Made by a program: the position numbers and the translations under genes
Source: an uncultured Fluviicola sp.
GTDB lineage: Bacteria; Bacteroidota; Bacteroidia; Flavobacteriales_D; Crocinitomicaceae
Direction of reading: 5' to 3'
NCBI RefSeq assembly: GCF_902168135.1
Contig: NZ_CABHOL010000021.1
Location: forward strand, 1-64,000
DNA length: 64,000 bases
Notes under the pieces: generated by a model
The model's input: the letters and a program-made list of their open reading frames with translations, nothing else
The model's database searches: none
What the model was told of the DNA's origin: nothing
Shown here: piece after piece, positions 1 through 64,000 of the stretch
Numbering within the stretch: position 1 is the stretch's first letter
Layout of the letters: every line of letters starts with the position of its first letter

Positions 1-2
1 TA

Positions 3-2015
3 ACACCCCAGATTATTGAACAAGTTACTTCGACAACCTATAAGAAAGTAACTTTCTGTTTCAATGCCACTCAGTCAGGGGTTCATTATTTGACGTTTGG
101 GTCGTTCAAGCAAAATAGTATTTCGACCAATCAATCTGTTTTATTCTATTTGGATGATATTTCCGTTGATTTGGTGAGTTCTATGCCTACTGCTGTAATC
201 AGTCCTATAGCAGCCAATTTCTGCGGAAGTTCTCCGATAATATTGAACGGAGCAAGTAGTTCGGGTGAAACAGAATACGAATGGGATATTTATGATATTA
301 CAAGCGGATCTGAAGTTTTAAAGTATAACGGAGCATTTCAAACAGGAACTGCAGGAACAGCCGATGTATCAGCACTCCTGGGAGTCAATAAAATTCCGGG
401 ACATTGTTACAGGGCTTATTTAACTGTTTATAATGGTTGTGAAGTAAGTACTTCTGTCGATTTCTGTATTGTTAATCCGGATATTTCTTTTATCACAGAT
501 GGCAACCCTGTTTGTGAAAGTGTTCCGATAACTCTCCAGGTTACCGGAGATAACGGATGGACTTATGCCTGGAGCGATAACTCAGGATCACTGGGCACCG
601 GAGTGGGAACAACTTCTTTACTAGTGAATCCGACCATTGGAAATGCTACTTACACAGTTGTGGTAACAACTCCGGAAAACTGTACACATACGGAAACGTT
701 GACTTTAACTGTCAATTCCTTAACCGGACAAGTTGCCCCAACTATGAATGGCGTTAACGGAACGAATGAGTATACCGTTTACGTTCAATCCGGCGGTACA
801 GTTAGCTTTAATTCGTTAATTTCAAATAATAGCGGGGAATTAGTTGAGGCAAATCTTACAAGTGAGAGTATCCCTACACCTTTCAATTTATCCCTGCCTC
901 CAAACACATCCAATGGTGGGAATATGTCATTTAGTTGGCAAACTCCACTTAATTATTCAGGGATTTATGACTTCACTGTTTACGTAAAGGACAACAACGG
1001 CTGTCAGGTAATGGATAATACTTATACTTTCCACATTAAAGTCATCTGTGATTACTGTCCTGTTTGCATTAGCTATGATGACCGCACACCAAGTAATAAC
1101 CCTCTTCCTCCTGAAACAAAGGCAGGTAAATGCATTGAAGTAGGTTTAAATGCTACTGTTCAAATCGGAAGTGGTAATTCAGTTTATTTACAAGCAGGAG
1201 AAACTATTGAAATGGGTGATTTTTTTGATTCCAATTCAGGAGTATATGAAGCCGTTATAGAACCAACAACTTGTGTGACCGGGTGTCAGGATTGCTGTAC
1301 CGGATTCAATGGCTTTACGTACGACTCTCCTCTTCCAAATATTTTCTCACCGAATGGAGACGGAATTAATGATGTTTGGTTTATTCATGATAATAATCAC
1401 CCCTGGTGTGCTTTTGGAGCAACTGGTTTTGAATTATATATCGTAAATTCATGGCAATCGAACATCTACAGCCAGGTCGTTTACGAAGGACTCCAATGCT
1501 GCCCATTTACCTCGCTATCTCCTTCACCATCTTCTATTAACTGGGATGGAAGAATCAATGTTGGGACGGGGAAAGGACAATTCGTTACTGAAGGAGTCTA
1601 TTTCTATGTCATATATCTTCATGGTTGCGGTCAAACAATTACTTTAAGCGGAAATATATCCGTTTACATAAATCCCGCGCTGGTTCAATCACACGAAGCA
1701 GATAAAGAAAGAGTTGAGTCGTTAAACAATAATTTAGCATTAACTGACGAAACCAATTCACAACTTCAAACTGATGACCTTCCTGAAGATCACTTTTTTG
1801 TATTTCCGAACCCCACTGAAAGTTTTATAAGGGTTCACGCCGGAAAGAAAATAAAGGAGATCATGATTCTCGATGCAAATGGTAAACAATTGATCAGAAA
1901 GGTCGTTGACCTCGAACAACCAGTAGACCTATCAGGATTAAGCTCCGGGAACTACCAGGTTAGAGTAACTTTCGAGGATCAGTCTGTCAGAGAAAAAACA
2001 ATTGTAAAGAATTGA
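3..2015 (+). CDS. T9SS-secreted cell-surface protein with PKD/Ig-like domains, CHU_C-like domain and type A sorting domain (5' partial)
   Basis: The frame is open to the left edge, so the true N-terminus lies outside the window; a TTG at position 90 is only an internal codon. The visible part is rich in Thr/Ser/Asn with Ig/PKD-like beta repeats (for example NPVCESVPITLQV and TYAWSDNSG). From about position 1337 there is a CHU_C (gliding-motility C-terminal, type B) domain with the signature NIFSPNGDGINDVW and an internal NWDGR. After a linker, from about position 1786, a second domain starts with FVFPNPTESFIRV and ends GNYQVRVTFEDQSVREKTIV, a typical type A sorting domain. In known T9SS substrates these domains direct transport across the outer membrane and are usually removed. 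The cargo function is unknown. The order type B then type A is odd and is listed as a finding. Confidence 0.85.
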   Translation, partial: TPQIIEQVTSTTYKKVTFCFNATQSGVHYLTFGSFKQNSISTNQSVLFYLDDISVDLVSSMPTAVISPIAANFCGSSPIILNGASSSGETEYEWDIYDITSGSEVLKYNGAFQTGTAGTADVSALLGVNKIPGHCYRAYLTVYNGCEVSTSVDFCIVNPDISFITDGNPVCESVPITLQVTGDNGWTYAWSDNSGSLGTGVGTTSLLVNPTIGNATYTVVVTTPENCTHTETLTLTVNSLTGQVAPTMNGVNGTNEYTVYVQSGGTVSFNSLISNNSGELVEANLTSESIPTPFNLSLPPNTSNGGNMSFSWQTPLNYSGIYDFTVYVKDNNGCQVMDNTYTFHIKVICDYCPVCISYDDRTPSNNPLPPETKAGKCIEVGLNATVQIGSGNSVYLQAGETIEMGDFFDSNSGVYEAVIEPTTCVTGCQDCCTGFNGFTYDSPLPNIFSPNGDGINDVWFIHDNNHPWCAFGATGFELYIVNSWQSNIYSQVVYEGLQCCPFTSLSPSPSSINWDGRINVGTGKGQFVTEGVYFYVIYLHGCGQTITLSGNISVYINPALVQSHEADKERVESLNNNLALTDETNSQLQTDDLPEDHFFVFPNPTESFIRVHAGKKIKEIMILDANGKQLIRKVVDLEQPVDLSGLSSGNYQVRVTFEDQSVREKTIVKN

Positions 2016-2043
2016 AAAGTTATGTAACTTGCTCCCTGTAAAA

Positions 2044-2559
2044 ATGATACAAGCAAGAAAATATAAACGATGGATTATGCCGGCTTTGGTCGGCATAATT
2101 CTACTATCTGCCTGCAAAAAAGATAAGGTGCCAGTTCCAGTAACAACACCGGTTCCCGAACCCACCAAATGGGAATTAATTCCCGGAACTTATCAAATGT
2201 ATGATACATTAGGCAACTATATGCATGATATGAGCATTCAGCATTGGTCTGCAATAAACGAAAACGGAGATCGAAAGGATACGTTTCAATTCACTAATTT
2301 CTATGGCGAATTCACCTTCAAAAACTTTCAAATAGACGCTAATATTACAAACCTGCCTAAGTATTTTTTCTACGTTGGTTCACACCAACCACTTTACGAT
2401 CAAAACAATGACCGTTGGCAGTTATGGACTTATAGTGCCCATTACAGTAATGATAGTATCTATCTTTCTTACAAGCTGCATAATATACTTTACTACATAG
2501 AGGACACAAGACCGTACGAATCCATTGAAATAAAACAAATTGGCGTAAAGCAGCATTAA
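2044..2559 (+). CDS. Putative lipoprotein, paralogue 1 of 3
   Basis: Hypothetical protein of 171 residues. The ATG at 2044 is chosen over an upstream TTG because it gives a compact signal peptide (MIQARKYKRWIMPALVG) ending in the lipobox LLSAC, so the protein should be lipidated and exported. The mature part begins KKDKVPVPV and contains PEPTKWELIPGTYQMYDT, SHQPLYDQNNDRWQLW and a C-terminal IKQIGVKQH. All three blocks recur in the next two genes, so the trio arose by tandem duplication. The repeated wording around a GTYxMYDTLG strand suggests a small beta-barrel or lipocalin-like fold, but no family is recognised. It lies 28 nt after the upstream sorting-domain protein and 3 nt before paralogue 2. 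Confidence 0.75.
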   Translation: MIQARKYKRWIMPALVGIILLSACKKDKVPVPVTTPVPEPTKWELIPGTYQMYDTLGNYMHDMSIQHWSAINENGDRKDTFQFTNFYGEFTFKNFQIDANITNLPKYFFYVGSHQPLYDQNNDRWQLWTYSAHYSNDSIYLSYKLHNILYYIEDTRPYESIEIKQIGVKQH

Positions 2560-2562
2560 TTG

Positions 2563-3066
2563 ATGCCTTTCATTCAAAAATACCAACTGCTCATCCTTGT
2601 CTTTGCGGCCGGGATAAATATTCTTTCCTGTACGAAGAAAAAAACACCTGTATCGGTTATTCCCGAACCAACCAACTGGGAGTTAATTCCCGGAACTTAC
2701 AAGATGTACGATACTTTGGGTAATTACTTAAATGATATGAGTATCTCTCATTGGACAAGTTTCAATGAACAAAATGCACAAAGAGATACTTTTCAATTTA
2801 ACAATTTCGATGGTCAATTTATATTCAAAGAGTTTCAACCAGAGGTTAATCCCAGCAATTGGCCCAAGCATTCTTTTTATATAGGATCTCATCAACCACT
2901 ATATGACTCAAACAATGATCGATGGCAACTGTATGGTTATGAGGCGAGATTTAGCAATGATACAATTTATATCAGGTACCAAATTCAAAATATTCTCTAT
3001 TATATAGAAGATGTAAGACCTTATGAAAATCGAACGGTTAAATGTATTGGTGTAAAGCAGCATTAA
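2563..3066 (+). CDS. Putative lipoprotein, paralogue 2 of 3
   Basis: Hypothetical 167-residue protein. The ATG lies three bases after the stop codon of paralogue 1 (TAA, TTG, ATG). Its signal peptide (MPFIQKYQLLILVFAAGIN) ends with the lipobox ILSC, so C23 or nearby is the likely lipidation site. It shares PEPTNWELIPGTYKMYDTLGNYL, GSHQPLYDSNNDRWQL and ILYYIEDVRPYE with paralogue 1 almost word for word, and more loosely with paralogue 3. Function is unknown. The close spacing implies cotranscription of all three copies. Confidence 0.77.
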   Translation: MPFIQKYQLLILVFAAGINILSCTKKKTPVSVIPEPTNWELIPGTYKMYDTLGNYLNDMSISHWTSFNEQNAQRDTFQFNNFDGQFIFKEFQPEVNPSNWPKHSFYIGSHQPLYDSNNDRWQLYGYEARFSNDTIYIRYQIQNILYYIEDVRPYENRTVKCIGVKQH

Positions 3067-3560
3067 ACAATGCTACATTTCTAAAATATTCATCACTCAT
3101 ACTGGTTTTCACAGCAGGGATGAATATCCTTTCCTGTACCAAGAAAAAAACACCGGTACCCACTATTCCCGAACCCACCAAATGGGAAAAGATTGCCGGG
3201 CATTACAAAGTATTTGATACTATCGGTGTGTATCTGTACGACATGGATTTAGTTCATTTGTACAATGAATCAGAAAATCAAGATTCTATACGTTTTCAAA
3301 ATTTTGACGACGAATTTACCTTTTCAGCTCTTCAAGTAGAATTCAGCTCAATTCCTATGTATGTAAGAATTGGGGGCGGGGATACTTTGTACGATTCTAA
3401 TAACAAAAGATGGAAAGTAAGTGCCGGAATTTCTGATTATTATAATAACTGGAACAACGATACAATTAGACTCCGCTTTAATAAGATCAATTACTATATT
3501 TCAGATGTAACACCTTATTACGCTTGTGACTGCAAGCAAATTGCAGTAAAACAGTATTAA
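3042..3560 (+). CDS. Putative lipoprotein, paralogue 3 of 3, with displaced start
   Basis: Hypothetical 172-residue protein, the most diverged copy. It keeps ILSCTKKKTPVP (lipobox ILSC), PEPTKWEKIAGHYKVFDT, DTLYDSNNKRW and a C-terminal KQIAVKQY. The only in-frame ATG ahead of the lipobox that leaves room for a signal peptide is at 3042, inside the end of paralogue 2 (25-nt overlap). An ATG at 3070 sits exactly where paralogue 2 has its start (three bases after the upstream stop), but it is out of frame and meets TAA after four codons. The segment from that ATG to the conserved KY is 20 nt here and 21 nt in paralogue 2, so one base has been lost. The gene either starts at 3042 or is a recent start-site casualty. 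Confidence 0.62.
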   Translation: MYWCKAALNNATFLKYSSLILVFTAGMNILSCTKKKTPVPTIPEPTKWEKIAGHYKVFDTIGVYLYDMDLVHLYNESENQDSIRFQNFDDEFTFSALQVEFSSIPMYVRIGGGDTLYDSNNKRWKVSAGISDYYNNWNNDTIRLRFNKINYYISDVTPYYACDCKQIAVKQY

Positions 3561-3633
3561 AATATTATTTTTTTACATTTATGCGCAATTTGTGAGAAGA
3601 TTAATTATATTTGAGCGTAACACATCCCCATTC

Positions 3634-4665
3634 ATGAAACCGATCAGACATTCACTTATCTTACTTACATTCTTCCTTTTTGGCAGCGGTTTTTCATCCG
3701 GGCAGGAAATCTGCAACAACAACATCGATGATGACGGTGACCGCCTGATTGATCAATATGACTTAGAGGATTGCCCGTGTACACGAGCAGATAATTTTAA
3801 AATTTCCCTGATTACAAATGCTTCTTTTGAGAATACCAATTGTATACCTACTGGTAATGGTCAATTAAACTGTGCTGAAGGTTGGGAACAAGCAACTTTA
3901 AGCACCCCTGAACTTTTTTCGACCAATGGTTTTATGCCAGACATGGTTCCTCAGCCGATTCCGGATGGGAATAATTGTGCGTCCAGTACTTTTGGCCCGA
4001 GTATTATGGATTATTTGGGCACCTGTTTGAACGGACCTCTGCTTAGTGGTCAAACCTACCTACTTAAATTTAATATCGCTGCCGATACTTATGATGGTCA
4101 AGATAGCTACCCTGGGGCTCTCGTTGATATTGTTTTATTTGGAAGCAATAAATGTAATATGTTCCCACTTCAGACTGTTTTTTGTCCTGAAGGTTTGGGT
4201 TATACGGAAATTGGAAGATATACTTACCCGATTCAAAATCAATGGAGCACTATCGAATTGTACTTTACCCCACAAGAAGACATTTCTTCCATCATGTTGG
4301 GCGGATCTTGCGATTTCCCTCAAATAGTATCTTTTGATATTTTCTGGGATAATCTGCAATTAAACCGTGTCTTGGACGAAATCATCTACTACGTTCCCAA
4401 CACATTCACCCCAAACGGTGACGAACACAACAATGTCTTTAACCCGGTTTTTGTCTGTGGATACGATCCTTTGGAATACCGTTTTGATGTGTATGACCGC
4501 TGGGGAGAGATTGTTTTTACATCTTTGGACTCCAAAACGGGCTGGGATGGCTCCTATCACGGACTTCCCGCAAAAGAAGGTGTTTTCGGGTGGAAACTGG
4601 AATACAAAGCGGAAAACACCACCGAAAAGAAAGTCATTACCGGGCATGCAAACTTATTGAGGTAA
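3634..4665 (+). CDS. T9SS type B (CHU_C) secreted protein
   Basis: 343-residue exported protein. The ATG at 3634 gives a clean signal peptide (MKPIRHSLILLTFFLFGSGFSSGQ); the longer GTG-started frame adds an unlikely leader. The mature N-terminus reads EICNNNIDDDGDRLIDQYD, a short Asp-rich, probably calcium-binding motif often found in Bacteroidota surface proteins. A jelly-roll-like middle region (residues about 45-250) resembles the carbohydrate-binding-type modules of such proteins, but this is only inferred from beta-rich composition. The C-terminal ~90 residues form a complete type B sorting domain: NTFTPNGDEHNNVF, YDRWGEIVF, GWDGSYHG, terminal GHANLLR. It probably depends on a PorP/SprF-type partner, of which two are encoded further along the window. 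Confidence 0.85.
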   Translation: MKPIRHSLILLTFFLFGSGFSSGQEICNNNIDDDGDRLIDQYDLEDCPCTRADNFKISLITNASFENTNCIPTGNGQLNCAEGWEQATLSTPELFSTNGFMPDMVPQPIPDGNNCASSTFGPSIMDYLGTCLNGPLLSGQTYLLKFNIAADTYDGQDSYPGALVDIVLFGSNKCNMFPLQTVFCPEGLGYTEIGRYTYPIQNQWSTIELYFTPQEDISSIMLGGSCDFPQIVSFDIFWDNLQLNRVLDEIIYYVPNTFTPNGDEHNNVFNPVFVCGYDPLEYRFDVYDRWGEIVFTSLDSKTGWDGSYHGLPAKEGVFGWKLEYKAENTTEKKVITGHANLLR

Positions 4666-4951
4666 AACCCATCCTTTTTGTCAAAACTTTCAACCCTATC
4701 TCCATCAGGTTGTCCGATTCATTGATGCTGAAAAAGCATTTCTGAGAATCCTAATGAATCTCAATGCTGTTAAAAGACTATTTATTCGATAGATTAATTA
4801 TACCTATTTAACATTCTTATTACCAGTTATTTAAGTGCCAAAAGCTAAAAATAGTTCGTGTTAAATTAAGTTAATAGCGATCCAACTATCGAACCGTCTG
4901 CCGTAATTTTCCGTCAAATTGTTTAACTAATTTATAAAAACATTAAACAAA
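4666..4951. other. Intergenic spacer upstream of the fasciclin gene
   Basis: AT-rich spacer of 286 bp between two plus-strand genes. I see no ORF, RNA gene or convincing hairpin. It presumably contains the promoter of the fasciclin protein, but no exact TAnnTTTG box was found. Confidence 0.5.
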
Positions 4952-6922
4952 ATGAAAAATCAATCCTCTCAAACATTGGTCAGAAGACTAGCAGGAGCTG
5001 CCTTTATGGGTATCCTTTCCTTTTCATCAAATGCACAAACAAATGTGTTTGATGATGTGATTGCTGCAAGTCCCAATCACACGCACTTAGAAGCAGCTCT
5101 TATTGCTGCAGGCCTGGACGACGACCTCCAGAACAACGCCGCCACATTAACAGTATTTGCGCCGGACGACAATGCTTTTAATGACCTGGCCAGCCAACTT
5201 GGGGTCACTGTCAACGATCTGTTAAACCTGCCTGACCTGGCAGACATTTTAACCTATCACGTTCTGGGAACTACTGTCAACGCTGCAGGAGTTACCAATG
5301 GAGCCATTGTTACGCCGTTGTTTACAGGGAACACACTGAAGCTGACAAAAACCGCTTCCAACAACGTGTATGTTAACCATGCAATGGTTACCGCTGCGGA
5401 TCTCACAGCAGCTAATGGTGTTGTGCATTCAATTGACGCGGTACTCATGAGTAGTGAAACGGTGATTGATGTAGCGCTGGACAATGGGTTTACAACACTT
5501 GTTGCAGCCGTTGTACAGGAGGAATTGGTTCCGGTACTTTCGGATCCGTTCGCTCAGTACACCGTATTTGCACCAAGCAACACGGCGTTTGACGACCTGG
5601 CTGCTTCATTGAACACAAATATTGCAGGATTACTGGCACTTCCGAACCTGGATGATGTGTTGAAGTACCACGTATTGGGAACAGAAGTAGTTGCAAGTGC
5701 TGTAACAAACGGTGCGGTGGTGAACCCGCTAAGCACTACAAACTCTCTAAAATTGACTAAAACTTCAGCAAACGCTGTGTTTGTCAATCATGCAAGTGTG
5801 GTAACGGCGGATGTTCAGGCTGATAACGGAGTAGTTCACGTGATCGACAAAGTAGTTCTTCCGGTAAATACCGTAGTTGATGTGGCCCTGGATAACGGAT
5901 TTACAACGCTGGCAACAGCCGTAATACAGGAAGAACTGATCCCGGCACTCTCCGACCCGTTCGCACAGTACACAGTTTTCGCACCGAATAATGCTGCATT
6001 TGACAGTCTGGCTGCTGATCTGAACACAAACATTGCCGGATTACTGGCACTTCCGAACCTGGATGATGTGTTGAAATACCACGTATTGGGAACAGAAGTA
6101 GTTGCAAGTGCAGTAACAAACGGTGCGGTGGTAAACCCGTTAAGCACTACCAATTCCCTGAAACTGACTAAAACTGCTGCAAACGCTGTGTTTGTCAATC
6201 ATGCAAGTGTATTAACGGCGGATGTTCAGGCTGATAACGGAGTAGTTCACGTGATCGACAAAGTAGTTCTTCCTGTGAATACTGTTGTGGATGTAGCCAT
6301 CGATAACAATTTCTCAACGCTTGTTAGCGCGGTAGTAAAAGCAGAATTGGTACCGGCATTGTCTGATCCTTTCCAGGAATTTACCGTATTCGCGCCGACT
6401 AATACTGCATTCGACAATTTAGCAACAACTTTAGGTACGGATTTAAACGGAATCCTGAACCTGCCGAACCTGGCTGACATCCTGACTTACCACGTGGTAA
6501 GCGGAAATGTGAATGCAGCTGATCTGATGAATGGGCCGGTAGCTACTTTGAACGGAGCAAACATCATTGTGAATTTGAGTAATGGTGTTAAGATCAATGA
6601 TGCAACAGTAACTATGGCAGACGTGGAAGCCGACAACGGAGTGGTACATGTATTGGACAAGGTGATTTTGGAATCATTCCTTGGACTTGATAACAATGAA
6701 ATTTTACAGGCGGAAGTATATCCGAATCCTGCAACCGATAAATTAACGATCAGTGGTGTGAACAATGGGGAATATATCCTGCTGAATAACCTGGGACAAA
6801 AGGTAAAATCCGGAGCAATCCCGGAAGGCGACATCTCAATAGACGGATTGTCAGAAGGTTCTTACCTGCTTCAATTAAACGACGGTAAAAAAACGTATGT
6901 AACCAGAGTGATTAAAAAGTAA
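4952..6922 (+). CDS. Secreted protein with four fasciclin (FAS1) domains and type A sorting domain
   Basis: 656 residues. Signal peptide of about 28 residues ends SSNAQ. Four FAS1 domains follow, each about 137 residues, with the two FAS1 boxes visible each time: TVFAPxxxAFxxL and, near the end, (A/V)DNGVVHxID. FAS1 domains usually mediate cell adhesion or polymer contact. Domains 2 and 3 are almost identical at DNA level with a period of exactly 411 bp. The last ~72 residues (AEVYPNPATDKLTIS ... YVTRVIKK) are a type A T9SS sorting domain, so the protein should be delivered to the cell surface. It stands alone, followed by a hairpin terminator. Confidence 0.93.
   Translation: MKNQSSQTLVRRLAGAAFMGILSFSSNAQTNVFDDVIAASPNHTHLEAALIAAGLDDDLQNNAATLTVFAPDDNAFNDLASQLGVTVNDLLNLPDLADILTYHVLGTTVNAAGVTNGAIVTPLFTGNTLKLTKTASNNVYVNHAMVTAADLTAANGVVHSIDAVLMSSETVIDVALDNGFTTLVAAVVQEELVPVLSDPFAQYTVFAPSNTAFDDLAASLNTNIAGLLALPNLDDVLKYHVLGTEVVASAVTNGAVVNPLSTTNSLKLTKTSANAVFVNHASVVTADVQADNGVVHVIDKVVLPVNTVVDVALDNGFTTLATAVIQEELIPALSDPFAQYTVFAPNNAAFDSLAADLNTNIAGLLALPNLDDVLKYHVLGTEVVASAVTNGAVVNPLSTTNSLKLTKTAANAVFVNHASVLTADVQADNGVVHVIDKVVLPVNTVVDVAIDNNFSTLVSAVVKAELVPALSDPFQEFTVFAPTNTAFDNLATTLGTDLNGILNLPNLADILTYHVVSGNVNAADLMNGPVATLNGANIIVNLSNGVKINDATVTMADVEADNGVVHVLDKVILESFLGLDNNEILQAEVYPNPATDKLTISGVNNGEYILLNNLGQKVKSGAIPEGDISIDGLSEGSYLLQLNDGKKTYVTRVIKK
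5473..6294 (+). repeat. Two near-identical 411-bp tandem units inside the fasciclin gene
   Basis: The unit containing GATGATGTGTTGAA at 5651 recurs at 6062, exactly 411 bp (137 codons) later, with only scattered silent changes over most of its length. It corresponds to FAS1 domains 2 and 3. Domains 1 and 4 are clearly more diverged. Confidence 0.85.
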
Positions 6923-6946
6923 GTACCATTTCTCCATTGAAATGCG

Positions 6947-6985
6947 AAAGGTGTTCACTACTCTCCGGTGAGCACCTTTCATTTT
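6947..6985. terminator. Bidirectional hairpin terminator between convergent genes
   Basis: Arms AAAGGTGTTCAC (6947-6958) and GTGAGCACCTTT (6968-6979) pair over 12 bp with one G-U, followed by CATTTTTAT on the plus strand. It lies between the fasciclin gene and the convergent acetyltransferase gene and can serve both. Confidence 0.75.
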
Positions 6986-7563
6986 TATGCTTTGGTCACG
7001 CGGCCATTTATTAAGACGTATTTCTCGTTGCTCTCCGGGCAAACCGCAAAACCGTTCTCATCAAAAGTCAGGCGGTGTCCGAAAGCACTCATCCAGCCAA
7101 TCTGGCGTGCCGGGTTTCCAACTACCAATGCGTATGGAAGCACTTCTTTCGTTACAACTGATCCCGCACCGATAAATGCATATTCACCGATATCGTTCCC
7201 GCATACAATGGTTGCATTCGCACCGATAGAAGCCCCTTTTTTTACAACCGTTTTGGAATATTGGTCCCTTCTGTTTACAGCCGAACGCGGGTTCATCACA
7301 TTGGTAAAAACCATGGACGGCCCCAAAAAGACATCGTCTTCACAGATCACTCCGGTATAAATTGAAACGTTGTTCTGGATCTTCACGTTGTTCCCTAAAA
7401 TAACCTCGGGTGAAACCACCACGTTCTGCCCTATATTGCATTTCTCACCGATCACACAATTAGGCATAATGTGCGAAAAATGCCAGATCTTCGTTCCTTC
7501 ACCAATCGTGCAGCCCGGATCTACCACTGCTGTTTCGTGTGCAAAATAACCCATATCTTCCAT
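6985..7563 (-). CDS. Left-handed beta-helix N-acetyltransferase, WbpD/WlbB-like
   Basis: Hexapeptide-repeat acyltransferase of about 192 residues. Repeated [LIV]-G-x4 turns are visible ([58 protein letters not shown], and VVGNPAR near the end). The [12 protein letters not shown] opening is typical of the WbpD/WlbB group, which acetylates the 3-amino group of UDP-GlcNAc(3NH2)A using acetyl-CoA. The WbpE-like aminotransferase encoded at the other end of this operon would supply that substrate. I place the start at the ATG ending at 7563 ([10 protein letters not shown]); ATG at 7554 is equally possible. The 20 extra residues of the longer frame cover a DNA palindrome, so they are unlikely to be protein. 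Confidence 0.85.
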
Positions 7564-7595
7564 TGAAAAGTGAAAAGTGGCTTCGACTCCGCTAC

Positions 7596-7621
7596 GCTTA
7601 TGCTGAAGCTTTAGCGTAAGC
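7596..7621. repeat. 26-bp imperfect palindrome upstream of the acetyltransferase
   Basis: Arms GCTTATGCTGAAGC and GCTTTAGCGTAAGC are reverse complements except at two positions, centred on AAGCTT. It lies in the 80-bp gap between the decarboxylase gene and the acetyltransferase start and can form a hairpin in mRNA of either strand. Confidence 0.7.
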
Positions 7622-7646
7622 ATTCAACCACCTTTCAATTAATAAT

Positions 7647-8645
7647 TCATCTTACGATATACTTCTCAAAATCAATGTGATCCGATTGGTACAATTCTTC
7701 TTTTGTTAAACTCTTAAAATAAGCGTAAGTGCGTTTCAACCCTTCTGCCCGGTCAATTTTCGGTTCCCAGTTCAACAGTTTCTTCGCACGGGTAATATCC
7801 GGCTGACGCTGTTTCGGGTCATCCACCGGAAGGTCTTTGTAAATCACTTTTTGGGTTGTTCCCGTCAATTTGATGATTTCCTCTGCAAACTGACTGATGG
7901 TAATTTCATCCGGGTTCCCGATATTAACAGGATCCGAGCAATCGCTGTGCAGCAATCGCACAATTCCTTCTACCAGGTCGTCTACATAACAGAACGAACG
8001 TGTTTGAGAACCGTCTCCGAAAACAGTCAGATCCTCTCCGCGAAGTGCCTGCCCGATAAAAGCAGGAAGTACACGGCCGTCGTTCAGGCGCATGCGTGGT
8101 CCATAGGTGTTGAAAATCCGTACAATGCGTGTTTCAACTCCATGGAATGTATGATAAGCCATCGTAATAGCTTCCTGGAAACGTTTCGCCTCATCGTAAA
8201 CACCTCTCGGCCCTACCGGGTTCACGTTTCCCCAATATTCTTCTGTCTGCGGATGAACCGTCGGATCACCGTAAATCTCAGAAGTACTTGCGATCAGTAC
8301 CCGTGCATTTTTCACGCGTGCCAATCCCAGGCAGTTATGAATTCCCAAAGACCCTACTTTAAGTGTCTGGATAGGGATTTTCAGGTAGTCGATTGGGCTT
8401 GCCGGCGATGCGAAATGCAGGATATAGTCGAGGTTTCCCGGAACGTGTATAAATTTGCTTACATCGTGGTTGTAGAAGTCGAAGTTTTCCAGGTGGAACA
8501 AATGCTCGATATTCTTCAACCGGCCGGTGATGAGATTATCCATCGCAATCACGTGGTAATCATCTTTAATGAACCGATCACACAAATGCGACCCTAAAAA
8601 TCCGGCTGCACCGGTAATCAATATGCGTTTTCTGCCTGTATTCAT
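7647..8645 (-). CDS. UDP-glucuronate decarboxylase (UDP-xylose synthase), extended SDR
   Basis: 332 residues, full length for the family. Rossmann NAD-binding motif [10 protein letters not shown] near residue 12; catalytic serine region [11 protein letters not shown]; catalytic YDEAK (Y-x3-K) within the UXS signature [11 protein letters not shown]. The C-terminal half has the sugar-nucleotide contacts [10 protein letters not shown] and [15 protein letters not shown]. It should convert UDP-glucuronate, made by the adjacent dehydrogenase, to UDP-xylose, or at least to a UDP-4-keto-pentose, in the cytoplasm. One base separates it from the dehydrogenase gene, so both are cotranscribed. Confidence 0.92.
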
Positions 8646-8646
8646 A

Positions 8647-9963
8647 TTATTGTGCTACTACGGACCTACCGATTGAACTGTAATAGAATCCTTTTTCATT
8701 CATTTCTGAAATCTCAAACAAGTTCCTTCCGTCAAAAATAACGGCATCTTTCATCAGCGACTTCATTTTATCAAAATCCGGGTTGCGGAAAACTCCCCAC
8801 TCCGTGCAGATCAGCAAAGCGTCTGCATCCTGCAGTGCCTCGTATTCATTCTGTGTATAGGAAATTTTGTCTCCTATAACTCCTTTCACATTTTCCATTG
8901 CTTCGGGGTCATAAGCCGTAATTTGTGCTCCCGCTTTGGTCAACTCTTCGATCATGTACAATGCCGGTGCTTCACGAATATCATCCGTATCCGGTTTGAA
9001 AGCCAAGCCCCACAAAGCAATCTTCTTACCGGAAAGATCTCCGCGGAAAAAATTCTTCATTTTCGGGAAGAGAATGGTCTTTTGGGATTCGTTTACGGAC
9101 ATAACCGCCTTTAGAATCTCAAAAGAAAACTGGTTTTCAGCTCCGGAGTTATACAAAGCCTGCACATCCTTCGGGAAGCATGATCCCCCGTAACCGATAC
9201 CCGGGAATAAAAAGCGTTTACCGATACGTTCGTCCGAACCGATCCCGATCCGTACCTTATCCACATTGGCACCAACCAATTCACAGAAATTGGCGATCTC
9301 ATTCATGAAGGTAATCTTGGTCGCCAAAAAAGCGTTTGCCGCATATTTTGTCAGCTCTGCAGATTTCTCATCCATGAATATAATCGGGTTCCCCTGTCGA
9401 ACGAAAGGTTTGTACAACTGCTCCATGATTCGCTCGGCACGCTCGGAAGAAGTTCCCAAAACTACGCGGTCAGGTTTCATAAAATCATCTACTGCAAATC
9501 CTTCGCGCAAAAATTCCGGGTTTGAAACCACATCAAAATCCACGGTTGCGTGTTTCGCGATCGCAGCATGCACTTTCTCGGCAGTTCCCACCGGAACCGT
9601 ACTTTTATCTACAATTACTTTATAGTCTTTCAATAGTTTCCCCAACTCATCTGCTACACCCAAAATGTATTTCAGGTCAGCCGAACCATCTTCCCCCGGA
9701 GGTGTCGGCAAAGCCAAAAAGATGATCTCCGCATCTTTAATTCCTTCTTCCAGGTTGGTTGTAAACGACAAGCGGTCGGCCTTAATGTTTCGCTCGAAAA
9801 GCACATCCAGGTGCGGTTCATAGATCGGAACTTCCCCGTTTCGCATCCGCGCTACTTTTTGACTGTCTATATCCACACAGACAACCTGATTCCCTGTTTC
9901 TGCAAAACATGTTCCGGTAACTAAACCGACATAACCGGTTCCAACAATGGTAATTTTTTTCAT
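8647..9963 (-). CDS. ugd: UDP-glucose/UDP-GlcNAc 6-dehydrogenase family (Ugd)
   Basis: 438 residues. N-terminal Rossmann motif [15 protein letters not shown], central [12 protein letters not shown], and catalytic cysteine in [14 protein letters not shown], all diagnostic of the NAD-dependent nucleotide-sugar dehydrogenase family that oxidises the C6 alcohol to a carboxylate in two steps. The neighbouring decarboxylase argues for UDP-glucose to UDP-glucuronate. The flanking WbpE/WbpD-like genes leave open a WbpA-type activity on UDP-GlcNAc. The start ATG lies 3 nt after the aminotransferase stop. Confidence 0.92.
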
Positions 9964-9966
9964 GAT

Positions 9967-11100
9967 TTAGTGTGCATTTACGAAATTGAGAATTTCAGAA
10001 CAAATGAAGCTCTGTTGTTCTTCCGTCATTTCAGTATGGATTGGGAAAGATATCACGTGTTTCGTTAATTCTTCTGTTACAGGCAGGTCCAGATCTCCCA
10101 GGTTGAAAGATGCGAACATTCCCTGTTTGTGTGCCGGAGCCGGGTAATAGATCATCGAAGGAATATCTTTTGAAGCCAGGTATTCCTGTAAAGCATTTCT
10201 ATCTACACCTTTCAACTGAACGGTATACTGATGGAATACATGTTTGGATTTACCATCGCGGTGCGGAGTTTGGATCTTATCGGAAGCTCCCAGAACACGG
10301 TCGTAATAATCGGCAACTTTTATTCTTGCAGCCACATATTCGTCCAGCTTCGGAAGTTTTACATTTAAAACTGCTGCCTGAACTGCATCCAGCCTGGAAT
10401 TACATCCGACTACATCGTGCTGGTATTTTACTTTCTGTCCGTGATTCGCAACCATTCGCAGTTGTTCTGCCAATGCATCATCATTGGTGAAAATAGCACC
10501 GCCATCTCCATAACAACCCAAATTCTTGGATGGGAAAAAGCTGGTACAGCCGATGTCTCCGATCGTTCCTAATTTTTTTGTCTCACCATTTCCAGAATAG
10601 TAATCCGATCCGATCCCCTGCGCATTGTCTTCGATCACGAACAAGCTGTGCTTTTGTGCGATTTCCATGATTGCATCCATATCGCAAGCCTGACCGTATA
10701 AATGAACCGGAACAATCGCCTTTGTTTTGGAAGTAATTGCCGCTTCGATCTTTGATGGATCAATGCAGAAAGTCTTCGGGTCTACATCCACGAAAACCGG
10801 TGTCAAACCAAGTAAAGCGATCACCTCCGTTGTTGCAATATAAGTAAATGAAGGAGTAATGACCTCATCTCCGGGCTTCAGTCCCAGGGCCATCATGGCA
10901 ATCTGCAAAGCATCCGTACCATTTGCACAAGGTATCACGTGCTTCACATTCAAATACGATTCCAATGATTTTTGAAAACGCTGAACAACCGGTCCGCCAA
11001 TAAAAACAGACGAATCTAAAACTTCCTGTATTGCAGAATCAATTTCGGATTTTATTGCCTGGTACTGAGTCGCCAGGTCCACCATTTGAATTTTTTTCAC
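9967..11100 (-). CDS. DegT/DnrJ/EryC1-type sugar aminotransferase, WbpE-like
   Basis: 377-residue PLP enzyme. PLP-binding landmarks: CANGTDALQIAMMALG near residue 60, IEDNAQG, and the lysine loop CTSFFPSKNLGCYGDGG whose K forms the Schiff base. The wording of this loop and of PGDEVITPSFTYIATTE matches my memory of WbpE of Pseudomonas, which makes the 3-amino group of UDP-GlcNAc(3NH2)A using glutamate. The WbpD-like acetyltransferase at the end of this operon would be the next enzyme. No WbpB-type oxidase is present in the window. First gene of the four-gene nucleotide-sugar cluster. Confidence 0.9.
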   Translation of the reverse strand: MKKIQMVDLATQYQAIKSEIDSAIQEVLDSSVFIGGPVVQRFQKSLESYLNVKHVIPCANGTDALQIAMMALGLKPGDEVITPSFTYIATTEVIALLGLTPVFVDVDPKTFCIDPSKIEAAITSKTKAIVPVHLYGQACDMDAIMEIAQKHSLFVIEDNAQGIGSDYYSGNGETKKLGTIGDIGCTSFFPSKNLGCYGDGGAIFTNDDALAEQLRMVANHGQKVKYQHDVVGCNSRLDAVQAAVLNVKLPKLDEYVAARIKVADYYDRVLGASDKIQTPHRDGKSKHVFHQYTVQLKGVDRNALQEYLASKDIPSMIYYPAPAHKQGMFASFNLGDLDLPVTEELTKHVISFPIHTEMTEEQQSFICSEILNFVNAH

Positions 11101-11172
11101 GTGCTTAATCTATGGAGATTACTTAAAACTATTCTATTCCTACAAAATTAATAAAAGCGGTGAATTAATTGG

Positions 11173-11252
11173 AAACACATGGATACATAGTTCACATAGA
11201 ACATTTGTGTCAGTTTTATAAACTATGTGATCTATTGTGTCCTATGTGGTTT
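11173..11252. repeat. Intergenic inverted-repeat element built of CACATAG words
   Basis: Left arm around AACACATGGATACATAG plus TTCACATAGAAC (11173-11202) and right arm AACTATGTGATCTATTG plus TGTCCTATGTGGTTT (11221-11252) are imperfect reverse complements. The word CACATAG or its complement CTATGTG occurs several times. It lies between two minus-strand genes (PBP4 and the aminotransferase). Confidence 0.65.
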
Positions 11253-11266
11253 ACTATTTGAGTATC

Positions 11267-12748
11267 TTACTCGGAAAGCACCATCGCATTAAACACCTTT
11301 TCCATTTGTCCCACCGCATATTCGGAAGAAGAGTTGAAATTATTGATGATCAATGAAAAACAGATCTTTTTCCCGGATTTGGTTTCCGCGTAACCTGCAT
11401 ATGCTTTAATGCGCTTCATCGTCCCGCTTTTTGCATGGATCTTCCCCTCTCCCGGCTGGTTCTTGCAAACCGAGGAAAGTGTTCCGGAAACTCCGGCAAC
11501 CGGTAATGTGGCATAAAAAGCATCAAATTCTTTCGCTGTTGACATGTATTTGAGCATCTCGCAAAAATGGTTTGCCGAAATAGCATTGCTTCTCGATAAA
11601 CCGGAACCGTCGGTGATATAAAGTCCGATGGTGTTGATCTTTCCCGACCAGTAATTCATCATGCGTGCAATACTGTTGTCTATAGAACCATTCCCGGAAG
11701 TTCCGTAGCCCACCCAGCACAACACTTCTTCTGCGAAGAGGTTCACGGATTTCATATTCGTCCACCAGGCAATGGAATTCAAAGTTTTTCCTTTGTAAGT
11801 AAAGAATAATTTCATGGCTGCATAGCGCGTACTTGCCGAGGTGATGCTTAAATTTCGTGCGGCAAGCGCGGGATTTTTGACCTCAATTCCTTTTGCTTTT
11901 AAAACCCTGGTGAATTCCTGTGAGAAAGTCAACTCAGGATCAGGCAGACTTCCTTTTACGGTAAATCTTCCCAAACCGGCTCCAAGTGTTCCCGTCCCGA
12001 AACGGTCCATCGAATAGGGAGCACCATAGATGTAGGAATTATCTCCTGATCCACCGGTTTGAACGTAATTGGCGTATTTCAATCCTTCCACAACCGGAGT
12101 GGTTCCCAAAAAGGTGGTTTTTGTACCGCTTTTAGCTCCTACCTGGAAATGGTAGCGCAGCATATTATCGTAAATCGGCAGACCGGAAGCACCGGCACCG
12201 TAATAGTTCCCCATGTCACCCCAATTCCAACCGTCAGGAGCGCCTTCGTAGCCAAATTCGGAAGCATCCGCTACAATGGCACCATTGATCTTTTTGATTC
12301 CCAGTTTCACAAGTGTATCTACCCATTTTTCCATGAATTCGTCTTCTCTTCCCTCTCCGTTGTAATAGCGGCTTCCGAGTGCAACATCTCCACCTCCCCT
12401 GATCCAAAGATTCCCGTTCAAAACACCTTCTTCGGTTAGTTCTCCGTCCAGGTAAATCCGTGTTTGCGGTGCGTAATTCTTTCCTAATAATTGAAAAGCC
12501 GTAGCTGTTGAAAATAATTTGGTGGTAGAAGCCGGCGGAAGTGCCAGGGAAGGATTTTTGGCAGCCAGCACCTGACCTGTAGCACAATCCATTGCTTCGA
12601 AACTAATGGATGCATTCGCAAAATAAGCATTGGAGGAAAAGGCATCAATCGCGGTCTGAATTGAATTTTGCGAAAAACTAAAACTTCCGGCAAAAAGAAC
12701 AACAAATCCAGGCAAAAAAATGCGTGATATCAATTTGAAATGAATCAT
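11267..12748 (-). CDS. dacB: D-alanyl-D-alanine carboxypeptidase/endopeptidase, PBP4 type (peptidase S13)
   Basis: 493 residues from the ATG that opens the signal peptide MIHFKLISRIFLPGFVVLFAG. The three penicillin-binding motifs are present in order: SxxK as PASTTKLFS (near residue 75), SxN as GLSRSNAIS, and KTG-type as HAKSGTMK, where KSG replaces KTG as in many S13 enzymes. A large insertion domain between the first two motifs is typical of PBP4. It should trim or cleave D-Ala cross-bridges of peptidoglycan in the periplasm. It is transcribed toward the sugar genes but separated by 166 bp with an inverted-repeat element, so cotranscription is uncertain. Confidence 0.92.
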   Translation of the reverse strand: MIHFKLISRIFLPGFVVLFAGSFSFSQNSIQTAIDAFSSNAYFANASISFEAMDCATGQVLAAKNPSLALPPASTTKLFSTATAFQLLGKNYAPQTRIYLDGELTEEGVLNGNLWIRGGGDVALGSRYYNGEGREDEFMEKWVDTLVKLGIKKINGAIVADASEFGYEGAPDGWNWGDMGNYYGAGASGLPIYDNMLRYHFQVGAKSGTKTTFLGTTPVVEGLKYANYVQTGGSGDNSYIYGAPYSMDRFGTGTLGAGLGRFTVKGSLPDPELTFSQEFTRVLKAKGIEVKNPALAARNLSITSASTRYAAMKLFFTYKGKTLNSIAWWTNMKSVNLFAEEVLCWVGYGTSGNGSIDNSIARMMNYWSGKINTIGLYITDGSGLSRSNAISANHFCEMLKYMSTAKEFDAFYATLPVAGVSGTLSSVCKNQPGEGKIHAKSGTMKRIKAYAGYAETKSGKKICFSLIINNFNSSSEYAVGQMEKVFNAMVLSE

Positions 12749-13058
12749 AACGTAAAGTTCTGGTTTATCGGCATGCAAAATTTCTGCCACTTAAAAACTT
12801 TTGAACAGTTCAATTAGGAAAGTTTCCATTTCGCGGGTTCCGATTATCATTTTACAAAACTTTTAGTAAGATATTCCGTACTTTTGGACTGATTCAATTG
12901 AGAATTGAAAAGAGTCAAGACATTTAGAGACAAGGGTCACGACTGAGAAATAATATTTTGAATAGAAGTCCGAGCTGAAAAGCTAAAAACGGTGATTTCT
13001 GTCCTGACTCTCAAAATCTTGCCTCTTGACTCTAGTAACTTTAAACTTTCAGGAATTA
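12749..13058. other. Divergent spacer between dacB and the polysaccharide cluster
   Basis: 310 bp with no ORF or RNA gene. It must hold promoters for dacB (-) and the glycosyltransferase (+). A TAACTTTA sequence just before the GT start is close to the TAnnTTTG box, and AGGA at 13051 is a reasonable ribosome site. The right half carries an inverted-repeat element listed separately. Confidence 0.5.
12911..13033. repeat. Intergenic element with AGAGTCAAGA inverted words
   Basis: AGAGTCAAGA at 12911-12920 and its exact complement TCTTGACTCT at 13024-13033 bracket further related words (GAGACAAGGGTCACGACTGAG; CTGTCCTGACTCTC). Confidence 0.6.
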
Positions 13059-14237
13059 ATGCCAAAAGTGCTCCGAATCATTAATCGATTCAATATTGGT
13101 GGACCGACTTACAATGCTGCTTTCTTAACGAAATTCATCTCGGAAGATTACGAGACTTTATTGGTTGGAGGTTTACCCGAGCAGGACGAATCGGATTCCC
13201 TGCACATTTTGGAAGATTACGGGGTAAAGCCTTTGTTAATCCCGGAAATGAAACGCATTCCCAATTTTAAATCGGATCGGGAGGCGTACCGCAAGATCAA
13301 ACAGATCATTGAAGAATTCCAGCCCGACATTGTACACACACATGCAGCAAAGGCCGGAGCGCTTGGCAGAAAAGCAGCAAAAGCCTGCGGCGTTCCTGTA
13401 ATCGTACATACATTTCACGGCCATGTCTTCCACTCCTATTTCGGAAAGGCAAAAACGCTGCTGTACAAAATCATCGAACGAAGGTTGGCGAAAATTTCTA
13501 CCGGGATTATTGCTATCAGTCCCATTCAAAAAGAAGAACTGAGTTCCGTTCACAGCATTTGCAGTCCGGATAAAATAAAAGTCATTCCATTGGGTTTCGA
13601 TCTTCTGAAATTCCGGGAGAACCTGGCTGAAAAAAGAGCGACAACCCGCCAAAATTGGAACCTGAAGGAAGATGAAGTTGCGGTAGCAATCGTAGGGAGA
13701 TTGGCTCCTATTAAAAATCACGGACTCTTTTTAGATGCCGTTGCGTTATTGGCTGAAAAAGGCGTTCGGGCCAGGTACTTCATTGTTGGTGACGGACAGG
13801 AAAAACCGATGATTGAAAAGCGCGTAAAAGAACTGCAGGATCAATATGGTTTGAAGATTGAGTTAACGAGCTGGATAAAAGACATTGCCACTTTTAATGC
13901 CGGAATGGATATTATTTGTTTGAGCTCGGACAATGAAGGAACGCCCGTAAGTTTAATAGAAGCCCAGGCGAGTGGAGTTCCGGTCATAGCAACAGATGTA
14001 GGCGGTGTAAAAGATATTTTGGACGAGGAAAATACCGGCTTTGTTGTTCCTAAAAAAGATCCGGATGCATTCGGCAAAAAACTGCAGCTCCTGATCGAAA
14101 ACAAAGAAATTCGCACGAAAATGTCACAAAATGGCTGGAACTTCGTAAGAGATAAATTCCATTACACTACTTTGGTGAAAAACATGGAAAATTATTATGC
14201 TGAACTCATTGAAAAGACTAGAAAAAATGCGAAATAA
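13059..14237 (+). CDS. Glycosyltransferase family 4 (GT-B fold)
   Basis: 392 residues from the ATG at 13059, preceded by AGGA; an upstream in-frame start would lack a ribosome site. GT4 landmarks: N-terminal INRFNIGGPTYNAAFLT donor/acceptor loop, DIVHTHAAKAGALGR, central VGRLAPIKNH and the EX7E-type segment DNEGTPVSLIEAQASGVPVIATDVGG. No membrane segment. It transfers a sugar from a nucleotide donor onto a lipid-linked glycan at the inner membrane; the exact sugar cannot be deduced. It overlaps the export lipoprotein gene by 11 nt, which ties it to exopolysaccharide or O-antigen assembly. Confidence 0.92.
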   Translation: MPKVLRIINRFNIGGPTYNAAFLTKFISEDYETLLVGGLPEQDESDSLHILEDYGVKPLLIPEMKRIPNFKSDREAYRKIKQIIEEFQPDIVHTHAAKAGALGRKAAKACGVPVIVHTFHGHVFHSYFGKAKTLLYKIIERRLAKISTGIIAISPIQKEELSSVHSICSPDKIKVIPLGFDLLKFRENLAEKRATTRQNWNLKEDEVAVAIVGRLAPIKNHGLFLDAVALLAEKGVRARYFIVGDGQEKPMIEKRVKELQDQYGLKIELTSWIKDIATFNAGMDIICLSSDNEGTPVSLIEAQASGVPVIATDVGGVKDILDEENTGFVVPKKDPDAFGKKLQLLIENKEIRTKMSQNGWNFVRDKFHYTTLVKNMENYYAELIEKTRKNAK

Positions 14238-14997
14238 AGGCTTGTTATTTTCCTTATTGACGGGTTTATTCCTGGTTCAATCCTGCGGGATCAACAGCAA
14301 CCTCATGTTCCGAACTCCCAAAGGAGTCAACGAAGTAAGAGACAGCATTCCTTTAAAACCTGCTGAAGAATACAAAATTGCAAGAGACGATAAATTCACA
14401 TTCATGCTTTATACGAATGAAGGAGAACGAATTGTGAATGAAATGGCAGGGATGAATAAGGACGCAAGCCCAAAAACAGAAATCGAGTATGTAGTGAGGC
14501 CCGATGGAAAAGCAGACCTTCCCATTCTCGGGTCTACTCCGATTGCCGGATTTACCGTCAAGCAATGCGAAGATACACTTGCCAAATTGTTCGAGCAGAA
14601 AAATGGTTACAACAAACCATTCGTACAGGTAAAACTCACCAACCAGCGCGTCATTGTATTTCCCGGAAACGGAAGTGCGGCAAAGGTTGTTCCGCTCGAA
14701 AACAATAACACGACTCTCATGGAAGCAATTGCACTGGCAGGCGGGATTGCCGAACGGGGAAAAGCCAGCAAGATCAAAATCATGCGGGTAGTAAACAACG
14801 TCCGGACCATGTATGTTGTCGACCTTTCGAAAATTGAGAACCTGCAATATGCCGATATGATTATCCAGGCTAATGATTATATTTATATTGAACCGAAAGA
14901 GCAGATCGGGCAGGAAACCTTAAAAGTGGCGGCCCCGATTATTTCCCTGGTATCAAGTGCACTTGTTATCATTACTGTTTTCTCAACACTGAAATAA
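14227..14997 (+). CDS. Outer-membrane polysaccharide export lipoprotein (Wza-like)
   Basis: 256 residues. ATG at 14227 gives signal peptide MRNKGLLFSLLTGLFLVQSC with lipobox VQSC. A polysaccharide-export (PES) domain follows (EEYKIARDDKFTFMLYTNEG ... YVVRPDGKADLPILG) and then an SLBB-like domain (VIVFPGNGSAAKVVPL, TTLMEAIALAGGIAERGKASKIKIMR). A hydrophobic C-terminal helix (APIISLVSSALVIITVFST) is the expected outer-membrane segment. It should form the outer-membrane channel paired with the Wzc-like protein encoded one base downstream. Confidence 0.9.
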   Translation: MRNKGLLFSLLTGLFLVQSCGINSNLMFRTPKGVNEVRDSIPLKPAEEYKIARDDKFTFMLYTNEGERIVNEMAGMNKDASPKTEIEYVVRPDGKADLPILGSTPIAGFTVKQCEDTLAKLFEQKNGYNKPFVQVKLTNQRVIVFPGNGSAAKVVPLENNNTTLMEAIALAGGIAERGKASKIKIMRVVNNVRTMYVVDLSKIENLQYADMIIQANDYIYIEPKEQIGQETLKVAAPIISLVSSALVIITVFSTLK

Positions 14998-14998
14998 C

Positions 14999-17362
14999 GT
15001 GAATAGTCCAAACACCTCCATATTTATCAATAAAGATTACAATCCCATCATTGTGAGCGTAATCCTTCGCCGCTATTGGTGGTGGGTATTGCTATTGATA
15101 CTTTTTTTCCTTTGCATTGCATTTGTTTACCTGAGATATACCAAGCCGATATATGATTCGAGTATGATCATACAATTGGTGGAAAAAGACCAGGCTAAGG
15201 AATTACTCGAAATCGATAATATCAATAAGAACGATGACATTTCATCCGAAATAGAATTACTCCGGTCACAATTGCTTTTCGAAATGGCTATTTCAAAAAT
15301 GAATATGAACGTTTCGATCTTTGCGGAAGGGAAAATCCTTACCGAAGAAAAATACCATCAGAGTACGTTCACCATTCTTCCGTATGCGCTTCGCGACAGC
15401 AGTTTGTGTGATGTTCCGGTTGAAGTGGAAACGATCGACAATCACCGGGTGAAGCTCAGCTATATGGCAAATGGGAAAATGTATTCAAAAACTTCCGATA
15501 TCAATAAAACCATCCGTACCAAACATTTTGACATCGCATTCAAAGTAGAGAACTGGGACGTACTAAAGCAGGATGATGAGGCAAACAGGCTTTATTTCAT
15601 TTTCAATAACCAAAAATCACTTACTTCCCGCCTGATAGCAAACCTGGAGGTGAATCCGGTTGATGTGAATGCTAAGACGATTGAACTCCGGTATAGTGGA
15701 AATAATCCGGATATGTGCAAAGATATCATTCAATCCGTAGCCACTACTTTCTTCAATTTCGATGAGGAAATGAAGCGAAAGAGTGCCGATAACATCCTTT
15801 CATTTATCCAACTGCAATTAGACTCCATTTCAGAAGAATTAAAAGATTCCAAAGACAGTCTCACTGATTTCCAGCGGAAAACGGGTTTAACGGACCCTGA
15901 AAACTCGGGGAGTTCCCTTTCTGAAAATATGGACAAATTCCAGGACATGCTTTTCGAACTGGAAAATGAACTTGCAACGCTGAAAATGGTGAATTCCAAA
16001 TTAAAATCGGAACCCAACCGCCTGGATATTTACAGGCTTATTCCCGAAATGCTGGGAAAAAGTTTCGAGCAGTCACTAACAAAACAAATCTCGGACCTGA
16101 ATACTTTATTGGAACGTAAGGAAGAATTGCTGACCAATGTCTCCGAAAATAACTCGGAACTTAAAATCCTGAACTCACGAATTCAGTCGAAGGTTCAATC
16201 AATCCGCAGAAGCGTGGAAGTTATCCAGGAGCGCATTCGTTCACAGGTAAATACGATCAATGGGAAAATCGGAGCGATAGAAGGTGAATACCTGAAGCTT
16301 CCTCAAAAGAAAATGGAATACAACCGTTTAAAATCGCTCCGGGACCTGAATGAAAAATACTATACGCTTTTAACTGAGAAAAAAGTCATGTATTCCATTT
16401 CCAACGCCGGGTATACTTCCAGCAACCGGGTACTGAACGATGCTTCTTTAAATACCGACCCGGTTAGTCCGAACAGAAAACTCGTTTATGCCAGCTTCAC
16501 ATTCATCGGATTTATCTTCGGATTTGCCTTGTTGTTCTTCAAGTACATTACCTTCAATGAGATCAATACGATCGAAGATTTGAAACAGCTGCTTCCCGAC
16601 AAAATAACGATCCTTGGGAATATTCCGCAGTTAAAGGAAAACTCAGAGTTCAGCCAGTTGATGATCCACAACAGCCCGAAATCCATTTTGGCGGAATCGA
16701 TGCGAAATATTCGTACGAACCTCAGTTTTGTAAATTCGAACGCCCGGGTAATTGCCATTTCCTCTTCGATCTCCGGAGAAGGAAAAACATTTGTAGCTCT
16801 CAACCTGGCTGGAATTATTGCACTTTCAGGTAAGAAAACCATTGTTATCGACCTGGATCTCAGAAAACCAAAAGTCCATTTGGGACTGAACGTGGCAAAT
16901 GACAAAGGGATCAGCAACCTGATCATCAAGCAGGCTGTATTGGAAGAATGTATCCGTCAGTCGGAAATTGAGAACCTCGACTTTATCAGTGCGGGGCCAA
17001 TTCCTCCGAATCCGTCCGAGCTAATATTAAGCGATTCATTCTTTGAGATCCTGGAAGCCTTGAAATCAAGATACGATGTCGTAATTATTGACAATCCACC
17101 GGTTGGTTTGGTTACGGATGGCGTACAGATACTGGCTAAGTCAGATGTTCCGATCTATATATTCAAAGCGCATTATTCAAAGCGTATCTTTGCAGGACGG
17201 GTACGTGAATTGTTTGAGATGAACCAGATAACACATTTGAATATCATCCTGAATGGTACGAAAGCATTTAAGGGGAAATATGGTTATGGATATGGTTATG
17301 GCTACGGCTATGGGCATGGCTATTATGAGGAAGAGGATAAGAAAAAGAAGAAGAATCAGTGA
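14999..17362 (+). CDS. Polysaccharide co-polymerase and tyrosine autokinase (Wzc-like)
   Basis: 787 residues, GTG start one base after the preceding stop; no other start precedes the first membrane helix (WWWVLLLILFFLCIAFVYL). Wzz domain with long periplasmic coiled coil (residues about 60-480), second helix near 495-515 (VYASFTFIGFIFGFALLFF), then a BY-kinase domain: Walker A SSSISGEGKTFVALNLAG (about residue 595), Walker A' IVIDLDLRKPK, and Walker B VVIIDNPPVG. The C-terminus is a tyrosine cluster (YGYGYGYGYGYGHGYY) followed by acidic and lysine runs. It controls chain length and export through cycles of phosphorylation. No cognate low-molecular-weight phosphatase is present in the window. 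Confidence 0.93.
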   Translation: MNSPNTSIFINKDYNPIIVSVILRRYWWWVLLLILFFLCIAFVYLRYTKPIYDSSMIIQLVEKDQAKELLEIDNINKNDDISSEIELLRSQLLFEMAISKMNMNVSIFAEGKILTEEKYHQSTFTILPYALRDSSLCDVPVEVETIDNHRVKLSYMANGKMYSKTSDINKTIRTKHFDIAFKVENWDVLKQDDEANRLYFIFNNQKSLTSRLIANLEVNPVDVNAKTIELRYSGNNPDMCKDIIQSVATTFFNFDEEMKRKSADNILSFIQLQLDSISEELKDSKDSLTDFQRKTGLTDPENSGSSLSENMDKFQDMLFELENELATLKMVNSKLKSEPNRLDIYRLIPEMLGKSFEQSLTKQISDLNTLLERKEELLTNVSENNSELKILNSRIQSKVQSIRRSVEVIQERIRSQVNTINGKIGAIEGEYLKLPQKKMEYNRLKSLRDLNEKYYTLLTEKKVMYSISNAGYTSSNRVLNDASLNTDPVSPNRKLVYASFTFIGFIFGFALLFFKYITFNEINTIEDLKQLLPDKITILGNIPQLKENSEFSQLMIHNSPKSILAESMRNIRTNLSFVNSNARVIAISSSISGEGKTFVALNLAGIIALSGKKTIVIDLDLRKPKVHLGLNVANDKGISNLIIKQAVLEECIRQSEIENLDFISAGPIPPNPSELILSDSFFEILEALKSRYDVVIIDNPPVGLVTDGVQILAKSDVPIYIFKAHYSKRIFAGRVRELFEMNQITHLNIILNGTKAFKGKYGYGYGYGYGYGHGYYEEEDKKKKKNQ

Positions 17363-17370
17363 TAGCTGAT

Positions 17371-17468
17371 GAAGACTGAGGCTCCGTCCCACAAGACGGA
17401 AAAGCCGATGGAAGCGATAGTCTGCCGCAGCAGAAAGACTGAAGCTCCTTCCGTCAACTGACGGAAGG
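17371..17468 (+). repeat. Cluster of three hairpins with a degenerate direct repeat
   Basis: In the 146-bp gap after the Wzc gene: CCGTC/GACGG (17384-17399), TCTGC/GCAGA (17421-17434) and the perfect 9-bp stem CCTTCCGTC-AACT-GACGGAAGG (17447-17468). GAAGACTGAGGCTCC (17371) and AAAGACTGAAGCTCC (17434) are direct repeats placed before the first and third hairpins. Confidence 0.65.
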
Positions 17469-17508
17469 ATAAGCTGAAGGAAAAGAAGAATTAAAATTTG
17501 AAAATTAA

Positions 17509-18057
17509 ATGGAATTTAAACGTACAGCCATTGCTGATGTAATACTTATACAACCCACTATTTTTGGAGATGACAGGGGATATTTCTTTGAGTCCTTCCA
17601 TCAGAAGAAATTCAATGATTTTATCGGTTCTGAAATTTCTTTCGTGCAGGACAATGAATCCTTATCTTCTAAAGGTGTATTGCGCGGTCTGCATTTCCAG
17701 GCACCGCCGCATGCACAGGGAAAATTGGTCCGGGTTGTGAAAGGAAGTGTGCTGGACGTTGCTTTGGACATTCGGAAAAGCTCTCCGACTTACGGACAAC
17801 ATGTTTCGTTTGTTTTAAGTGAGCAGAACAAAACACAGGCATACATTCCGGAAGGATTTGCGCACGGTTTTGTGACCCTGGAGGATCATACGATTTTTCA
17901 ATACAAATGCACCAATTGGTACAATCCTTCCAGTGAAGGAAGCATCCTTTGGAATGATCCTGCGTTAACGATCCAATGGGAAGAACAAAACCCTATTTTA
18001 TCTGCAAAAGATAAAACGGGAATCCTTCTGGCAGATTTTATTACCCCATTTGAATAG
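17509..18057 (+). CDS. rfbC: dTDP-4-dehydrorhamnose 3,5-epimerase
   Basis: 182 residues, the normal length. Cupin fold with the RmlC landmarks DDRGYFFESFHQKKFN, FVQDNESLSSKGVLRGLHFQ (the catalytic His lies in RGLHFQ), GKLVRVVKGSVLDVALDIR and IPEGFAHGFVTLED. It converts dTDP-4-keto-6-deoxyglucose to the L-lyxo isomer in the L-rhamnose pathway. RmlA, B and D are not in this window, so the rest of the pathway must be encoded elsewhere. Confidence 0.94.
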   Translation: MEFKRTAIADVILIQPTIFGDDRGYFFESFHQKKFNDFIGSEISFVQDNESLSSKGVLRGLHFQAPPHAQGKLVRVVKGSVLDVALDIRKSSPTYGQHVSFVLSEQNKTQAYIPEGFAHGFVTLEDHTIFQYKCTNWYNPSSEGSILWNDPALTIQWEEQNPILSAKDKTGILLADFITPFE

Positions 18058-18064
18058 CTTAAGA

Positions 18065-19129
18065 ATGACAGTTGAAATAATTTTGGCATGTATTGGGTTC
18101 CTGGTTATGGGAATCGTTATGAGCTATGTCTCAAATGGAATACTTTTGCGCTTTTCTCAAAGTCTCGGGATACGCAACAAGAATGATGTTACTGTACGCT
18201 GGGCCAATGAGTCGAAGCCCTCTCTGGGCGGGATCGGTTTTTTTGTTGCTTTTTTCTTCGGAACAGTCGCCTACTCCATCATTTTCAATAACGAGAATAT
18301 CTTCCAGAACCACCAGTTTGTGGGGTTAATGACAGCCGGAACCATTTCGTTCATCATGGGACTCGCAGATGATGCCTACAATACCCGGCCGTTTATAAAA
18401 TTGTTTGTGCAGATTTTTTGCGGAGCAATCTTCGTTTACACCAACAATACAATCGAATTGACAGAAATCAGCTGGGTAAATGCGCTGATCACCATTACCT
18501 GGGTTGTAGGAATGATGAACTCCCTGAACATGCTCGATAACATGGATGGGATTACAGGAACCACTTCCCTTTTCATACTGCTTTCCTGTTTAGCAAGCAA
18601 TGTCATTTTGTTCGATTGGAACATGAATATCTGGACATTAACCATGCTTATTCAGATCGGTGCGATAATCGGTTTTTTGGGATACAACATTTATCCTTCC
18701 AAGTTGTTCATGGGTGATGCTGGAAGCCAGTTTATCGGTTTGTTTGTTGCCTTCTTTTCCATCCACGAATTGTGGAATATCGGGAATCATACGCAGTTGA
18801 ATCCTTTAACGGGAGGTGCTATTACATTAATTGCTTTCACCGCTGCTATTTCCGACACGCTGACAGTGGTAATCAACCGCCTTCGGAAAGGAAAATCCCC
18901 GATGGTCGGAGGAAAAGACCATACCACCCATCACCTGGTTTATTCCGGGTTGAACGACCGGCAGGTTTGGCTCGTTTTCATGGGAATCGGTCTAATGGCT
19001 ACTTTGGTGACTGTTCTCGCAGTTGTGTTTGCAAAAATGGGCAATCCATGGATGGCATTCTTCCTCACAGTCTACTTTTTTGCCGTGTTTTTTGTTCTCT
19101 ACCGTAACACGCTTATTCACAAGAAGTAG
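18065..19129 (+). CDS. Undecaprenyl-phosphate sugar-1-phosphate transferase (WecA/TagO, MraY-like family)
   Basis: 354 residues from the ATG at 18065, 7 nt after the rfbC stop. About ten membrane helices. Family motifs: SLGGIGFFVAF, the Asp pair in MGLADDAYNTRPF, NMLDNMDGITG, GDAGSQFIG, and the HH-containing loop GGKDHTTHHLVYSG. It transfers a sugar-1-phosphate (commonly GlcNAc-1-P) from UDP-sugar to undecaprenyl phosphate, which starts glycan assembly on the cytoplasmic face. Its place at the end of the export cluster fits initiation of the same polysaccharide. Confidence 0.9.
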   Translation: MTVEIILACIGFLVMGIVMSYVSNGILLRFSQSLGIRNKNDVTVRWANESKPSLGGIGFFVAFFFGTVAYSIIFNNENIFQNHQFVGLMTAGTISFIMGLADDAYNTRPFIKLFVQIFCGAIFVYTNNTIELTEISWVNALITITWVVGMMNSLNMLDNMDGITGTTSLFILLSCLASNVILFDWNMNIWTLTMLIQIGAIIGFLGYNIYPSKLFMGDAGSQFIGLFVAFFSIHELWNIGNHTQLNPLTGGAITLIAFTAAISDTLTVVINRLRKGKSPMVGGKDHTTHHLVYSGLNDRQVWLVFMGIGLMATLVTVLAVVFAKMGNPWMAFFLTVYFFAVFFVLYRNTLIHKK

Positions 19130-19189
19130 CTTCCCGTTTTTTTTGAGAATTCTGAAGAGATTCTTATCTCAAACTCGCATTAGAATATG

Positions 19190-19197
19190 TAATTTTG
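19190..19197 (+). promoter_or_regulatory. Bacteroidota -7 box (TAATTTTG) for the lytic transglycosylase
   Basis: Exact TAnnTTTG match located 20 nt before the ATG at 19218. No clear -33 TTTG is seen. Confidence 0.5.
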
Positions 19198-19217
19198 TAC
19201 TGCTTTAATCGCATTAC

Positions 19218-20147
19218 ATGAAATACATTTTCCTTTTCTTATCACTGGTTCTACTGGCTTCCTGTCAGAGTGAAGCTGCTAAAGAGCAAAAAAAAGAAGC
19301 CAGGCACCAGGAAGTAGTTGCTGCGTCAGCTGTTGTTTTCCCGGATTTGCCACAAAGCATGGAATTTGCCGGAACGAAAATCGACCTGCGCGACGAGGAC
19401 CTGCGTGAACGTTTGGACCGTGAAGTACTTATGACAGCCTACTATCAAAGTGCATGGATAGGTGCAATTAAAAGAGCGAACCGCTATTTCCCGGAAATAG
19501 AACGCATTTTGAAAGAAGAAGGAGTTCCCAATGATTTCAAGTACCTGGCAATTATTGAAAGTAACCTGCAGCAAGCGATTTCGCCGGTTGGCGCACAGGG
19601 ATTCTGGCAATTTATGCCTGCAACAGCCAAATTGTACAATCTACAGATCAACGATGAAATTGATGAACGCCTGAATATCGAAAAAAGCACACACGCGGCT
19701 TGTCAGTACCTGAAAGATGCACACAACACACTCAATGACTGGGTTATGACAACCGCATCTTACAACCGTGGAGTAGGCGGTGTGATCGAGGACATGGAAT
19801 GGCAGAAAACCGATCATTATTTCGACACCTACCAAAATAGCGAAACAGGAAGGTACGTTTTCCGGCTTTTAGCTACCAAATTGATTTATGAGAACCCGGA
19901 AGCTTACGGATTTTACCCGGATAAAATGGAGTTGTACGAACCATTCCGCGTGCAGAAAGTAATAGTAGAAGAAAGTATTCCGAACCTGGCACTTTGGGCA
20001 AATGAACAGGGTTTTAATATTAAAATTCTTCGTAAATTAAATCCCTGGTTGAAAACAACCAAACTGACCGTAAAAGGAGGAAAAAAATTCACCCTTCTTT
20101 TGCCGGCAGCATCCGAAAATCTGAAACCATATAATGCGTATAAGTAA
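19218..20147 (+). CDS. Lytic transglycosylase lipoprotein (MltD-like, SLT family 1)
   Basis: 309 residues. Signal peptide MKYIFLFLSLVLLASC with lipobox LASC. SLT catalytic domain from about residue 95: PNDFKYLAIIESNLQQAISPVGAQGFWQFMPATA, with the catalytic Glu in AIIESN, then YNRGVGGV. The C-terminal ~60 residues (LALWANEQGFNIKILRKLNPW ... KKFTLLLP) resemble a single LysM-like module. It cleaves glycan strands of peptidoglycan to anhydro-muropeptides in the periplasm. Single gene with its own promoter. Confidence 0.9.
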   Translation: MKYIFLFLSLVLLASCQSEAAKEQKKEARHQEVVAASAVVFPDLPQSMEFAGTKIDLRDEDLRERLDREVLMTAYYQSAWIGAIKRANRYFPEIERILKEEGVPNDFKYLAIIESNLQQAISPVGAQGFWQFMPATAKLYNLQINDEIDERLNIEKSTHAACQYLKDAHNTLNDWVMTTASYNRGVGGVIEDMEWQKTDHYFDTYQNSETGRYVFRLLATKLIYENPEAYGFYPDKMELYEPFRVQKVIVEESIPNLALWANEQGFNIKILRKLNPWLKTTKLTVKGGKKFTLLLPAASENLKPYNAYK

Positions 20148-20200
20148 TAACGTCTATATGAAAGGTAATGATTTGAAATTTTCTGCAATAACCAAAGCAA

Positions 20201-20260
20201 GTTCAACCGTTGAAAGGTTCAAGCTTTATTGAACTTTTGAACCTTTTCAACCATTTGAAC
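20201..20260. repeat. Intergenic inverted repeat with GTTCAA words
   Basis: GTTCAACCGTTGAAAGGTTC plus AA (20201-20222) and TTGAACCTTTTCAACCATTT plus GAAC (20237-20260) are near-complementary arms around a short loop. It lies just upstream of uvrA. The same words recur at 53961-54043. Confidence 0.65.
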
Positions 20261-20306
20261 CACCTGGATGAATTGATATTAAACAAAAGATTACACATAT
20301 TCTGAC

Positions 20307-23153
20307 ATGAGTCTTGACGAACAAACAAAAACAATTGAAGTTTACGGAGCGAGGGAACACAATTTAAAAGATATTCATTTAGAGATTCCAAGAGATAAAC
20401 TCGTAGTTTTTACGGGTTTGAGCGGAAGCGGGAAATCTTCATTGGCATTTGATACCATTTTCGCGGAAGGACAGCGAAGATATATCGAAACATTTTCGTC
20501 TTACGCCAGGCAATTCCTGGGAGGAATGGAGCGTCCGGATGTGGACAAGATCAACGGCCTGAGCCCGGTAATTTCCATCGAACAAAAAACGGTTTCGAGA
20601 AGTCCGAGATCTACCGTTGGAACTATTACCGAGATCTACGATTTCATGCGCTTACTTTATGCGCGTATCGGAACGGCTTATTCCTATGAAACGGGTGAAC
20701 ATATGGTCAAATATTCCGACGATCAAATCACAGATCTGATCATTGAGCAGTTTGACGGAAAGAAAGTCCTGATCCTTGCACCGAAGATCAAAGGAAGAAA
20801 AGGTCATTACCGCGAATTGTTCGAACAAATCGGGAAAATGGGCTATTCCAAGGTGCGTATAGACGGCGAGATTCAGGAGATTACAAAAGGAATGCGCCTG
20901 GACCGATACAAAATACACGATATTGAAATTGTGATTGACCGCATCCAGGTGAAATCGGACGACCGCAAGCGTTTATACGATTCGATCACAACGGCCATGA
21001 AGCATGGTGGGAAGAGCATGATGATCCAGGATTTTGAGACAAACCAGGTACGTCACTTTTCACGTTTGTTAATGTGTCCGACGACAGGGATTTCCTACCC
21101 GGAGCCGGAACCGAACTTATTCTCCTTTAACTCTCCTTACGGTGCCTGCCCTACTTGTGTCGGATTAGGAGAAATTTCAGAGATTGACCGTGAAAAAGTA
21201 ATTCCGGACCCGAAACTGAGTATCAAAAAAGGTGGCCTTGCCCCGATCGGTGAATATAAGAGAAACTGGTTTTTTGACCGCATTGAAGCTTTTTTACAAC
21301 AGGAAGGCTATACCATCAACACACCGATTTCGGATCTTCCGGACGATTTGGTACACGTTATCCTGAATGGGAACGAAGGCCTGGAACAAAGTGGTAAAGA
21401 AGCTGCAATCCAATTTGAAGGACTTGGAAACTTCATGGCACGACATGCCGAAGAAAGTACGGCCGGAATCCAGCGCTGGGCACAAAGTTTCATGAACAAG
21501 ATCATCTGTCCGGAATGTCATGGTGCACGCTTGAAAAAAGAAGCACTTCATTTCAAAGTGAATGAAAAAACACTCGGAGAAGTTGCCACACTGGATATCC
21601 AGGAATTGGCACTTTGGCTGGAAAATATCGAAGATTCATTGAACAGCGAACAACAGGTAATCGGAACCGAAATCCTGAAAGAGATCCGTGCCCGCGTGCG
21701 GTTCATCCTGGAAGTCGGACTGGAATATTTAACTCTGCATCGGTCTGCAAGAAGTTTGTCTGGAGGAGAAGCACAACGTATCCGTTTAGCAACCCAGATC
21801 GGGTCAGAACTGATGAACGTTTTGTACATCCTGGATGAACCGAGCATCGGTTTGCATCAAAGAGACAATACACGATTGATCAACTCCCTGAAACGATTAA
21901 GAGACGGAGGAAATTCGGTGATTGTTGTGGAACACGATCGCGAGATGATGGAAGCTGCGGATTTCGTGGTGGACATTGGTCCGGGAGCCGGAGTTCACGG
22001 CGGGGAAATCGTTAATGCCGCTCCGTTTAATGAACTGGTTTCAACCGATTCCATCACAACCAAGTATTTGAATGGTGAGCTGGAAATTGAAATTCCGAAA
22101 AAACGCCGCAAAGGGAACGGAAAAAAGCTAGTTCTCAAAGGTGCAAGCGGTAATAACCTGAAAAATGTTGACCTGACGATTCCATTAGGGACGTTGACAT
22201 GTGTAACCGGAGTTTCAGGCAGCGGAAAATCTACGTTGATCAATCACACGCTCTATCCGATTCTGAACGCTCACATTTACAACGGCGTGAAGAAACCAAT
22301 GCCTTACAAGAAAATTGAAGGATTGGAATTCCTGGATAAGGTAATCGAGATCGATCAAAGTCCGATCGGGAGAACACCACGAAGCAATCCGGCAACCTAT
22401 ACGAATGTGTTTACGGAAATTCGTTCCTTGTTCGCAGCACTTCCTGAAGCACAAATCCGTGGGTATAAAGCAGGAAGATTCTCTTTCAACGTAGCTGGAG
22501 GACGCTGTGATACCTGTGGCGGCGGAGGTCTGAAAGTCATTGAGATGAATTTCCTGCCGGATGTCTATGTAGAATGCGAAACTTGTAACGGGAAACGCTA
22601 CAACCGCGAAACACTGGAAGTACGTTACAAAGGGAAATCAATCAACGATGTTCTGGAAATGACCATCGAAGATGCGGTGGTATTCTTTGAAAATGTGCCG
22701 AAAATCCACCGTGTACTGGAAACACTAAACTCTGTTGGTCTGGGATACATCAAACTTGGTCAGCCATCTACAACAGTAAGCGGTGGTGAAGCGCAACGTA
22801 TCAAACTGGCAGGAGAGCTCACCAAACGCGGAACAGGAAATACCATTTACATCCTGGATGAACCGAGCACCGGATTGCATTTTGAAGATATCCGCATGCT
22901 GATCGAAGTATTGCAGCGCCTGGTAGACGATGGAAACACGGTATTGGTCATCGAACACAACCTCGACATCGTGAAAGTAGCCGATCACATCATTGATGTG
23001 GGTCCGGAAGGTGGAAGAGGCGGCGGAAACATTGTCTGCACCGGAACACCGGAAGAAATCATTAAGAAGCATACCGAAATTTCCCACACTGCAAAATACC
23101 TGAAAATGGAAATGGAGCACATGGAGAAACTGAGGAAACAATTGAAAAAATAA
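20307..23153 (+). CDS. uvrA: Excinuclease ABC subunit A
   Basis: 948 residues, full length. Two ABC ATPase modules: Walker A GLSGSGKSSLAF near residue 32 and GVSGSGKSTLINH near 640, each with its signature (SLSGGEAQRIRLA; VSGGEAQRIKLAGEL) and Walker B (ILDEPSIGLHQRD; ILDEPSTGLHFED). Zinc-binding Cys pairs are seen in CPTTG/CPTC, CPECHG and CDTCGGGG...CETCNGKRYN. It recognises DNA lesions with UvrB in nucleotide excision repair. Nothing unusual. Confidence 0.98.
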   Translation: MSLDEQTKTIEVYGAREHNLKDIHLEIPRDKLVVFTGLSGSGKSSLAFDTIFAEGQRRYIETFSSYARQFLGGMERPDVDKINGLSPVISIEQKTVSRSPRSTVGTITEIYDFMRLLYARIGTAYSYETGEHMVKYSDDQITDLIIEQFDGKKVLILAPKIKGRKGHYRELFEQIGKMGYSKVRIDGEIQEITKGMRLDRYKIHDIEIVIDRIQVKSDDRKRLYDSITTAMKHGGKSMMIQDFETNQVRHFSRLLMCPTTGISYPEPEPNLFSFNSPYGACPTCVGLGEISEIDREKVIPDPKLSIKKGGLAPIGEYKRNWFFDRIEAFLQQEGYTINTPISDLPDDLVHVILNGNEGLEQSGKEAAIQFEGLGNFMARHAEESTAGIQRWAQSFMNKIICPECHGARLKKEALHFKVNEKTLGEVATLDIQELALWLENIEDSLNSEQQVIGTEILKEIRARVRFILEVGLEYLTLHRSARSLSGGEAQRIRLATQIGSELMNVLYILDEPSIGLHQRDNTRLINSLKRLRDGGNSVIVVEHDREMMEAADFVVDIGPGAGVHGGEIVNAAPFNELVSTDSITTKYLNGELEIEIPKKRRKGNGKKLVLKGASGNNLKNVDLTIPLGTLTCVTGVSGSGKSTLINHTLYPILNAHIYNGVKKPMPYKKIEGLEFLDKVIEIDQSPIGRTPRSNPATYTNVFTEIRSLFAALPEAQIRGYKAGRFSFNVAGGRCDTCGGGGLKVIEMNFLPDVYVECETCNGKRYNRETLEVRYKGKSINDVLEMTIEDAVVFFENVPKIHRVLETLNSVGLGYIKLGQPSTTVSGGEAQRIKLAGELTKRGTGNTIYILDEPSTGLHFEDIRMLIEVLQRLVDDGNTVLVIEHNLDIVKVADHIIDVGPEGGRGGGNIVCTGTPEEIIKKHTEISHTAKYLKMEMEHMEKLRKQLKK

Positions 23154-23177
23154 AAAAACAGGAAATATATCCCAAAA

Positions 23178-23212
23178 AGAAGCCCTCGGACTACTAGTAT
23201 CCGAGGGCTTCT
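23178..23212 (-). terminator. Perfect 13-bp hairpin terminator, minus-strand polarity
   Basis: AGAAGCCCTCGGA (23178-23190) and TCCGAGGGCTTCT (23200-23212) pair perfectly around a 9-nt loop. A T-run follows on the minus strand (CTTCTTTTTGGG) but not on the plus strand. It could end uvrA mRNA, but its polarity suits a minus-strand transcript coming from 23.3-23.4 kb. Confidence 0.7.
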
Positions 23213-23301
23213 CTACTACAACTTAACCTAACTAACTCTTGCGTAAGAGCTTCTTTCGAGCAAGGCCTGTTTTTACGATGTAAACCAAGCTTTTTACTCA
23301 T
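23194..23301 (-). CDS. Possible 35-residue basic small protein
   Basis: Short frame starting MSKKLGLHRKNRPCSKEA and ending CSREALGY; strongly basic N-terminal half. ATG at 23301 is preceded by AAAAGATA. The last codons lie inside the perfect hairpin terminator, and an 18-bp perfect palindrome lies about 95 bp upstream. No family is recognised and chance cannot be excluded. The arrangement palindrome, small ORF, minus-strand terminator is what makes it plausible. A longer in-frame start at 23442 would read through the palindrome and looks noncoding. Confidence 0.3.
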   Translation of the reverse strand: MSKKLGLHRKNRPCSKEALTQELVRLSCSREALGY

Positions 23302-23394
23302 TATCTTTTCATTGATTGCATCGTGGCAAATCAAGTCATCTGCGTGCTTTAACCTATTTTTATAGTATCTGAAATGAAATATAGTGCATTCAAG

Positions 23395-23412
23395 ATACCC
23401 TTGCAAGGGTAT
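23395..23412. promoter_or_regulatory. 18-bp perfect palindrome, possible operator
   Basis: ATACCCTTGCAAGGGTAT is perfectly self-complementary with no loop, unlike the hairpins nearby, which suggests a protein-binding site more than an RNA structure. It is upstream of the putative minus-strand small ORF. Confidence 0.45.
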
Positions 23413-23707
23413 GGCTGAAACCCGCCATTGAACAGAAATCAAGCTAAAACGATTTAAACCCCCTAAAACACTGAATTTCAGGTGATTTTTATTAACGTAT
23501 CAATCATGTTTAATGTGTTTAAAATTCACATCATATAATAAATACTGTTTAATAATTAACATCTGTTTGTGTTAAAAATGCTGCATGCTTTATGAATTCT
23601 TCCTAAAACGAGTGAAACCAAATCATTTAAAAAGCCCAATCCAACGACCAAATTCATACATATTTATTCGCGAATTGATCCCGGAGGTAATCTGTCACGG
23701 AAAACAG

Positions 23708-23741
23708 AAACCCCTTCGAACAACATTCGAAGGGGTTTTTT
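23708..23741. terminator. Strong bidirectional terminator
   Basis: AAACCCCTTCGAA (23708-23720), loop CAACA, TTCGAAGGGGTTT (23726-23738) with a T-run continuing on the plus strand. It lies just beyond the stop of the minus-strand PorE-like gene, whose operon it probably ends. Confidence 0.8.
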
Positions 23742-23773
23742 CGTGAAACATAATCGCTTGTTATTTCACACTT

Positions 23774-25978
23774 TTAAATCTTAACCACTAAAAATTCAGT
23801 TCTGCGGTTCACGGCATGCTGTGTTTCCGTGTACTTCGGTTGTTTCTTTGGTCCTTCACAGGTACAACCGTTCAATATTTTGGATTCACCATATCCTTTC
23901 CCGGAAATTCTCCATGGATCTTTGATGCGGGATTTGATATACTCAGCCGAAGCATCTGCTCGTTTTTGGGAAAGTTCCAGATTTTTCGAAGCCGTTCCCC
24001 GGCAATCTGTATGGGCCCCCAACTCAACCACCATGGTAGGGAACTCGTTCATGATTGCTACAATCTTATCCAATTCAACGGCCGCATCCGGGCGTATATT
24101 GAATTTCGCCAAATCAAAATAAATCGGTTTCAGATCAATGGCTTTTGCAAGATCAGTCCCTACTTCCATTTTCTCAATGGATAAGTTCAGATCTTTTGAA
24201 ACATCATAAACTCCGGGCACAGTCAACTCTTTGTTGTAAGTCGTTCCTTTAGGTAAATATCCTTTCTTCTCCAGGCGGATATTATAGGAAACCCGATCGT
24301 TCAGCTTCTTGTCGTAAATCGGGCGTTTGATCTGACCATCCTTATTGGTATAGAAGACTCCTTCCTCTTTCCCTGTCATGTTATTGATCAGCGTCACTTT
24401 CACACTATCCAGTACAGCACTCGATTTTTTGTCCAGTACTTTTACCAGAATCATGAACCCCGGATCTTTTTCCAACACCAGATCGGCAGGAAGGTTCTCC
24501 GGGGATTCATCCGTGACTACCACTTTTTCACTCGACTCAAAATAATCTTTCTTTGATCCGTCTATCAGGAAAGCTCCCGTTTCCGAAGTTTCATAAGTAG
24601 CTTCCGCATCGGCGTCGGTTGTCAATGTTGCCAGTTCTTTTCCGTTTTGATCCTTTACTTTGATCAGCACACCTGGCAGCCTGTTTCCTTTTTCATCTTT
24701 GGCTAAAACACGAATATTACGTGCAAAGGCAAAAGGTTTTTCCATCGTAAAAGTATACAGGTCATCATTCCCTTTACCTCCTGCCCTGTTTGAAGAAATC
24801 ATCCCGGTTACACCATCTTTATTCATCCAAACCGAAAAATCATCTCCCGGGGAGTTAAAAGGTGCACCCACATTCCGGATTTGTCTCAAATCGTCATCCT
24901 TGTACTGGCAAATAAATACGTCCAATCCTCCATATCCGGGATAACCTTCCGAAGAGAAAAAGAAAACTCCGGATTCGTGGAAGAACGGAAACATGTCATC
25001 ACTGCTGGTGTTGATGGAAGCCATATTTTCCGGAATAGACCAGGTCCCATTCTCCCAATGTGAACGGTAAATGTCTACTCCGCCTTTTCCTCCCGGCATA
25101 TCAGAAGCAAAGAATAGGGTTTTCCCATCCGGGGAGAGCGTTGCATGTCCCACACTATAATCATTGCTGTTAAATACAATCGGCTCCGGTTCGGACCAGG
25201 TTTCTCCTACCAGGTTGGAAACAAATAAAGAAAAATGGCGTGTTCCGTCGATTGCTTTCTCCTCGTAATTATTCCGGGTAATATATGCCTGCTTTCCATC
25301 CGGGGAAAATGCTACCGGGCCCTCGTGGTACTTCTTGTTGACCTTTTTGCTCGGGATAGGCTGGATATTGGTTATTTCATTAGTCGAAGGATTGATGTCT
25401 GCTACATACAAATCAAGGAAAGAAAGCCTGTTTCCAAGCCATTTGCGGATCACTACTTCATTTTTTTTCCTGGAAGAAGTAAACAGCAGCTTCCCATTAT
25501 AGATAACCGGGCCGAAATCCTCCTGCTCCGTATTAAACGGGGCGTTTTGAATCTTAATGGTAGCGGCCTGGGCGGCGTATTTCGACAGTGATTCATTCAA
25601 TAATTTGAAGCGTTCCATTTCACTGTCTTTTGGGTCCAATTGAGAATAGATCTTTAATTGATCTTCTGCCTCCACATATTTTTGGCACTTCATCAATGCC
25701 CGGGCATATTCAAGGTGATCGTTCGCAATCCTGTCCGGACGCTTGCAAATAGTAGCATAACAAGCTTCTGCATTGGGATAATTCCCAATCATATCATAGC
25801 CATGAGCCAATTTACGAAGTACGCCGGCATCTTTATCTTTCACCTTTTCAAGCGAATTAACCGATGCAAAATAATCGTACTCATTCAATTGGTTCGTACC
25901 GATAATTTCGTGTTTTTCCTGTGCTGAAACCCATCCGATCAGGATGCACGAAACAGCAAATAGCAATGTTCTTTTCAT
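23774..25978 (-). CDS. PorE-like T9SS protein: TPR, PD40 propeller, regulatory-like domain and OmpA C-terminal domain
   Basis: 734 residues from the ATG at 25978, which opens the signal peptide MKRTLLFAVSCILIGWVSA. Order of domains: TPR region (residues about 25-140), WD40/PD40 propeller with repeated SPDGK strands (AFSPDGKQAYIT, TLSPDGKTLFFASDMPGGKGGVDIY; about 150-420), carboxypeptidase-regulatory-like beta domain (RLPGVLIKVKDQNGKEL, about 430-600), and an OmpA peptidoglycan-binding domain (PIYFDLAKFNIRPDAAVELD ... VELGAHTDCRGTASKNLELSQKRADA). This is the architecture known for PorE, which anchors the type IX secretion machinery to peptidoglycan. PorE is a lipoprotein in Porphyromonas, but no clear lipobox is seen here, so a paralogue devoted to the upstream cargo is possible. 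Starts 1 nt after the PorP-like gene. Confidence 0.88.
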   Translation of the reverse strand: MKRTLLFAVSCILIGWVSAQEKHEIIGTNQLNEYDYFASVNSLEKVKDKDAGVLRKLAHGYDMIGNYPNAEACYATICKRPDRIANDHLEYARALMKCQKYVEAEDQLKIYSQLDPKDSEMERFKLLNESLSKYAAQAATIKIQNAPFNTEQEDFGPVIYNGKLLFTSSRKKNEVVIRKWLGNRLSFLDLYVADINPSTNEITNIQPIPSKKVNKKYHEGPVAFSPDGKQAYITRNNYEEKAIDGTRHFSLFVSNLVGETWSEPEPIVFNSNDYSVGHATLSPDGKTLFFASDMPGGKGGVDIYRSHWENGTWSIPENMASINTSSDDMFPFFHESGVFFFSSEGYPGYGGLDVFICQYKDDDLRQIRNVGAPFNSPGDDFSVWMNKDGVTGMISSNRAGGKGNDDLYTFTMEKPFAFARNIRVLAKDEKGNRLPGVLIKVKDQNGKELATLTTDADAEATYETSETGAFLIDGSKKDYFESSEKVVVTDESPENLPADLVLEKDPGFMILVKVLDKKSSAVLDSVKVTLINNMTGKEEGVFYTNKDGQIKRPIYDKKLNDRVSYNIRLEKKGYLPKGTTYNKELTVPGVYDVSKDLNLSIEKMEVGTDLAKAIDLKPIYFDLAKFNIRPDAAVELDKIVAIMNEFPTMVVELGAHTDCRGTASKNLELSQKRADASAEYIKSRIKDPWRISGKGYGESKILNGCTCEGPKKQPKYTETQHAVNRRTEFLVVKI

Positions 25979-25979
25979 A

Positions 25980-26912
25980 TCAGAAGTATCTTGGTGATTT
26001 AATTTTACCATCATTGTTAAAGAGCAGGTCATAGCGAAGCATCAACTCGTGGCTTCCTCCGTTAAATTTTCCCGTTCGCACTCCGGTCGACCAATCAAAG
26101 GAATAACCGAAAAGAAGCTGTTTGGAAATATGAACCCCGGCCAATGCGCCTACGCCATCCCCGCTTCGATACATAATTCCGAGATCTACGACTTCTCTCA
26201 ACAGAAAGGTCCCGGTAACATCTATCTGGAAAGGTGCATTTTGCACAAGTTTCCCTAACATGGTCGGCTTGAATTTCACAGAGGGCGAAATCGTAAACAC
26301 TGCTCCTGCAATGAAATAATAGTGTCTTCTTTCCTTGGAAATATCTACCACATTGCTGTTTCCAGTTGCAAAGAGGTTGTTTTCCAGGATAGACGGAACA
26401 GATGCTCCTACGTAAAAATTAGGCAGCTGGAAATAGATTCCCGCTCCCAAAGCAGGGAGCATTTTTCCTCTTCTGTTTTCCAGGAAGGCCGCATCAGAAG
26501 GATCTGCTAATGTCAAATTATTGACTTCAGCCGAAAAACTGTTGAATCCCCCGTTAACACCGAAGCACAACCGTGCTTTTTCAGAAAGTTTCAGTCGGTA
26601 GGCGAAATCTACGTTCACTGCCGTATTGTTCGTTGGCCCGATCTTATCATTCACAATACTTAGTCCCAAACCGATATTCTTTTTGGCAACCGGCGTGTGG
26701 ACTGTGAATGTTTGCGTGGTCGGTGCACCTTTAAACCCAACCCATTGGAATCTGCCCAATGCAGTGAATGTAAGCGCGTCCCTGCTTCCTGCATAGGCAG
26801 GATTTATGGCCAGGGTATTGTACATGTAATGTGTATACGCCGCCTGTTGCTGTGCATGGAGTTGATTTATCCCTAAAACAATCAATGCGAATATGATCAA
26901 TCTATTTTTCAT
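25980..26912 (-). CDS. PorP/SprF-family type IX secretion membrane protein
   Basis: 310 residues with signal peptide MKNRLIIFALIVLGINQLHA. Family hallmarks: QQQAAYTHYMYNTLAINPAYAGSRD at the mature N-terminus, FKGAPTTQTFTVHTPV, LGLSIVNDKIGPTN, and a C-terminal beta strand ending in an aromatic residue (SPRYF). PorP/SprF proteins are outer-membrane beta-barrel-like proteins needed for secretion or anchoring of type B cargo; SprF serves SprB in gliding flavobacteria. It sits 2 nt after a giant type B protein, the same order as sprB-sprF. Confidence 0.92.
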   Translation of the reverse strand: MKNRLIIFALIVLGINQLHAQQQAAYTHYMYNTLAINPAYAGSRDALTFTALGRFQWVGFKGAPTTQTFTVHTPVAKKNIGLGLSIVNDKIGPTNNTAVNVDFAYRLKLSEKARLCFGVNGGFNSFSAEVNNLTLADPSDAAFLENRRGKMLPALGAGIYFQLPNFYVGASVPSILENNLFATGNSNVVDISKERRHYYFIAGAVFTISPSVKFKPTMLGKLVQNAPFQIDVTGTFLLREVVDLGIMYRSGDGVGALAGVHISKQLLFGYSFDWSTGVRTGKFNGGSHELMLRYDLLFNNDGKIKSPRYF

Positions 26913-26914
26913 GG

Positions 26915-29900
26915 CTATCTTGTTATGTAGATGTAACCTTTAACTATTTTGTCTTGTCCGATTCCCAAATCAAGGATGTAGAAGTAAGTTCCCTCCGGCA
27001 GCACATCATTTCCAACTGCCATTTTACCCTGCATGGTTCCGTCCCAGTCATTCTTGTAAGGCGCTGCCTTGTAAACCTCAACTCCCCAGCGATTAAATAC
27101 TTTCAATTCGTTTTCCGGGAAATTATCCAGGTTCGGTATGACGAGTGTTTCATTGGATCCGTCGCCATTCGGAGAGAATCCTTCCGGAACATCAATACTT
27201 TCAACTCCTGTTCCGCCACCGTTACAAGCAGCTGAATTCGGAAGCGGATCACACGGATCAAGCGGATCGGAAGTTCCTGTTGGAACATACGGTGTAGAAG
27301 GGTCATCCGTTCCATATACTTCTTCTCCGTCATTTACACCGTCACCATCCGTGTCCGGGTCGTTTGGATTTGTTCCGTTCGTAGCTTCATCGTCATCCGA
27401 GACTCCATCACCGTCACCGTCACAAGCAGGGCTGGTTGGCAGTGGATCACACGGATCAAGCGGATCGGAAGTTCCCGTTGGAACATAAGGTGTAGAAGGG
27501 TTATCCGTTCCATACACTTCTTCTCCGTCCAGTACTCCATCACCGTCGGTATCCGGGTTATTCGGATTCGTACCATTGGTAGCTTCATCCCCATCAGAAA
27601 CTCCGTCACCATCACCGTCACAAGCAGGACTGGTTGGCAGCGGATCACACGGATCAAGCGGATTAGAAGTTCCGGTTGGAACATAAGGTGTAGAAGGATC
27701 ATCCACTCCAAGAACTTCTTCTCCGTCCAAAACTCCGTCACCATCGGTATCCGGGTTGTTAGGGTTTGTTCCGGTTGTTGCTTCTTCTCCATTCGACAAA
27801 CCATCCCCGTCCATGTCGCATGAGATGCTCATCATATTCGGATCGCATGGGTCAAGCGGATCAGTACCATTCGTGACTTCATAACCATCATTAAATCCGT
27901 CGCCATCGGTATCCGGGTTATTCGGATCAGTTCCGTTCGTAGCTTCATCACCGTTATTTAAGCCGTCACCGTCCGTATCACAAGCAAGACTTGTATTGAT
28001 CGGATCACAGGCATCCAGCGGATCTGAAGTACCTGTTGGAACGTAAGGGGTGGAAGGATCATCTGTCCCGAGAACCTCTTCTCCGTCCAATACTCCATCA
28101 CCATCGGTATCCGGATTGGTCGGATTCGTTCCGTTAGTAGCTTCGTCGGCATTCGTTAATCCGTCGCCATCCTGGTCACAAACCGGATTCATTGGATTCG
28201 GATCACATGGATTTAAAGGATCCGAACCGATTGTCACTTCATTTCCATCGTTGTAACCGTCACCATCAGTGTCCGGGTTATTCGGATCAGTTCCGTAATT
28301 ATTCACCTCATCAAAATCAGATAATCCGTCACCATCCGAATCCAGGTTACAATCAATCATGGTCATGTTCACCGGTGCAGAAGGTTGTGAAGAACAACTT
28401 CCATTGGAAACACTTACTGTAAATGTTCCGGTATTGCTCACCCAAATGGATTGGGTAGTCGCTGAATTCGACCATAAGTATCCCGCTGCGGCAGAAGCTA
28501 TCAACTCAACGGAATCACCCGCACAGAAGTTCGTCGGACCTGCTACTGTTATTGTTGGTGTTGCCGGAGTAGGATTTACTGTAACAGTAGTCGGTGTACT
28601 GGTAGCCGAACAGCCGGTAGTCGTAATTGTTACTGTATAAGAACCGGAGCCCGTTACGCTAATAGCTTGAGTTGTTTCTCCGGTTGACCACAAATAAGAT
28701 CCTCCGGTAGAAGAGGTCAATGTTACCGAACCGCCCAAGCAGAACGTTGTTGGTCCGCCCGGAGTAATTGTCGGTGGTGACGGAATTGTACTCACCGTAA
28801 CTGTGGTTGGTGCACTGGTTGCGCTGCAGCCACTGGTTGTTACCGTCACTGTATATGAACCCGAAGTGGAAGCAGTAATTGATTGCGTAGTTTCTCCGGT
28901 TGACCACAAATAACTTCCTCCTGCAGAAGCTGTTAAGGTAACCGAGCCACCCGCACAGAATGAAGTTGGGCCGCCTGGGGTAATTGTTGCTGTCGGAGTC
29001 GGATTTACGGTAATTATAGTCGGTGCACTGGTGGCCATACAGCTTCCACCACCCACACTTACTGTATAAGAACCGGAAGTTGAGACTGTTATTGAATTCG
29101 TTGTTTCTCCGGTTGACCAGGTATTACCTGTTGGAGCTGAAGATGTTAATGTTACCGAACCGCCCGTACAGAAAGTCGTTGGCCCGCCTGGCGCAATCGT
29201 CGGAGTTGCCGGCGGAGCAGTTACAGTAACTATTGTACCTGCACTTGTTGAACTGCACGTTCCGTTTGAAACAGTTACGGTATAGGTTCCTGATGTAGAA
29301 ACAGTGATTGATTGAGTTGTTTCAGCTGTAGACCAGGTATTTCCTGTAGGAGCTGAAGAAGTCAATGTTACGGATCCGCCTGTACAGAAAGTAGTTGGTC
29401 CGTTTGTCACAATTACCGGTACACCCGGTGAAGGATTCACTGTAACAGTTGTTGGAGCCGATGCCGCAACGCACCCTGAACCATTTCCAACTGTTACGGA
29501 ATAAAATCCGCCGGCAGAAACCGAAATGGACTGTGTTGTTTCACCAGTGGACCATAAATAAGTACTGGCAGCGGATGAAGTCAAAGTAACCGAACCACCC
29601 GAGCAGAAAGTCGTTGGTCCACCCGGAGTAATGATCGGAGTTGCCGGTGCACTTGGTCCCGTAAGAGTTTGTACTAAAGTATTCGAGGTACAGCCGGAAG
29701 CAAGAGTCAAAGTAATGTTGTAAGCTCCGGAACCCAAATTCGGTATCGTAGCAGGAAGTGTGACTCCCATCTGAGTACCCGAAGCAGTGCCCGACCAGGA
29801 TAAATTACCAGTCGCAGCACCTGTTACCTGGATGCTTCCATCCGTTGAAGAACAAGTTGTCGGATTTGCAACAGTTCCAACAGCAATTACAGGACTCGGA

Positions 29901-32590
29901 TTAATGACAACTGAAGTGGAATTTGCCGTTGAAGAACATCCGTTTACAATCGTTGTCACCGAATAAGAACCTGCATCTGCTGCCTGTGCATTCGGAATAA
30001 TCGGGTTTTGGTCCGTACTCGAGAATGAATTTGGCCCTGTCCAGGAATAAGTGGCACCGGAAACGGTTGTCGCTGATAAATTAATGGCAGCATTCTGACA
30101 AACCGGTGTGTTACTCGATGCCGTTGCAGCGGTAGGTGTTGGATTTACAATCACATTGGTTGTCCCGGCAACTGTAGACGCACAACCACCTACCGTGATT
30201 TGGAGCGAATAAGTTCCTGCATTGCTTAAAGCTGCAGAAGCAATTGTTGGGTTTTGTACTGTAGAACTAAAACTTGCCGGTCCTGACCACTGGTAAGTTG
30301 CCCCCGAAACCAGAGGAGCAGTTAAGTTGATCGGAGCTCCCTCGCACACCGGAGAATTGCTTGAAACAGCCGGTGCAATCGGAGCCGGATTCACAACCAC
30401 ATTTGTGCTCCCTGCAGCAGAGCTGCATCCGGAAATCGAAACGGTGACGTCATATGTTCCCCCGCCAGCGCTTGTAATATTTGAGATCGATGGGTTTTGC
30501 AGGGTACTTGTGAAACCGTTAGGGCCGGTCCAGGAATAAGTTGCCCCCGAAACAGTCGGTGTTGTTAAATTCAAAGTAGCTCCTTCGCATAAAGGTCCGT
30601 TGCTCATGGCACTTGGGGTAGAGATCGGAGTACTTTGATTGATCGAAATTTGGTCCGAAGAAGCATGACAGCCGTCCGTGTAGATAGTCCAGGCGTATGT
30701 ATTCGTTCCATTGTTCAATGCTGAAACTGTTGCATTTGCCATATTGATGTTCGAGAAAGTTCCGGCACCTGAAGTAACAGTCCAGTATCCCATACCAATA
30801 ACCGGTACATTTGCTGCCATTGTATATGTTGTCCCACAACCGCTTTGGTCGTTTCCGGCATTTGCGGTGGTTGGAGTCGTATTTTGCCTCCAATCCGGAA
30901 GACCGTTTCCGTCAGCATCTTGTCTTGGGGCAAGCGTTCCCCCATTATTCGGATCGTATGCATTATCCAGTCCGTCATTGTCGGTATCAATATTCAACAA
31001 ATTGAAATCAGCCACACAATTGTAATTGGCATCATTTCCTTCCAGCTGGTCCGAAAACCCGTCATTATCGGAATCCAGGTCGATATAATCCGGGTTGTCC
31101 GCACCATCTGTATTGACCGGGGTAATTGTTGTACCTCCCGTGCTGACGTCGTAAGCATTATCCAGTCCATCACCGTCAGAATCCGCTCCAGCAGGAGGAA
31201 TAAATCCGGCTGAAGTTTGATATTCATACAAGTCCATAATTCCGTCATTATCGGAATCCTGGTCCTTCCAGTCTACTTTTCCATCGTTATCAAAATCCTG
31301 TGACGATGCAAGCGGAGAGCAGAATTTGATTTCACCGATTCCATAGCCCTGGTTTCCAAGACCTGCATCTACGTTATCGTATACAAAACGCACAGAATCT
31401 ACCAAAACAGGAATATTTACTGTAATCGTCCCATTCAGTTCGACATTGTCCATAGCGACCAATCCCTGGAAGCGGTTACTGCCGATGAATGAATTGAAGT
31501 TTCCGCTGCCAATGGTATAATCTGCAGCTGTAAGCTGGTACAATTGACCAAAAGAGTATGCATTCACGGCAATCCGATCCTGGAATTGCCCTGCCGCAAT
31601 GTCCACATCCTGTAATTTGAAAGATAAATCACTAACCGGCTGACTGAAACGCATTACCTGTATGGATTGATCAATGGCTGCAACGACATCTTGTTCGGTG
31701 TAAATCTCCAATCCGGTAACGGCTGAGAAATTTTCGGAAATATTGAAATTAACCACCCCGGCACCTGTTGTACTGCGTGTGATTACATTTGCTGTAATTC
31801 CTGAGACAGAAGGATAGTAAAGTGTCGGATCGGTCTGAGCAGTTAAAGGCAGCGTTGCAGTTGCTGTACAAGGCAGCAATTCAGCATTGTTTGCCACTCC
31901 GTCACCGTCCCAGTCAATATCGGAAACATCCGGGATACCGTCATTATCCGAATCGGTAGTCGGAACATAGTAGTAAACCCTGATACGAACCGCATCGATG
32001 TAGGAAATAACTGTTGGCAAGAGTAAGCCGGCAGCACGTGATTCAATGGCAATTGCTACTCCAAAACCATTGCTGCTTACGTCCATTCCATTTAAGGTTG
32101 TTCCCCAAAGATCCGCATTTGTACCATACGTAAATGCCGTTTCAGTAGTAGGCCAGTTAACTCCGGTATTTGCATGGTTTGTACCTGTAATCTGGTTATT
32201 TTTCAACAACCGGATATCCAAATCCCGGGTCCAGTTTGAACTAGTATTGTCAGAACTTGCCTTTCGGATTTCCACCTGTACACCGCAAATCTGGGCATTT
32301 ATCGGGATGTTTAAATTGAGATTCCTGAGAACCAGGAAATTGGAGCTCCTGACTGTTCCTCCGATAAGCAGGGCTGCGTTCGACATAGTTGCGTAACTGT
32401 TGTTGTCAGTTACTGCATTTCCGGGATTGTTCCATGGATCGGTTCCTCCCGCTGCATTGTTTAAGCTAACTTGAGGATTGATATATCCGGTTGTTGTTCC
32501 CGGACATTGCGCAGTGGAATTTGCAACGAAAAGGGAACTGAACACGATGGACATAAGAATCCTAGCTCGATTCGAGTAAATAACGGTCAT
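26915..32590 (-). CDS. Giant T9SS type B surface protein with Ig-like and Asp-rich repeats
   Basis: 1891 residues. Signal peptide to about residue 27 (VANSTAQ). Regions: beta domain 55-210; a short DSDNDGIPD calcium-binding stretch; a second beta domain 250-415; Asp-rich DxDxDG repeats 420-560; about ten Ig/PKD-like repeats 600-1410 with the recurring words [28 protein letters not shown] and SYTVTV; thrombospondin type 3-like repeats 1420-1785 with DTDGDG and a 66-residue period; and the CHU_C type B sorting domain at the end ([41 protein letters not shown]). It is probably a surface adhesin stabilised by calcium. First gene of the cargo/PorP/PorE-like operon. Confidence 0.92.
27252..28250 (-). 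repeat. 198-bp tandem coding repeats (thrombospondin type 3-like)
   Basis: The marker CACGGATCAAGCGGAT begins at 27252, 27450 and 27648, exactly 198 bp (66 codons) apart, each time followed by AGTTCC and a block encoding VPTGTS. More diverged copies continue to about 28.25 kb. The units differ mainly at silent positions, indicating recent expansion. Confidence 0.85.
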
Positions 32591-32973
32591 AATAAATAGT
32601 TTTAAGCCTATTAGCCGTTCGCACTCCTAAACGGCACGTGGTAAGATTCAGAAGATGTAAATAGTCGTAATAAGGTTATCCAACTTTATGAAAAAATTTA
32701 ACACGATCCAAATTTTTAACGATTAAATTTAATGATTCGTCGATTTTTTGTGAATATAAAACGATGTTGTTAGATATTTAAATTATTGAAAATCAATTTT
32801 TTGACTGTTAAAAATAGTTTGAAAAAAATATGACTGTTTTTATTTGCGATTTACATCTCCAAAACCCTTATAAACGACCCTTCGTTCATAATTAAATAGA
32901 ATTACGGACGGTATACTAGCTGAAGAGCTTTATTTTTACTGAAATAGCAATTTCGCTCACTTAAACGAATCAA
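32591..32973. other. AT-rich divergent spacer
   Basis: 383 bp between two divergent genes (the giant adhesin and the LOG-family gene). No ORF or RNA gene is visible. It should contain both promoters, but I cannot point to an exact -7 box. Confidence 0.5.
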
Positions 32974-33657
32974 ATGAATGCATTACGGAAGGACTGGAAC
33001 GAGATAAAAACAAATGACAGCTGGGCAATTTTCAAGATTATGTCTGAATTCGTGGAAGGCTACGAACGCATGGCACGAATCGGGCCGTGTATCTCCATTT
33101 TCGGATCAGCCAGAACTAAAGAAGATAACAAATACTACCAATTAAGTGTTGAAATCGGTGAAAAACTGGCGAAATCCGGTTATGGTGTGATAACAGGCGG
33201 CGGACCGGGAATCATGGAAGCCGGAAACAAGGGTGCACACCAGGGAGGCGGGAAGTCTGTCGGATTGAATATTGATCTGCCCTTCGAACAATTCCACAAC
33301 AAATATGTAGACAGAGGAAGTCTCATGAATTTTGACTACTTCTTTGTCCGAAAAGTCATTTTTGTCAAATATTCTCAAGGTTTTGTCGTCCTTCCTGGTG
33401 GATTTGGAACCATGGATGAATTATTCGAAGCCATTACCCTGATCCAGACCAAGAAAATTACCAAACGACCGGTAGTACTTGTCGGAAGGGATTATTGGAC
33501 AGGACTGGTAGAATGGGTACAGAAGGTAATGCTTGAAAAGGAGCATAACATCTCTCCGGATGACATGCGTTTCTTAACGATCGTTGATACGTCGGATGAG
33601 GCTGTAAAGTATATTGAAGATTTCTACAAAACACACGATCTGAGCCCGAACTTCTAA
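32974..33657 (+). CDS. LOG-family protein (TIGR00730), cytokinin riboside 5'-monophosphate phosphoribohydrolase type
   Basis: 227 residues. Rossmann-like fold with the two signatures of the LOG family: GVITGGGPGIMEAGNKGA near residue 70 and VVLPGGFGTMDELFEA near 140, which form the nucleotide-binding and catalytic site. Characterised members split nucleoside 5'-monophosphates into base and ribose 5-phosphate. The physiological substrate in this bacterium is unknown. A monocistronic gene, followed by a short perfect palindrome. Confidence 0.92.
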   Translation: MNALRKDWNEIKTNDSWAIFKIMSEFVEGYERMARIGPCISIFGSARTKEDNKYYQLSVEIGEKLAKSGYGVITGGGPGIMEAGNKGAHQGGGKSVGLNIDLPFEQFHNKYVDRGSLMNFDYFFVRKVIFVKYSQGFVVLPGGFGTMDELFEAITLIQTKKITKRPVVLVGRDYWTGLVEWVQKVMLEKEHNISPDDMRFLTIVDTSDEAVKYIEDFYKTHDLSPNF

Positions 33658-33668
33658 CTGATTTTGTA

Positions 33669-33682
33669 TCCTCCCGGGAGGA
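33669..33682. other. 14-bp perfect palindrome between convergent genes
   Basis: TCCTCCCGGGAGGA is self-complementary without a loop and lacks a following T-run, so its role as terminator is doubtful. It occupies the 44-bp gap between the LOG gene and the convergent kdtA. Confidence 0.45.
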
Positions 33683-33701
33683 CTTCTAAGAAACTATAGA
33701 A

Positions 33702-34907
33702 TCAGCTCAAAGAACTAATAATTTTCTTAGCTGCTCCCTGGTTCCTGGCAAAGATCTGTGATAATCGTTCATTGATCTGGGCTCTCCTTCCAAGAGCTTC
33801 TTCGACTGCTTTTTCAAAGCTGAAACTGTCCTCAATGGTGTATGCTACTTCGTGGTCGAGGAACAATTGAGCCTCCGGGAATCTTGAAAATTTGGGACCG
33901 AAAAAGATTGGAATACCAAAAGCTCCGGGTTCCAGGATGTTGTGGAGTTTTCCCGTAAATCCTCCACCAATATAAGCCAAATCTGCATATTGATATGCAT
34001 TGGTCAACTGACCTATTGTGTCCAGGATGAGAATGTCTTTTCCCAGGTTCAGAAAGTTTGTATAACGCTCCACATCATTGTCAAACTCCGCGGCAATTTG
34101 TTCGATATGTTTTTCCGAAATATCGTGTGGAGCGATAATAATCTTGAATTTCCGGCGCAGTTCAAACAATGCGGGCACCAGGATCTCTTCGTCAATTGTC
34201 CAGGAACTTCCGAGAATAAGTACCGGTTTCTCTTCCGCAAAGGTGCGAATGATCTCATTATCGGTACTACGTTCCTTCACAGCGATCATCCGGTCATAAC
34301 GCGTATCTCCGGTTACTGTTACCTGATCTATCCCGATGCTGTTCAGCAAATCTTTTGAGCGTTGGTCCTGTGCATAAAAATGATCGAACAAACGAAGTGC
34401 TTTCCGGAAAAAACCACCGTACCATTTAAAGAAGCGGTGACCGGGTCTGAACAAACTGCTTACCCCATAAATTCCAGCCCCATTTCTTCTGGCACATTTC
34501 AAATGGTTGTACCAAAATTCGTACTTGACAAAAAACACCATCCGGGGATTAAAATGGTCAACGAATTTGCGGGCCTTAATTTTTGTGTCGAGCGGTAAAT
34601 AAAGCGCCAGATCAACCCGGTGATCTCTTTTGTTGTAAAATTCCATTCCCGAAGGACTGAAAAAAGTCACAATAAGGAATGATTCGGGAAAGGCTTTTTT
34701 ATAAGCATTCATAACCGGAAGTCCCTGATCGAATTCCCCCAATGAAGCGCAATGAAACCAAACAACTTGTTTATTGTCCGGAACCTTGTAGCTGCTAAGC
34801 GGAATACGCCGGCCAAGAATCCATTTTTTTGCTTTGGGATGGAACCAGGATGCAAGCCACATGACGGCATAAAAAGCCCGAATCCCAAATCCGTAGAATA
34901 TTCTCAT
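33702..34907 (-). CDS. waaA: 3-deoxy-D-manno-octulosonic acid transferase (Kdo transferase, GT30)
   Basis: 401 residues. N-terminal membrane anchor, then the GT30 motifs WFHCASLGEFDQGLPV (Glu of the catalytic loop), YLPLDT, FVKYEFWYN, GDTRYDRM, LILGSSWTIDEE, and the C-terminal YIGGGFTGKLHNILEPGAFGIPIFFGP. It transfers Kdo from CMP-Kdo to lipid A precursor at the inner face of the cytoplasmic membrane, so the organism makes LPS. It starts immediately after the stop of the preceding outer-membrane protein gene. Confidence 0.95.
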   Translation of the reverse strand: MRIFYGFGIRAFYAVMWLASWFHPKAKKWILGRRIPLSSYKVPDNKQVVWFHCASLGEFDQGLPVMNAYKKAFPESFLIVTFFSPSGMEFYNKRDHRVDLALYLPLDTKIKARKFVDHFNPRMVFFVKYEFWYNHLKCARRNGAGIYGVSSLFRPGHRFFKWYGGFFRKALRLFDHFYAQDQRSKDLLNSIGIDQVTVTGDTRYDRMIAVKERSTDNEIIRTFAEEKPVLILGSSWTIDEEILVPALFELRRKFKIIIAPHDISEKHIEQIAAEFDNDVERYTNFLNLGKDILILDTIGQLTNAYQYADLAYIGGGFTGKLHNILEPGAFGIPIFFGPKFSRFPEAQLFLDHEVAYTIEDSFSFEKAVEEALGRRAQINERLSQIFARNQGAAKKIISSLS

Positions 34908-35666
34908 TTACTCAAAGTAATAGTCTTTCGGTTTGCGCTTGTAAACAGGAACAAACCATCCGACTTTAAATCCATATTGTAAATCTAATCTTTGTGCTTT
35001 AGAAACCGGCACATCCGGCTGATCAAAAAAGATATCTCTTCGATTATAGGTTAAACCTTCCTGGATGTAAAACCCGGCATAGAAGTTCACAAATCCCTGG
35101 TTAGCCATAAAAGCATAGCCGGCAAATTGATGAAAATTCAATCCGGTTGTGTAACGGTCGTATCCCTTGCGGTATTTTAATTCCAATGTGGGAACAACCT
35201 GGTCTTGTGTTTCAACGCGTATTTTGTGTTGCACATAACCCAATCCGGCATGAACATACAACCCTGAATTTTTATTGGGACTAAGTACCGGGAATACTTT
35301 ACCAACCATGGCATTGACATTGAACCCGCGCATATTTACAACGACTATCGCCACATCTCCGTTTGCATCGTGAATATAGCCGTATGAATTGGTTATAGCT
35401 GCAAACATATCCGGGGTTTTCACCTTGTTCCCGAACATGAAATTGCCATCCAGTCCGTAAACCCAATTCCTGGAAGTTTTATATCCGGCCATTGCTCCCA
35501 CATGATTAATTACCCCGAAGCGCTCTTTCAGATCTCCTCCGGGTGCATTCAATCCGTAGTGAATTGCAATCCATGGAGTCGCGATTGCGCTGTCGCGAAC
35601 ATTTCTCTGCCCGAATCCCAGAAAACTGAAACCGATCAAAAAAGCAATTAAAAAAGAATTTCTCAT
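34908..35666 (-). CDS. Outer-membrane beta-barrel-like protein of unknown function
   Basis: 252 residues from the ATG at 35666, which opens the signal peptide MRNSFLIAFLIGFSFLGFGQ. The mature part has alternating beta strands (WIAIHYGLNAPGGDLKERFG, GLYVHAGLGYVQHKIRVE, FVNFYAGFYIQEGL, LQYGFKVGWFVPVY) and ends in a strand with aromatic residues (DYYFE), as outer-membrane barrels do. Many Bacteroidota encode such a protein beside kdtA, but I assign no function. Zero-base spacing with kdtA indicates an operon. Confidence 0.78.
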   Translation of the reverse strand: MRNSFLIAFLIGFSFLGFGQRNVRDSAIATPWIAIHYGLNAPGGDLKERFGVINHVGAMAGYKTSRNWVYGLDGNFMFGNKVKTPDMFAAITNSYGYIHDANGDVAIVVVNMRGFNVNAMVGKVFPVLSPNKNSGLYVHAGLGYVQHKIRVETQDQVVPTLELKYRKGYDRYTTGLNFHQFAGYAFMANQGFVNFYAGFYIQEGLTYNRRDIFFDQPDVPVSKAQRLDLQYGFKVGWFVPVYKRKPKDYYFE

Positions 35667-35751
35667 GTTTTTATAGTCACTCAAAAATAAGGAATTATCC
35701 CCGCTCTAACGTCAAATTATCGGGAAATGGGTGAATTATCGATTAAACGGA

Positions 35752-37458
35752 TTATTTGAACCGGATCGACTTGGCCGGATTGATCCTGCTTATCAGAAGC
35801 GAAGGAATAAAAAGTGCCAGCAAACAAACACCCAGGGTAATAATATTCAGAGCGCCTATTTTCCAGATACTGAATTCGATCGGAACAGTATTCAGGTAGT
35901 ATACTTTCGGATCGAGCGGAATGATGTGGAACTGGTACTGAAGCCAGCAAAAACCAATCCCGATCAGATTTCCCCAAATCATTCCTTTGAGAATGAGTTG
36001 TCCGGTGTGGACCAGGAAAACTTTCCGGACAAATAAATTATTTGCACCCATCGCCTTCAAAATCCCTATAAAATTGGTCCTTACCAAAATGAGAACAAGC
36101 AGTGCCGAACCCATATTTACAATTCCGATGACTAACATCAGGATCAGGACGATAGCCAAATTAACATCCAGGAAGCTCAGCCACATAAACAGGTCGCGCT
36201 GGTTGTCCCTGATGCTGTTCACCTTTACCTGCTGCCTGAAATCCGGGTTGAATTCCACCGCTTTCTCAATCTTTTTCTTTTGGTTCTCAATGTCTGAAAA
36301 ATCCACTACACTCAATTCATAGGATCCGACGTACTCGCGGAAGGAGCCATGTCCCGGGAAAAATTCCAGGTCAACGGTTTTTGCCCCGGCTTTTACTTCG
36401 TAATGAAGCCCATCACTGCTCAAGAAACGTTTTTTCAGGTTTCCTTCCGAATCCAGTATGAAAGGACTTGTTCCCGCTTTATCTCCGGTTACCTTGATTT
36501 TCAACCAGGTTGTATCCGGAATAGCCGTTTCACTTTTCGGATTATCGGGACTTCCTGTCGGTTCATCCATGAACGTCCAGTAATCTGCAACAATCAGCCG
36601 GATAGTGGTATCTTTTTGCGGATAGATCGCTATGACAGGAGTGTTTTCGTACCCCTCGCCCCAATCGTAACGGTAATTACCATTTCCTCCCGAGACCTGG
36701 GCCCGCAGGATTAAATTTCCGAAATAAAGCGAATCTTCCACAACCAGTTCTGCACTGATTCCCCAATCATTTAACTGCTGTACCTGGGGCAGGTAACAAA
36801 ACACCAATTCTTTATCAAAATCTTCCAGTCCGGTTTCATAAATCCCAACAATATGGAACTGTCTCTGAATAGGTTTTTGTTTTACAAAATAAGCATTCAC
36901 AGTATCTCCCAGCTGGTAGTGAAGATCGGAAGCAATACGTTTTGAAATAAGCACTTCGGTTGAAGCAGGATCTTTAAAATCAGGAAGTTTTCCTTCCTTC
37001 AGGTATGTTTTAAAAAAGGACCAGTCGTAATTTTTATCAACACCTTTTAAAACAACGCCCAGGATTTCTTTTTGGGTAACATCTCCCCTCGACTGAAGCA
37101 ATGCGGGTTTATAAGCCACTGATTGAACATGAGTTACACCCTCAATGCGGGACAGGGCATTTTCCAGCTTCGGGCTCTTCATTAAAGGTGCAGATTCCAT
37201 TAAAGAAATTTCTCCCGACTTCTGAATGGAGATATGTGAACCAAAACCTATAACTTTACGGCTCACTTCTTGTTGGAATCCTTCAACCACTGCAATTGTA
37301 ACAATGTTTACGATCATTGCCAGCGAAATACTCAAAATAGCAATTCTAGTAATTGGTTTTGCTGCTTTTTTATTGCCTTGCAATGAATCATCCGTAACCG
37401 ATTGCTTACGTTGAAGTTTTTTAGCGATGAAATAGATATAATTCCAATTATTGCTCAT
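35752..37458 (-). CDS. ABC transporter permease of the FtsX/LolE (MacB) type
   Basis: 568 residues. The ATG at 37458 gives the family N-terminus MSNNWNYIYFIAKKLQRK; the 55-residue upstream extension reads out of the divergent gene. One helix near residue 40 (ITRIAILSISLAMIVNIVTIAVVEGF), a large periplasmic domain (about 70-430) and three C-terminal helices with the FtsX core (NMGSALLVLILVRTNFIGILKAMGANN; ISRINPAKSIRFK). An insert in the periplasmic domain (YDWGEGYENTPVIAIYPQ, DEPTGSPDNPKSE) makes it longer than LolE. It probably takes part in lipoprotein or lipid trafficking; the ATPase is not adjacent. A TACTTTCG box lies 7 nt upstream of the ATG. Confidence 0.85.
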   Translation of the reverse strand: MSNNWNYIYFIAKKLQRKQSVTDDSLQGNKKAAKPITRIAILSISLAMIVNIVTIAVVEGFQQEVSRKVIGFGSHISIQKSGEISLMESAPLMKSPKLENALSRIEGVTHVQSVAYKPALLQSRGDVTQKEILGVVLKGVDKNYDWSFFKTYLKEGKLPDFKDPASTEVLISKRIASDLHYQLGDTVNAYFVKQKPIQRQFHIVGIYETGLEDFDKELVFCYLPQVQQLNDWGISAELVVEDSLYFGNLILRAQVSGGNGNYRYDWGEGYENTPVIAIYPQKDTTIRLIVADYWTFMDEPTGSPDNPKSETAIPDTTWLKIKVTGDKAGTSPFILDSEGNLKKRFLSSDGLHYEVKAGAKTVDLEFFPGHGSFREYVGSYELSVVDFSDIENQKKKIEKAVEFNPDFRQQVKVNSIRDNQRDLFMWLSFLDVNLAIVLILMLVIGIVNMGSALLVLILVRTNFIGILKAMGANNLFVRKVFLVHTGQLILKGMIWGNLIGIGFCWLQYQFHIIPLDPKVYYLNTVPIEFSIWKIGALNIITLGVCLLALFIPSLLISRINPAKSIRFK

Positions 37459-38749
37459 GCGAATACGAAAGTACATAAAGCTTTTGGCGTTGAAAAGTAT
37501 TATTTTGCTTTTCCTGGCTTCATGTGTCACAAATAAAAAATTGCTCAAGCATCCTCCTGTTGACCAGAATCCCGATAAACCGAAAGAATATCCGGTAATC
37601 CAGCCCATTGATGACGAAATCAAATACGATGCTTATGGCATGGAAAAACTGCCGAACCTGCAGCTTGGCAATGCACGAATGGACCTTTACCTGGATTCAT
37701 TGCGGGGAAAAAGAGTAGCTGTTGTAGCCAATCAGTCTTCCATTCTTGGTGAAGATCATTTGGTGGATACTTTATTGTCTTTGGGAATTCAGATCCAAAA
37801 GGTTTTCGCACCGGAACACGGTTTCAGAGGAACTGCAGATGCCGGTGAAAAAGTATGGAGCCACAATGATCCGGTGACCGGCCTTCCGATTGTTTCACTT
37901 TATGGGAGTAATAAGAAACCACGTGCCGACCAATTATACGACGTAGACATCGTATTGTTCGACATTCAGGATGTTGGTGTTCGATTTTATACTTATATCT
38001 CCACCCTTCACTACGTGATGGAAGCATGTGCTGAAAACAACAAACCATTGATCGTGCTTGACCGACCGAATCCGAATGCTCATTATGTAGACGGACCGAT
38101 TTTGGAAAAAGACCAAACTTCATTCATCGGGATGCACCCGGTTCCAATTGTTTACGGAATGACAATCGGCGAATATGCTTTGATGGTTAACGGAGAATTT
38201 TGGCTGCACAACAATGTGACCTGTCAGATGTATATTGTTCCCTGCCGCAATTATACGCACAAAACGAAATTTGAGATTGCAATCCCGCCATCACCAAACT
38301 TACGCACAGATCAGGCAATTAACCTGTATCCGAGTTTGTGTTTTTTCGAAGCAACAACAGTTAGTGTCGGAAGAGGTACCGAACGACCATTTGAAATGTA
38401 TGGCCATCCGAGTTTCCGCAATACCGGTTTTACTTTTGTACCGATGCCTACAACCGGGGCTAAAGATCCGCTGTGGCAGAACCGCACCTGTAATGGTTAC
38501 AACCTGGGAGCAAGTCAGAATAAACGCATGTATGAGATCAACCTGAACTGGCTGATCAATGCACGGGATCAACTGAGCGATAGTATTGATTTCATCAATC
38601 AACGCAACTTTTTCGACCGTCTTGCAGGAACAACGCAACTTCGTTCACAACTAAAAGCCGGGTTAAGTGCCAAAGAGATCAAGGAAACCTGGAAAACAGG
38701 AATCCAGTCGTTTTTGAAGACACGTCAGAAGTATTTGATATACCGGTAA
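37457..38749 (+). CDS. DUF1343 exo-beta-N-acetylmuramidase (NamZ-like) lipoprotein
   Basis: 430 residues. ATG at 37457 gives signal peptide MRIRKYIKLLALKSIILLFLASC with lipobox LASC; a TTG twelve codons later would also give a lipoprotein. The DUF1343 motifs are plain: VVANQSSILGEDHLVDTL, VFAPEHGFRGTADAGE, IVLFDIQDVGVRFYTYISTL, LDRPNPNAHYVDGP, PPSPNLRTDQA and SVGRGTERPFEMYGHP. Characterised NamZ removes MurNAc from the non-reducing end of peptidoglycan fragments, for cell-wall recycling. Its start codon overlaps, in the palindrome CATG, the start codon of the divergent permease gene. Confidence 0.9.
   Translation: MRIRKYIKLLALKSIILLFLASCVTNKKLLKHPPVDQNPDKPKEYPVIQPIDDEIKYDAYGMEKLPNLQLGNARMDLYLDSLRGKRVAVVANQSSILGEDHLVDTLLSLGIQIQKVFAPEHGFRGTADAGEKVWSHNDPVTGLPIVSLYGSNKKPRADQLYDVDIVLFDIQDVGVRFYTYISTLHYVMEACAENNKPLIVLDRPNPNAHYVDGPILEKDQTSFIGMHPVPIVYGMTIGEYALMVNGEFWLHNNVTCQMYIVPCRNYTHKTKFEIAIPPSPNLRTDQAINLYPSLCFFEATTVSVGRGTERPFEMYGHPSFRNTGFTFVPMPTTGAKDPLWQNRTCNGYNLGASQNKRMYEINLNWLINARDQLSDSIDFINQRNFFDRLAGTTQLRSQLKAGLSAKEIKETWKTGIQSFLKTRQKYLIYR
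37466..37473 (-). promoter_or_regulatory. -7 box (TACTTTCG) for the LolE-like permease inside the NamZ-like gene
   Basis: Minus-strand TACTTTCG differs from TAnnTTTG at one base and lies 7 nt before the permease ATG, within the fourth to sixth codons of the divergent gene. Confidence 0.4.
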
Positions 38750-38765
38750 ACTTTAACTGCTTTAG

Positions 38766-38799
38766 AAAACAGGTTTACCTGTTAACGTTTACCTGTTTT
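38766..38799. terminator. Bidirectional terminator hairpin between convergent genes
   Basis: AAAACAGGT (38766-38774) pairs with ACCTGTTTT (38791-38799), with ACAGGTTTACCTGT nested on the left. The right arm overlaps the last codons of the DUF6132 gene. Confidence 0.65.
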
Positions 38800-38976
38800 A
38801 AAAAGGGAAAAGAAAAGTGCTCCTAACAGAGAGCCGTAAATACTACTGTTTAGAGGCTTGGATGTAATCGGGCAACTTCCCGAACTACATCCAACATATT
38901 TCCAGTAAAGAAATCCGGCGAAAGCACCTGCTATTCCTCCTGCCAGCCATAGCCAGTTTTTTGCAAAAAATTTCAT
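38782..38976 (-). CDS. DUF6132-like small membrane protein with GCSSGSCPI motif
   Basis: 64 residues: helix 1 NWLWLAGGIAGAFAGFLYW, loop KYVGCSSGSCPITSKPLNSS with two cysteines, and glycine-rich helix 2 IYGSLLGALFFSLF. The Cys-x3-Cys loop between two short helices is a family seen beside sulfur-related rhodanese and transporter genes in Bacteroidota; the biochemical role is unknown. The ATG overlaps the TGA of the DUF983 gene (ATGA), so it is translated in the same operon. Confidence 0.8.
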   Translation of the reverse strand: MKFFAKNWLWLAGGIAGAFAGFLYWKYVGCSSGSCPITSKPLNSSIYGSLLGALFFSLFKTGKR

Positions 38977-39392
38977 TTACAAGTCTCCTTTAAATCATCG
39001 GAATAAGCAGCATCCTTCCGGTCATACTCTTTGTGATACCGAAAAAATATATTCAGCCAAATGATTCGCGACCAACGCAGTGTTAGAGGAGAACTCAAAA
39101 CCAAAAAGCTTATAAATGCAGTCAAAAAGACCGTTGTACTCCATTGAAAAACGTAACTCTGTAAGGCAAACCAAATGATGAACCATCCCACTGTCAATGC
39201 ATAGGAAACATACATCGCCCCGTAGAAAAATCCGGGTTCTCTATCGTACTTCAAATGACAATGATTGCAGGTTTCATGCATTTTAAACATTTTTCCCAGC
39301 TTATACGGGTTCTTTTCTTCAAAGATATCTCCTTTGTGGCATCGTGTACATTTATTTGTGAACATCGAATAAAGAGCTTCTATAATGACCAT
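38973..39392 (-). CDS. DUF983 family membrane protein with zinc-ribbon cysteines
   Basis: 139 residues. N-terminal zinc-ribbon-like pairs CTRCHKGDIF and CNHCHLKYDREPGFF, followed by two or three helices (GAMYVSYALTVGWFIIWFAL, VFLTAFISFLVLSSPLTL) and SRIIWLNIFFRYHKEY. DUF983 proteins are often encoded with cytochrome oxidase or sulfur genes; no activity is established. 76 bp separate it from the persulfide dioxygenase gene, so it may share that transcript. Confidence 0.85.
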   Translation of the reverse strand: MVIIEALYSMFTNKCTRCHKGDIFEEKNPYKLGKMFKMHETCNHCHLKYDREPGFFYGAMYVSYALTVGWFIIWFALQSYVFQWSTTVFLTAFISFLVLSSPLTLRWSRIIWLNIFFRYHKEYDRKDAAYSDDLKETCK

Positions 39393-39468
39393 GACCTATT
39401 GTCTTTAATTGTTTATTGCAATTGCTGCCGCTACCTTTTCCTCAGGTGTCCAAAGCGGTCAATCCATT

Positions 39469-40875
39469 TTATAATTTACTCTGACAAACAAAATCCGTTT
39501 TAGGAATTCCGGTTTTAGCAATCGCATTGAATCCACCTTCGATTTCGGTAAAATTGCGATAACCTCTTGCCTGCAGAATACTGGCTGCGATCATGCTTCT
39601 GTAACCTCCGGCACAATGCAGGTAAAAATGTTCCTGCGGGTTAATGTCTTTCATCCAATTGTTGATATAAGCCAACGGACGGCTATACGCATCTTCTATA
39701 TGTTCGCTTGCGTATTCACCTTCTTTGCGGATATCGATGACTTTATCTGTACCCATTTTTACTTCGACAGCAAATTGTTCGGCTGAGATACGATTTACAT
39801 GGTCGGTCTCTTTACCGGACTTTTTCCAGGCATCAAATCCACCTTCCAAATGCCCCAGAACCTGATCAAATCCCACGCGGCTCAAACGCGTAACAGCTTC
39901 TTCTTCCCTTCCGGGTTCAGTTACCAACAAAATAGGCTGCTTAACATCTACAACCAATGCTCCGACCCATGGCGCAAAATCCCCATCCAAACCGATGTTA
40001 ATGGATTGCGGGATAAATTCCAGGGCAAAATCGGTATTACTTCTGGTATCTAATATCAGGGCGTGAGCACTTTCCGCCAGTGCTTCAAATGCTTCCGGTG
40101 ACAATGCCCGCATTCCATGAGTAAGCACTTCTTCAAACCGCTCGTATCCTTGTTTATTCATGGCAACATTCATCCCGAAATAAGCCGGAGGCGGAAGCAG
40201 ACCATCTGTAACCGCTTTCACGAAAGACTCTTTATTCGGCTGATTCAGCGCATAATTTATTTTCTTCTGGTTTCCAAGGCTGTCTACCGTTTCTTCCATC
40301 ATATGCTTTCCGCAAGCTGAGCCTGCACCATGAGCCGGATAAACGGTAATGTCATCTGCAAGCGGAAGAATTTTAGTATACAGGCTTTCATAAAGCAAGC
40401 CGGCTAATTCATCCTGTGTCATATGAGCCGCTTTTTGTGCCAGGTCAGGTCTTCCTACATCCCCCAAAAACAGGGTATCTCCGCTAAAAAGTGCTGTTTC
40501 CTTTCCATTTTCATCTATCAATAGAAAACAAGAGCTTTCCAGCGTATGTCCCGGCGTGTGCAGTACTTTGATCGATACGTTCCCCAATGAAAAGACCTGG
40601 TTGTCTTCCGCAACGATTGCTTCGAAAGCCGGTTGTGCCGTAGGTCCGTATACAATCGGTGCCTGCGTCTTTTGGCTCAGATCGAGATGCCCGCTTACAA
40701 AATCCGCATGGAAATGTGTTTCAAAAATATATTTCAACTTCACCCCGTCTTGTTCCATCCGGTCTATGTAGGGTTGAGTTTCACGGAGCGGATCAATGAT
40801 TGCCGCCTCTCCGTTTGATGTGATATAATAAGCTCCCTGAGCCAGGCATCCGGTATAAATTTGTTCTACTTTCAT
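39469..40875 (-). CDS. Persulfide dioxygenase-rhodanese fusion (CstB-like, three domains)
   Basis: 468 residues. N-terminal metallo-beta-lactamase domain of the ETHE1 type with a mononuclear iron site: THFHADFVSGH, HTPGHTLESS, SGDTLFLGDVGRPD and VYPAHGAGSACG. A first rhodanese fold (about 265-355) lacks the catalytic Cys (LLVTEPGREEEA at the active loop). The C-terminal rhodanese keeps it in LHCAGGYRSM. This matches staphylococcal CstB, which oxidises low-molecular-weight persulfides to thiosulfate. TauE/SafE and Crp/Fnr genes precede it, as expected for reactive-sulfur detoxification. Its promoter carries the repeated element also found before the TauE gene. Confidence 0.92.
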   Translation of the reverse strand: MKVEQIYTGCLAQGAYYITSNGEAAIIDPLRETQPYIDRMEQDGVKLKYIFETHFHADFVSGHLDLSQKTQAPIVYGPTAQPAFEAIVAEDNQVFSLGNVSIKVLHTPGHTLESSCFLLIDENGKETALFSGDTLFLGDVGRPDLAQKAAHMTQDELAGLLYESLYTKILPLADDITVYPAHGAGSACGKHMMEETVDSLGNQKKINYALNQPNKESFVKAVTDGLLPPPAYFGMNVAMNKQGYERFEEVLTHGMRALSPEAFEALAESAHALILDTRSNTDFALEFIPQSINIGLDGDFAPWVGALVVDVKQPILLVTEPGREEEAVTRLSRVGFDQVLGHLEGGFDAWKKSGKETDHVNRISAEQFAVEVKMGTDKVIDIRKEGEYASEHIEDAYSRPLAYINNWMKDINPQEHFYLHCAGGYRSMIAASILQARGYRNFTEIEGGFNAIAKTGIPKTDFVCQSKL

Positions 40876-40905
40876 GTGTCTGTTTTTTTACTGTGTCTGA
40901 TGATA

Positions 40906-40913
40906 CAAAATTG
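40906..40913 (-). promoter_or_regulatory. -7-like box (CAATTTTG) for the CstB-like gene
   Basis: Minus-strand CAATTTTG, one base off TAnnTTTG, 30 nt before the ATG and exactly 19 nt after the repeated element. Confidence 0.45.
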
Positions 40914-40932
40914 CATCACTCTTTTCGTTCCT

Positions 40933-40954
40933 ACAGCTACTTTGGTTACACAAG
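40933..40954 (-). promoter_or_regulatory. Candidate operator copy 1, upstream of the CstB-like gene
   Basis: Minus-strand core TTGTGTAACCAAAGTAGCTG. It is identical over 21 of 22 bases to the copy upstream of the TauE gene and placed the same 19 nt ahead of a CAnTTTTG box. It overlaps the expected -33 region, as an activator site would. The most obvious candidate binding protein is the Crp/Fnr regulator encoded in the same cluster. Confidence 0.6.
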
Positions 40955-40974
40955 GAACTGGTTTTAGCTTGGTC

Positions 40975-41763
40975 TTAACTAATTTCCCGAAAGAGGATGT
41001 AAACGCCCATTATCAATACAAACCATCCGAAAACCGGTTTAAGCTTTGAGCCGTTGATTCGCCTGGAGAGTACCATTCCTATGAACAATCCCGCAACAGA
41101 CAAACCAGTTATTGACAACAGGAAATTCCAATGAATATCGGAAGCTTTCAGTGAAAACAAAAAACCCGTCAGCGAATTGATGCTGATAATTGCCAGGGAC
41201 GTTCCGATGGCCGTTTTCATGGGAAGTTTCAGGAAATTTACCAGTGCAGGTATGATTAAAAAGCCACCTCCGGCCCCAACTAATCCGGTAACTAATCCAA
41301 CAAACATTCCCTGCAGAACCAGAAGTATGTTTTTAGGCTTCCCTGTTTTTTCTTCCGATCCTTCAGCAGCTCCTTTGCGTATCATGCTATATGCCGCAGC
41401 TATCATCAAAGCTCCGAACAATATCATGAAAAAAACATTTTTAGTGAGCACAAATGAACCGATCTGAAAGAGTGTTTCGGGGATTACCGGTATGAGGAAA
41501 ATCCTTGTTAAAAAAACGGCTGCTATGGAGGGAAGACCAAATGCAGCAACAGTATTAAGGTTGACCTGTCCGCGTTTGAAATAAAAAAAAGCACCGATGA
41601 GGCTGGTAATTCCAACCACGAAAAGCGAGTAAGTGGTTGATAGAATCGTATCTATCTGAAAGAGGTAAACGAGTACAGGAACTGTAAGAATGCTTCCTCC
41701 GCCTCCGATTAACCCTAAAAATATCCCGATAAATACGGATGCCAAATATCCTGCGATGTCCAT
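40975..41763 (-). CDS. TauE/SafE family sulfite/anion exporter
   Basis: 262 residues from the ATG at 41763 (MDIAGYLASVFIG); the ATG 13 codons earlier overlaps promoter sequence and is rejected. About eight helices with the TauE signatures IFLGLIGGGGSILTVPVLVYLF near the N-terminus and LVTGLVGAGGGFLIIPALV in the second half, an inverted repeat typical of the family. Members export sulfite, sulfoacetate or related anions, and a TauE gene accompanies cstB in staphylococci. Here it probably exports the sulfur oxyanion made downstream, or sulfite. Confidence 0.9.
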   Translation of the reverse strand: MDIAGYLASVFIGIFLGLIGGGGSILTVPVLVYLFQIDTILSTTYSLFVVGITSLIGAFFYFKRGQVNLNTVAAFGLPSIAAVFLTRIFLIPVIPETLFQIGSFVLTKNVFFMILFGALMIAAAYSMIRKGAAEGSEEKTGKPKNILLVLQGMFVGLVTGLVGAGGGFLIIPALVNFLKLPMKTAIGTSLAIISINSLTGFLFSLKASDIHWNFLLSITGLSVAGLFIGMVLSRRINGSKLKPVFGWFVLIMGVYILFREIS

Positions 41764-41783
41764 TGATGCTGCTATTGATTCTG

Positions 41784-41791
41784 CAAAAATG
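41784..41791 (-). promoter_or_regulatory. -7-like box (CATTTTTG) for the TauE gene
   Basis: Minus-strand CATTTTTG, 20 nt before the ATG at 41763 and 19 nt after operator copy 2, the same geometry as at the CstB-like gene. Confidence 0.45.
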
Positions 41792-41810
41792 CACTTAATC
41801 AATTCAGGAT

Positions 41811-41832
41811 ACAGTTACTTTGGTTACACAAG
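41811..41832 (-). promoter_or_regulatory. Candidate operator copy 2, upstream of the TauE gene
   Basis: Minus-strand core TTGTGTAACCAAAGTAACTG; one base differs from copy 1. It overlaps the last codons of the upstream crp/fnr gene, so its conservation with copy 1 is not explained by homologous coding sequence. Confidence 0.6.
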
Positions 41833-42447
41833 TGTGATTTTGTGTCTCCCCAGGTGAACAGCTCCGTTTTCTTCCAACTGCTTCAGCAGCCTTGAGACTA
41901 CCACACGTGCGGTTCCCAATTCATTTGCCAACTGTTCATGTGTAATGGAAATCACCGGATTATCGGTCAGTTCTGCCTTTTTACGCAACAAGGTCATCAG
42001 GCGTTCATCTACCTTTTTAAAAGCAATTGCATTAATGATCTCCAACAGCTCTTCGAATCGTTTGTGGTACAAGCGAAAAATGTAATCAAGCCATTCCGGG
42101 TATTCTTTGATAAACAGGGAAACTTTGTCGACAGGCAGAAACAGGATCTCGGCATCTTCTTCCACTTCAGCTTTCACTTTACTGGTTTCCCGGTGCATTC
42201 CTCCCAGGAAAGACATGATACAGCTTTCGCCCGCTTTGATATAATACAGCAGGATTTCCCTTCCGTCTTCTTCCGTCCGGATGACCTTGATCATTCCTTT
42301 CATGACGATTGGTATGGAACGGATATAGGAGTTTTCATTCAGGATGATCTCCCCGGCTTTGTAGCTTTTGGTGATACCATGTTCGTTCAGTTTCTTCACC
42401 AATTCAGGCGAAGAATGAAATTCAGAGATTTGCTGCAGGTTTTCCAT
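41824..42447 (-). CDS. Crp/Fnr-family transcriptional regulator
   Basis: 207 residues. Cyclic-nucleotide-binding-like beta roll (KAGEIILNENSYIRSIPIVMKGMIKV ... YYIKAGESCIMSF), long dimer helix and a C-terminal winged helix (ITHEQLANELGTARVVVSRLLKQLEENG). The arginine/glutamate pair for cAMP binding is not evident. The single cysteine, C76 in AGESCIM, is a possible redox or persulfide sensor by inference. No Fe-S cysteine cluster. Immediately upstream of the TauE gene in the same orientation. It probably regulates the sulfur genes, whose promoters share an element. A TAACTTTG box lies 4 nt before its ATG. Confidence 0.9.
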   Translation of the reverse strand: MENLQQISEFHSSPELVKKLNEHGITKSYKAGEIILNENSYIRSIPIVMKGMIKVIRTEEDGREILLYYIKAGESCIMSFLGGMHRETSKVKAEVEEDAEILFLPVDKVSLFIKEYPEWLDYIFRLYHKRFEELLEIINAIAFKKVDERLMTLLRKKAELTDNPVISITHEQLANELGTARVVVSRLLKQLEENGAVHLGRHKITLV

Positions 42448-42451
42448 AGTA

Positions 42452-42459
42452 CAAAGTTA
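42452..42459 (-). promoter_or_regulatory. -7 box (TAACTTTG) four bases before the crp/fnr ATG
   Basis: Exact TAnnTTTG match on the minus strand. The distance predicts transcription starting at or next to the start codon. Confidence 0.6.
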
Positions 42460-42558
42460 CAATTTCCGGAAGTCAGATACTACTAAACCAATTCAGCAAG
42501 TTTCGGATTTTATACCTTTAAGAACCGATTGATATTTGCAGTATAAAATGGAAGGACG

Positions 42559-43401
42559 ATGAACACACAGGAAACCATCAATTACAACCGTATCGCTGAG
42601 GCTATTGAATATATCAGGGATCATTTTAAAGACCAGCCCAACCTGGATGAAGTTGCTGAAAAAGTGCATTTGAGCCCGTTTCATTTTCAGCGGCTTTTCA
42701 GTGAATGGGCCGGCACAAGCCCGAAGAAATTTCTGCAATATATCAGTTTGGAACACGCTAAAAAATTACTCAAAGAAAATCAGGCAACTATTTCAGAAAC
42801 GGCCTTTGAAACAGGACTTTCGGGAACCAGCCGTTTGCATGATCTGTTTGTAACTATTGAAGGGATGACGCCTGCCGAATACAAAAACGGAGGAAAGAAC
42901 CTTGCGGTCAATTATAGCTTTGCCGAAAGTCCGTTTGGGAATATGATTGTAGCATCTACCCAAAAAGGAGTTTGTTTTATGGCTTTCGCAGAGGATGACG
43001 AAGCCGGTTTTCGGGCACTGCACGAGAAATTTCCAAATGCCCGTTTTTCAAGAAAACTGGATTTGCTGCAGCAAAATGCCTTATTTATTTTTCAGAACGA
43101 CTGGAATAAATTATCCGAAATAAAACTCCATTTAAAAGGAACTGATTTTCAACTGAAAGTTTGGGAAGCACTATTGAAAATTCCGATGGGACAGCTTTCC
43201 ACTTACGGTTCTATCGCACATCAAATTGCAAAACCCAATGCATCACGTGCTGTTGGAACTGCAATCGGAAGCAATCCTGTTGCCTTCCTGATTCCATGCC
43301 ACCGCGTAATCCGGTCTTCCGGAATGCCGGGAGGTTATATGTGGGGAAATACCCGTAAAACCGCTATTATCGGTTGGGAAGGTGCGCAGACAAATCACTG
43401 A
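42559..43401 (+). CDS. AraC-type regulator fused to O6-alkylguanine-DNA alkyltransferase (Ada without its N-terminal zinc domain)
   Basis: 280 residues. AraC HTH pair at residues about 12-108 (NLDEVAEKVHLSPFHFQRLFSEWAG; TISETAFETGLSGTSRLHDLFV). Alkyltransferase domain 120-275 with the acceptor site IPCHRVIRSSG (C247), and the arginine-finger region ASRAVGTAIGSNP. In E. coli Ada an N-terminal Cys4 zinc domain takes methyl from phosphotriesters and turns on transcription. That domain is absent here but is encoded separately two genes downstream. Lead gene of a four-gene alkylation-repair operon. A GATATTTG sequence about 20 nt upstream may be its -7 box. Confidence 0.93.
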   Translation: MNTQETINYNRIAEAIEYIRDHFKDQPNLDEVAEKVHLSPFHFQRLFSEWAGTSPKKFLQYISLEHAKKLLKENQATISETAFETGLSGTSRLHDLFVTIEGMTPAEYKNGGKNLAVNYSFAESPFGNMIVASTQKGVCFMAFAEDDEAGFRALHEKFPNARFSRKLDLLQQNALFIFQNDWNKLSEIKLHLKGTDFQLKVWEALLKIPMGQLSTYGSIAHQIAKPNASRAVGTAIGSNPVAFLIPCHRVIRSSGMPGGYMWGNTRKTAIIGWEGAQTNH

Positions 43402-43416
43402 TACAAACACACATTC

Positions 43417-44130
43417 ATGCAAAATATCCAATCTAAAATTGCTTCTCAAAATTGGGAAAGCATTACCGAGTCTATGCACGAAAACGGATTCTCGGTCATT
43501 TCAAACCTTTTAACCGACGCACAATGCGAACAATTAAAGTCTGAATATCCTACTGAAAGTTTGTACCGCAAAACCGTTGTTATGGAACGTCATCGTTTTG
43601 GACTGGGTGAATATAAATACTTCCGATATCCGCTTCCGGATCTCATTCAGGACATTCGAACAGCGATTTATCCGAAACTGGCACCGATTGCCAATACCTG
43701 GATGAAAGCACTCCATATTCCTTTGGTTTTTCCGGAAACTCACGCAGAATTATTGGAAAAATGCAGTAACAATAATCAGCTCAAAGCAACCGTTTTGATT
43801 TTAAAATATGGAGAGGGCGGATTCAACACCCTGCACCAGGATTTGTACGGAGACATATATTTCCCCATTCAACTGGTACTTTTCCTAAACGAGCCGGACG
43901 AAGATTTTACGGGAGGTGAATTTGTTTTGACTCAGCAAACCCCGCGTGCCCAATCGAAAGCAATTGTGTTGAAACCAAGGAAAGGCGATGCTCTGATTTT
44001 TACAACGAACTTCCGACCTGTAAAAGGCTCGAAAGGATATTACCGGGTCAACATGAAACACGGTGTCAGTGAAGTGCTCTCCGGTGAAAGGTATACACTG
44101 GGAATCATTTTTCATGACGCTTTGAGTTAG
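43417..44130 (+). CDS. Fe(II)/2-oxoglutarate-dependent oxygenase
   Basis: 237 residues. Double-stranded beta-helix with the iron triad HQD (H140, D142) in NTLHQDLYGD and H215 in VNMKHGVSEV, and R226 in GERYTLGIIFH as the likely 2-oxoglutarate ligand. FTGGEFVLTQQ and KGDALIF are as in prolyl-hydroxylase-like members (2OG-FeII_Oxy). 15 bp after the AGT gene. Its substrate is unknown; the operon suggests removal of an alkyl group from DNA, RNA or protein, or modification of a repair protein. Confidence 0.85.
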   Translation: MQNIQSKIASQNWESITESMHENGFSVISNLLTDAQCEQLKSEYPTESLYRKTVVMERHRFGLGEYKYFRYPLPDLIQDIRTAIYPKLAPIANTWMKALHIPLVFPETHAELLEKCSNNNQLKATVLILKYGEGGFNTLHQDLYGDIYFPIQLVLFLNEPDEDFTGGEFVLTQQTPRAQSKAIVLKPRKGDALIFTTNFRPVKGSKGYYRVNMKHGVSEVLSGERYTLGIIFHDALS

Positions 44131-44216
44131 TGCTTTATGGATTGATCTGAGCAGATGGTGCGTGAAGCCCATTCTGTTTTTATTGCCCGCAGATGAATCT
44201 AAATTTAAAAGCAACT

Positions 44217-44462
44217 ATGATCCAGCATCAAAAAATATCGGACACTGAACTGCGAACCAAACTAAAAAACGGCGAAATTTGTTTGGGCGGTAATCGAAAA
44301 CTAAAGATCTACGGAACGTTAAACTGCTCATCCGGAAAGAGCATGAAACGAGAAAACCGGGTCTTCTTTTTTTCAGAAGATGAAGCTTTACAAAACGGTT
44401 TCCGGCCTTGCGGACACTGTATGAAAACCCAATACCTCAATTGGAAAAATGGATTTATTTAA
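44217..44462 (+). CDS. Stand-alone Ada-type metal-binding domain protein
   Basis: 81 residues from ATG 44217 (MIQHQKISDTEL); ATG 44193 adds eight residues and cannot be excluded. It corresponds to the N-terminal Ada domain: IYGTLNCSSGKSMKRENRVFF holds C37, equivalent to the methyl-accepting C38 of Ada, and GFRPCGHCM holds C65 and C68, equivalent to C69/C72. The second Ada cysteine (C42 in E. coli) is replaced within SSGKS; C22 (GEICLGG) might take its place. It may be a phosphotriester repair protein or sensor acting in trans on the AraC-AGT protein. Overlaps the AlkB-like gene by 14 nt. Confidence 0.83.
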   Translation: MIQHQKISDTELRTKLKNGEICLGGNRKLKIYGTLNCSSGKSMKRENRVFFFSEDEALQNGFRPCGHCMKTQYLNWKNGFI

Positions 44463-45054
44463 CAAAACAAACGAATCGACAAACCTGCTCCCCAAAGACG
44501 GGACGGTTAACTACTATGGAGCAATTTTTTCAAGGAAAGAAGCCGATTTTTACCGGGATGTTCTGTTAAATACCATCGAATGGAAAAACGACGAAGCGGT
44601 TATATTCGGAAAATTGATTTTAACCAAACGAAAAGTGGCCTGGTATGGCGACCGGGAATTCGAGTACACTTACTCAAACAGGACCAAAAAGGCGCTTCCC
44701 TGGACCAAAGAATTGTTGGATTTGAAGCAAATCATCGAAGAAAAAACGGGTGAAACATTCAATTCCTGCCTGCTAAACCTGTACCATTCCGGCAATGAGG
44801 GAATGGCCTGGCACAGTGATGCGGAAAAGGATTTGAAAAAGAATGGCGCCATCGGATCCCTGAGTTTCGGTGCCGAACGCAAATTCGCCTTCAAACACAA
44901 AGAAACCAAAGAAACTGTTTCGCTGATTCTGGAACACGGAAGTTTACTGGTTATGAAAGATGAAACCCAGACGCATTGGCTGCACCGGCTTCCACCAACC
45001 AAAACAACTCATAAACCAAGGGTTAACCTAACTTTTAGAACTATTGTTCGATAA
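44449..45054 (+). CDS. AlkB-like alkylated-DNA/RNA dioxygenase
   Basis: 201 residues. AlkB signature: CLLNLYHSGNEGMAWHSDAEKDL with iron ligands H122 and D124, SLSFGAERKFAFKH, third ligand H179 in THWLHRLP, and arginines of PRVNLTFRTI for 2-oxoglutarate and substrate. It oxidatively removes 1-methyladenine and 3-methylcytosine type lesions. Length and motifs resemble human ALKBH2/3-type and many bacterial AlkB homologues. Last gene of the Ada operon, overlapping its upstream neighbour, so coexpression is expected. Confidence 0.93.
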   Translation: MDLFNKTNESTNLLPKDGTVNYYGAIFSRKEADFYRDVLLNTIEWKNDEAVIFGKLILTKRKVAWYGDREFEYTYSNRTKKALPWTKELLDLKQIIEEKTGETFNSCLLNLYHSGNEGMAWHSDAEKDLKKNGAIGSLSFGAERKFAFKHKETKETVSLILEHGSLLVMKDETQTHWLHRLPPTKTTHKPRVNLTFRTIVR

Positions 45055-45439
45055 ACTCTGCTTAGGGGAGGATTCGAGTCAATTCCCCCTTCGGAGGGCC
45101 ATTGACTAGTAAACAGCACAAAGCTCATTTACTTGATCAATCTTACTTTTTGGCATCGCCCCAAAAAGTAACAAAAAGGTCTAGGCCTCCCGAAATATCG
45201 GGACAAGTAGTACTAAAGAATCTGCAAACTACGGGTCTTTACACGAAAGCATTCGAAACTTGTCCGACCGCTAAGACGGTTCGGACTTCAAACAAAGAAT
45301 GCTTTTTTCGCTCCATTCCCTTGTTTGCTACGATTCTTCGCGTAAGGGCCCTTTATTCTGATCCTCTTTCAATTGTGAAAACAAGTGTGCCTTATAATAG
45401 GAAATCGCTCTTTGGAGGGGGACGCAAGGGGGAGAACAA
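45055..45439. repeat. Hairpin-rich noncoding element between alkB-like gene and purE
   Basis: 385 bp. Hairpins: TACTTTTTGG/CCAAAAAGTA around a 7-nt loop (45145-45171); CCCGA/TCGGG (about 45190); GTCCGACCG/CGGTTCGGAC (about 45262-45287). Ends carry CCCCCTTCGGAGGG-type and GGAGGGGGACGCAAGGGGG words. A plus-strand frame of 134 codons crosses it but follows the hairpins and has no start context, so I regard the region as a noncoding repeat element of the kind found scattered in Bacteroidota genomes. Confidence 0.6.
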
Positions 45440-45928
45440 TTATTTGCTGCTCTGCTCCACCTTCTTAGCACCTTCCAATACGGTCTCTTTCATCGATTCC
45501 ATGTAGGCACTCAGTTTTTTCTGAAGCTCCGGATTGGTTGCCCCAAGAATTTTTGCAGCTAAGATTCCGGCATTTTTTGCAGCATTGATAGCTACCGTTG
45601 CAACCGGAATACCATTGGGCATTTGAACGATGGACAACAAACTATCCCATCCGTCGATGGAATTGCTGGATTTGATGGGAACTCCTACAACCGGAAGCGG
45701 TGTCAGACTTGCAGTCATTCCAGGTAAATGAGCCGCTCCTCCTGCACCGGCAATGATCACCTGGATTCCTCTTTCGGAAGCTGTTTTGGCATATTCGAAC
45801 ATGCGTTCCGGAGTTCGGTGAGCCGAAACAATGGTCAGTTCATAAGGTACTCCAAATTCCTTTAAAATATCCGCCGCATCTTGCATAATCGGCAGGTCTG
45901 AAGTGCTGCCCATGATAATCCCAACCAT
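45440..45928 (-). CDS. purE: N5-carboxyaminoimidazole ribonucleotide mutase
   Basis: 162 residues from the ATG at 45928 ([13 protein letters not shown]). The family motifs follow: [19 protein letters not shown] (His of the active site), [16 protein letters not shown] and [15 protein letters not shown]. Step of de novo purine synthesis converting N5-CAIR to CAIR. The longer TTG start is rejected because that TTG is part of the TAGATTTG promoter box. The partner purK is not adjacent but lies about 10 kb away on the other strand. Confidence 0.96.
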
Positions 45929-45946
45929 TTCTTTCAATTTTGTCTG

Positions 45947-45954
45947 CAAATCTA
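45947..45954 (-). promoter_or_regulatory. -7 box (TAGATTTG) for purE
   Basis: Exact TAnnTTTG on the minus strand, 18 nt before the purE ATG. It fixes the start codon choice for purE. Confidence 0.55.
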
Positions 45955-46058
45955 ACGAATATTCGACAATCGTTGAAAACTATTCGTCTAATGTGAAGTA
46001 CTTTCACCTGTTTTTATTGAATTTTCTCTTAATTTCGGGCCTCGTCCAACATACATCT

Positions 46059-49000
46059 ATGAATAAACTAATACCCATTTTTGTGTGCGCCATTCTTGTT
46101 CAATGGAGTTCGCTGCTACTGGCTCAAACCACTTTTATAACTGATAATTTTGAAGGACCTTTTTCCTGGAATACGGTAAGTACCTCCGGTCCAAACCAGT
46201 GGATTCAAGGTTCCTGCACCAATAATGGTGGAAATTCAGCTTTATATATCACTTCAGGCGGTACGACCAATGATTGTACTCCGACAGGAATTACCCATTA
46301 CGGCTATGCGAATGCAGGTACCGGAACGGAAACAGCTATTGTTTACAGGGAAATCGACGCATCCTGCTACAGCGCGATGACTGTACTTGCAGATATTCAG
46401 ATTGAAGGGGAAAGCGGACTGGATTACCTGGAATTGGTTCATAGTTCGGATTTTGGTGCAACATGGATCCCTGTTTCTACACAGTTCGTTGCAAATGCTT
46501 CCTATTCCGGGTTTAGCCAATTACTTCCGGGAGCTTATGATAATACGACTTTCTGGCTTGGCTTTCGTTTTACCTACAACAACTCAAATATCGGGAACAA
46601 AGCTCCGGCTGTCGACAACTTCCGTATCCAGGGAACTTCAAACGATGTAACACCTCCAACAATTACCTGCCCTTCACCTTCTACCGATTACACCGATGAA
46701 TTTTTATGCCAGCTGACTTTGGCAAATTTCGGGGCTCTTGCAACTGTCAATGACAACTGCGGAATGGTCTCAACTATTCAAAGTCCTGCGCCGGGAACAC
46801 CAGTCAGCGCCAATACGACCATCACCATCCAGGCGGTGGATCCTTCCGGAAACACTGCAAGCTGTAACTTTTTACTAACGGTATTGGATACCGTTATCCC
46901 AAAACCAACGTGTCCGGCCTTAGACAGCGTTTATGCAACAGCATCCTGTAATGCGATTGTGCCGAACCTTGTTCCTGCAGTTACTGTAAACGAAGCATGC
47001 ACACCTGCACCTTCATTGGTCTTCAGTCAAAATCCGGCAGCCGGAACAACCATCACAGCTACTCAAAACGTATTTGTGACCGTGACCGATCTGGCAGGAA
47101 ATTCAGGCACTTGTTTCACGCATGTTATTCTTTTTGATACCATTTCACCCCAGATAACCTGTCCGGCCAACCAAACTGTTTCCACCAACAACGGATGTAC
47201 TTACGATGTGGCAAGTTTCACTTCTCAAGCTACCGTTACGGACAACTGTTCAACCGTTTTCTTATTAAATCAAAGTCCGGCAGTTGGAAATTCCCTGCCA
47301 ACCGGTATAACAAGTATTACGATCCAGGCTATTGACCAGGAAGGAAATGCAGAGGTCTGCCAATTCAACTTAACAGTCCAGGACGGTACGCTGCCTGTTA
47401 TCAATTGTCCGGCTACCGTTTCTGTTCCGGTAAACAATCAGTGCCTGGCATTGGTTGGAAACCTGGTTCCATTGGTTTCTGCAACCGACAACTGCACTGC
47501 AAGCAGCCAATTGGTATTTGCCCAGGACAAGCCGGAGACCTTGTTGTTTTCAGATTCTATTACTGTTTTGATGACAGCTGTCGACTTAAGCGGCAATATC
47601 GGAAGCTGTTCTATTTTCGTTACTGCTGTTGACACATTAGACCCAATTGTAACTTGTCTGAGCGACACCAGCCTTTCAACTTCCGGAACCTGTTCCATGA
47701 CTATTCCAAACCTTGCCGGTACACACAGCGCCGTGGATAATTGTTCACCTTCCAACTTGCTTACTTTCTCGCAAAATCCGCCTGCAGGAACGGTTGTTAC
47801 AAGCCCGGTAGCGATTGTCATTTCGTACACCGACACTTCCGGAAATATCGGTACTTGTATCACGCAACCCATTCCAATCGAATCGGTTAACCCGACAATT
47901 ACCTGTCCTTCCGGGCAATCTGTAAACAATGGTGTAACTTGCTATGCATTGATTCCGAACCTTACTTCGCTTGCTACAGTGACCGATAACTGTACCGGGT
48001 ATTCCTTAACCCAACAGCCGGCTCCGGGAACAAACCTGATCTCCGGAACACATGTAGTAACAATTACAGTAACAGACCTTGCAGGTAACAGCTCTTCCTG
48101 CAACACCACTTTCACGATCATCGAAACTCAGGCTCCTTCGATTACTTGTCCGGGAAATATTTCGACCTGTAACCCGTTGGTGAATTACGGAATGCCTGTT
48201 GGAACGGATAATTGTTATTTCACGATTTCCCAAACGGACGTTTCCGGATTTTCTTCCGGTGATATTTTCCCGATTGGAACCACGACACAAACTTACCAGA
48301 TCGAAGATTCTTCCGGAAATACCAATAGCTGCTCTTTTACCGTTCAGGTACTGCAATACCCGGATACAGCATTCATTCCGAACAGCCTGATCTATTTATG
48401 CGATACTTATACTACAAACATTGAGGCACAGGCAATCCAATCAGGAACAGGCTCCTGGAACATGCTGACGGGAGGTGGAACGATTAGTAACCCGAATGCA
48501 TTGCAGACGACTGTACAGAACCTTTCTTTGGGATCAAATACGTTTGAATGGGTGGTAACTTCACCGACTTGTGGTTCCAGGAGAGATACGGTAAGAATTG
48601 TGGTAAATATGCCTCCTCCGCAGGCGGTTCTCCAGGATTCAATGTATGCTTGTGCTACAACCAACTTTATCATCCAGGGAAATAACCCGGGAACCGGTGC
48701 GCAGGGAACATGGTCCAGTAATTCAGGCATTACTTTCAATAATATTCATGCACCCGTAGCAACTGTCCTGTCTATTCCGGATGGATACCACACCATCTAT
48801 TGGACAATTTCTACAAACGGATGTCCGAGTACGGTTGACAGCAGTATCATTTATGCTCCGATTGCAGCACAGGTCCTTACTCCGGACACATCTATCTGCC
48901 TGAACCAGTTACCGTTTAATATCTACGGAAACCAACCGGGCAGCGATCAGGCTACTTATTGGATTGAATTGGGCGGGACAGGTACTATAACCAATAAATA

Positions 49001-49397
49001 CAATCCGAATACGCAATTGACGGGCGGTGCTCCCGGAGAATTGATTCTTCTTTACCGGCACGTACATGATTTTTGCGGGGCAACCCAGGATACGCTGCGA
49101 ATTCAATTGACGATTTGCGGGGAAGTTGAATTTAATGTTCCAACGGTGTTTACACCGAACCATGACGGGGACAACGATTTGTTCCTCATTCCGAACCTGC
49201 ATGAGACATATCCTGACTGTAAAGTCACCATTATCAACCGCTGGGGATCTAAAGTTTTTGAATCAACGGGATATGATGAGCCGTGGGACGGAACTTTTAA
49301 AGGAGATGATCTTCCGTTCGGGACTTATTTCTATGAAGTCGTTTCACCGAACAATGATTTTAAAGCAATCAAAGGTTCAATCAGTATTATCCGTTAA
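46059..49397 (+). CDS. T9SS type B surface protein with seven HYR repeats
   Basis: 1112 residues from ATG 46059, which gives signal peptide MNKLIPIFVCAILVQWSS up to LLLAQ; the frame before it reads antisense to purE. An N-terminal jelly-roll-like domain (about 25-195, FITDNFEGPFSWNT) precedes seven HYR (hyalin) repeats, each with TCP at the start, TDNC in the middle and D.SGN...C near the end (residues about 200-770). Further beta domains follow, and a CHU_C type B sorting domain: PTVFTPNHDGDNDLFL, INRWGSKVFES, PWDGTFKG, GSISIIR. HYR repeats are Ig-like and adhesive in other proteins. A PorP/SprF gene follows after 11 bp. Confidence 0.92.
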   Translation: MNKLIPIFVCAILVQWSSLLLAQTTFITDNFEGPFSWNTVSTSGPNQWIQGSCTNNGGNSALYITSGGTTNDCTPTGITHYGYANAGTGTETAIVYREIDASCYSAMTVLADIQIEGESGLDYLELVHSSDFGATWIPVSTQFVANASYSGFSQLLPGAYDNTTFWLGFRFTYNNSNIGNKAPAVDNFRIQGTSNDVTPPTITCPSPSTDYTDEFLCQLTLANFGALATVNDNCGMVSTIQSPAPGTPVSANTTITIQAVDPSGNTASCNFLLTVLDTVIPKPTCPALDSVYATASCNAIVPNLVPAVTVNEACTPAPSLVFSQNPAAGTTITATQNVFVTVTDLAGNSGTCFTHVILFDTISPQITCPANQTVSTNNGCTYDVASFTSQATVTDNCSTVFLLNQSPAVGNSLPTGITSITIQAIDQEGNAEVCQFNLTVQDGTLPVINCPATVSVPVNNQCLALVGNLVPLVSATDNCTASSQLVFAQDKPETLLFSDSITVLMTAVDLSGNIGSCSIFVTAVDTLDPIVTCLSDTSLSTSGTCSMTIPNLAGTHSAVDNCSPSNLLTFSQNPPAGTVVTSPVAIVISYTDTSGNIGTCITQPIPIESVNPTITCPSGQSVNNGVTCYALIPNLTSLATVTDNCTGYSLTQQPAPGTNLISGTHVVTITVTDLAGNSSSCNTTFTIIETQAPSITCPGNISTCNPLVNYGMPVGTDNCYFTISQTDVSGFSSGDIFPIGTTTQTYQIEDSSGNTNSCSFTVQVLQYPDTAFIPNSLIYLCDTYTTNIEAQAIQSGTGSWNMLTGGGTISNPNALQTTVQNLSLGSNTFEWVVTSPTCGSRRDTVRIVVNMPPPQAVLQDSMYACATTNFIIQGNNPGTGAQGTWSSNSGITFNNIHAPVATVLSIPDGYHTIYWTISTNGCPSTVDSSIIYAPIAAQVLTPDTSICLNQLPFNIYGNQPGSDQATYWIELGGTGTITNKYNPNTQLTGGAPGELILLYRHVHDFCGATQDTLRIQLTICGEVEFNVPTVFTPNHDGDNDLFLIPNLHETYPDCKVTIINRWGSKVFESTGYDEPWDGTFKGDDLPFGTYFYEVVSPNNDFKAIKGSISIIR

Positions 49398-49408
49398 TCC
49401 CATTAGTC

Positions 49409-50458
49409 ATGAAAAAATTCGTATTTACAGCATTTGTTTCAGTTGCAGGATTAGCATTCGGACAACAGGACATTCAATTTACCCAAACAGCTTCTTCTCC
49501 ATTTTTGATCAATCCTGCAGCGGGCGGATTAATGAATGTTGCCGAAGTTGTAGTTGGAAACCGCCTGCAATATGCGGGAATTGAAGGAAGACCAATGACC
49601 ACTTTTGCAGGAATCCAAAGCATGGTTCGTTTCAAAAAACGTAAGTCAAAAGCTTTATTGAGTGAACTTTCTTCCATCGGTCAAACATTTTACAGCACTC
49701 CACAGCGGACAGTTTCGTACAAACAAATCGCGGGATTGACTTTCATTAACGACGTTATCGGACCTTTTACCCGCACCAATGTAAAGGCAAACTTCGGAGT
49801 GCATATTCCATTGTCCCAAAAATTGAATGCAGGTATCGGATTGGGAGTTGGCTGGTCTAATTTCGGAATAGATAATTCCAAAGTGACTCTCGGAACTGCA
49901 AACGATAAAGCATACACCAATTATATCGGTATTTCTGCCTCACAAAATTACCTGGATGCCCAGGCCGGACTGATTGTCTATAATGACCGGTTATTAGTAA
50001 GTATCAGCGGAAGCCAGATCTTTAATAACAAAACACGTTTGAGCGATGTGAACACAGCAAGTAACTTCCAGCCTCATTTATTCGTTTTGGGAAGTTACCG
50101 GTTCGATTTGGGGAAAAACTACGGATTGGAACCGATCGTTCAGTTCAAATCTGTGAAAAACGCTCCAATCAGTTATGATGTTGCCATGCGTCTTCATTAC
50201 ATGCGTATGGGATGGGTCAGCCTTTCTTACAGAAGACAATCTGCTATCGGGGTTGGTTTCGGGATTAATTTACTGGCACGCTTCAATGTTTCTTATTCTT
50301 TTGAATTCGGGAACGGGGTAACTGAAAAATTCGGGAATACTTCGCACGAAATCCGTTTGGGCTTCATTTTCGGGCACAAAAGGAATCTGGAAAAAGAGTT
50401 TAAACAGGACGAAAAGGTAAATCCGGCTCCTCCGGCAGAAGTTAAGCCGGAAGAATAA
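49409..50458 (+). CDS. PorP/SprF-family type IX secretion membrane protein, second copy
   Basis: 349 residues. Signal peptide MKKFVFTAFVSVAGLAFG; mature N-terminus QQDIQFTQTASSPFLINPAAGG, the family signature. LTFINDVIGPFTRTNVKANFGVHIPL and SYSFEFGNGVTEKFGNTSHEIRLGF correspond to strands conserved with the other copy at 26 kb. Unlike that copy it has a Pro/Glu/Lys-rich tail (FKQDEKVNPAPPAEVKPEE). Directly after a type B cargo gene, so probably dedicated to it. Confidence 0.9.
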   Translation: MKKFVFTAFVSVAGLAFGQQDIQFTQTASSPFLINPAAGGLMNVAEVVVGNRLQYAGIEGRPMTTFAGIQSMVRFKKRKSKALLSELSSIGQTFYSTPQRTVSYKQIAGLTFINDVIGPFTRTNVKANFGVHIPLSQKLNAGIGLGVGWSNFGIDNSKVTLGTANDKAYTNYIGISASQNYLDAQAGLIVYNDRLLVSISGSQIFNNKTRLSDVNTASNFQPHLFVLGSYRFDLGKNYGLEPIVQFKSVKNAPISYDVAMRLHYMRMGWVSLSYRRQSAIGVGFGINLLARFNVSYSFEFGNGVTEKFGNTSHEIRLGFIFGHKRNLEKEFKQDEKVNPAPPAEVKPEE

Positions 50459-50479
50459 ATGTTAATTTTCAAGTATTGC

Positions 50480-50487
50480 TAATTTTG
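50480..50487 (+). promoter_or_regulatory. -7 box (TAATTTTG) for the acyltransferase gene
   Basis: Exact TAnnTTTG match 17 nt before the ATG at 50505. Confidence 0.5.
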
Positions 50488-50504
50488 TACAAAATTTACA
50501 TACT

Positions 50505-51827
50505 ATGCGTCCGTTTTATTTCTTATTAAAGGTCTCATTAAATATTTCATTCAGACTCTTCTACAAACGTTTCATTGTACTGCGTAAACACAAAAAGCTA
50601 TTCGGCAGTACAGTCTATGTCAGTAATCACCCGAACTCATTCATGGACCCGATAATGATCGGAGCCCTAAATCATCCCATTGTGCACTTTATGACGCGAT
50701 CAGATGTATTCGTTTGGTGGCTGAAACCCATTTTGTGGTCGGCACACATGACTCCGATCTACCGCCAGCACGACGGCGGAGATATGAAAGGGAAAAACAC
50801 GGATGTTTTCAAAAAAGTCAACCAATCCCTGAAAATGGGGCGTAACATTCTCATTTTTGGAGAAGGATTTACAGACGACACACCGATAAGAGGTTTAAAA
50901 CCGGTAAAGAAAGGTCCGGCTCGTATGGCATTCGGTGCCCTGGAAGCCATTAACTGGAGTAAAAAGATCTACATTGCCGGAATTGGCATAAGCTATACAG
51001 ATAGAAATACGATCGGATCGGAGTTCGTATTGGACAATGGCCCGAAGATCTGTCTGAACGATTATAAAGAAGCTTATGCGGAAAATCCCAATAAAGTCAT
51101 CAACGAAGTGACCAAACGCGTTGAAAAAGACATGCAGGATTGTATTATTTATATCGCGAAACCTGCTCGTTATTCCCTGTTGGAAGGGATTATGCAAATT
51201 ACCCGCAAAGGATATAATCACGCCAATCACGATGACCGTATTCCATTGGTTAAACGCTGGGAATATTCTAAAAACCTGGCAAAGTGGATCAACGAAAATG
51301 TGACCGATGAAAGTGAAGAGATACTGGCACTTCAAAAGGATTTGGACGGGTATTTCAACCTGGAAAAACGCATGAAGGTGCAGGATCGTTTTGTGGTTGC
51401 CAAACAACGCCCGGAATTAGTGAATACGCTGAATAACTGGCTCTATTTAATCCTGATGTGGCCTTTTGCTATTGCAGGGGCAATCCATGGTTTTATCCCG
51501 TATATTATTTCCAAAAAACTAACGGAAAAGATCATGCGACGTAAAGTTTTCTGGGGTTCCGTAAAAATGATGATAGCTAAAATCACCGGTTCTATCTACA
51601 ACATTCCGATTATTATTTTGGTTACCAGGTGGTATCTTCCTCATTGGTCTTTGGGTATTTTGTATTATTTCATGATCCCGGTATTGTGGCGTTTGAGTTA
51701 TGAATATGCACAGCAATTCAAAGAGATACAGATCAAACGAAAAATGAAATCTGTGGATCTTTCCAAATTTGTTGAGAAGCGCGCAGAATTGGAAGAACGC
51801 ATCAAAAAACTGATTCCGGTTGCTTAA
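50505..51827 (+). CDS. PlsC-domain 1-acylglycerol-3-phosphate O-acyltransferase-like membrane protein
   Basis: 440 residues. Acyltransferase motif I in VSNHPNSFMDPIMIG (HX4D, here H-P-N-S-F-M-D) near residue 42, motif III-like ILIFGEGFTDDTPIR and motif IV-like YIAGIGISYT. After a soluble region, a C-terminal membrane part (LYLILMWPFAIAGAIHGFIPYII, NIPIIILVTRWYLPHWSLGILYYFMIPVLWRLSY) and a basic coiled tail. Longer than PlsC proper, like other Bacteroidota glycerol-acyltransferase-type proteins. It probably acylates lysophosphatidic acid or another lysolipid at the inner membrane. Has its own -7 box and terminator. Confidence 0.85.
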   Translation: MRPFYFLLKVSLNISFRLFYKRFIVLRKHKKLFGSTVYVSNHPNSFMDPIMIGALNHPIVHFMTRSDVFVWWLKPILWSAHMTPIYRQHDGGDMKGKNTDVFKKVNQSLKMGRNILIFGEGFTDDTPIRGLKPVKKGPARMAFGALEAINWSKKIYIAGIGISYTDRNTIGSEFVLDNGPKICLNDYKEAYAENPNKVINEVTKRVEKDMQDCIIYIAKPARYSLLEGIMQITRKGYNHANHDDRIPLVKRWEYSKNLAKWINENVTDESEEILALQKDLDGYFNLEKRMKVQDRFVVAKQRPELVNTLNNWLYLILMWPFAIAGAIHGFIPYIISKKLTEKIMRRKVFWGSVKMMIAKITGSIYNIPIIILVTRWYLPHWSLGILYYFMIPVLWRLSYEYAQQFKEIQIKRKMKSVDLSKFVEKRAELEERIKKLIPVA

Positions 51828-51832
51828 CAATT

Positions 51833-51874
51833 AAAAAATGCAGTTATTTGACTACTCGCATACCTGCATTTTTT
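51833..51874 (+). terminator. Intrinsic terminator after the acyltransferase
   Basis: AAAAAATGCAG (51833-51843) pairs perfectly with CTGCATTTTTT (51864-51874); the six T's form the tract. Confidence 0.75.
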
Positions 51875-52009
51875 AAACTAGATTTTAGAGATTTAAATTT
51901 GAGAATTCATGAATTTATTTCTTCATAAATTTGTGAACAGATTTGATGTTAAGATTCTGAATTATATGCAGTTAACATTTATAGCTAATACTTAACTTCA
52001 AGTAATGCT

Positions 52010-52375
52010 TTAAGCTAGCTTTCTGCCCAAATACACCATTCCGATACAGAAACCAATCGATACCAGGACATTCAAAATGGCAATGATCCACTGTCCTTTT
52101 TCCATCAATTCCAGGTTTTCTTTTGCAAAAGTTGAAAAGGTACTGAATCCACCACAAATTCCAATAATCCAAAATGCCTGGAAAGCTTCTGCACTTGTCG
52201 GTTTCATCCGCATCATCCATACAAGCAAAATACCAAGCAACAAAGAAGCCAGCAGATTAGATACCAATGTTGCAACCGGGAAAACAGATTTTGGGAATTT
52301 GAGAATTAACTGACTTATCCCAAAACGCACCAAGGAGCCTATACCTCCTCCCAGAAAGACATAAAACACATTCAT
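52010..52375 (-). CDS. crcB: Fluoride exporter CrcB/Fluc
   Basis: 121 residues, four helices. Family motifs GGGIGSLVRFGISQ and GICGGFSTFSTFAKE, the latter with the phenylalanines and the central Na+/fluoride-path residues. Functions as a dual-topology dimeric fluoride channel in the inner membrane. The ATG overlaps the PAP2 stop (ATGA). No fluoride riboswitch is expected or seen, because the gene is last in the hpt/adk or obg transcript group. Confidence 0.94.
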   Translation of the reverse strand: MNVFYVFLGGGIGSLVRFGISQLILKFPKSVFPVATLVSNLLASLLLGILLVWMMRMKPTSAEAFQAFWIIGICGGFSTFSTFAKENLELMEKGQWIIAILNVLVSIGFCIGMVYLGRKLA

Positions 52376-52962
52376 TCAGACACTGTTTTAGCGGCGAAAA
52401 ATCGCTGATACAGCTTCCAAAATACAAAAGCCCACAAGATTCCCCAAATAACTCCGCAAATCACATCGGATAAATAGTGCATCGTCAGGTAAATCCTGCT
52501 TAGTCCTATCAATGCAACACAGAAAATCAGCACCCATTTTAAGTTCGGATAAAACTTGCGCAAAAAGAACCAGCCCAGCAATGCTACTGCAGCATTGTTA
52601 GAAGCATGAGAGGAAAAGAACCCATACTTTCCTCCCAGGTATGTATGCCCATCTTCCATAAAGTAATGCAGGTGTTTTTCCAGTATCAAATTGTGTGAAG
52701 GACGGTAACGCATAATCGTATCCTTGAAAAGGAAAGTCGTTGAACTGTCTACGATTGCAACCATCACCATGGCCATAACCAGGAAAATTCCCGCTGTTTT
52801 TATCCCGTATTTTTTCCAAATAAAGAAAATAAGGAGCAGATAAAAAGGAATCCAGGTTGCAGTTTTGGTAACATACCAAAAAAACTGATCCAAAAACGGC
52901 GTATTCCAACCGTTAATTGTCAGAACAATACTTCTGTCAATGGATTCCAGGTACTCAAACAT
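52372..52962 (-). CDS. PAP2-family membrane phosphatase
   Basis: 196 residues with six helices. The three PAP2 phosphatase motifs: [12 protein letters not shown] (KX6RP), FFSSHASN (PSGH-type) and [12 protein letters not shown] (SRX5HX3D). Likely undecaprenyl-pyrophosphate or phosphatidate-type phosphatase acting on the periplasmic face. Overlaps the end of obg by 8 nt and the start of crcB by 4 nt. Confidence 0.9.
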
Positions 52963-53947
52963 GGTTCAAATGCTTCCAGATCAAATCTTTCAATTCCACA
53001 AGGCCTTGCTGGGCAACAGAAGAAATGAATACATATGGGATTTTAGGCAAATCCTTGCTAATAGCTTCCTTCAGCTCATCATCCAGCATATCTGATTTTG
53101 TGATCGCCAGCAAGCGTTCTTTGTGCAGTAATTCCGGATTGTACTGCTTCAATTCGTTCAAAAGCAATTTGTATTCCTCATGAATGTCATCTGCATCAGC
53201 CGGAACCATGAAAAGCAAGCAGGCATTGCGTTCAATATGACGCAAGAAGCGAAGTCCCAATCCTTTTCCCTCGTGAGCGCCTTCGATAATTCCGGGAATA
53301 TCTGCCATTACGAACGAGCGGTAATCGCGGTATTTAACGATTCCAAGGTTTGGCCTGAGCGTTGTAAACGGATAGTCTGCAATTTCCGGTTTAGCCGAGG
53401 AAAGCACGGAAAGCAAAGTACTTTTTCCTGCATTTGGTTTTCCTACAAGGCCGACATCTGCCAGGATCTTCATTTCAAGGATCATCCAGCGTTCCTGCCC
53501 CGGTTCACCGGGTTGAGCAAAACGCGGTGTCTGGTAAGTTGATGATTTAAAATGATCATTTCCCAAACCACCACGACCTCCCGGAACCAGGATCTTTTCC
53601 TCCCCGTCTTCTGTGATTTCAAAAAGGGTTTCTCCGGTCTCAGCATCTTTAGCAAGTGTTCCAAGCGGAACTTCGATGTACTTATCTTCTCCCTGCGCTC
53701 CTTTCTGCAATTGGCCGGAACCATGTTCTCCATGGCCTGCTTTCGAATGTTTTTGGTACTTCAAATGAAGCAGTGTCCACAATTGTTTGTTTCCGCGAAG
53801 GATAATATGGCCGCCACGTCCTCCGTCACCACCGTCAGGTCCACCCTGCGGAATATACTTTTCACGTCGAAAATGCGCAGAGCCGCCGCCTCCATTTCCG
53901 GAAGTACAGTGAATTTTTACATAATCAACGAAATTATCTGATGCCAT
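52955..53947 (-). CDS. obg: GTPase Obg/CgtA
   Basis: 330 residues. Glycine-rich Obg fold ([29 protein letters not shown]) in residues 1-158, then the G domain: P-loop [14 protein letters not shown]2/G3 YPFTTLRP and [17 protein letters not shown]4 TKSD, G5 SSVAQQG. Short C-terminus without the extra domain of some homologues. Works in 50S ribosome maturation and stress control. Confidence 0.97.
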
Positions 53948-53960
53948 AATTTTCCTTTAG

Positions 53961-54043
53961 TTAAAAAGGTTCAAAGGGTTAAAAAGGTTCAATAGAGTTT
54001 AATACTAAAACCGTTTTTGAACTTTTGAACTTTTTGAACTTTT
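53961..54043. repeat. Intergenic inverted repeat with GTTCAA words, second copy
   Basis: GGTTCAAAGGGTTAAAAAGG plus TTCAA (left, ending 53992) faces TTGAACTTTTGAACTTTTTG plus AACTTTT (54017-54043). Same word family as the element before uvrA, here between adk and obg. Confidence 0.6.
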
Positions 54044-54064
54044 CGATCCTCCCTAAGACTTGAA

Positions 54065-54089
54065 AACCGCACTCTGTTCGAATGCGGTT
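54065..54089 (-). terminator. Weak hairpin after adk
   Basis: AACCGCA/TGCGGTT stem of 7 bp with an 11-nt loop, followed by TTTTC on the minus strand. Confidence 0.4.
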
Positions 54090-54111
54090 AACGTTCCAAT
54101 TGGTTCTTCTA

Positions 54112-54684
54112 TTAATTATTGTCTATTGCAGTATACAATCTTTGTGAAATATCATCGATACTTCCGATTCCATCTACTGCAATGTATTTTCCTTGTTTTT
54201 CGTAATAATCTTTTACCGGCGCTGTTTCATTCTTGTAAACATTGATACGGTTCTGGATTACTTCCGGGTTTGCGTCGTCCGGTCTTCCGCTTACTTCAGC
54301 GCGTTTTTTCAAACGTTCGCGCAATTCGTCTTCAGCTACTTCCAATCCAACCATCATCGTGATCTCTGTATTGATCGTGCTCAGGAATGAGTCCAAAGCC
54401 TGTGCTTGTGCGTTGGTTCTTGGAAATCCGTCAAAAATGAAGCCTTTTGCATCTTTATGCTTTAACACTTCGCTTTTCAACATATTGATTGTCACCTCAT
54501 CCGGAACCAGGTTTCCCCGATCCATGTAACTTTTTGCCAATAGACCCAATTCGGTTTCACCTTTAATATTTGCGCGGAAAATATCACCTGTTGATAGGTG
54601 CACCAGGTTATATCTGCCGATCAATCTTTCCGACTGCGTTCCTTTCCCTGCTCCGGGAGGGCCAAATAGTACGATGTTCAACAT
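54112..54684 (-). CDS. adk: Adenylate kinase
   Basis: 190 residues, short form without the zinc/LID insertion. P-loop GPPGAGKGTQSERL, AMP site HLSTGDIFR, GFIFDGFPRTNAQA, LID arginines in KKRAEVSGRPDDANPEVIQNRI. Interconverts AMP+ATP and 2 ADP. 10 nt after the hypoxanthine phosphoribosyltransferase gene, so the two purine-related genes share a transcript. Confidence 0.97.
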   Translation of the reverse strand: MLNIVLFGPPGAGKGTQSERLIGRYNLVHLSTGDIFRANIKGETELGLLAKSYMDRGNLVPDEVTINMLKSEVLKHKDAKGFIFDGFPRTNAQAQALDSFLSTINTEITMMVGLEVAEDELRERLKKRAEVSGRPDDANPEVIQNRINVYKNETAPVKDYYEKQGKYIAVDGIGSIDDISQRLYTAIDNN

Positions 54685-54694
54685 ACGTTTTCTT

Positions 54695-55237
54695 TTAATG
54701 GGATTCTTCTCCCTTTAGTTGATAAATGTGTTCGGTATTTCTTCCCAGTTCATTGTAATCAAGGCCGTAACCTACTACAAATTTATTCGGTATCGAAAAA
54801 CCAATATATGTTGGGGTATGTGTTCCTTTAAATGCTTCCGGCTTGAATAATAAAGTCGCTATCTCCAAACTTGCCGGTTTCTCAACCGATAACAAGGTAA
54901 ATAACTTCTCCATCGTAATCCCGGTATCTACAATATCTTCCAAAATAACCACGTGTTTACCTTTGACAGATGTTGTCAACCCGATTACCTCATCCACTCT
55001 TCCGGAAGAATGCATTCCCTGATAGCTGCTCATTTTTACAAAGGTAATTTCGCAAGGGGAACGGAATTGTTTCATCAAATCAGCGGCAAACATAAACGCG
55101 CCGTTCAGCACCGCAATAAAAACCAGGTCCTTTCCTGCATAATCTCGCTCCAACCGTGCAGCTAAAGCCGAAATCTCTGACTGGATTTTTTCATTTCGGA
55201 TAAAAATCTCAAATGTTTTATCGTTGAGTTGAAGCAC
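54695..55237 (-). CDS. hpt: Hypoxanthine phosphoribosyltransferase, non-ATG start
   Basis: About 180 residues. PRPP-binding motif VVILEDIVDTGITMEKL, FVAVLNG-type loop LVFIAVLNGAFMF, and SSYQGMHSSGR; it salvages hypoxanthine and guanine to IMP/GMP. Homology begins around LQLNDKTFEIFI, but no ATG precedes it in frame near there. I give GTG at 55237. An ATA at 55255, three bases after the TACTTTTG box, would match the leaderless pattern of other genes here and give MKLDDKVLQLND. The distant in-frame ATG at 55354 lies upstream of the promoter box and is rejected. Confidence 0.9.
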   Translation of the reverse strand: MLQLNDKTFEIFIRNEKIQSEISALAARLERDYAGKDLVFIAVLNGAFMFAADLMKQFRSPCEITFVKMSSYQGMHSSGRVDEVIGLTTSVKGKHVVILEDIVDTGITMEKLFTLLSVEKPASLEIATLLFKPEAFKGTHTPTYIGFSIPNKFVVGYGLDYNELGRNTEHIYQLKGEESH

Positions 55238-55258
55238 TTTGTCGTCTAATTTTATGTG

Positions 55259-55266
55259 CAAAAGTA
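55259..55266 (-). promoter_or_regulatory. -7 box (TACTTTTG) for hpt-adk
   Basis: Exact TAnnTTTG on the minus strand. It lies between the distant ATG (55354) and the conserved coding part of hpt, so it decides against the long form. Confidence 0.55.
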
Positions 55267-55404
55267 AGATTTTTACGCCAATTATTGGTTTTGAAGGTAA
55301 AGAAATCCTGCTATTTGGATTATTTCGTTGAATCTTACACAAATGATCCACCATAGATCCCGTTAAATCACACCGCCGGTGAAATCAGATATCTCTAAAC
55401 GAAC

Positions 55405-55412
55405 TATCTTTG
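55405..55412 (+). promoter_or_regulatory. -7 box (TATCTTTG) four bases before purK
   Basis: Exact TAnnTTTG, then CAGT and the ATG at 55417. It implies an mRNA with almost no 5' leader. Confidence 0.6.
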
Positions 55413-55416
55413 CAGT

Positions 55417-56562
55417 ATGAAAAAACAATGGAACGGAAATTCATATAAGGTCGGAATGCTCGGCGGCGGTCAATTGGGACGCATGTTTATACAAGAAGCT
55501 TTAAATTATGATGTCCATGTACATTGTTTGGACCCGGATGCAGATGCACCCTGCAGACACCTGGCCACCTCTTTTCAACATGGTTCTTTGCTGGATTTCG
55601 AGACTGTCGTGAATTTCGGGAATGACAAGGATGTAATTACCGTTGAGATAGAGCATGTCAATGTGGAAGCATTACGCGAGCTTGAAAACAGGGGGGTTAA
55701 AGTATTTCCTCAGCCCAATGTACTGGCAATTGTTCAGGATAAAGGCCTCCAAAAGCAGTTTTACCTGCAGCACGACCTGCCAACAGCGGAATTTACACTG
55801 GTAGACGGAAAAGAAGAATTGCTGTCAAAGAATATTCCGTTCCCTTATGTACTTAAATGGCGTAAGGGGGGATATGATGGAAAAGGTGTCCAAATCATGA
55901 AATCTGCTGCTGATTTCGAGCAGTTGAAAGATACTCCCTATGTAATCGAGCAATTAGTTCCTTTTACCAAAGAACTCTCTGTGATAGTTTCCAGGAATGA
56001 AGCTGGTGAAAGCGTCGTTTATCCTACAGTAGAATGCGAGTTCAGTCCGGTTGCAAACCTGGTCGAGTTCCTGTTCTCTCCGGCAGAAATTTCGGAAGAA
56101 GTGGAGAATAAAGCGCGTGAGATCGCATTGAAAGTAATCGATTCACTCCAGATGGTAGGGATTTTGGCTGTAGAGCTTTTCCTGACTGCCGACAATGAGA
56201 TCCTGATCAATGAAATTGCTCCGCGCCCGCACAACAGCGGACATCACACCATAGAATGCTGTTATACTTCCCAGTTCGAACAACATTTGAGAAGTATCGT
56301 TAATGCTCCTTTGGGATCCACCAAACTGATTACTCCGGGAGTAATGATCAATTTGCTTGGAGAACCCGAATATGAAGGGATTGCTAAATACGAAAACCTG
56401 GAAAAAGTAATCGCACTGGAAGGCGTGAGTGTGCATCTTTACGGAAAACAGACCACCAAACCTTTCCGAAAAATGGGGCATGTAACGATTTACGGACCTA
56501 CCCTGGACGAATTAAAAACAACCGGGAGAATGGTTGCTAAAGAATTAAAAATCAAAGCTTAA
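55417..56562 (+). CDS. purK: 5-(carboxyamino)imidazole ribonucleotide synthase
   Basis: 381 residues. ATP-grasp enzyme: N-terminal VGMLGGGQLGRMFIQEA, VITVEIEHVNVEAL, FPYVLKWRKGGYDGKGV, and the metal/ATP site EILINEIAPRPHNSGHHTIE. It makes N5-CAIR from AIR, bicarbonate and ATP; PurE, encoded about 10 kb away on the opposite strand, takes the next step. Start supported by the promoter box 4 nt upstream; a later ATG (MLGGG) would cut into the Rossmann strand. Confidence 0.97.
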   Translation: MKKQWNGNSYKVGMLGGGQLGRMFIQEALNYDVHVHCLDPDADAPCRHLATSFQHGSLLDFETVVNFGNDKDVITVEIEHVNVEALRELENRGVKVFPQPNVLAIVQDKGLQKQFYLQHDLPTAEFTLVDGKEELLSKNIPFPYVLKWRKGGYDGKGVQIMKSAADFEQLKDTPYVIEQLVPFTKELSVIVSRNEAGESVVYPTVECEFSPVANLVEFLFSPAEISEEVENKAREIALKVIDSLQMVGILAVELFLTADNEILINEIAPRPHNSGHHTIECCYTSQFEQHLRSIVNAPLGSTKLITPGVMINLLGEPEYEGIAKYENLEKVIALEGVSVHLYGKQTTKPFRKMGHVTIYGPTLDELKTTGRMVAKELKIKA

Positions 56563-56612
56563 ATAAAATTATTTCGCTTTAATTACTACCTTTAACCCCC
56601 ATTTAAGAACAA

Positions 56613-59600
56613 TTGAAACTGCGCACACTTATTTTTGTAATCTCACTATTTGTATTGAGTCAGCAACTTAATGCCCAGTTGTATACATTTCAGGAGTTTA
56701 ACCACCAGGACGGACTAAAAATAACCACTACCCTTACAGCCACACAGGATGAACTAGGACATTTACTGATAGGAACAGATGGAAACGGGATAGTCCGATT
56801 TAACGGGACCACCTTTGAATCCATGCATACCGCCAGAGGCCTTGACCGTCCATATCATGTAACGGGAATTTCACTTGTCAACGGGGAGATCTACTTTTCC
56901 ACCCTTTATGCAGGAATACTGAATTATTATAATAACGGAATCCATTCGTTCTATAAAATAAACCCGGTTGCAGAAGGATCAGCTTTAAACATCTCGAAAT
57001 GCCAGAACAGGTTGTCCATTATTACCAACAATTATATCCTCGTAACCGATCTCAACGGAAAACTAATCCTGAAAAAACCTTATCTGTCGAGATACATTAC
57101 TAAATGTGTCCAGTTATTGGAAACTCCTTATGGAAACATCCTGGTTACAGATAAAGATTCTTATTTCATCAGTGCCAGTGAAATAATTCCTTTGAACAAA
57201 TGGGTCAATTCACCTGGTGTGAACTTTCGAATAGCTTGCTATCACCAAAAGAAATTGATACTTTACGATGAAAGCGGGAAAAACAAATACACTTATTACT
57301 TTTCGAATAACGGAAGCATTTTCAGGCAAACCGTTGAAGCAACTGGTTTTGAATTTTCCAAGGCTCCGATTGATAATGTTGCCTCCAGGAACAATCGTAT
57401 TTTTTTCAGCCATTCGGACAAGCTGCTTTTTTCCATTGAAGGAGATAACCTGAAACGGATTGCTCCCAATTACAATAAAGAACTTGGAGTAATTTACCAT
57501 TTGTTCATTGACAATTCGGGTGATTATTGGATGAATACTTCGCAGGGAATCACTAAAATCAGTATCGAACCATTTACAAAAGTCAAATTAAGCCCCATCT
57601 TCGAAGACAATTTGATCCTTCAGATTTTCCGAACGAAGAACAATAATTTCTTACTGGGAAATGGAAAGAACGAACTCTATTACGGTCCTCTGTATTCTCC
57701 AAAATTTCAGGTGAAAAAGAACCTGCGGGCCAATCATATATTGGAATGCCCGTTGGGAACACTAATTTGTTCCGAGACAGGAATTTATGAATTTAAAAAC
57801 GGAGAAATCCGGGAAACCACTATTCCGGACCAAAAGGGTGAACGTATTAAGTTTGCTATTTGGGATGGTGAAAAACTCTGGTTTGCACCTGCCCAGAAAG
57901 GCCTTTACTCCTACAATCCGAAAACAAAGACCAGTACGAAATTAAAGATGACCGGTACTCCGGATTATTTTTACTGCGGACAACAATCTGCAGATGGGAA
58001 GTTCTTATACTTCGGAACAAATGAAGGTATCAAAAAACTAACCCTTGCAACCCGGGAAATCAAACACCTTACTCATTTCAATAAGATTGGAGCATATGCA
58101 GGAAACGCAACTACAGATCGTTATGGTAACCTGTGGTTTTCATTTGACCGTGGAATTGCTGGCATTGACCGGAACCACCGACTGATTATTATCGAAGATC
58201 AGAAAATCCTTCCTTCCTATTTGTTCTATACACTTACTGCGGATAAACTGGGAAATCTGATCATTGGAACAAACCTGGGCATCCATATTCTAAAAATGGA
58301 CCTGAAAGGTAAAGTCGTTTATCACAAAAATTACAACGAAAAAAACGGTTTCAAAGGATATGAAACCAATATGCGTGCTGTTTTCCAGGATGAAAACAGA
58401 GCATTCGTAGGAACTTCAGAGGGCTTGTTTTTAATTAACACCGAAACTCTCAAAAACTATCCTGTCCCACCGAAGCCCATTATTATTAAAGGACGCTTAT
58501 TCCAAAACGGGGTAATACGCGATGTAGACCAGGGGAAATACCTGACTTTCAAAACTATTCTTTCCAAAAACAGCGGACTTGAATACTATTACCGGATTAA
58601 CGGGTATCATAAATTTTGGGTAAAGCTCAATAGTTCCGGTGAAATGAAAATGCCCGAACTGGAAAATGGTTCTTACAAATTGGAAGTTCGATCCACTTTC
58701 GACGGAATTAATTTTTCGGAAACAGCTCATTACCCGATTCTGGTGCACAACCCTATCTGGCAATCCAAATGGTTCATTGTCATCATTATTCTGTTCCTGG
58801 GATTGTTGAACATTGGCTACCTGGAATGGACCAGAACCGGAATGCGCATCAATCTTTATGAAATCAGCTACAATTCCCTGGATCCGCGCTTCGTTCCGAA
58901 ACTGCTTTTGTTCGGGGCGCTTACCAATGTACTGACCGGACTTATCATTTACTATTTTGTAGATGAAAAGCTGGCTTATGTCATGGTAAACATCATTGCG
59001 AGTTCAGTACTTATACTGGCCTATTTTGTTCACCGCATTTCTTCCCGCAGGAACAGACTGGATTACATCAACAACCTGAGTTTGTATCTATCCCTGGTAG
59101 TGCTTTTTATCCAATTCTTCTACATTCTCTTTATCTCCAACATTCATCCTTATCCGATCACGGCGATTGTGCTTGTTTCCAGCGCTTTACCTTACCTGTT
59201 AAACAACATCCGCTCGATCATCATTATTTGCTTGCTGGAAATCCTTGTATCTGTAATGATGCTGATCTGGATCGAAAACCCGATATATAACGGGGTACTT
59301 TTTGTTTTAACGATCGGTATTTCTTCGGCATTGGTTGTAATGGTGACCTACCTGCGAAACGATTCCCTGGAAAAACTGTTCTTTGTCAGCAACATCCTGA
59401 ACAAAGGAAACATGATGGCGATTTCTTTTGACCAAAAGGGAATCATTACTTATTGCAGTAAGAACCTTTCCAACTTGCTGCATATCGATTCCAACATGAT
59501 TGTCGGGAAATCCCTTTCCACCCTGAACCCCATTGTAGTTTCCGCTGAAATGCGCGAATTCTCCCTGGGAGATGAATTCTCCGACGGAAAAATATTCCTG

Positions 59601-60857
59601 GTACCGATGTACAATAAAAAAGGAGAAGTCATCTGGATTGAATGGTCCTGCAAGTATTTCTCTGACTCTGTGCGAGTTATTATGGGACAGGATGTAACAG
59701 AAAAACTGACTTTGACTACCAATTACCAATCATTGGTTGAGAATGCACACGATATGATCTTCAATACGGATATTGACGGAAACTTCACTTATCTGAATGA
59801 GATGAGCAGCCGTACATTCGGTTACAAACACGAAAACCTGGTTGGAAAAGATTCCGTAACCATCGTTCATCCCGAATACCGTGAGATCGTGAAGGATTTC
59901 TTCCGCAATCAGATCATTAACCGAATCCAGAATACCTACCTGGAATTTCCCATTCGCACAAAAGAAGGCCGTATCATCTGGCTCGGGCAAAACGCCTCTA
60001 TCGTGTTCGAACCGGGTTCACGAAAACGCATCATCGGGTTTACAGCTCTTGCACGTGACATCACAGAAAAAAGGGCTAATGAACTGTTAATCGAACAGCA
60101 GAACAAAGACATTACATCCAGTATCAATTCTGCCAAACGCATTCAATACAGTTTGTTGCCGAAAGCATCCGAGATAGGAAGTCATTTTGAGGATTATTTC
60201 GTGATATTCAAACCAAAGGATATCGTTAGCGGGGATTTCTACTGGACACACAAAATCGGTAATAAACTGATCCTGGTGCTGGCCGACTGCACCGGGCATG
60301 GGGTTCCGGGAGCTTTCATGACCATTCTTGGAATTAACCTGCTGAACCAACTGGTAATTGAACGAAAAATTGATGACCCGGCACAAATATTGAATGGCCT
60401 TAACAACGAATTGCACAAATTACTGCATCACGGGAATAATACCTTAACAACGGAAGGAATGGATGCATTGGTTGTAGTTTTTGAAGGCAGCGACATCCAA
60501 TTCGCAACAAGTGGTGTTGCCCTGATCCACATTCATCAGGAGGAATTCAACCTTTACAGGTATACGAAAATCGAAAAAGATACGGAGCTGCAGATCTATG
60601 AAAACAAGACCCTTACCCTGGAAGAAGACGATCAGCTTTACCTGATTACAGACGGATTCCAGAAGCAGTTCGGATCTATCCGCAATAAAAAGTTCTCTTT
60701 CAAACGCATTCGGGAGCTGCTTGAGAAAATCAAGGTCGAATCGATGCCTTTACAGAAGAAGTATTTTGAAAATGCCTGGTCGAATTGGTCGGAAGGACAT
60801 GAACAAACGGATGATATAACGATTATCGGTTTGAAGAAGTACCAGGGGAAGGAATAG
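56613..60857 (+). CDS. Propeller-7TM-PAS-PAS-SpoIIE phosphatase sensor protein
   Basis: 1414 residues, TTG start giving signal peptide MKLRTLIFVISLFVLSQQLNA. Periplasmic part: two-component-regulator propeller (residues about 25-640, strands such as GHLLIGTDGNGIVRFNG, GNLWFSFDRGIAGIDR, GNLIIGTNLGIHIL) and a Y_Y_Y-type domain (GLEYYYRINGYHKFWV ... LEVRSTFDG). About seven helices from residue 720 to 930. Two PAS domains (MMAISFDQKGIITYCSKNLS; DMIFNTDIDGNFTYLNEMSS). C-terminal PP2C/SpoIIE phosphatase: IQYSLLPKASEI, KPKDIVSGDFYW, LADCTGHGVPGAFMTI, LYLITDGFQKQFG, QTDDITIIGLK, with metal-binding Asp residues in place. No kinase domain. Probably dephosphorylates an anti-sigma antagonist or similar partner in response to an outside signal; the partner is not nearby. 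Confidence 0.9.
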   Translation: MKLRTLIFVISLFVLSQQLNAQLYTFQEFNHQDGLKITTTLTATQDELGHLLIGTDGNGIVRFNGTTFESMHTARGLDRPYHVTGISLVNGEIYFSTLYAGILNYYNNGIHSFYKINPVAEGSALNISKCQNRLSIITNNYILVTDLNGKLILKKPYLSRYITKCVQLLETPYGNILVTDKDSYFISASEIIPLNKWVNSPGVNFRIACYHQKKLILYDESGKNKYTYYFSNNGSIFRQTVEATGFEFSKAPIDNVASRNNRIFFSHSDKLLFSIEGDNLKRIAPNYNKELGVIYHLFIDNSGDYWMNTSQGITKISIEPFTKVKLSPIFEDNLILQIFRTKNNNFLLGNGKNELYYGPLYSPKFQVKKNLRANHILECPLGTLICSETGIYEFKNGEIRETTIPDQKGERIKFAIWDGEKLWFAPAQKGLYSYNPKTKTSTKLKMTGTPDYFYCGQQSADGKFLYFGTNEGIKKLTLATREIKHLTHFNKIGAYAGNATTDRYGNLWFSFDRGIAGIDRNHRLIIIEDQKILPSYLFYTLTADKLGNLIIGTNLGIHILKMDLKGKVVYHKNYNEKNGFKGYETNMRAVFQDENRAFVGTSEGLFLINTETLKNYPVPPKPIIIKGRLFQNGVIRDVDQGKYLTFKTILSKNSGLEYYYRINGYHKFWVKLNSSGEMKMPELENGSYKLEVRSTFDGINFSETAHYPILVHNPIWQSKWFIVIIILFLGLLNIGYLEWTRTGMRINLYEISYNSLDPRFVPKLLLFGALTNVLTGLIIYYFVDEKLAYVMVNIIASSVLILAYFVHRISSRRNRLDYINNLSLYLSLVVLFIQFFYILFISNIHPYPITAIVLVSSALPYLLNNIRSIIIICLLEILVSVMMLIWIENPIYNGVLFVLTIGISSALVVMVTYLRNDSLEKLFFVSNILNKGNMMAISFDQKGIITYCSKNLSNLLHIDSNMIVGKSLSTLNPIVVSAEMREFSLGDEFSDGKIFLVPMYNKKGEVIWIEWSCKYFSDSVRVIMGQDVTEKLTLTTNYQSLVENAHDMIFNTDIDGNFTYLNEMSSRTFGYKHENLVGKDSVTIVHPEYREIVKDFFRNQIINRIQNTYLEFPIRTKEGRIIWLGQNASIVFEPGSRKRIIGFTALARDITEKRANELLIEQQNKDITSSINSAKRIQYSLLPKASEIGSHFEDYFVIFKPKDIVSGDFYWTHKIGNKLILVLADCTGHGVPGAFMTILGINLLNQLVIERKIDDPAQILNGLNNELHKLLHHGNNTLTTEGMDALVVVFEGSDIQFATSGVALIHIHQEEFNLYRYTKIEKDTELQIYENKTLTLEEDDQLYLITDGFQKQFGSIRNKKFSFKRIRELLEKIKVESMPLQKKYFENAWSNWSEGHEQTDDITIIGLKKYQGKE

Positions 60858-61009
60858 CCTGAGGCAGGCACTAGTTACACGAGGTTTTATTTCCCGCTGA
60901 TCTCACCGATTACGCAAAGGATTATTTAATAATAAGGACTTCGCAGGCTCAGTCATGGCAGCTTTGCTGTTTTTTACCCCAAGGCACAAGAAGTTCACAA
61001 GAATTTATT

Positions 61010-61052
61010 GAGCTCATTCGATCTCCGCCTTCGGAGAGCTCTCTTTTTTAAT
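61010..61052 (+). terminator. Hairpin and T-run after the sensor gene
   Basis: GAGCT...ATCTCCG-CCTT-CGGAGAGCTC then TCTTTTTT. It lies about 160 bp beyond the stop, between convergent genes. Confidence 0.5.
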
Positions 61053-61095
61053 CACTTGAACCACGGAGTATGTATGCTGTAAACAGGTAGTTTTT

Positions 61096-62310
61096 TTAGC
61101 TAATTATTGTTTTCTTCACCAAATAGCGCACCGGGAAATAGGACGACAACACACTCAAAAGAACAACCATTCCCAGGATGAATAATACGTCTTTCACCTG
61201 CAGAATAATCGGGAAAGCTTCTCCGCCGGAATTCGGCATTTTCAGGAACGCAAACTGCATTTGAAGCAGACAAACACCCACACCCAAAACCAAACCGATC
61301 AAAATTCCCTTAAAGGCGATCAAAATTCCTTCGAAGAAGAAAATCCGGAAAATAAACTGCCTGGTAGCGCCAAAACGTTCCATGGTTTCGATATTTTCCT
61401 TTTTCTCGATGAAGAGCATGTTCAGGGATGCGACTAAATTAAATGCGGCCAGAACAAAAATAAACAAGAGGATCAACACCACGATCTTCTTTTCACTTTC
61501 GCTTGTCTTAAAGATCAGTTCGTTCTTTTCAGCAGCCGTTTTGACCTGGAATTTCTCCCCGAATTTAGCTTGAAGAACCGTTTTGACAGATTCAATATTC
61601 TCCTTCTCAGCATGAATATAAACCGATGTAATGTCCGAGCCATAATTCAGCTGAGTTTCCGCATAGTTGATCGGAACCAATACATCAGACATATTTACGT
61701 CTTTATTGTAATTCATTCTGCCTACTACTTTCAGCGGAGAGACCTTGAACGGACTTTTCAAACGGGTCATCGAAGCATCCCTGAGCGGTGTGTAGAGCAT
61801 CAGTTCTTCGTAGCCATCCATTTCGGAAATATATCCGTCAATTTTATCCAGTAAACTTGCACCTATAACTGCGGTTGGCTGCCCGTTCTCCTCCAGGTAG
61901 GGATAGCCGTCAACCATGTGTTCTTTTAAATTGCATGCATCCGTAAACGAATAATCCACACCCACCATGCGTGCATTGATCCATTTCTTACCATGCTTAA
62001 TAATAACGGTTTCTTCAATAGCTTTTGAAACGGAAATAACTCCCGGTATTTTGCGCAGGTTATCCAGCTTAACAGTTGTAGAATCAAATGTTTTTCCTTC
62101 CAGCGAACGCATGGTGATAGCCGGATCGTAATCCGAATAAAGCTTGGAAACCATTTGCTCAATTCCGTTAAAGGCAGATAAAATAATCACCAGTGCAGCT
62201 GTAATAACCGCAATTCCGACAACCGATATACGCGTAATCCAATTAACCAGGTTTCGCTGTTTCCGGGTATATCGAAGATACCTTCTCGCTATGAAAAATG
62301 AAACCTTAAT
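61096..62310 (-). CDS. LolC/LolE-type ABC transporter permease with apparent ATT start
   Basis: 404 residues. The frame continues upstream of the GTG at 62190 with obvious family sequence: KVSFFIARRYLRYTRKQ, LVNWITRISVVGIAVITAAL, then VIILSAFNGIEQ. No ATG, GTG or TTG exists in that 40-codon part, and a TGA closes it two codons above the ATT at 62310. ATT AAG overlaps the rbfA stop (ATTAA), so translation is probably coupled. Helix 1 near residue 35, periplasmic domain about 60-270, three C-terminal helices (IVVLILLFIFVLAAFNLVASLNMLF; GILIGLVLGVGVCLLQMQFAFL; VLFILGMVVLLSVLSSYFPVRYLV). It should act in lipoprotein release to the outer membrane; the LolD ATPase is not adjacent. Confidence 0.88.
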   Translation of the reverse strand: MKVSFFIARRYLRYTRKQRNLVNWITRISVVGIAVITAALVIILSAFNGIEQMVSKLYSDYDPAITMRSLEGKTFDSTTVKLDNLRKIPGVISVSKAIEETVIIKHGKKWINARMVGVDYSFTDACNLKEHMVDGYPYLEENGQPTAVIGASLLDKIDGYISEMDGYEELMLYTPLRDASMTRLKSPFKVSPLKVVGRMNYNKDVNMSDVLVPINYAETQLNYGSDITSVYIHAEKENIESVKTVLQAKFGEKFQVKTAAEKNELIFKTSESEKKIVVLILLFIFVLAAFNLVASLNMLFIEKKENIETMERFGATRQFIFRIFFFEGILIAFKGILIGLVLGVGVCLLQMQFAFLKMPNSGGEAFPIILQVKDVLFILGMVVLLSVLSSYFPVRYLVKKTIIS

Positions 62311-62641
62311 CTTTCAATAATTTATCGATGGTTTCAGCATAATCCAAAGAATCATCGATGTAGAACAGAAGCTCCGGAATTTTATGCATGTTCTTCAAAC
62401 GTTTTCCTACCTCTCCGCGAATTTTTCGTGAATTTTCCTGGATATTTTTTAGTACTTCTTTCTTATCGGGCCCCATGAAAACGGATAAATAAATACGTGC
62501 CAAAGAAAGATCGGAAGTTACTCTTACAATCGTCACACTGACCATTGCACCCAAGCAAATCTCACGTGCATTGCGTTGAAAATAAGTCGATAATTCTTCT
62601 TGAATTACTCCTTCAACCCGGTTTTGTCTAATTGAACTCAT
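62306..62641 (-). CDS. rbfA: 30S ribosome-binding factor RbfA
   Basis: 111 residues. KH-like fold typical of RbfA: RQNRVEGVIQEELSTYF at the N-terminus, LARIYLSVFMGPDKKEV, and the C-terminal KIPELLFYIDDSLDYAETIDKLL. It takes part in 16S rRNA 5'-end maturation and cold adaptation. A TAACTTTG box lies 4 nt before the ATG. The stop overlaps the permease start. Confidence 0.95.
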   Translation of the reverse strand: MSSIRQNRVEGVIQEELSTYFQRNAREICLGAMVSVTIVRVTSDLSLARIYLSVFMGPDKKEVLKNIQENSRKIRGEVGKRLKNMHKIPELLFYIDDSLDYAETIDKLLKD

Positions 62642-62645
62642 ACTG

Positions 62646-62653
62646 CAAAGTTA
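62646..62653 (-). promoter_or_regulatory. -7 box (TAACTTTG) four bases before rbfA
   Basis: Exact TAnnTTTG on the minus strand followed by CAGT and ATG, the same spacing and even the same four bases as purK. Confidence 0.6.
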
Positions 62654-62694
62654 AGAATTGTAAACTCGTTCATACACAAAGGACAACAAAAACA

Positions 62695-62702
62695 TATCTT
62701 TG
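62695..62702 (+). promoter_or_regulatory. -7 box (TATCTTTG) six bases before the ABC exporter gene
   Basis: Exact TAnnTTTG, then TACTGC and the ATG at 62709. Divergent from the rbfA box 42 bp away. Confidence 0.6.
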
Positions 62703-62708
62703 TACTGC

Positions 62709-64000
62709 ATGAAATCGATATTAGCATTCCACAAATACACTTTTTCGTATAAAGCTCCGGCTATACTTACGATCTTTTACAACTTGCTTTTCGTGATATT
62801 CAATCTCATTTCCATGATTTTGTTTATCCCCTTTTTGCAATTGATCTTTAAACCGGATCAGATCACGAATTTACCTGAACCCATTTACAATGGCGGATTT
62901 GTTGCGTTTTTTCTTTACTGCAAAGACCTCTTCAATTATACCATGCAGGAAATGGTGAAAGAAGATCCGAAGGAAGCCTTATTATTTGTTTGTTTTGCCG
63001 TATTGATTGCTTTTTTCCTGAAAAATCTCAGCCGTTACGGAGCCATTTGGTATCAGTCACAATTGAGAATGGCGGTTGTTCGTGATGTAAAAGACCAGAT
63101 TTTTTCCAAAGCAATGAAGCTTCCGCTTTCTTTTTACACGGAGGAACGCAAAGGAGATCTGATGTCACGAATGAGCAGTGACGTAGGCGAAATTGAAATT
63201 GCGGTGGTAGCTATTTTGGAATTGATTTACCGGGAACCTTTCGCTATTATCATAACCGTTGGCTCTTTGTTATATATCAGCCCGCAACTAACGCTAATCT
63301 CTTTTATTCTTCTTCCGGTTTCCGCATTTGTCATTTCACGCATAGGTAAAAGCCTGAAACGTACCGCCAAACAGGGACAGGAGCAAAACGGGATTGTTTT
63401 TTCGACCATTGAAGAAGCCTTGGGCGGCATTAAAATCATTAAAGCCTTCAATGCTATTCCGTTCATGACCGAGCGTTTTCGTAAGATCAACCTGAGACAT
63501 CAGCAATTAATTACCCGTACATTCCGCAAGAAAGACCTTTCTCCTCCATTGAATGAATTCCTGGGAGCAGCCGTGATGATCTGCCTGGTTTGGTTTGGCG
63601 GTGTGATGATCCTGGATAAGGATGTAAACAGTTTAACCGGAGAAGGTTTCATCACCTTCATCATTGTATTTTCCCAGCTTTTAAGACCTATCCAGGGAAT
63701 TGCAACTGCTGTAGGAAACCTTAATAAAGCAGAAGCTTCCCGTGACCGGATCAATTCCATTTTGGATATGGATGAATCCATTTACGAAGCTGAAAACCCG
63801 AAGAAACTGGAAGGACTGAAGAATGAAATCCGGTTGGAAGGCGTGAGTTTCAAATACAAAGACGAATGGGTTCTGAAAAACATCAACTTTGATCTGAAAC
63901 GCGGTAAGACCATTGCTTTAGTAGGGGAATCGGGAAGCGGTAAATCAACCATTGCCGACCTGCTTCCGCGCTTTTACGACGTGAATGAGGGCGCCATCTA
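62709..64000 (+). CDS. ABC exporter, permease-ATPase fusion, MsbA-like (3' partial)
   Basis: 430 codons are visible and the frame is open to the right edge. Transmembrane domain with helices such as APAILTIFYNLLFVIFNLIS and EALLFVCFAVLIAFFLKNLS; coupling segment RYGAIWYQSQLRMAVVRDVKDQIF; MKLPLSFYTEERKGDLMSRMSSD is the classic MsbA/ABC-B helix region. The ATPase domain begins IRLEGVSFKYKDEWVLKNINFDL and reaches Walker A VGESGSGKSTIADLLPRFYD near residue 406; signature and Walker B lie beyond the window. Likely exports a lipid (lipid A or similar) or another hydrophobic substrate. ATG at 62709 sits 6 nt after an exact -7 box. Confidence 0.93.
   Translation, partial: MKSILAFHKYTFSYKAPAILTIFYNLLFVIFNLISMILFIPFLQLIFKPDQITNLPEPIYNGGFVAFFLYCKDLFNYTMQEMVKEDPKEALLFVCFAVLIAFFLKNLSRYGAIWYQSQLRMAVVRDVKDQIFSKAMKLPLSFYTEERKGDLMSRMSSDVGEIEIAVVAILELIYREPFAIIITVGSLLYISPQLTLISFILLPVSAFVISRIGKSLKRTAKQGQEQNGIVFSTIEEALGGIKIIKAFNAIPFMTERFRKINLRHQQLITRTFRKKDLSPPLNEFLGAAVMICLVWFGGVMILDKDVNSLTGEGFITFIIVFSQLLRPIQGIATAVGNLNKAEASRDRINSILDMDESIYEAENPKKLEGLKNEIRLEGVSFKYKDEWVLKNINFDLKRGKTIALVGESGSGKSTIADLLPRFYDVNEGAI

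Follow-up and report, generated by a model that had tools for sequence, protein, structure and literature searches.

Genes and features of the rbfA-lolE locus

The window, that is the whole 64,000-nucleotide stretch of Fluviicola DNA analysed, carries on its minus strand rbfA followed by a gene for an ABC-transporter permease, hereafter lolE (Table 1). Pfam places MacB_PCD at residues 28-246 and FtsX at residues 279-401 of its product, both above cut-off, and the NCBIfam lolCE model (TIGR02212) matches residues 3-394 with 174 bits (E 3.7e-51), a score below the equivalog cut-off of 362 bits, for which reason the protein is called LolC/E-like and not assigned as an equivalog. The motif FI(A/G)xRY is the N-terminal signature of LolC/E, and FIARRY is present in the product, which appears from these matches to be a LolC/E-like permease and a predicted lipoprotein transporter of the inner membrane. 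Together with LolD, LolC/E permeases release lipoproteins destined for the outer membrane.

The 3' end of rbfA reads AAA GAT TAA, with the stop at 62308-62306 on the minus strand, and base 62308 is common to this stop and to the ATT of lolE, giving a one-base overlap. The lolE frame runs TGA AAG ATT AAG GTT TCA TTT TTC ATA GCG, where TGA is codon -1 and ATT codon 1. From codon -1 to codon 45, the only NUG, CTG or stop codons are this TGA, CTG at 21 and 40, and GTG at 41. This listing agrees, coordinates included, with the initial annotation, according to which no ATG, GTG or TTG precedes the GTG at 62190, a TGA closes the frame just above, and the ATT overlaps the rbfA stop; its further claim that family sequence precedes the GTG is borne out by the positions at which MacB_PCD and the lolCE model begin.

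Table 1. Features of the rbfA-lolE locus, in positions of the window
Feature	Position	Strand	Remarks
LolC/E-like ABC-transporter permease gene (lolE)	61096..62310	minus	404 aa counted from ATT, TAA stop in span; FtsX and MacB_PCD domains
ATT, putative start codon (codon 1) of lolE	62308..62310	minus	Codon column conserved in relatives
rbfA, 5' neighbour of lolE	62306..62641	minus	Pfam RBFA E 1.3e-29; NCBIfam rbfA above cut-off
TGA closing the lolE frame two codons 5' of ATT	62314..62316	minus	Read from sequence
AAA at -13 to -11 from ATT, candidate upstream A-motif inside the end of rbfA	62321..62323	minus	A frequencies in 96 AUH loci
Codon 7 of lolE, ATA (Ile), conserved synonymously	62290..62292	minus	ATA in 89/93 loci with at least 44% identity
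GTG, codon 41, first canonical in-frame start, within conserved protein; rejected as start	62188..62190	minus	Coding conservation 5' of GTG

Conservation of the ATT and its probable role as start codon

The ATT is not a sequencing error, because the eight nearest Fluviicola relatives (L002-L009, 81-99% identity, from different genomes of which two are single-contig) all carry ATT at the same place. Further away, codon 1 is ATT in L010 (63% identity) and ATC in L011-L013 (60-62%).

Pairwise comparison of codons 2-40 in eight Fluviicola loci (L001, L003-L009) gives 573 identical, 440 synonymous and 79 non-synonymous codon pairs, with 454, 100 and 31 base differences at codon positions 3, 1 and 2, respectively. 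Codons 2-6 alone already give 46, 19 and 0, while in the 120 nt upstream of lolE the differences in eight Fluviicola loci are most frequent in a different phase, as rbfA would lead one to expect. Since the differences track the codon phase of lolE from codons 2-6 on, the frame is translated from its first codons. The ATT at 62310 is thus very probably the start codon of lolE, as far as sequence conservation can tell. What had been put forward as the one sensible start therefore very probably is one, a weak start beside rbfA that is maintained across species.

Codon 1 among relatives

We gathered lolE from genomes at each rank from genus up to phylum, a sample and not a census, which yielded 222 distinct full-length loci. 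The near-cognate codons AUU, AUC and AUA are denoted AUH, and canonical-type starts NUG. Among the 93 loci with at least 44% identity, codon 1 is ATT in 42, ATC in 34, ATA in 3, ATG in 8, TTG in 3, GTG in 2 and CCA in 1, so that six start-type codons account for 92 of the 93; the single CCA (L134) has a TTG one codon upstream. In this column Val is encoded solely by GTG and Leu solely by TTG, as for start codons.

In the wider set of 128 relatives used for the tree below, 96 have AUH at codon 1, of which 89 are strict, i.e. without an in-frame canonical start upstream. These 96 loci show 34 different codons at codon 0 against three at codon 1. An in-frame canonical codon lies upstream in the other seven, directly at codon 0 in four of them (L201, L324, L326 and L337), and as an ATG 8 or 11 codons upstream in L175 and L199; judged by these seven loci, some relatives do not start lolE at the near-cognate codon. 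Beyond the 128, ATT stands in the codon 1 column of two loci, L221, which is strict and belongs to another family, and L093 (31% identity), which is probably misaligned at this column and has an ATG two codons earlier.

Codon 1 of the 97 loci below 39% identity is TTG in 29, GTG in 19 and ATG in 33, in contrast to Fluviicola genes at large, where the first common start is ATG in 203 of 249 ortholog pairs. Weak starts seem usual for lolE across the phylum. Three entries titled Glaciecola amylolytica or Chryseobacterium gleum (L035, CP034120.1; L038; L057) carry a lolE of the group studied here, with 84%, 54% and 40% identity, and their labels look wrong.

History of the start codon

A FastTree tree was built from the 128 lolE loci with at least 37.2% identity (94 of the 222 were dropped), with the first 12 codons excluded and the root placed according to our own reading. 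Parsimony counts two changes between AUH and NUG by codon 1 alone, and six if a NUG one or two codons upstream is taken as the start, the count being the same without L332. We read the six as one putative gain and about five losses. These losses end in GTG or TTG (L128/L211, L134, L201, L324/L326/L337 and L048/L050/L054); L175, L180 and L199, whose canonical codons lie 8 to 19 places upstream, were not scored as losses. The ATC locus L332, on a long branch, groups with the AUH clade with a support of 46 only; if it is placed elsewhere, AUH may be older and have been lost in a Brumimicrobium-type clade (12 rows, mostly ATG).

Within AUH, the codon changed among ATT, ATC and ATA 21 (strict) to 24 times, with a parsimony split of about 14 changes from ATT to ATC, 4 from ATC to ATT and 5 from ATT to ATA. 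Transitions between T and C make up about 18 of 23 of these changes, so that ATG is best compared with ATA, to which five changes lead, against none to ATG; in the 128-locus tree, ATG stands at codon 1 in no row inside the AUH clade. Given this drift among the three AUH codons, with ATG absent from the clade, selection has probably conserved the codon as a weak start, which would hold LolE output down.

Upstream context

rbfA lies upstream of lolE in all 96 AUH loci, with its stop at most 12 nt from codon 1 in 82 and at most 100 nt in all; the gap exceeds 12 nt in 14. Among relatives of the 128-row set with a NUG start, rbfA was found for 22 of 27 and ends at most 12 nt before the start in 17 of these 22. 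In some distant relatives rbfA stands 645-1017 nt upstream, with about one gene between, and the starts seen there are ATG, GTG and TTG, none AUH. Distances from the rbfA stop to codon 1 include -5, -1, 2, 3, 4, 5, 6, 7, 12, 28 nt and more, and because they differ among loci all three frame relations occur. The initial annotation had taken ATT to replace a usual ATGA overlap, but a 4-nt overlap with rbfA is found in only 2 of 208 loci, both with TTG.

Shine-Dalgarno-like 5-mers occur in 4 of the 96 AUH loci, and support of the kind found at sigR, cvfC1 and ccpN is not seen. No unusual RNA folding was found at the lolE start (mean z 0.35 over the 96 AUH loci, against mononucleotide shuffles). 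For F. johnsoniae, an upstream A-motif is reported at -12 and -13 (PMC9976891, PMC8710568). In the 96 AUH loci, the frequency of A at -11, -12 and -13 from codon 1 is 0.93, 0.83 and 0.62; ATG genes of one Fluviicola (n=195) peak at the same place but lower, with 0.59, 0.56 and 0.48. A at -11 stays between 0.73 and 1.00 in every gap class with at least three loci. As proof of the start the motif is weakened by the end of rbfA, which is likewise rich in A at constant positions: where the gap is above 12 nt (14 loci), A reaches 1.00 and 0.93 at -5 and -6 from the rbfA stop, and 0.86, 0.71 and 0.64 at -11, -12 and -13 from codon 1. The A-motif fits initiation at codon 1, without being decisive or cleanly separable from the end of rbfA.

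Gene specificity of the near-cognate start

Comparison of 250 ortholog pairs over about 400 kb of two Fluviicola genomes (G003 and G013) flagged ten pairs for a non-NUG start, including lolE; this comparison is blind to AUH starts with a NUG inside the first 8 codons. Six of the others, when read, hold a canonical start, and lolE is the sole pair among the 250 that keeps a non-NUG start, the pairs A_-_1, A_-_340002 and A_-_99702 standing outside the six read as canonical. A_-_1 is cut at an edge and A_-_340002 has no shared start; the latter is presumably a frame over tRNA genes. A larger flagged list (86 and 9 pairs), in which shadow frames predominated, gave way to this comparison.

infC in the same genomes

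The start of infC was read in 59 genomes, for 57 of which the lolE start is known. Of the 30 genomes with a strict AUH lolE, 29 have an infC starting with ATG, the exception being G461, from another family, whose infC has no canonical codon and shows ATC-GC at the N-terminus. infC also has ATG in the four genomes where AUH lolE comes with a canonical codon upstream. Among the 23 genomes with other lolE starts, infC has a canonical codon in 13 and none in 10; in G032 and G033 the canonical codon is preceded by ATA-GC. In the two genomes outside the 57, G036 and G038, infC has no canonical codon. The AUH clade of lolE is nested inside the infC-ATG clade and the genomes are related; the association may therefore be a single coincidence, and no P value is given. 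A Fisher value was discarded because it had scored G036 and G038 as non-AUH and G284, G324, G401 and G376 as AUH.

Fluviicola and most other sampled genera of Crocinitomicaceae start infC with ATG, while in several relatives it can start only at ATA, ATC or ATT. Altogether, infC lacks a canonical start before its conserved core in 13 of the 59 genomes (L145, L146, L148, L151, L152, L155-L157, L166, L169, L297, L298 and L304), most of which show ATA-GC or ATC-GC at that point, some with GGAGG upstream. The comparison with infC drawn by the initial annotation was apt, but it is reversed in this clade, Fluviicola infC itself starting with ATG.

Codon 7

At codon 7, lolE has ATA in 121 of the 128 tree loci, regardless of the start codon. 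This codon is the most biased column of the gene both among the loci with at least 44% identity (Table 1) and among the other Ile-bearing loci (ATA in 68 of 102). In 119 distinct loci it encodes Ile in 109 and is ATA in 84, against 0-40% ATA in the remaining Ile columns of 40 or more entries. In Fluviicola genes of two genomes (L254-L293), ATA makes up 63 of 350 Ile codons at codons 2-15 versus 306 of 6458 elsewhere, about 4-fold more, and early ATA is better conserved (34 of 43 at codons 2-15 versus 67 of 178 elsewhere). This enrichment and conservation weaken the idea that codon 7 is special to lolE alone, and it may be an extreme case of a general early-codon effect.

Two further explanations were rejected. 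ATA-GC at codons 7-8 could be kept for a TAG stop in the +1 frame, but in the window this +1 frame is open only from the TAA at 62324, and up to the TAG it contains no ATG, GTG or TTG; moreover, 4 of 11 loci with Ser next, where no stop arises, retain ATA, as do 152 of 183 with Ala. An internal AUA start at codon 7, of the infC type, is contradicted by the frequency of A at -11, -12 and -13 from it (0.00, 0.19 and 0.15).

Discussion

We consider it likely that lolE starts at the ATT at 62310 and that this near-cognate codon keeps LolE synthesis low, is held so by selection, and receives its ribosomes by re-initiation after rbfA. AUH codons initiate poorly owing to their third-base mismatch with the initiator tRNA. 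Ribosomes finishing rbfA would re-initiate at the AUH codon of lolE, or would be recruited upstream of it, perhaps via the A-motif; the mismatch would then make initiation poor and LolE synthesis low, and IF3 would set how low, as for other AUH starts. Such IF3-dependent control is plausible by analogy, and the distance between both genes makes a coupling of lolE initiation to rbfA plausible. As for the reason to limit LolE, our guess is an excess of permease relative to its ATPase.

The alternative that fares best, unlikely as we hold it to be, is that the AUH start is a neutral relic, good enough through its place after rbfA and under no selection for weakness. The short gap in 82 of 96 loci could make codon identity matter little, but through 21-24 changes among ATT, ATC and ATA, codon 1 is nowhere ATG in the clade although ATG is one base away, its losses end in GTG or TTG, and the loci below 39% identity also make wide use of TTG and GTG beside ATG. 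A shade more doubtful is the idea that in Crocinitomicaceae the IF3-sensed start moved from infC, which would have lost its own AUA self-control, to lolE (AUU, AUC or AUA), so that IF3 or 30S maturation, announced by rbfA, would set the rate of lipoprotein export. Considerably less probable is a general relaxation of start selection in the lineage, through an altered IF3, tRNA or ribosome, lolE then being one of many AUH genes: infC has ATG in place of an ATA start in the same clade, which would fit, but no gene of this kind other than lolE turned up in the 250 ortholog pairs, the three flagged pairs aside. Initiation at codon 41 (GTG, 62190), where the frame has its first canonical start, with the 40 codons above it untranslated, is barely credible against the coding constraint on codons 2-40 (440 synonymous versus 79 non-synonymous), the beginning of the LolE protein family near codon 1, and the scatter of the first downstream NUG, whose position varies between codons 12 and 53 among the 96 AUH loci. 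Just as hard to credit is an RbfA-LolE fusion made by +1 frameshifting or stop readthrough, which the one-base overlap in Fluviicola might invite, but which is opposed by the variable gap with its three frame relations and by the restriction of codon 1 to AUH or NUG; to our knowledge, GAT-TAA is not a slippery site.

A weak lolE start held by selection would join a small group of known cases. Like lolE, infC (IF3) has a conserved weak start, AUU, AUA or AUC, and both are expected to be IF3-sensitive; infC differs in that it autoregulates and in that some ATA- or ATC-start copies have a GGAGG-like Shine-Dalgarno sequence (L151, L152, L155, L298; L166), of which lolE has almost none (4 of 96). 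The pcnB gene of E. coli reportedly has an AUU start (work of Binns and Masters from 2002) that limits its expression, as we propose for lolE; it is a Proteobacteria gene and, unlike lolE, not beside rbfA.

According to PMC5472188, sigR of Streptomyces, which had been mis-annotated, starts with GTC in 32 of 34 species and with GTT in 2, and its GTC start is repressed by IF3, which destabilises such initiation complexes. It resembles lolE in its conserved non-canonical start, and differs from it by an extended Shine-Dalgarno sequence (AGGAGGTG), by encoding a sigma factor and by its codon class. For Staphylococcus aureus, PMC13009471 describes conserved starts of cvfC1 (AUU) and ccpN (AUA) giving about 10% of AUG expression, up to 30% for ccpN in rich medium; extended Shine-Dalgarno pairing supports these starts, unlike that of lolE. 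Ribosomes of Bacteroidia hide their anti-Shine-Dalgarno (PMC9976891). Compared with infC, pcnB, sigR, cvfC1 and ccpN, lolE thus likewise has a conserved inefficient start, but stands apart by its lack of Shine-Dalgarno support, its Shine-Dalgarno-blind lineage and its rbfA neighbour.

Among the titles listed by our literature searches, which covered open-licence papers, none dealt with the start of lolE or with AUH initiation in Bacteroidota. In three Flavobacterium initiation papers (PMC9976891, PMC8710568 and PMC6847099), a term search found infC absent and AUU only in PMC8710568, within an engineered sequence.

For annotation, these results are a warning, since gene finders may remove about 40 N-terminal residues of LolE together with the first helix, and are likely doing so in Crocinitomicaceae. 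Conserved non-canonical starts have been well described for few bacterial genes, and the examples in the papers cited here rely on Shine-Dalgarno pairing. In the present lineage of Bacteroidia, whose ribosomes ignore the Shine-Dalgarno sequence, a gene for envelope transport has, across many substitutions, kept what is very probably a non-canonical start, and the occurrence of ATT, ATC, ATA, GTG, TTG and ATG at one site would offer a natural series for the study of weak starts without Shine-Dalgarno pairing.
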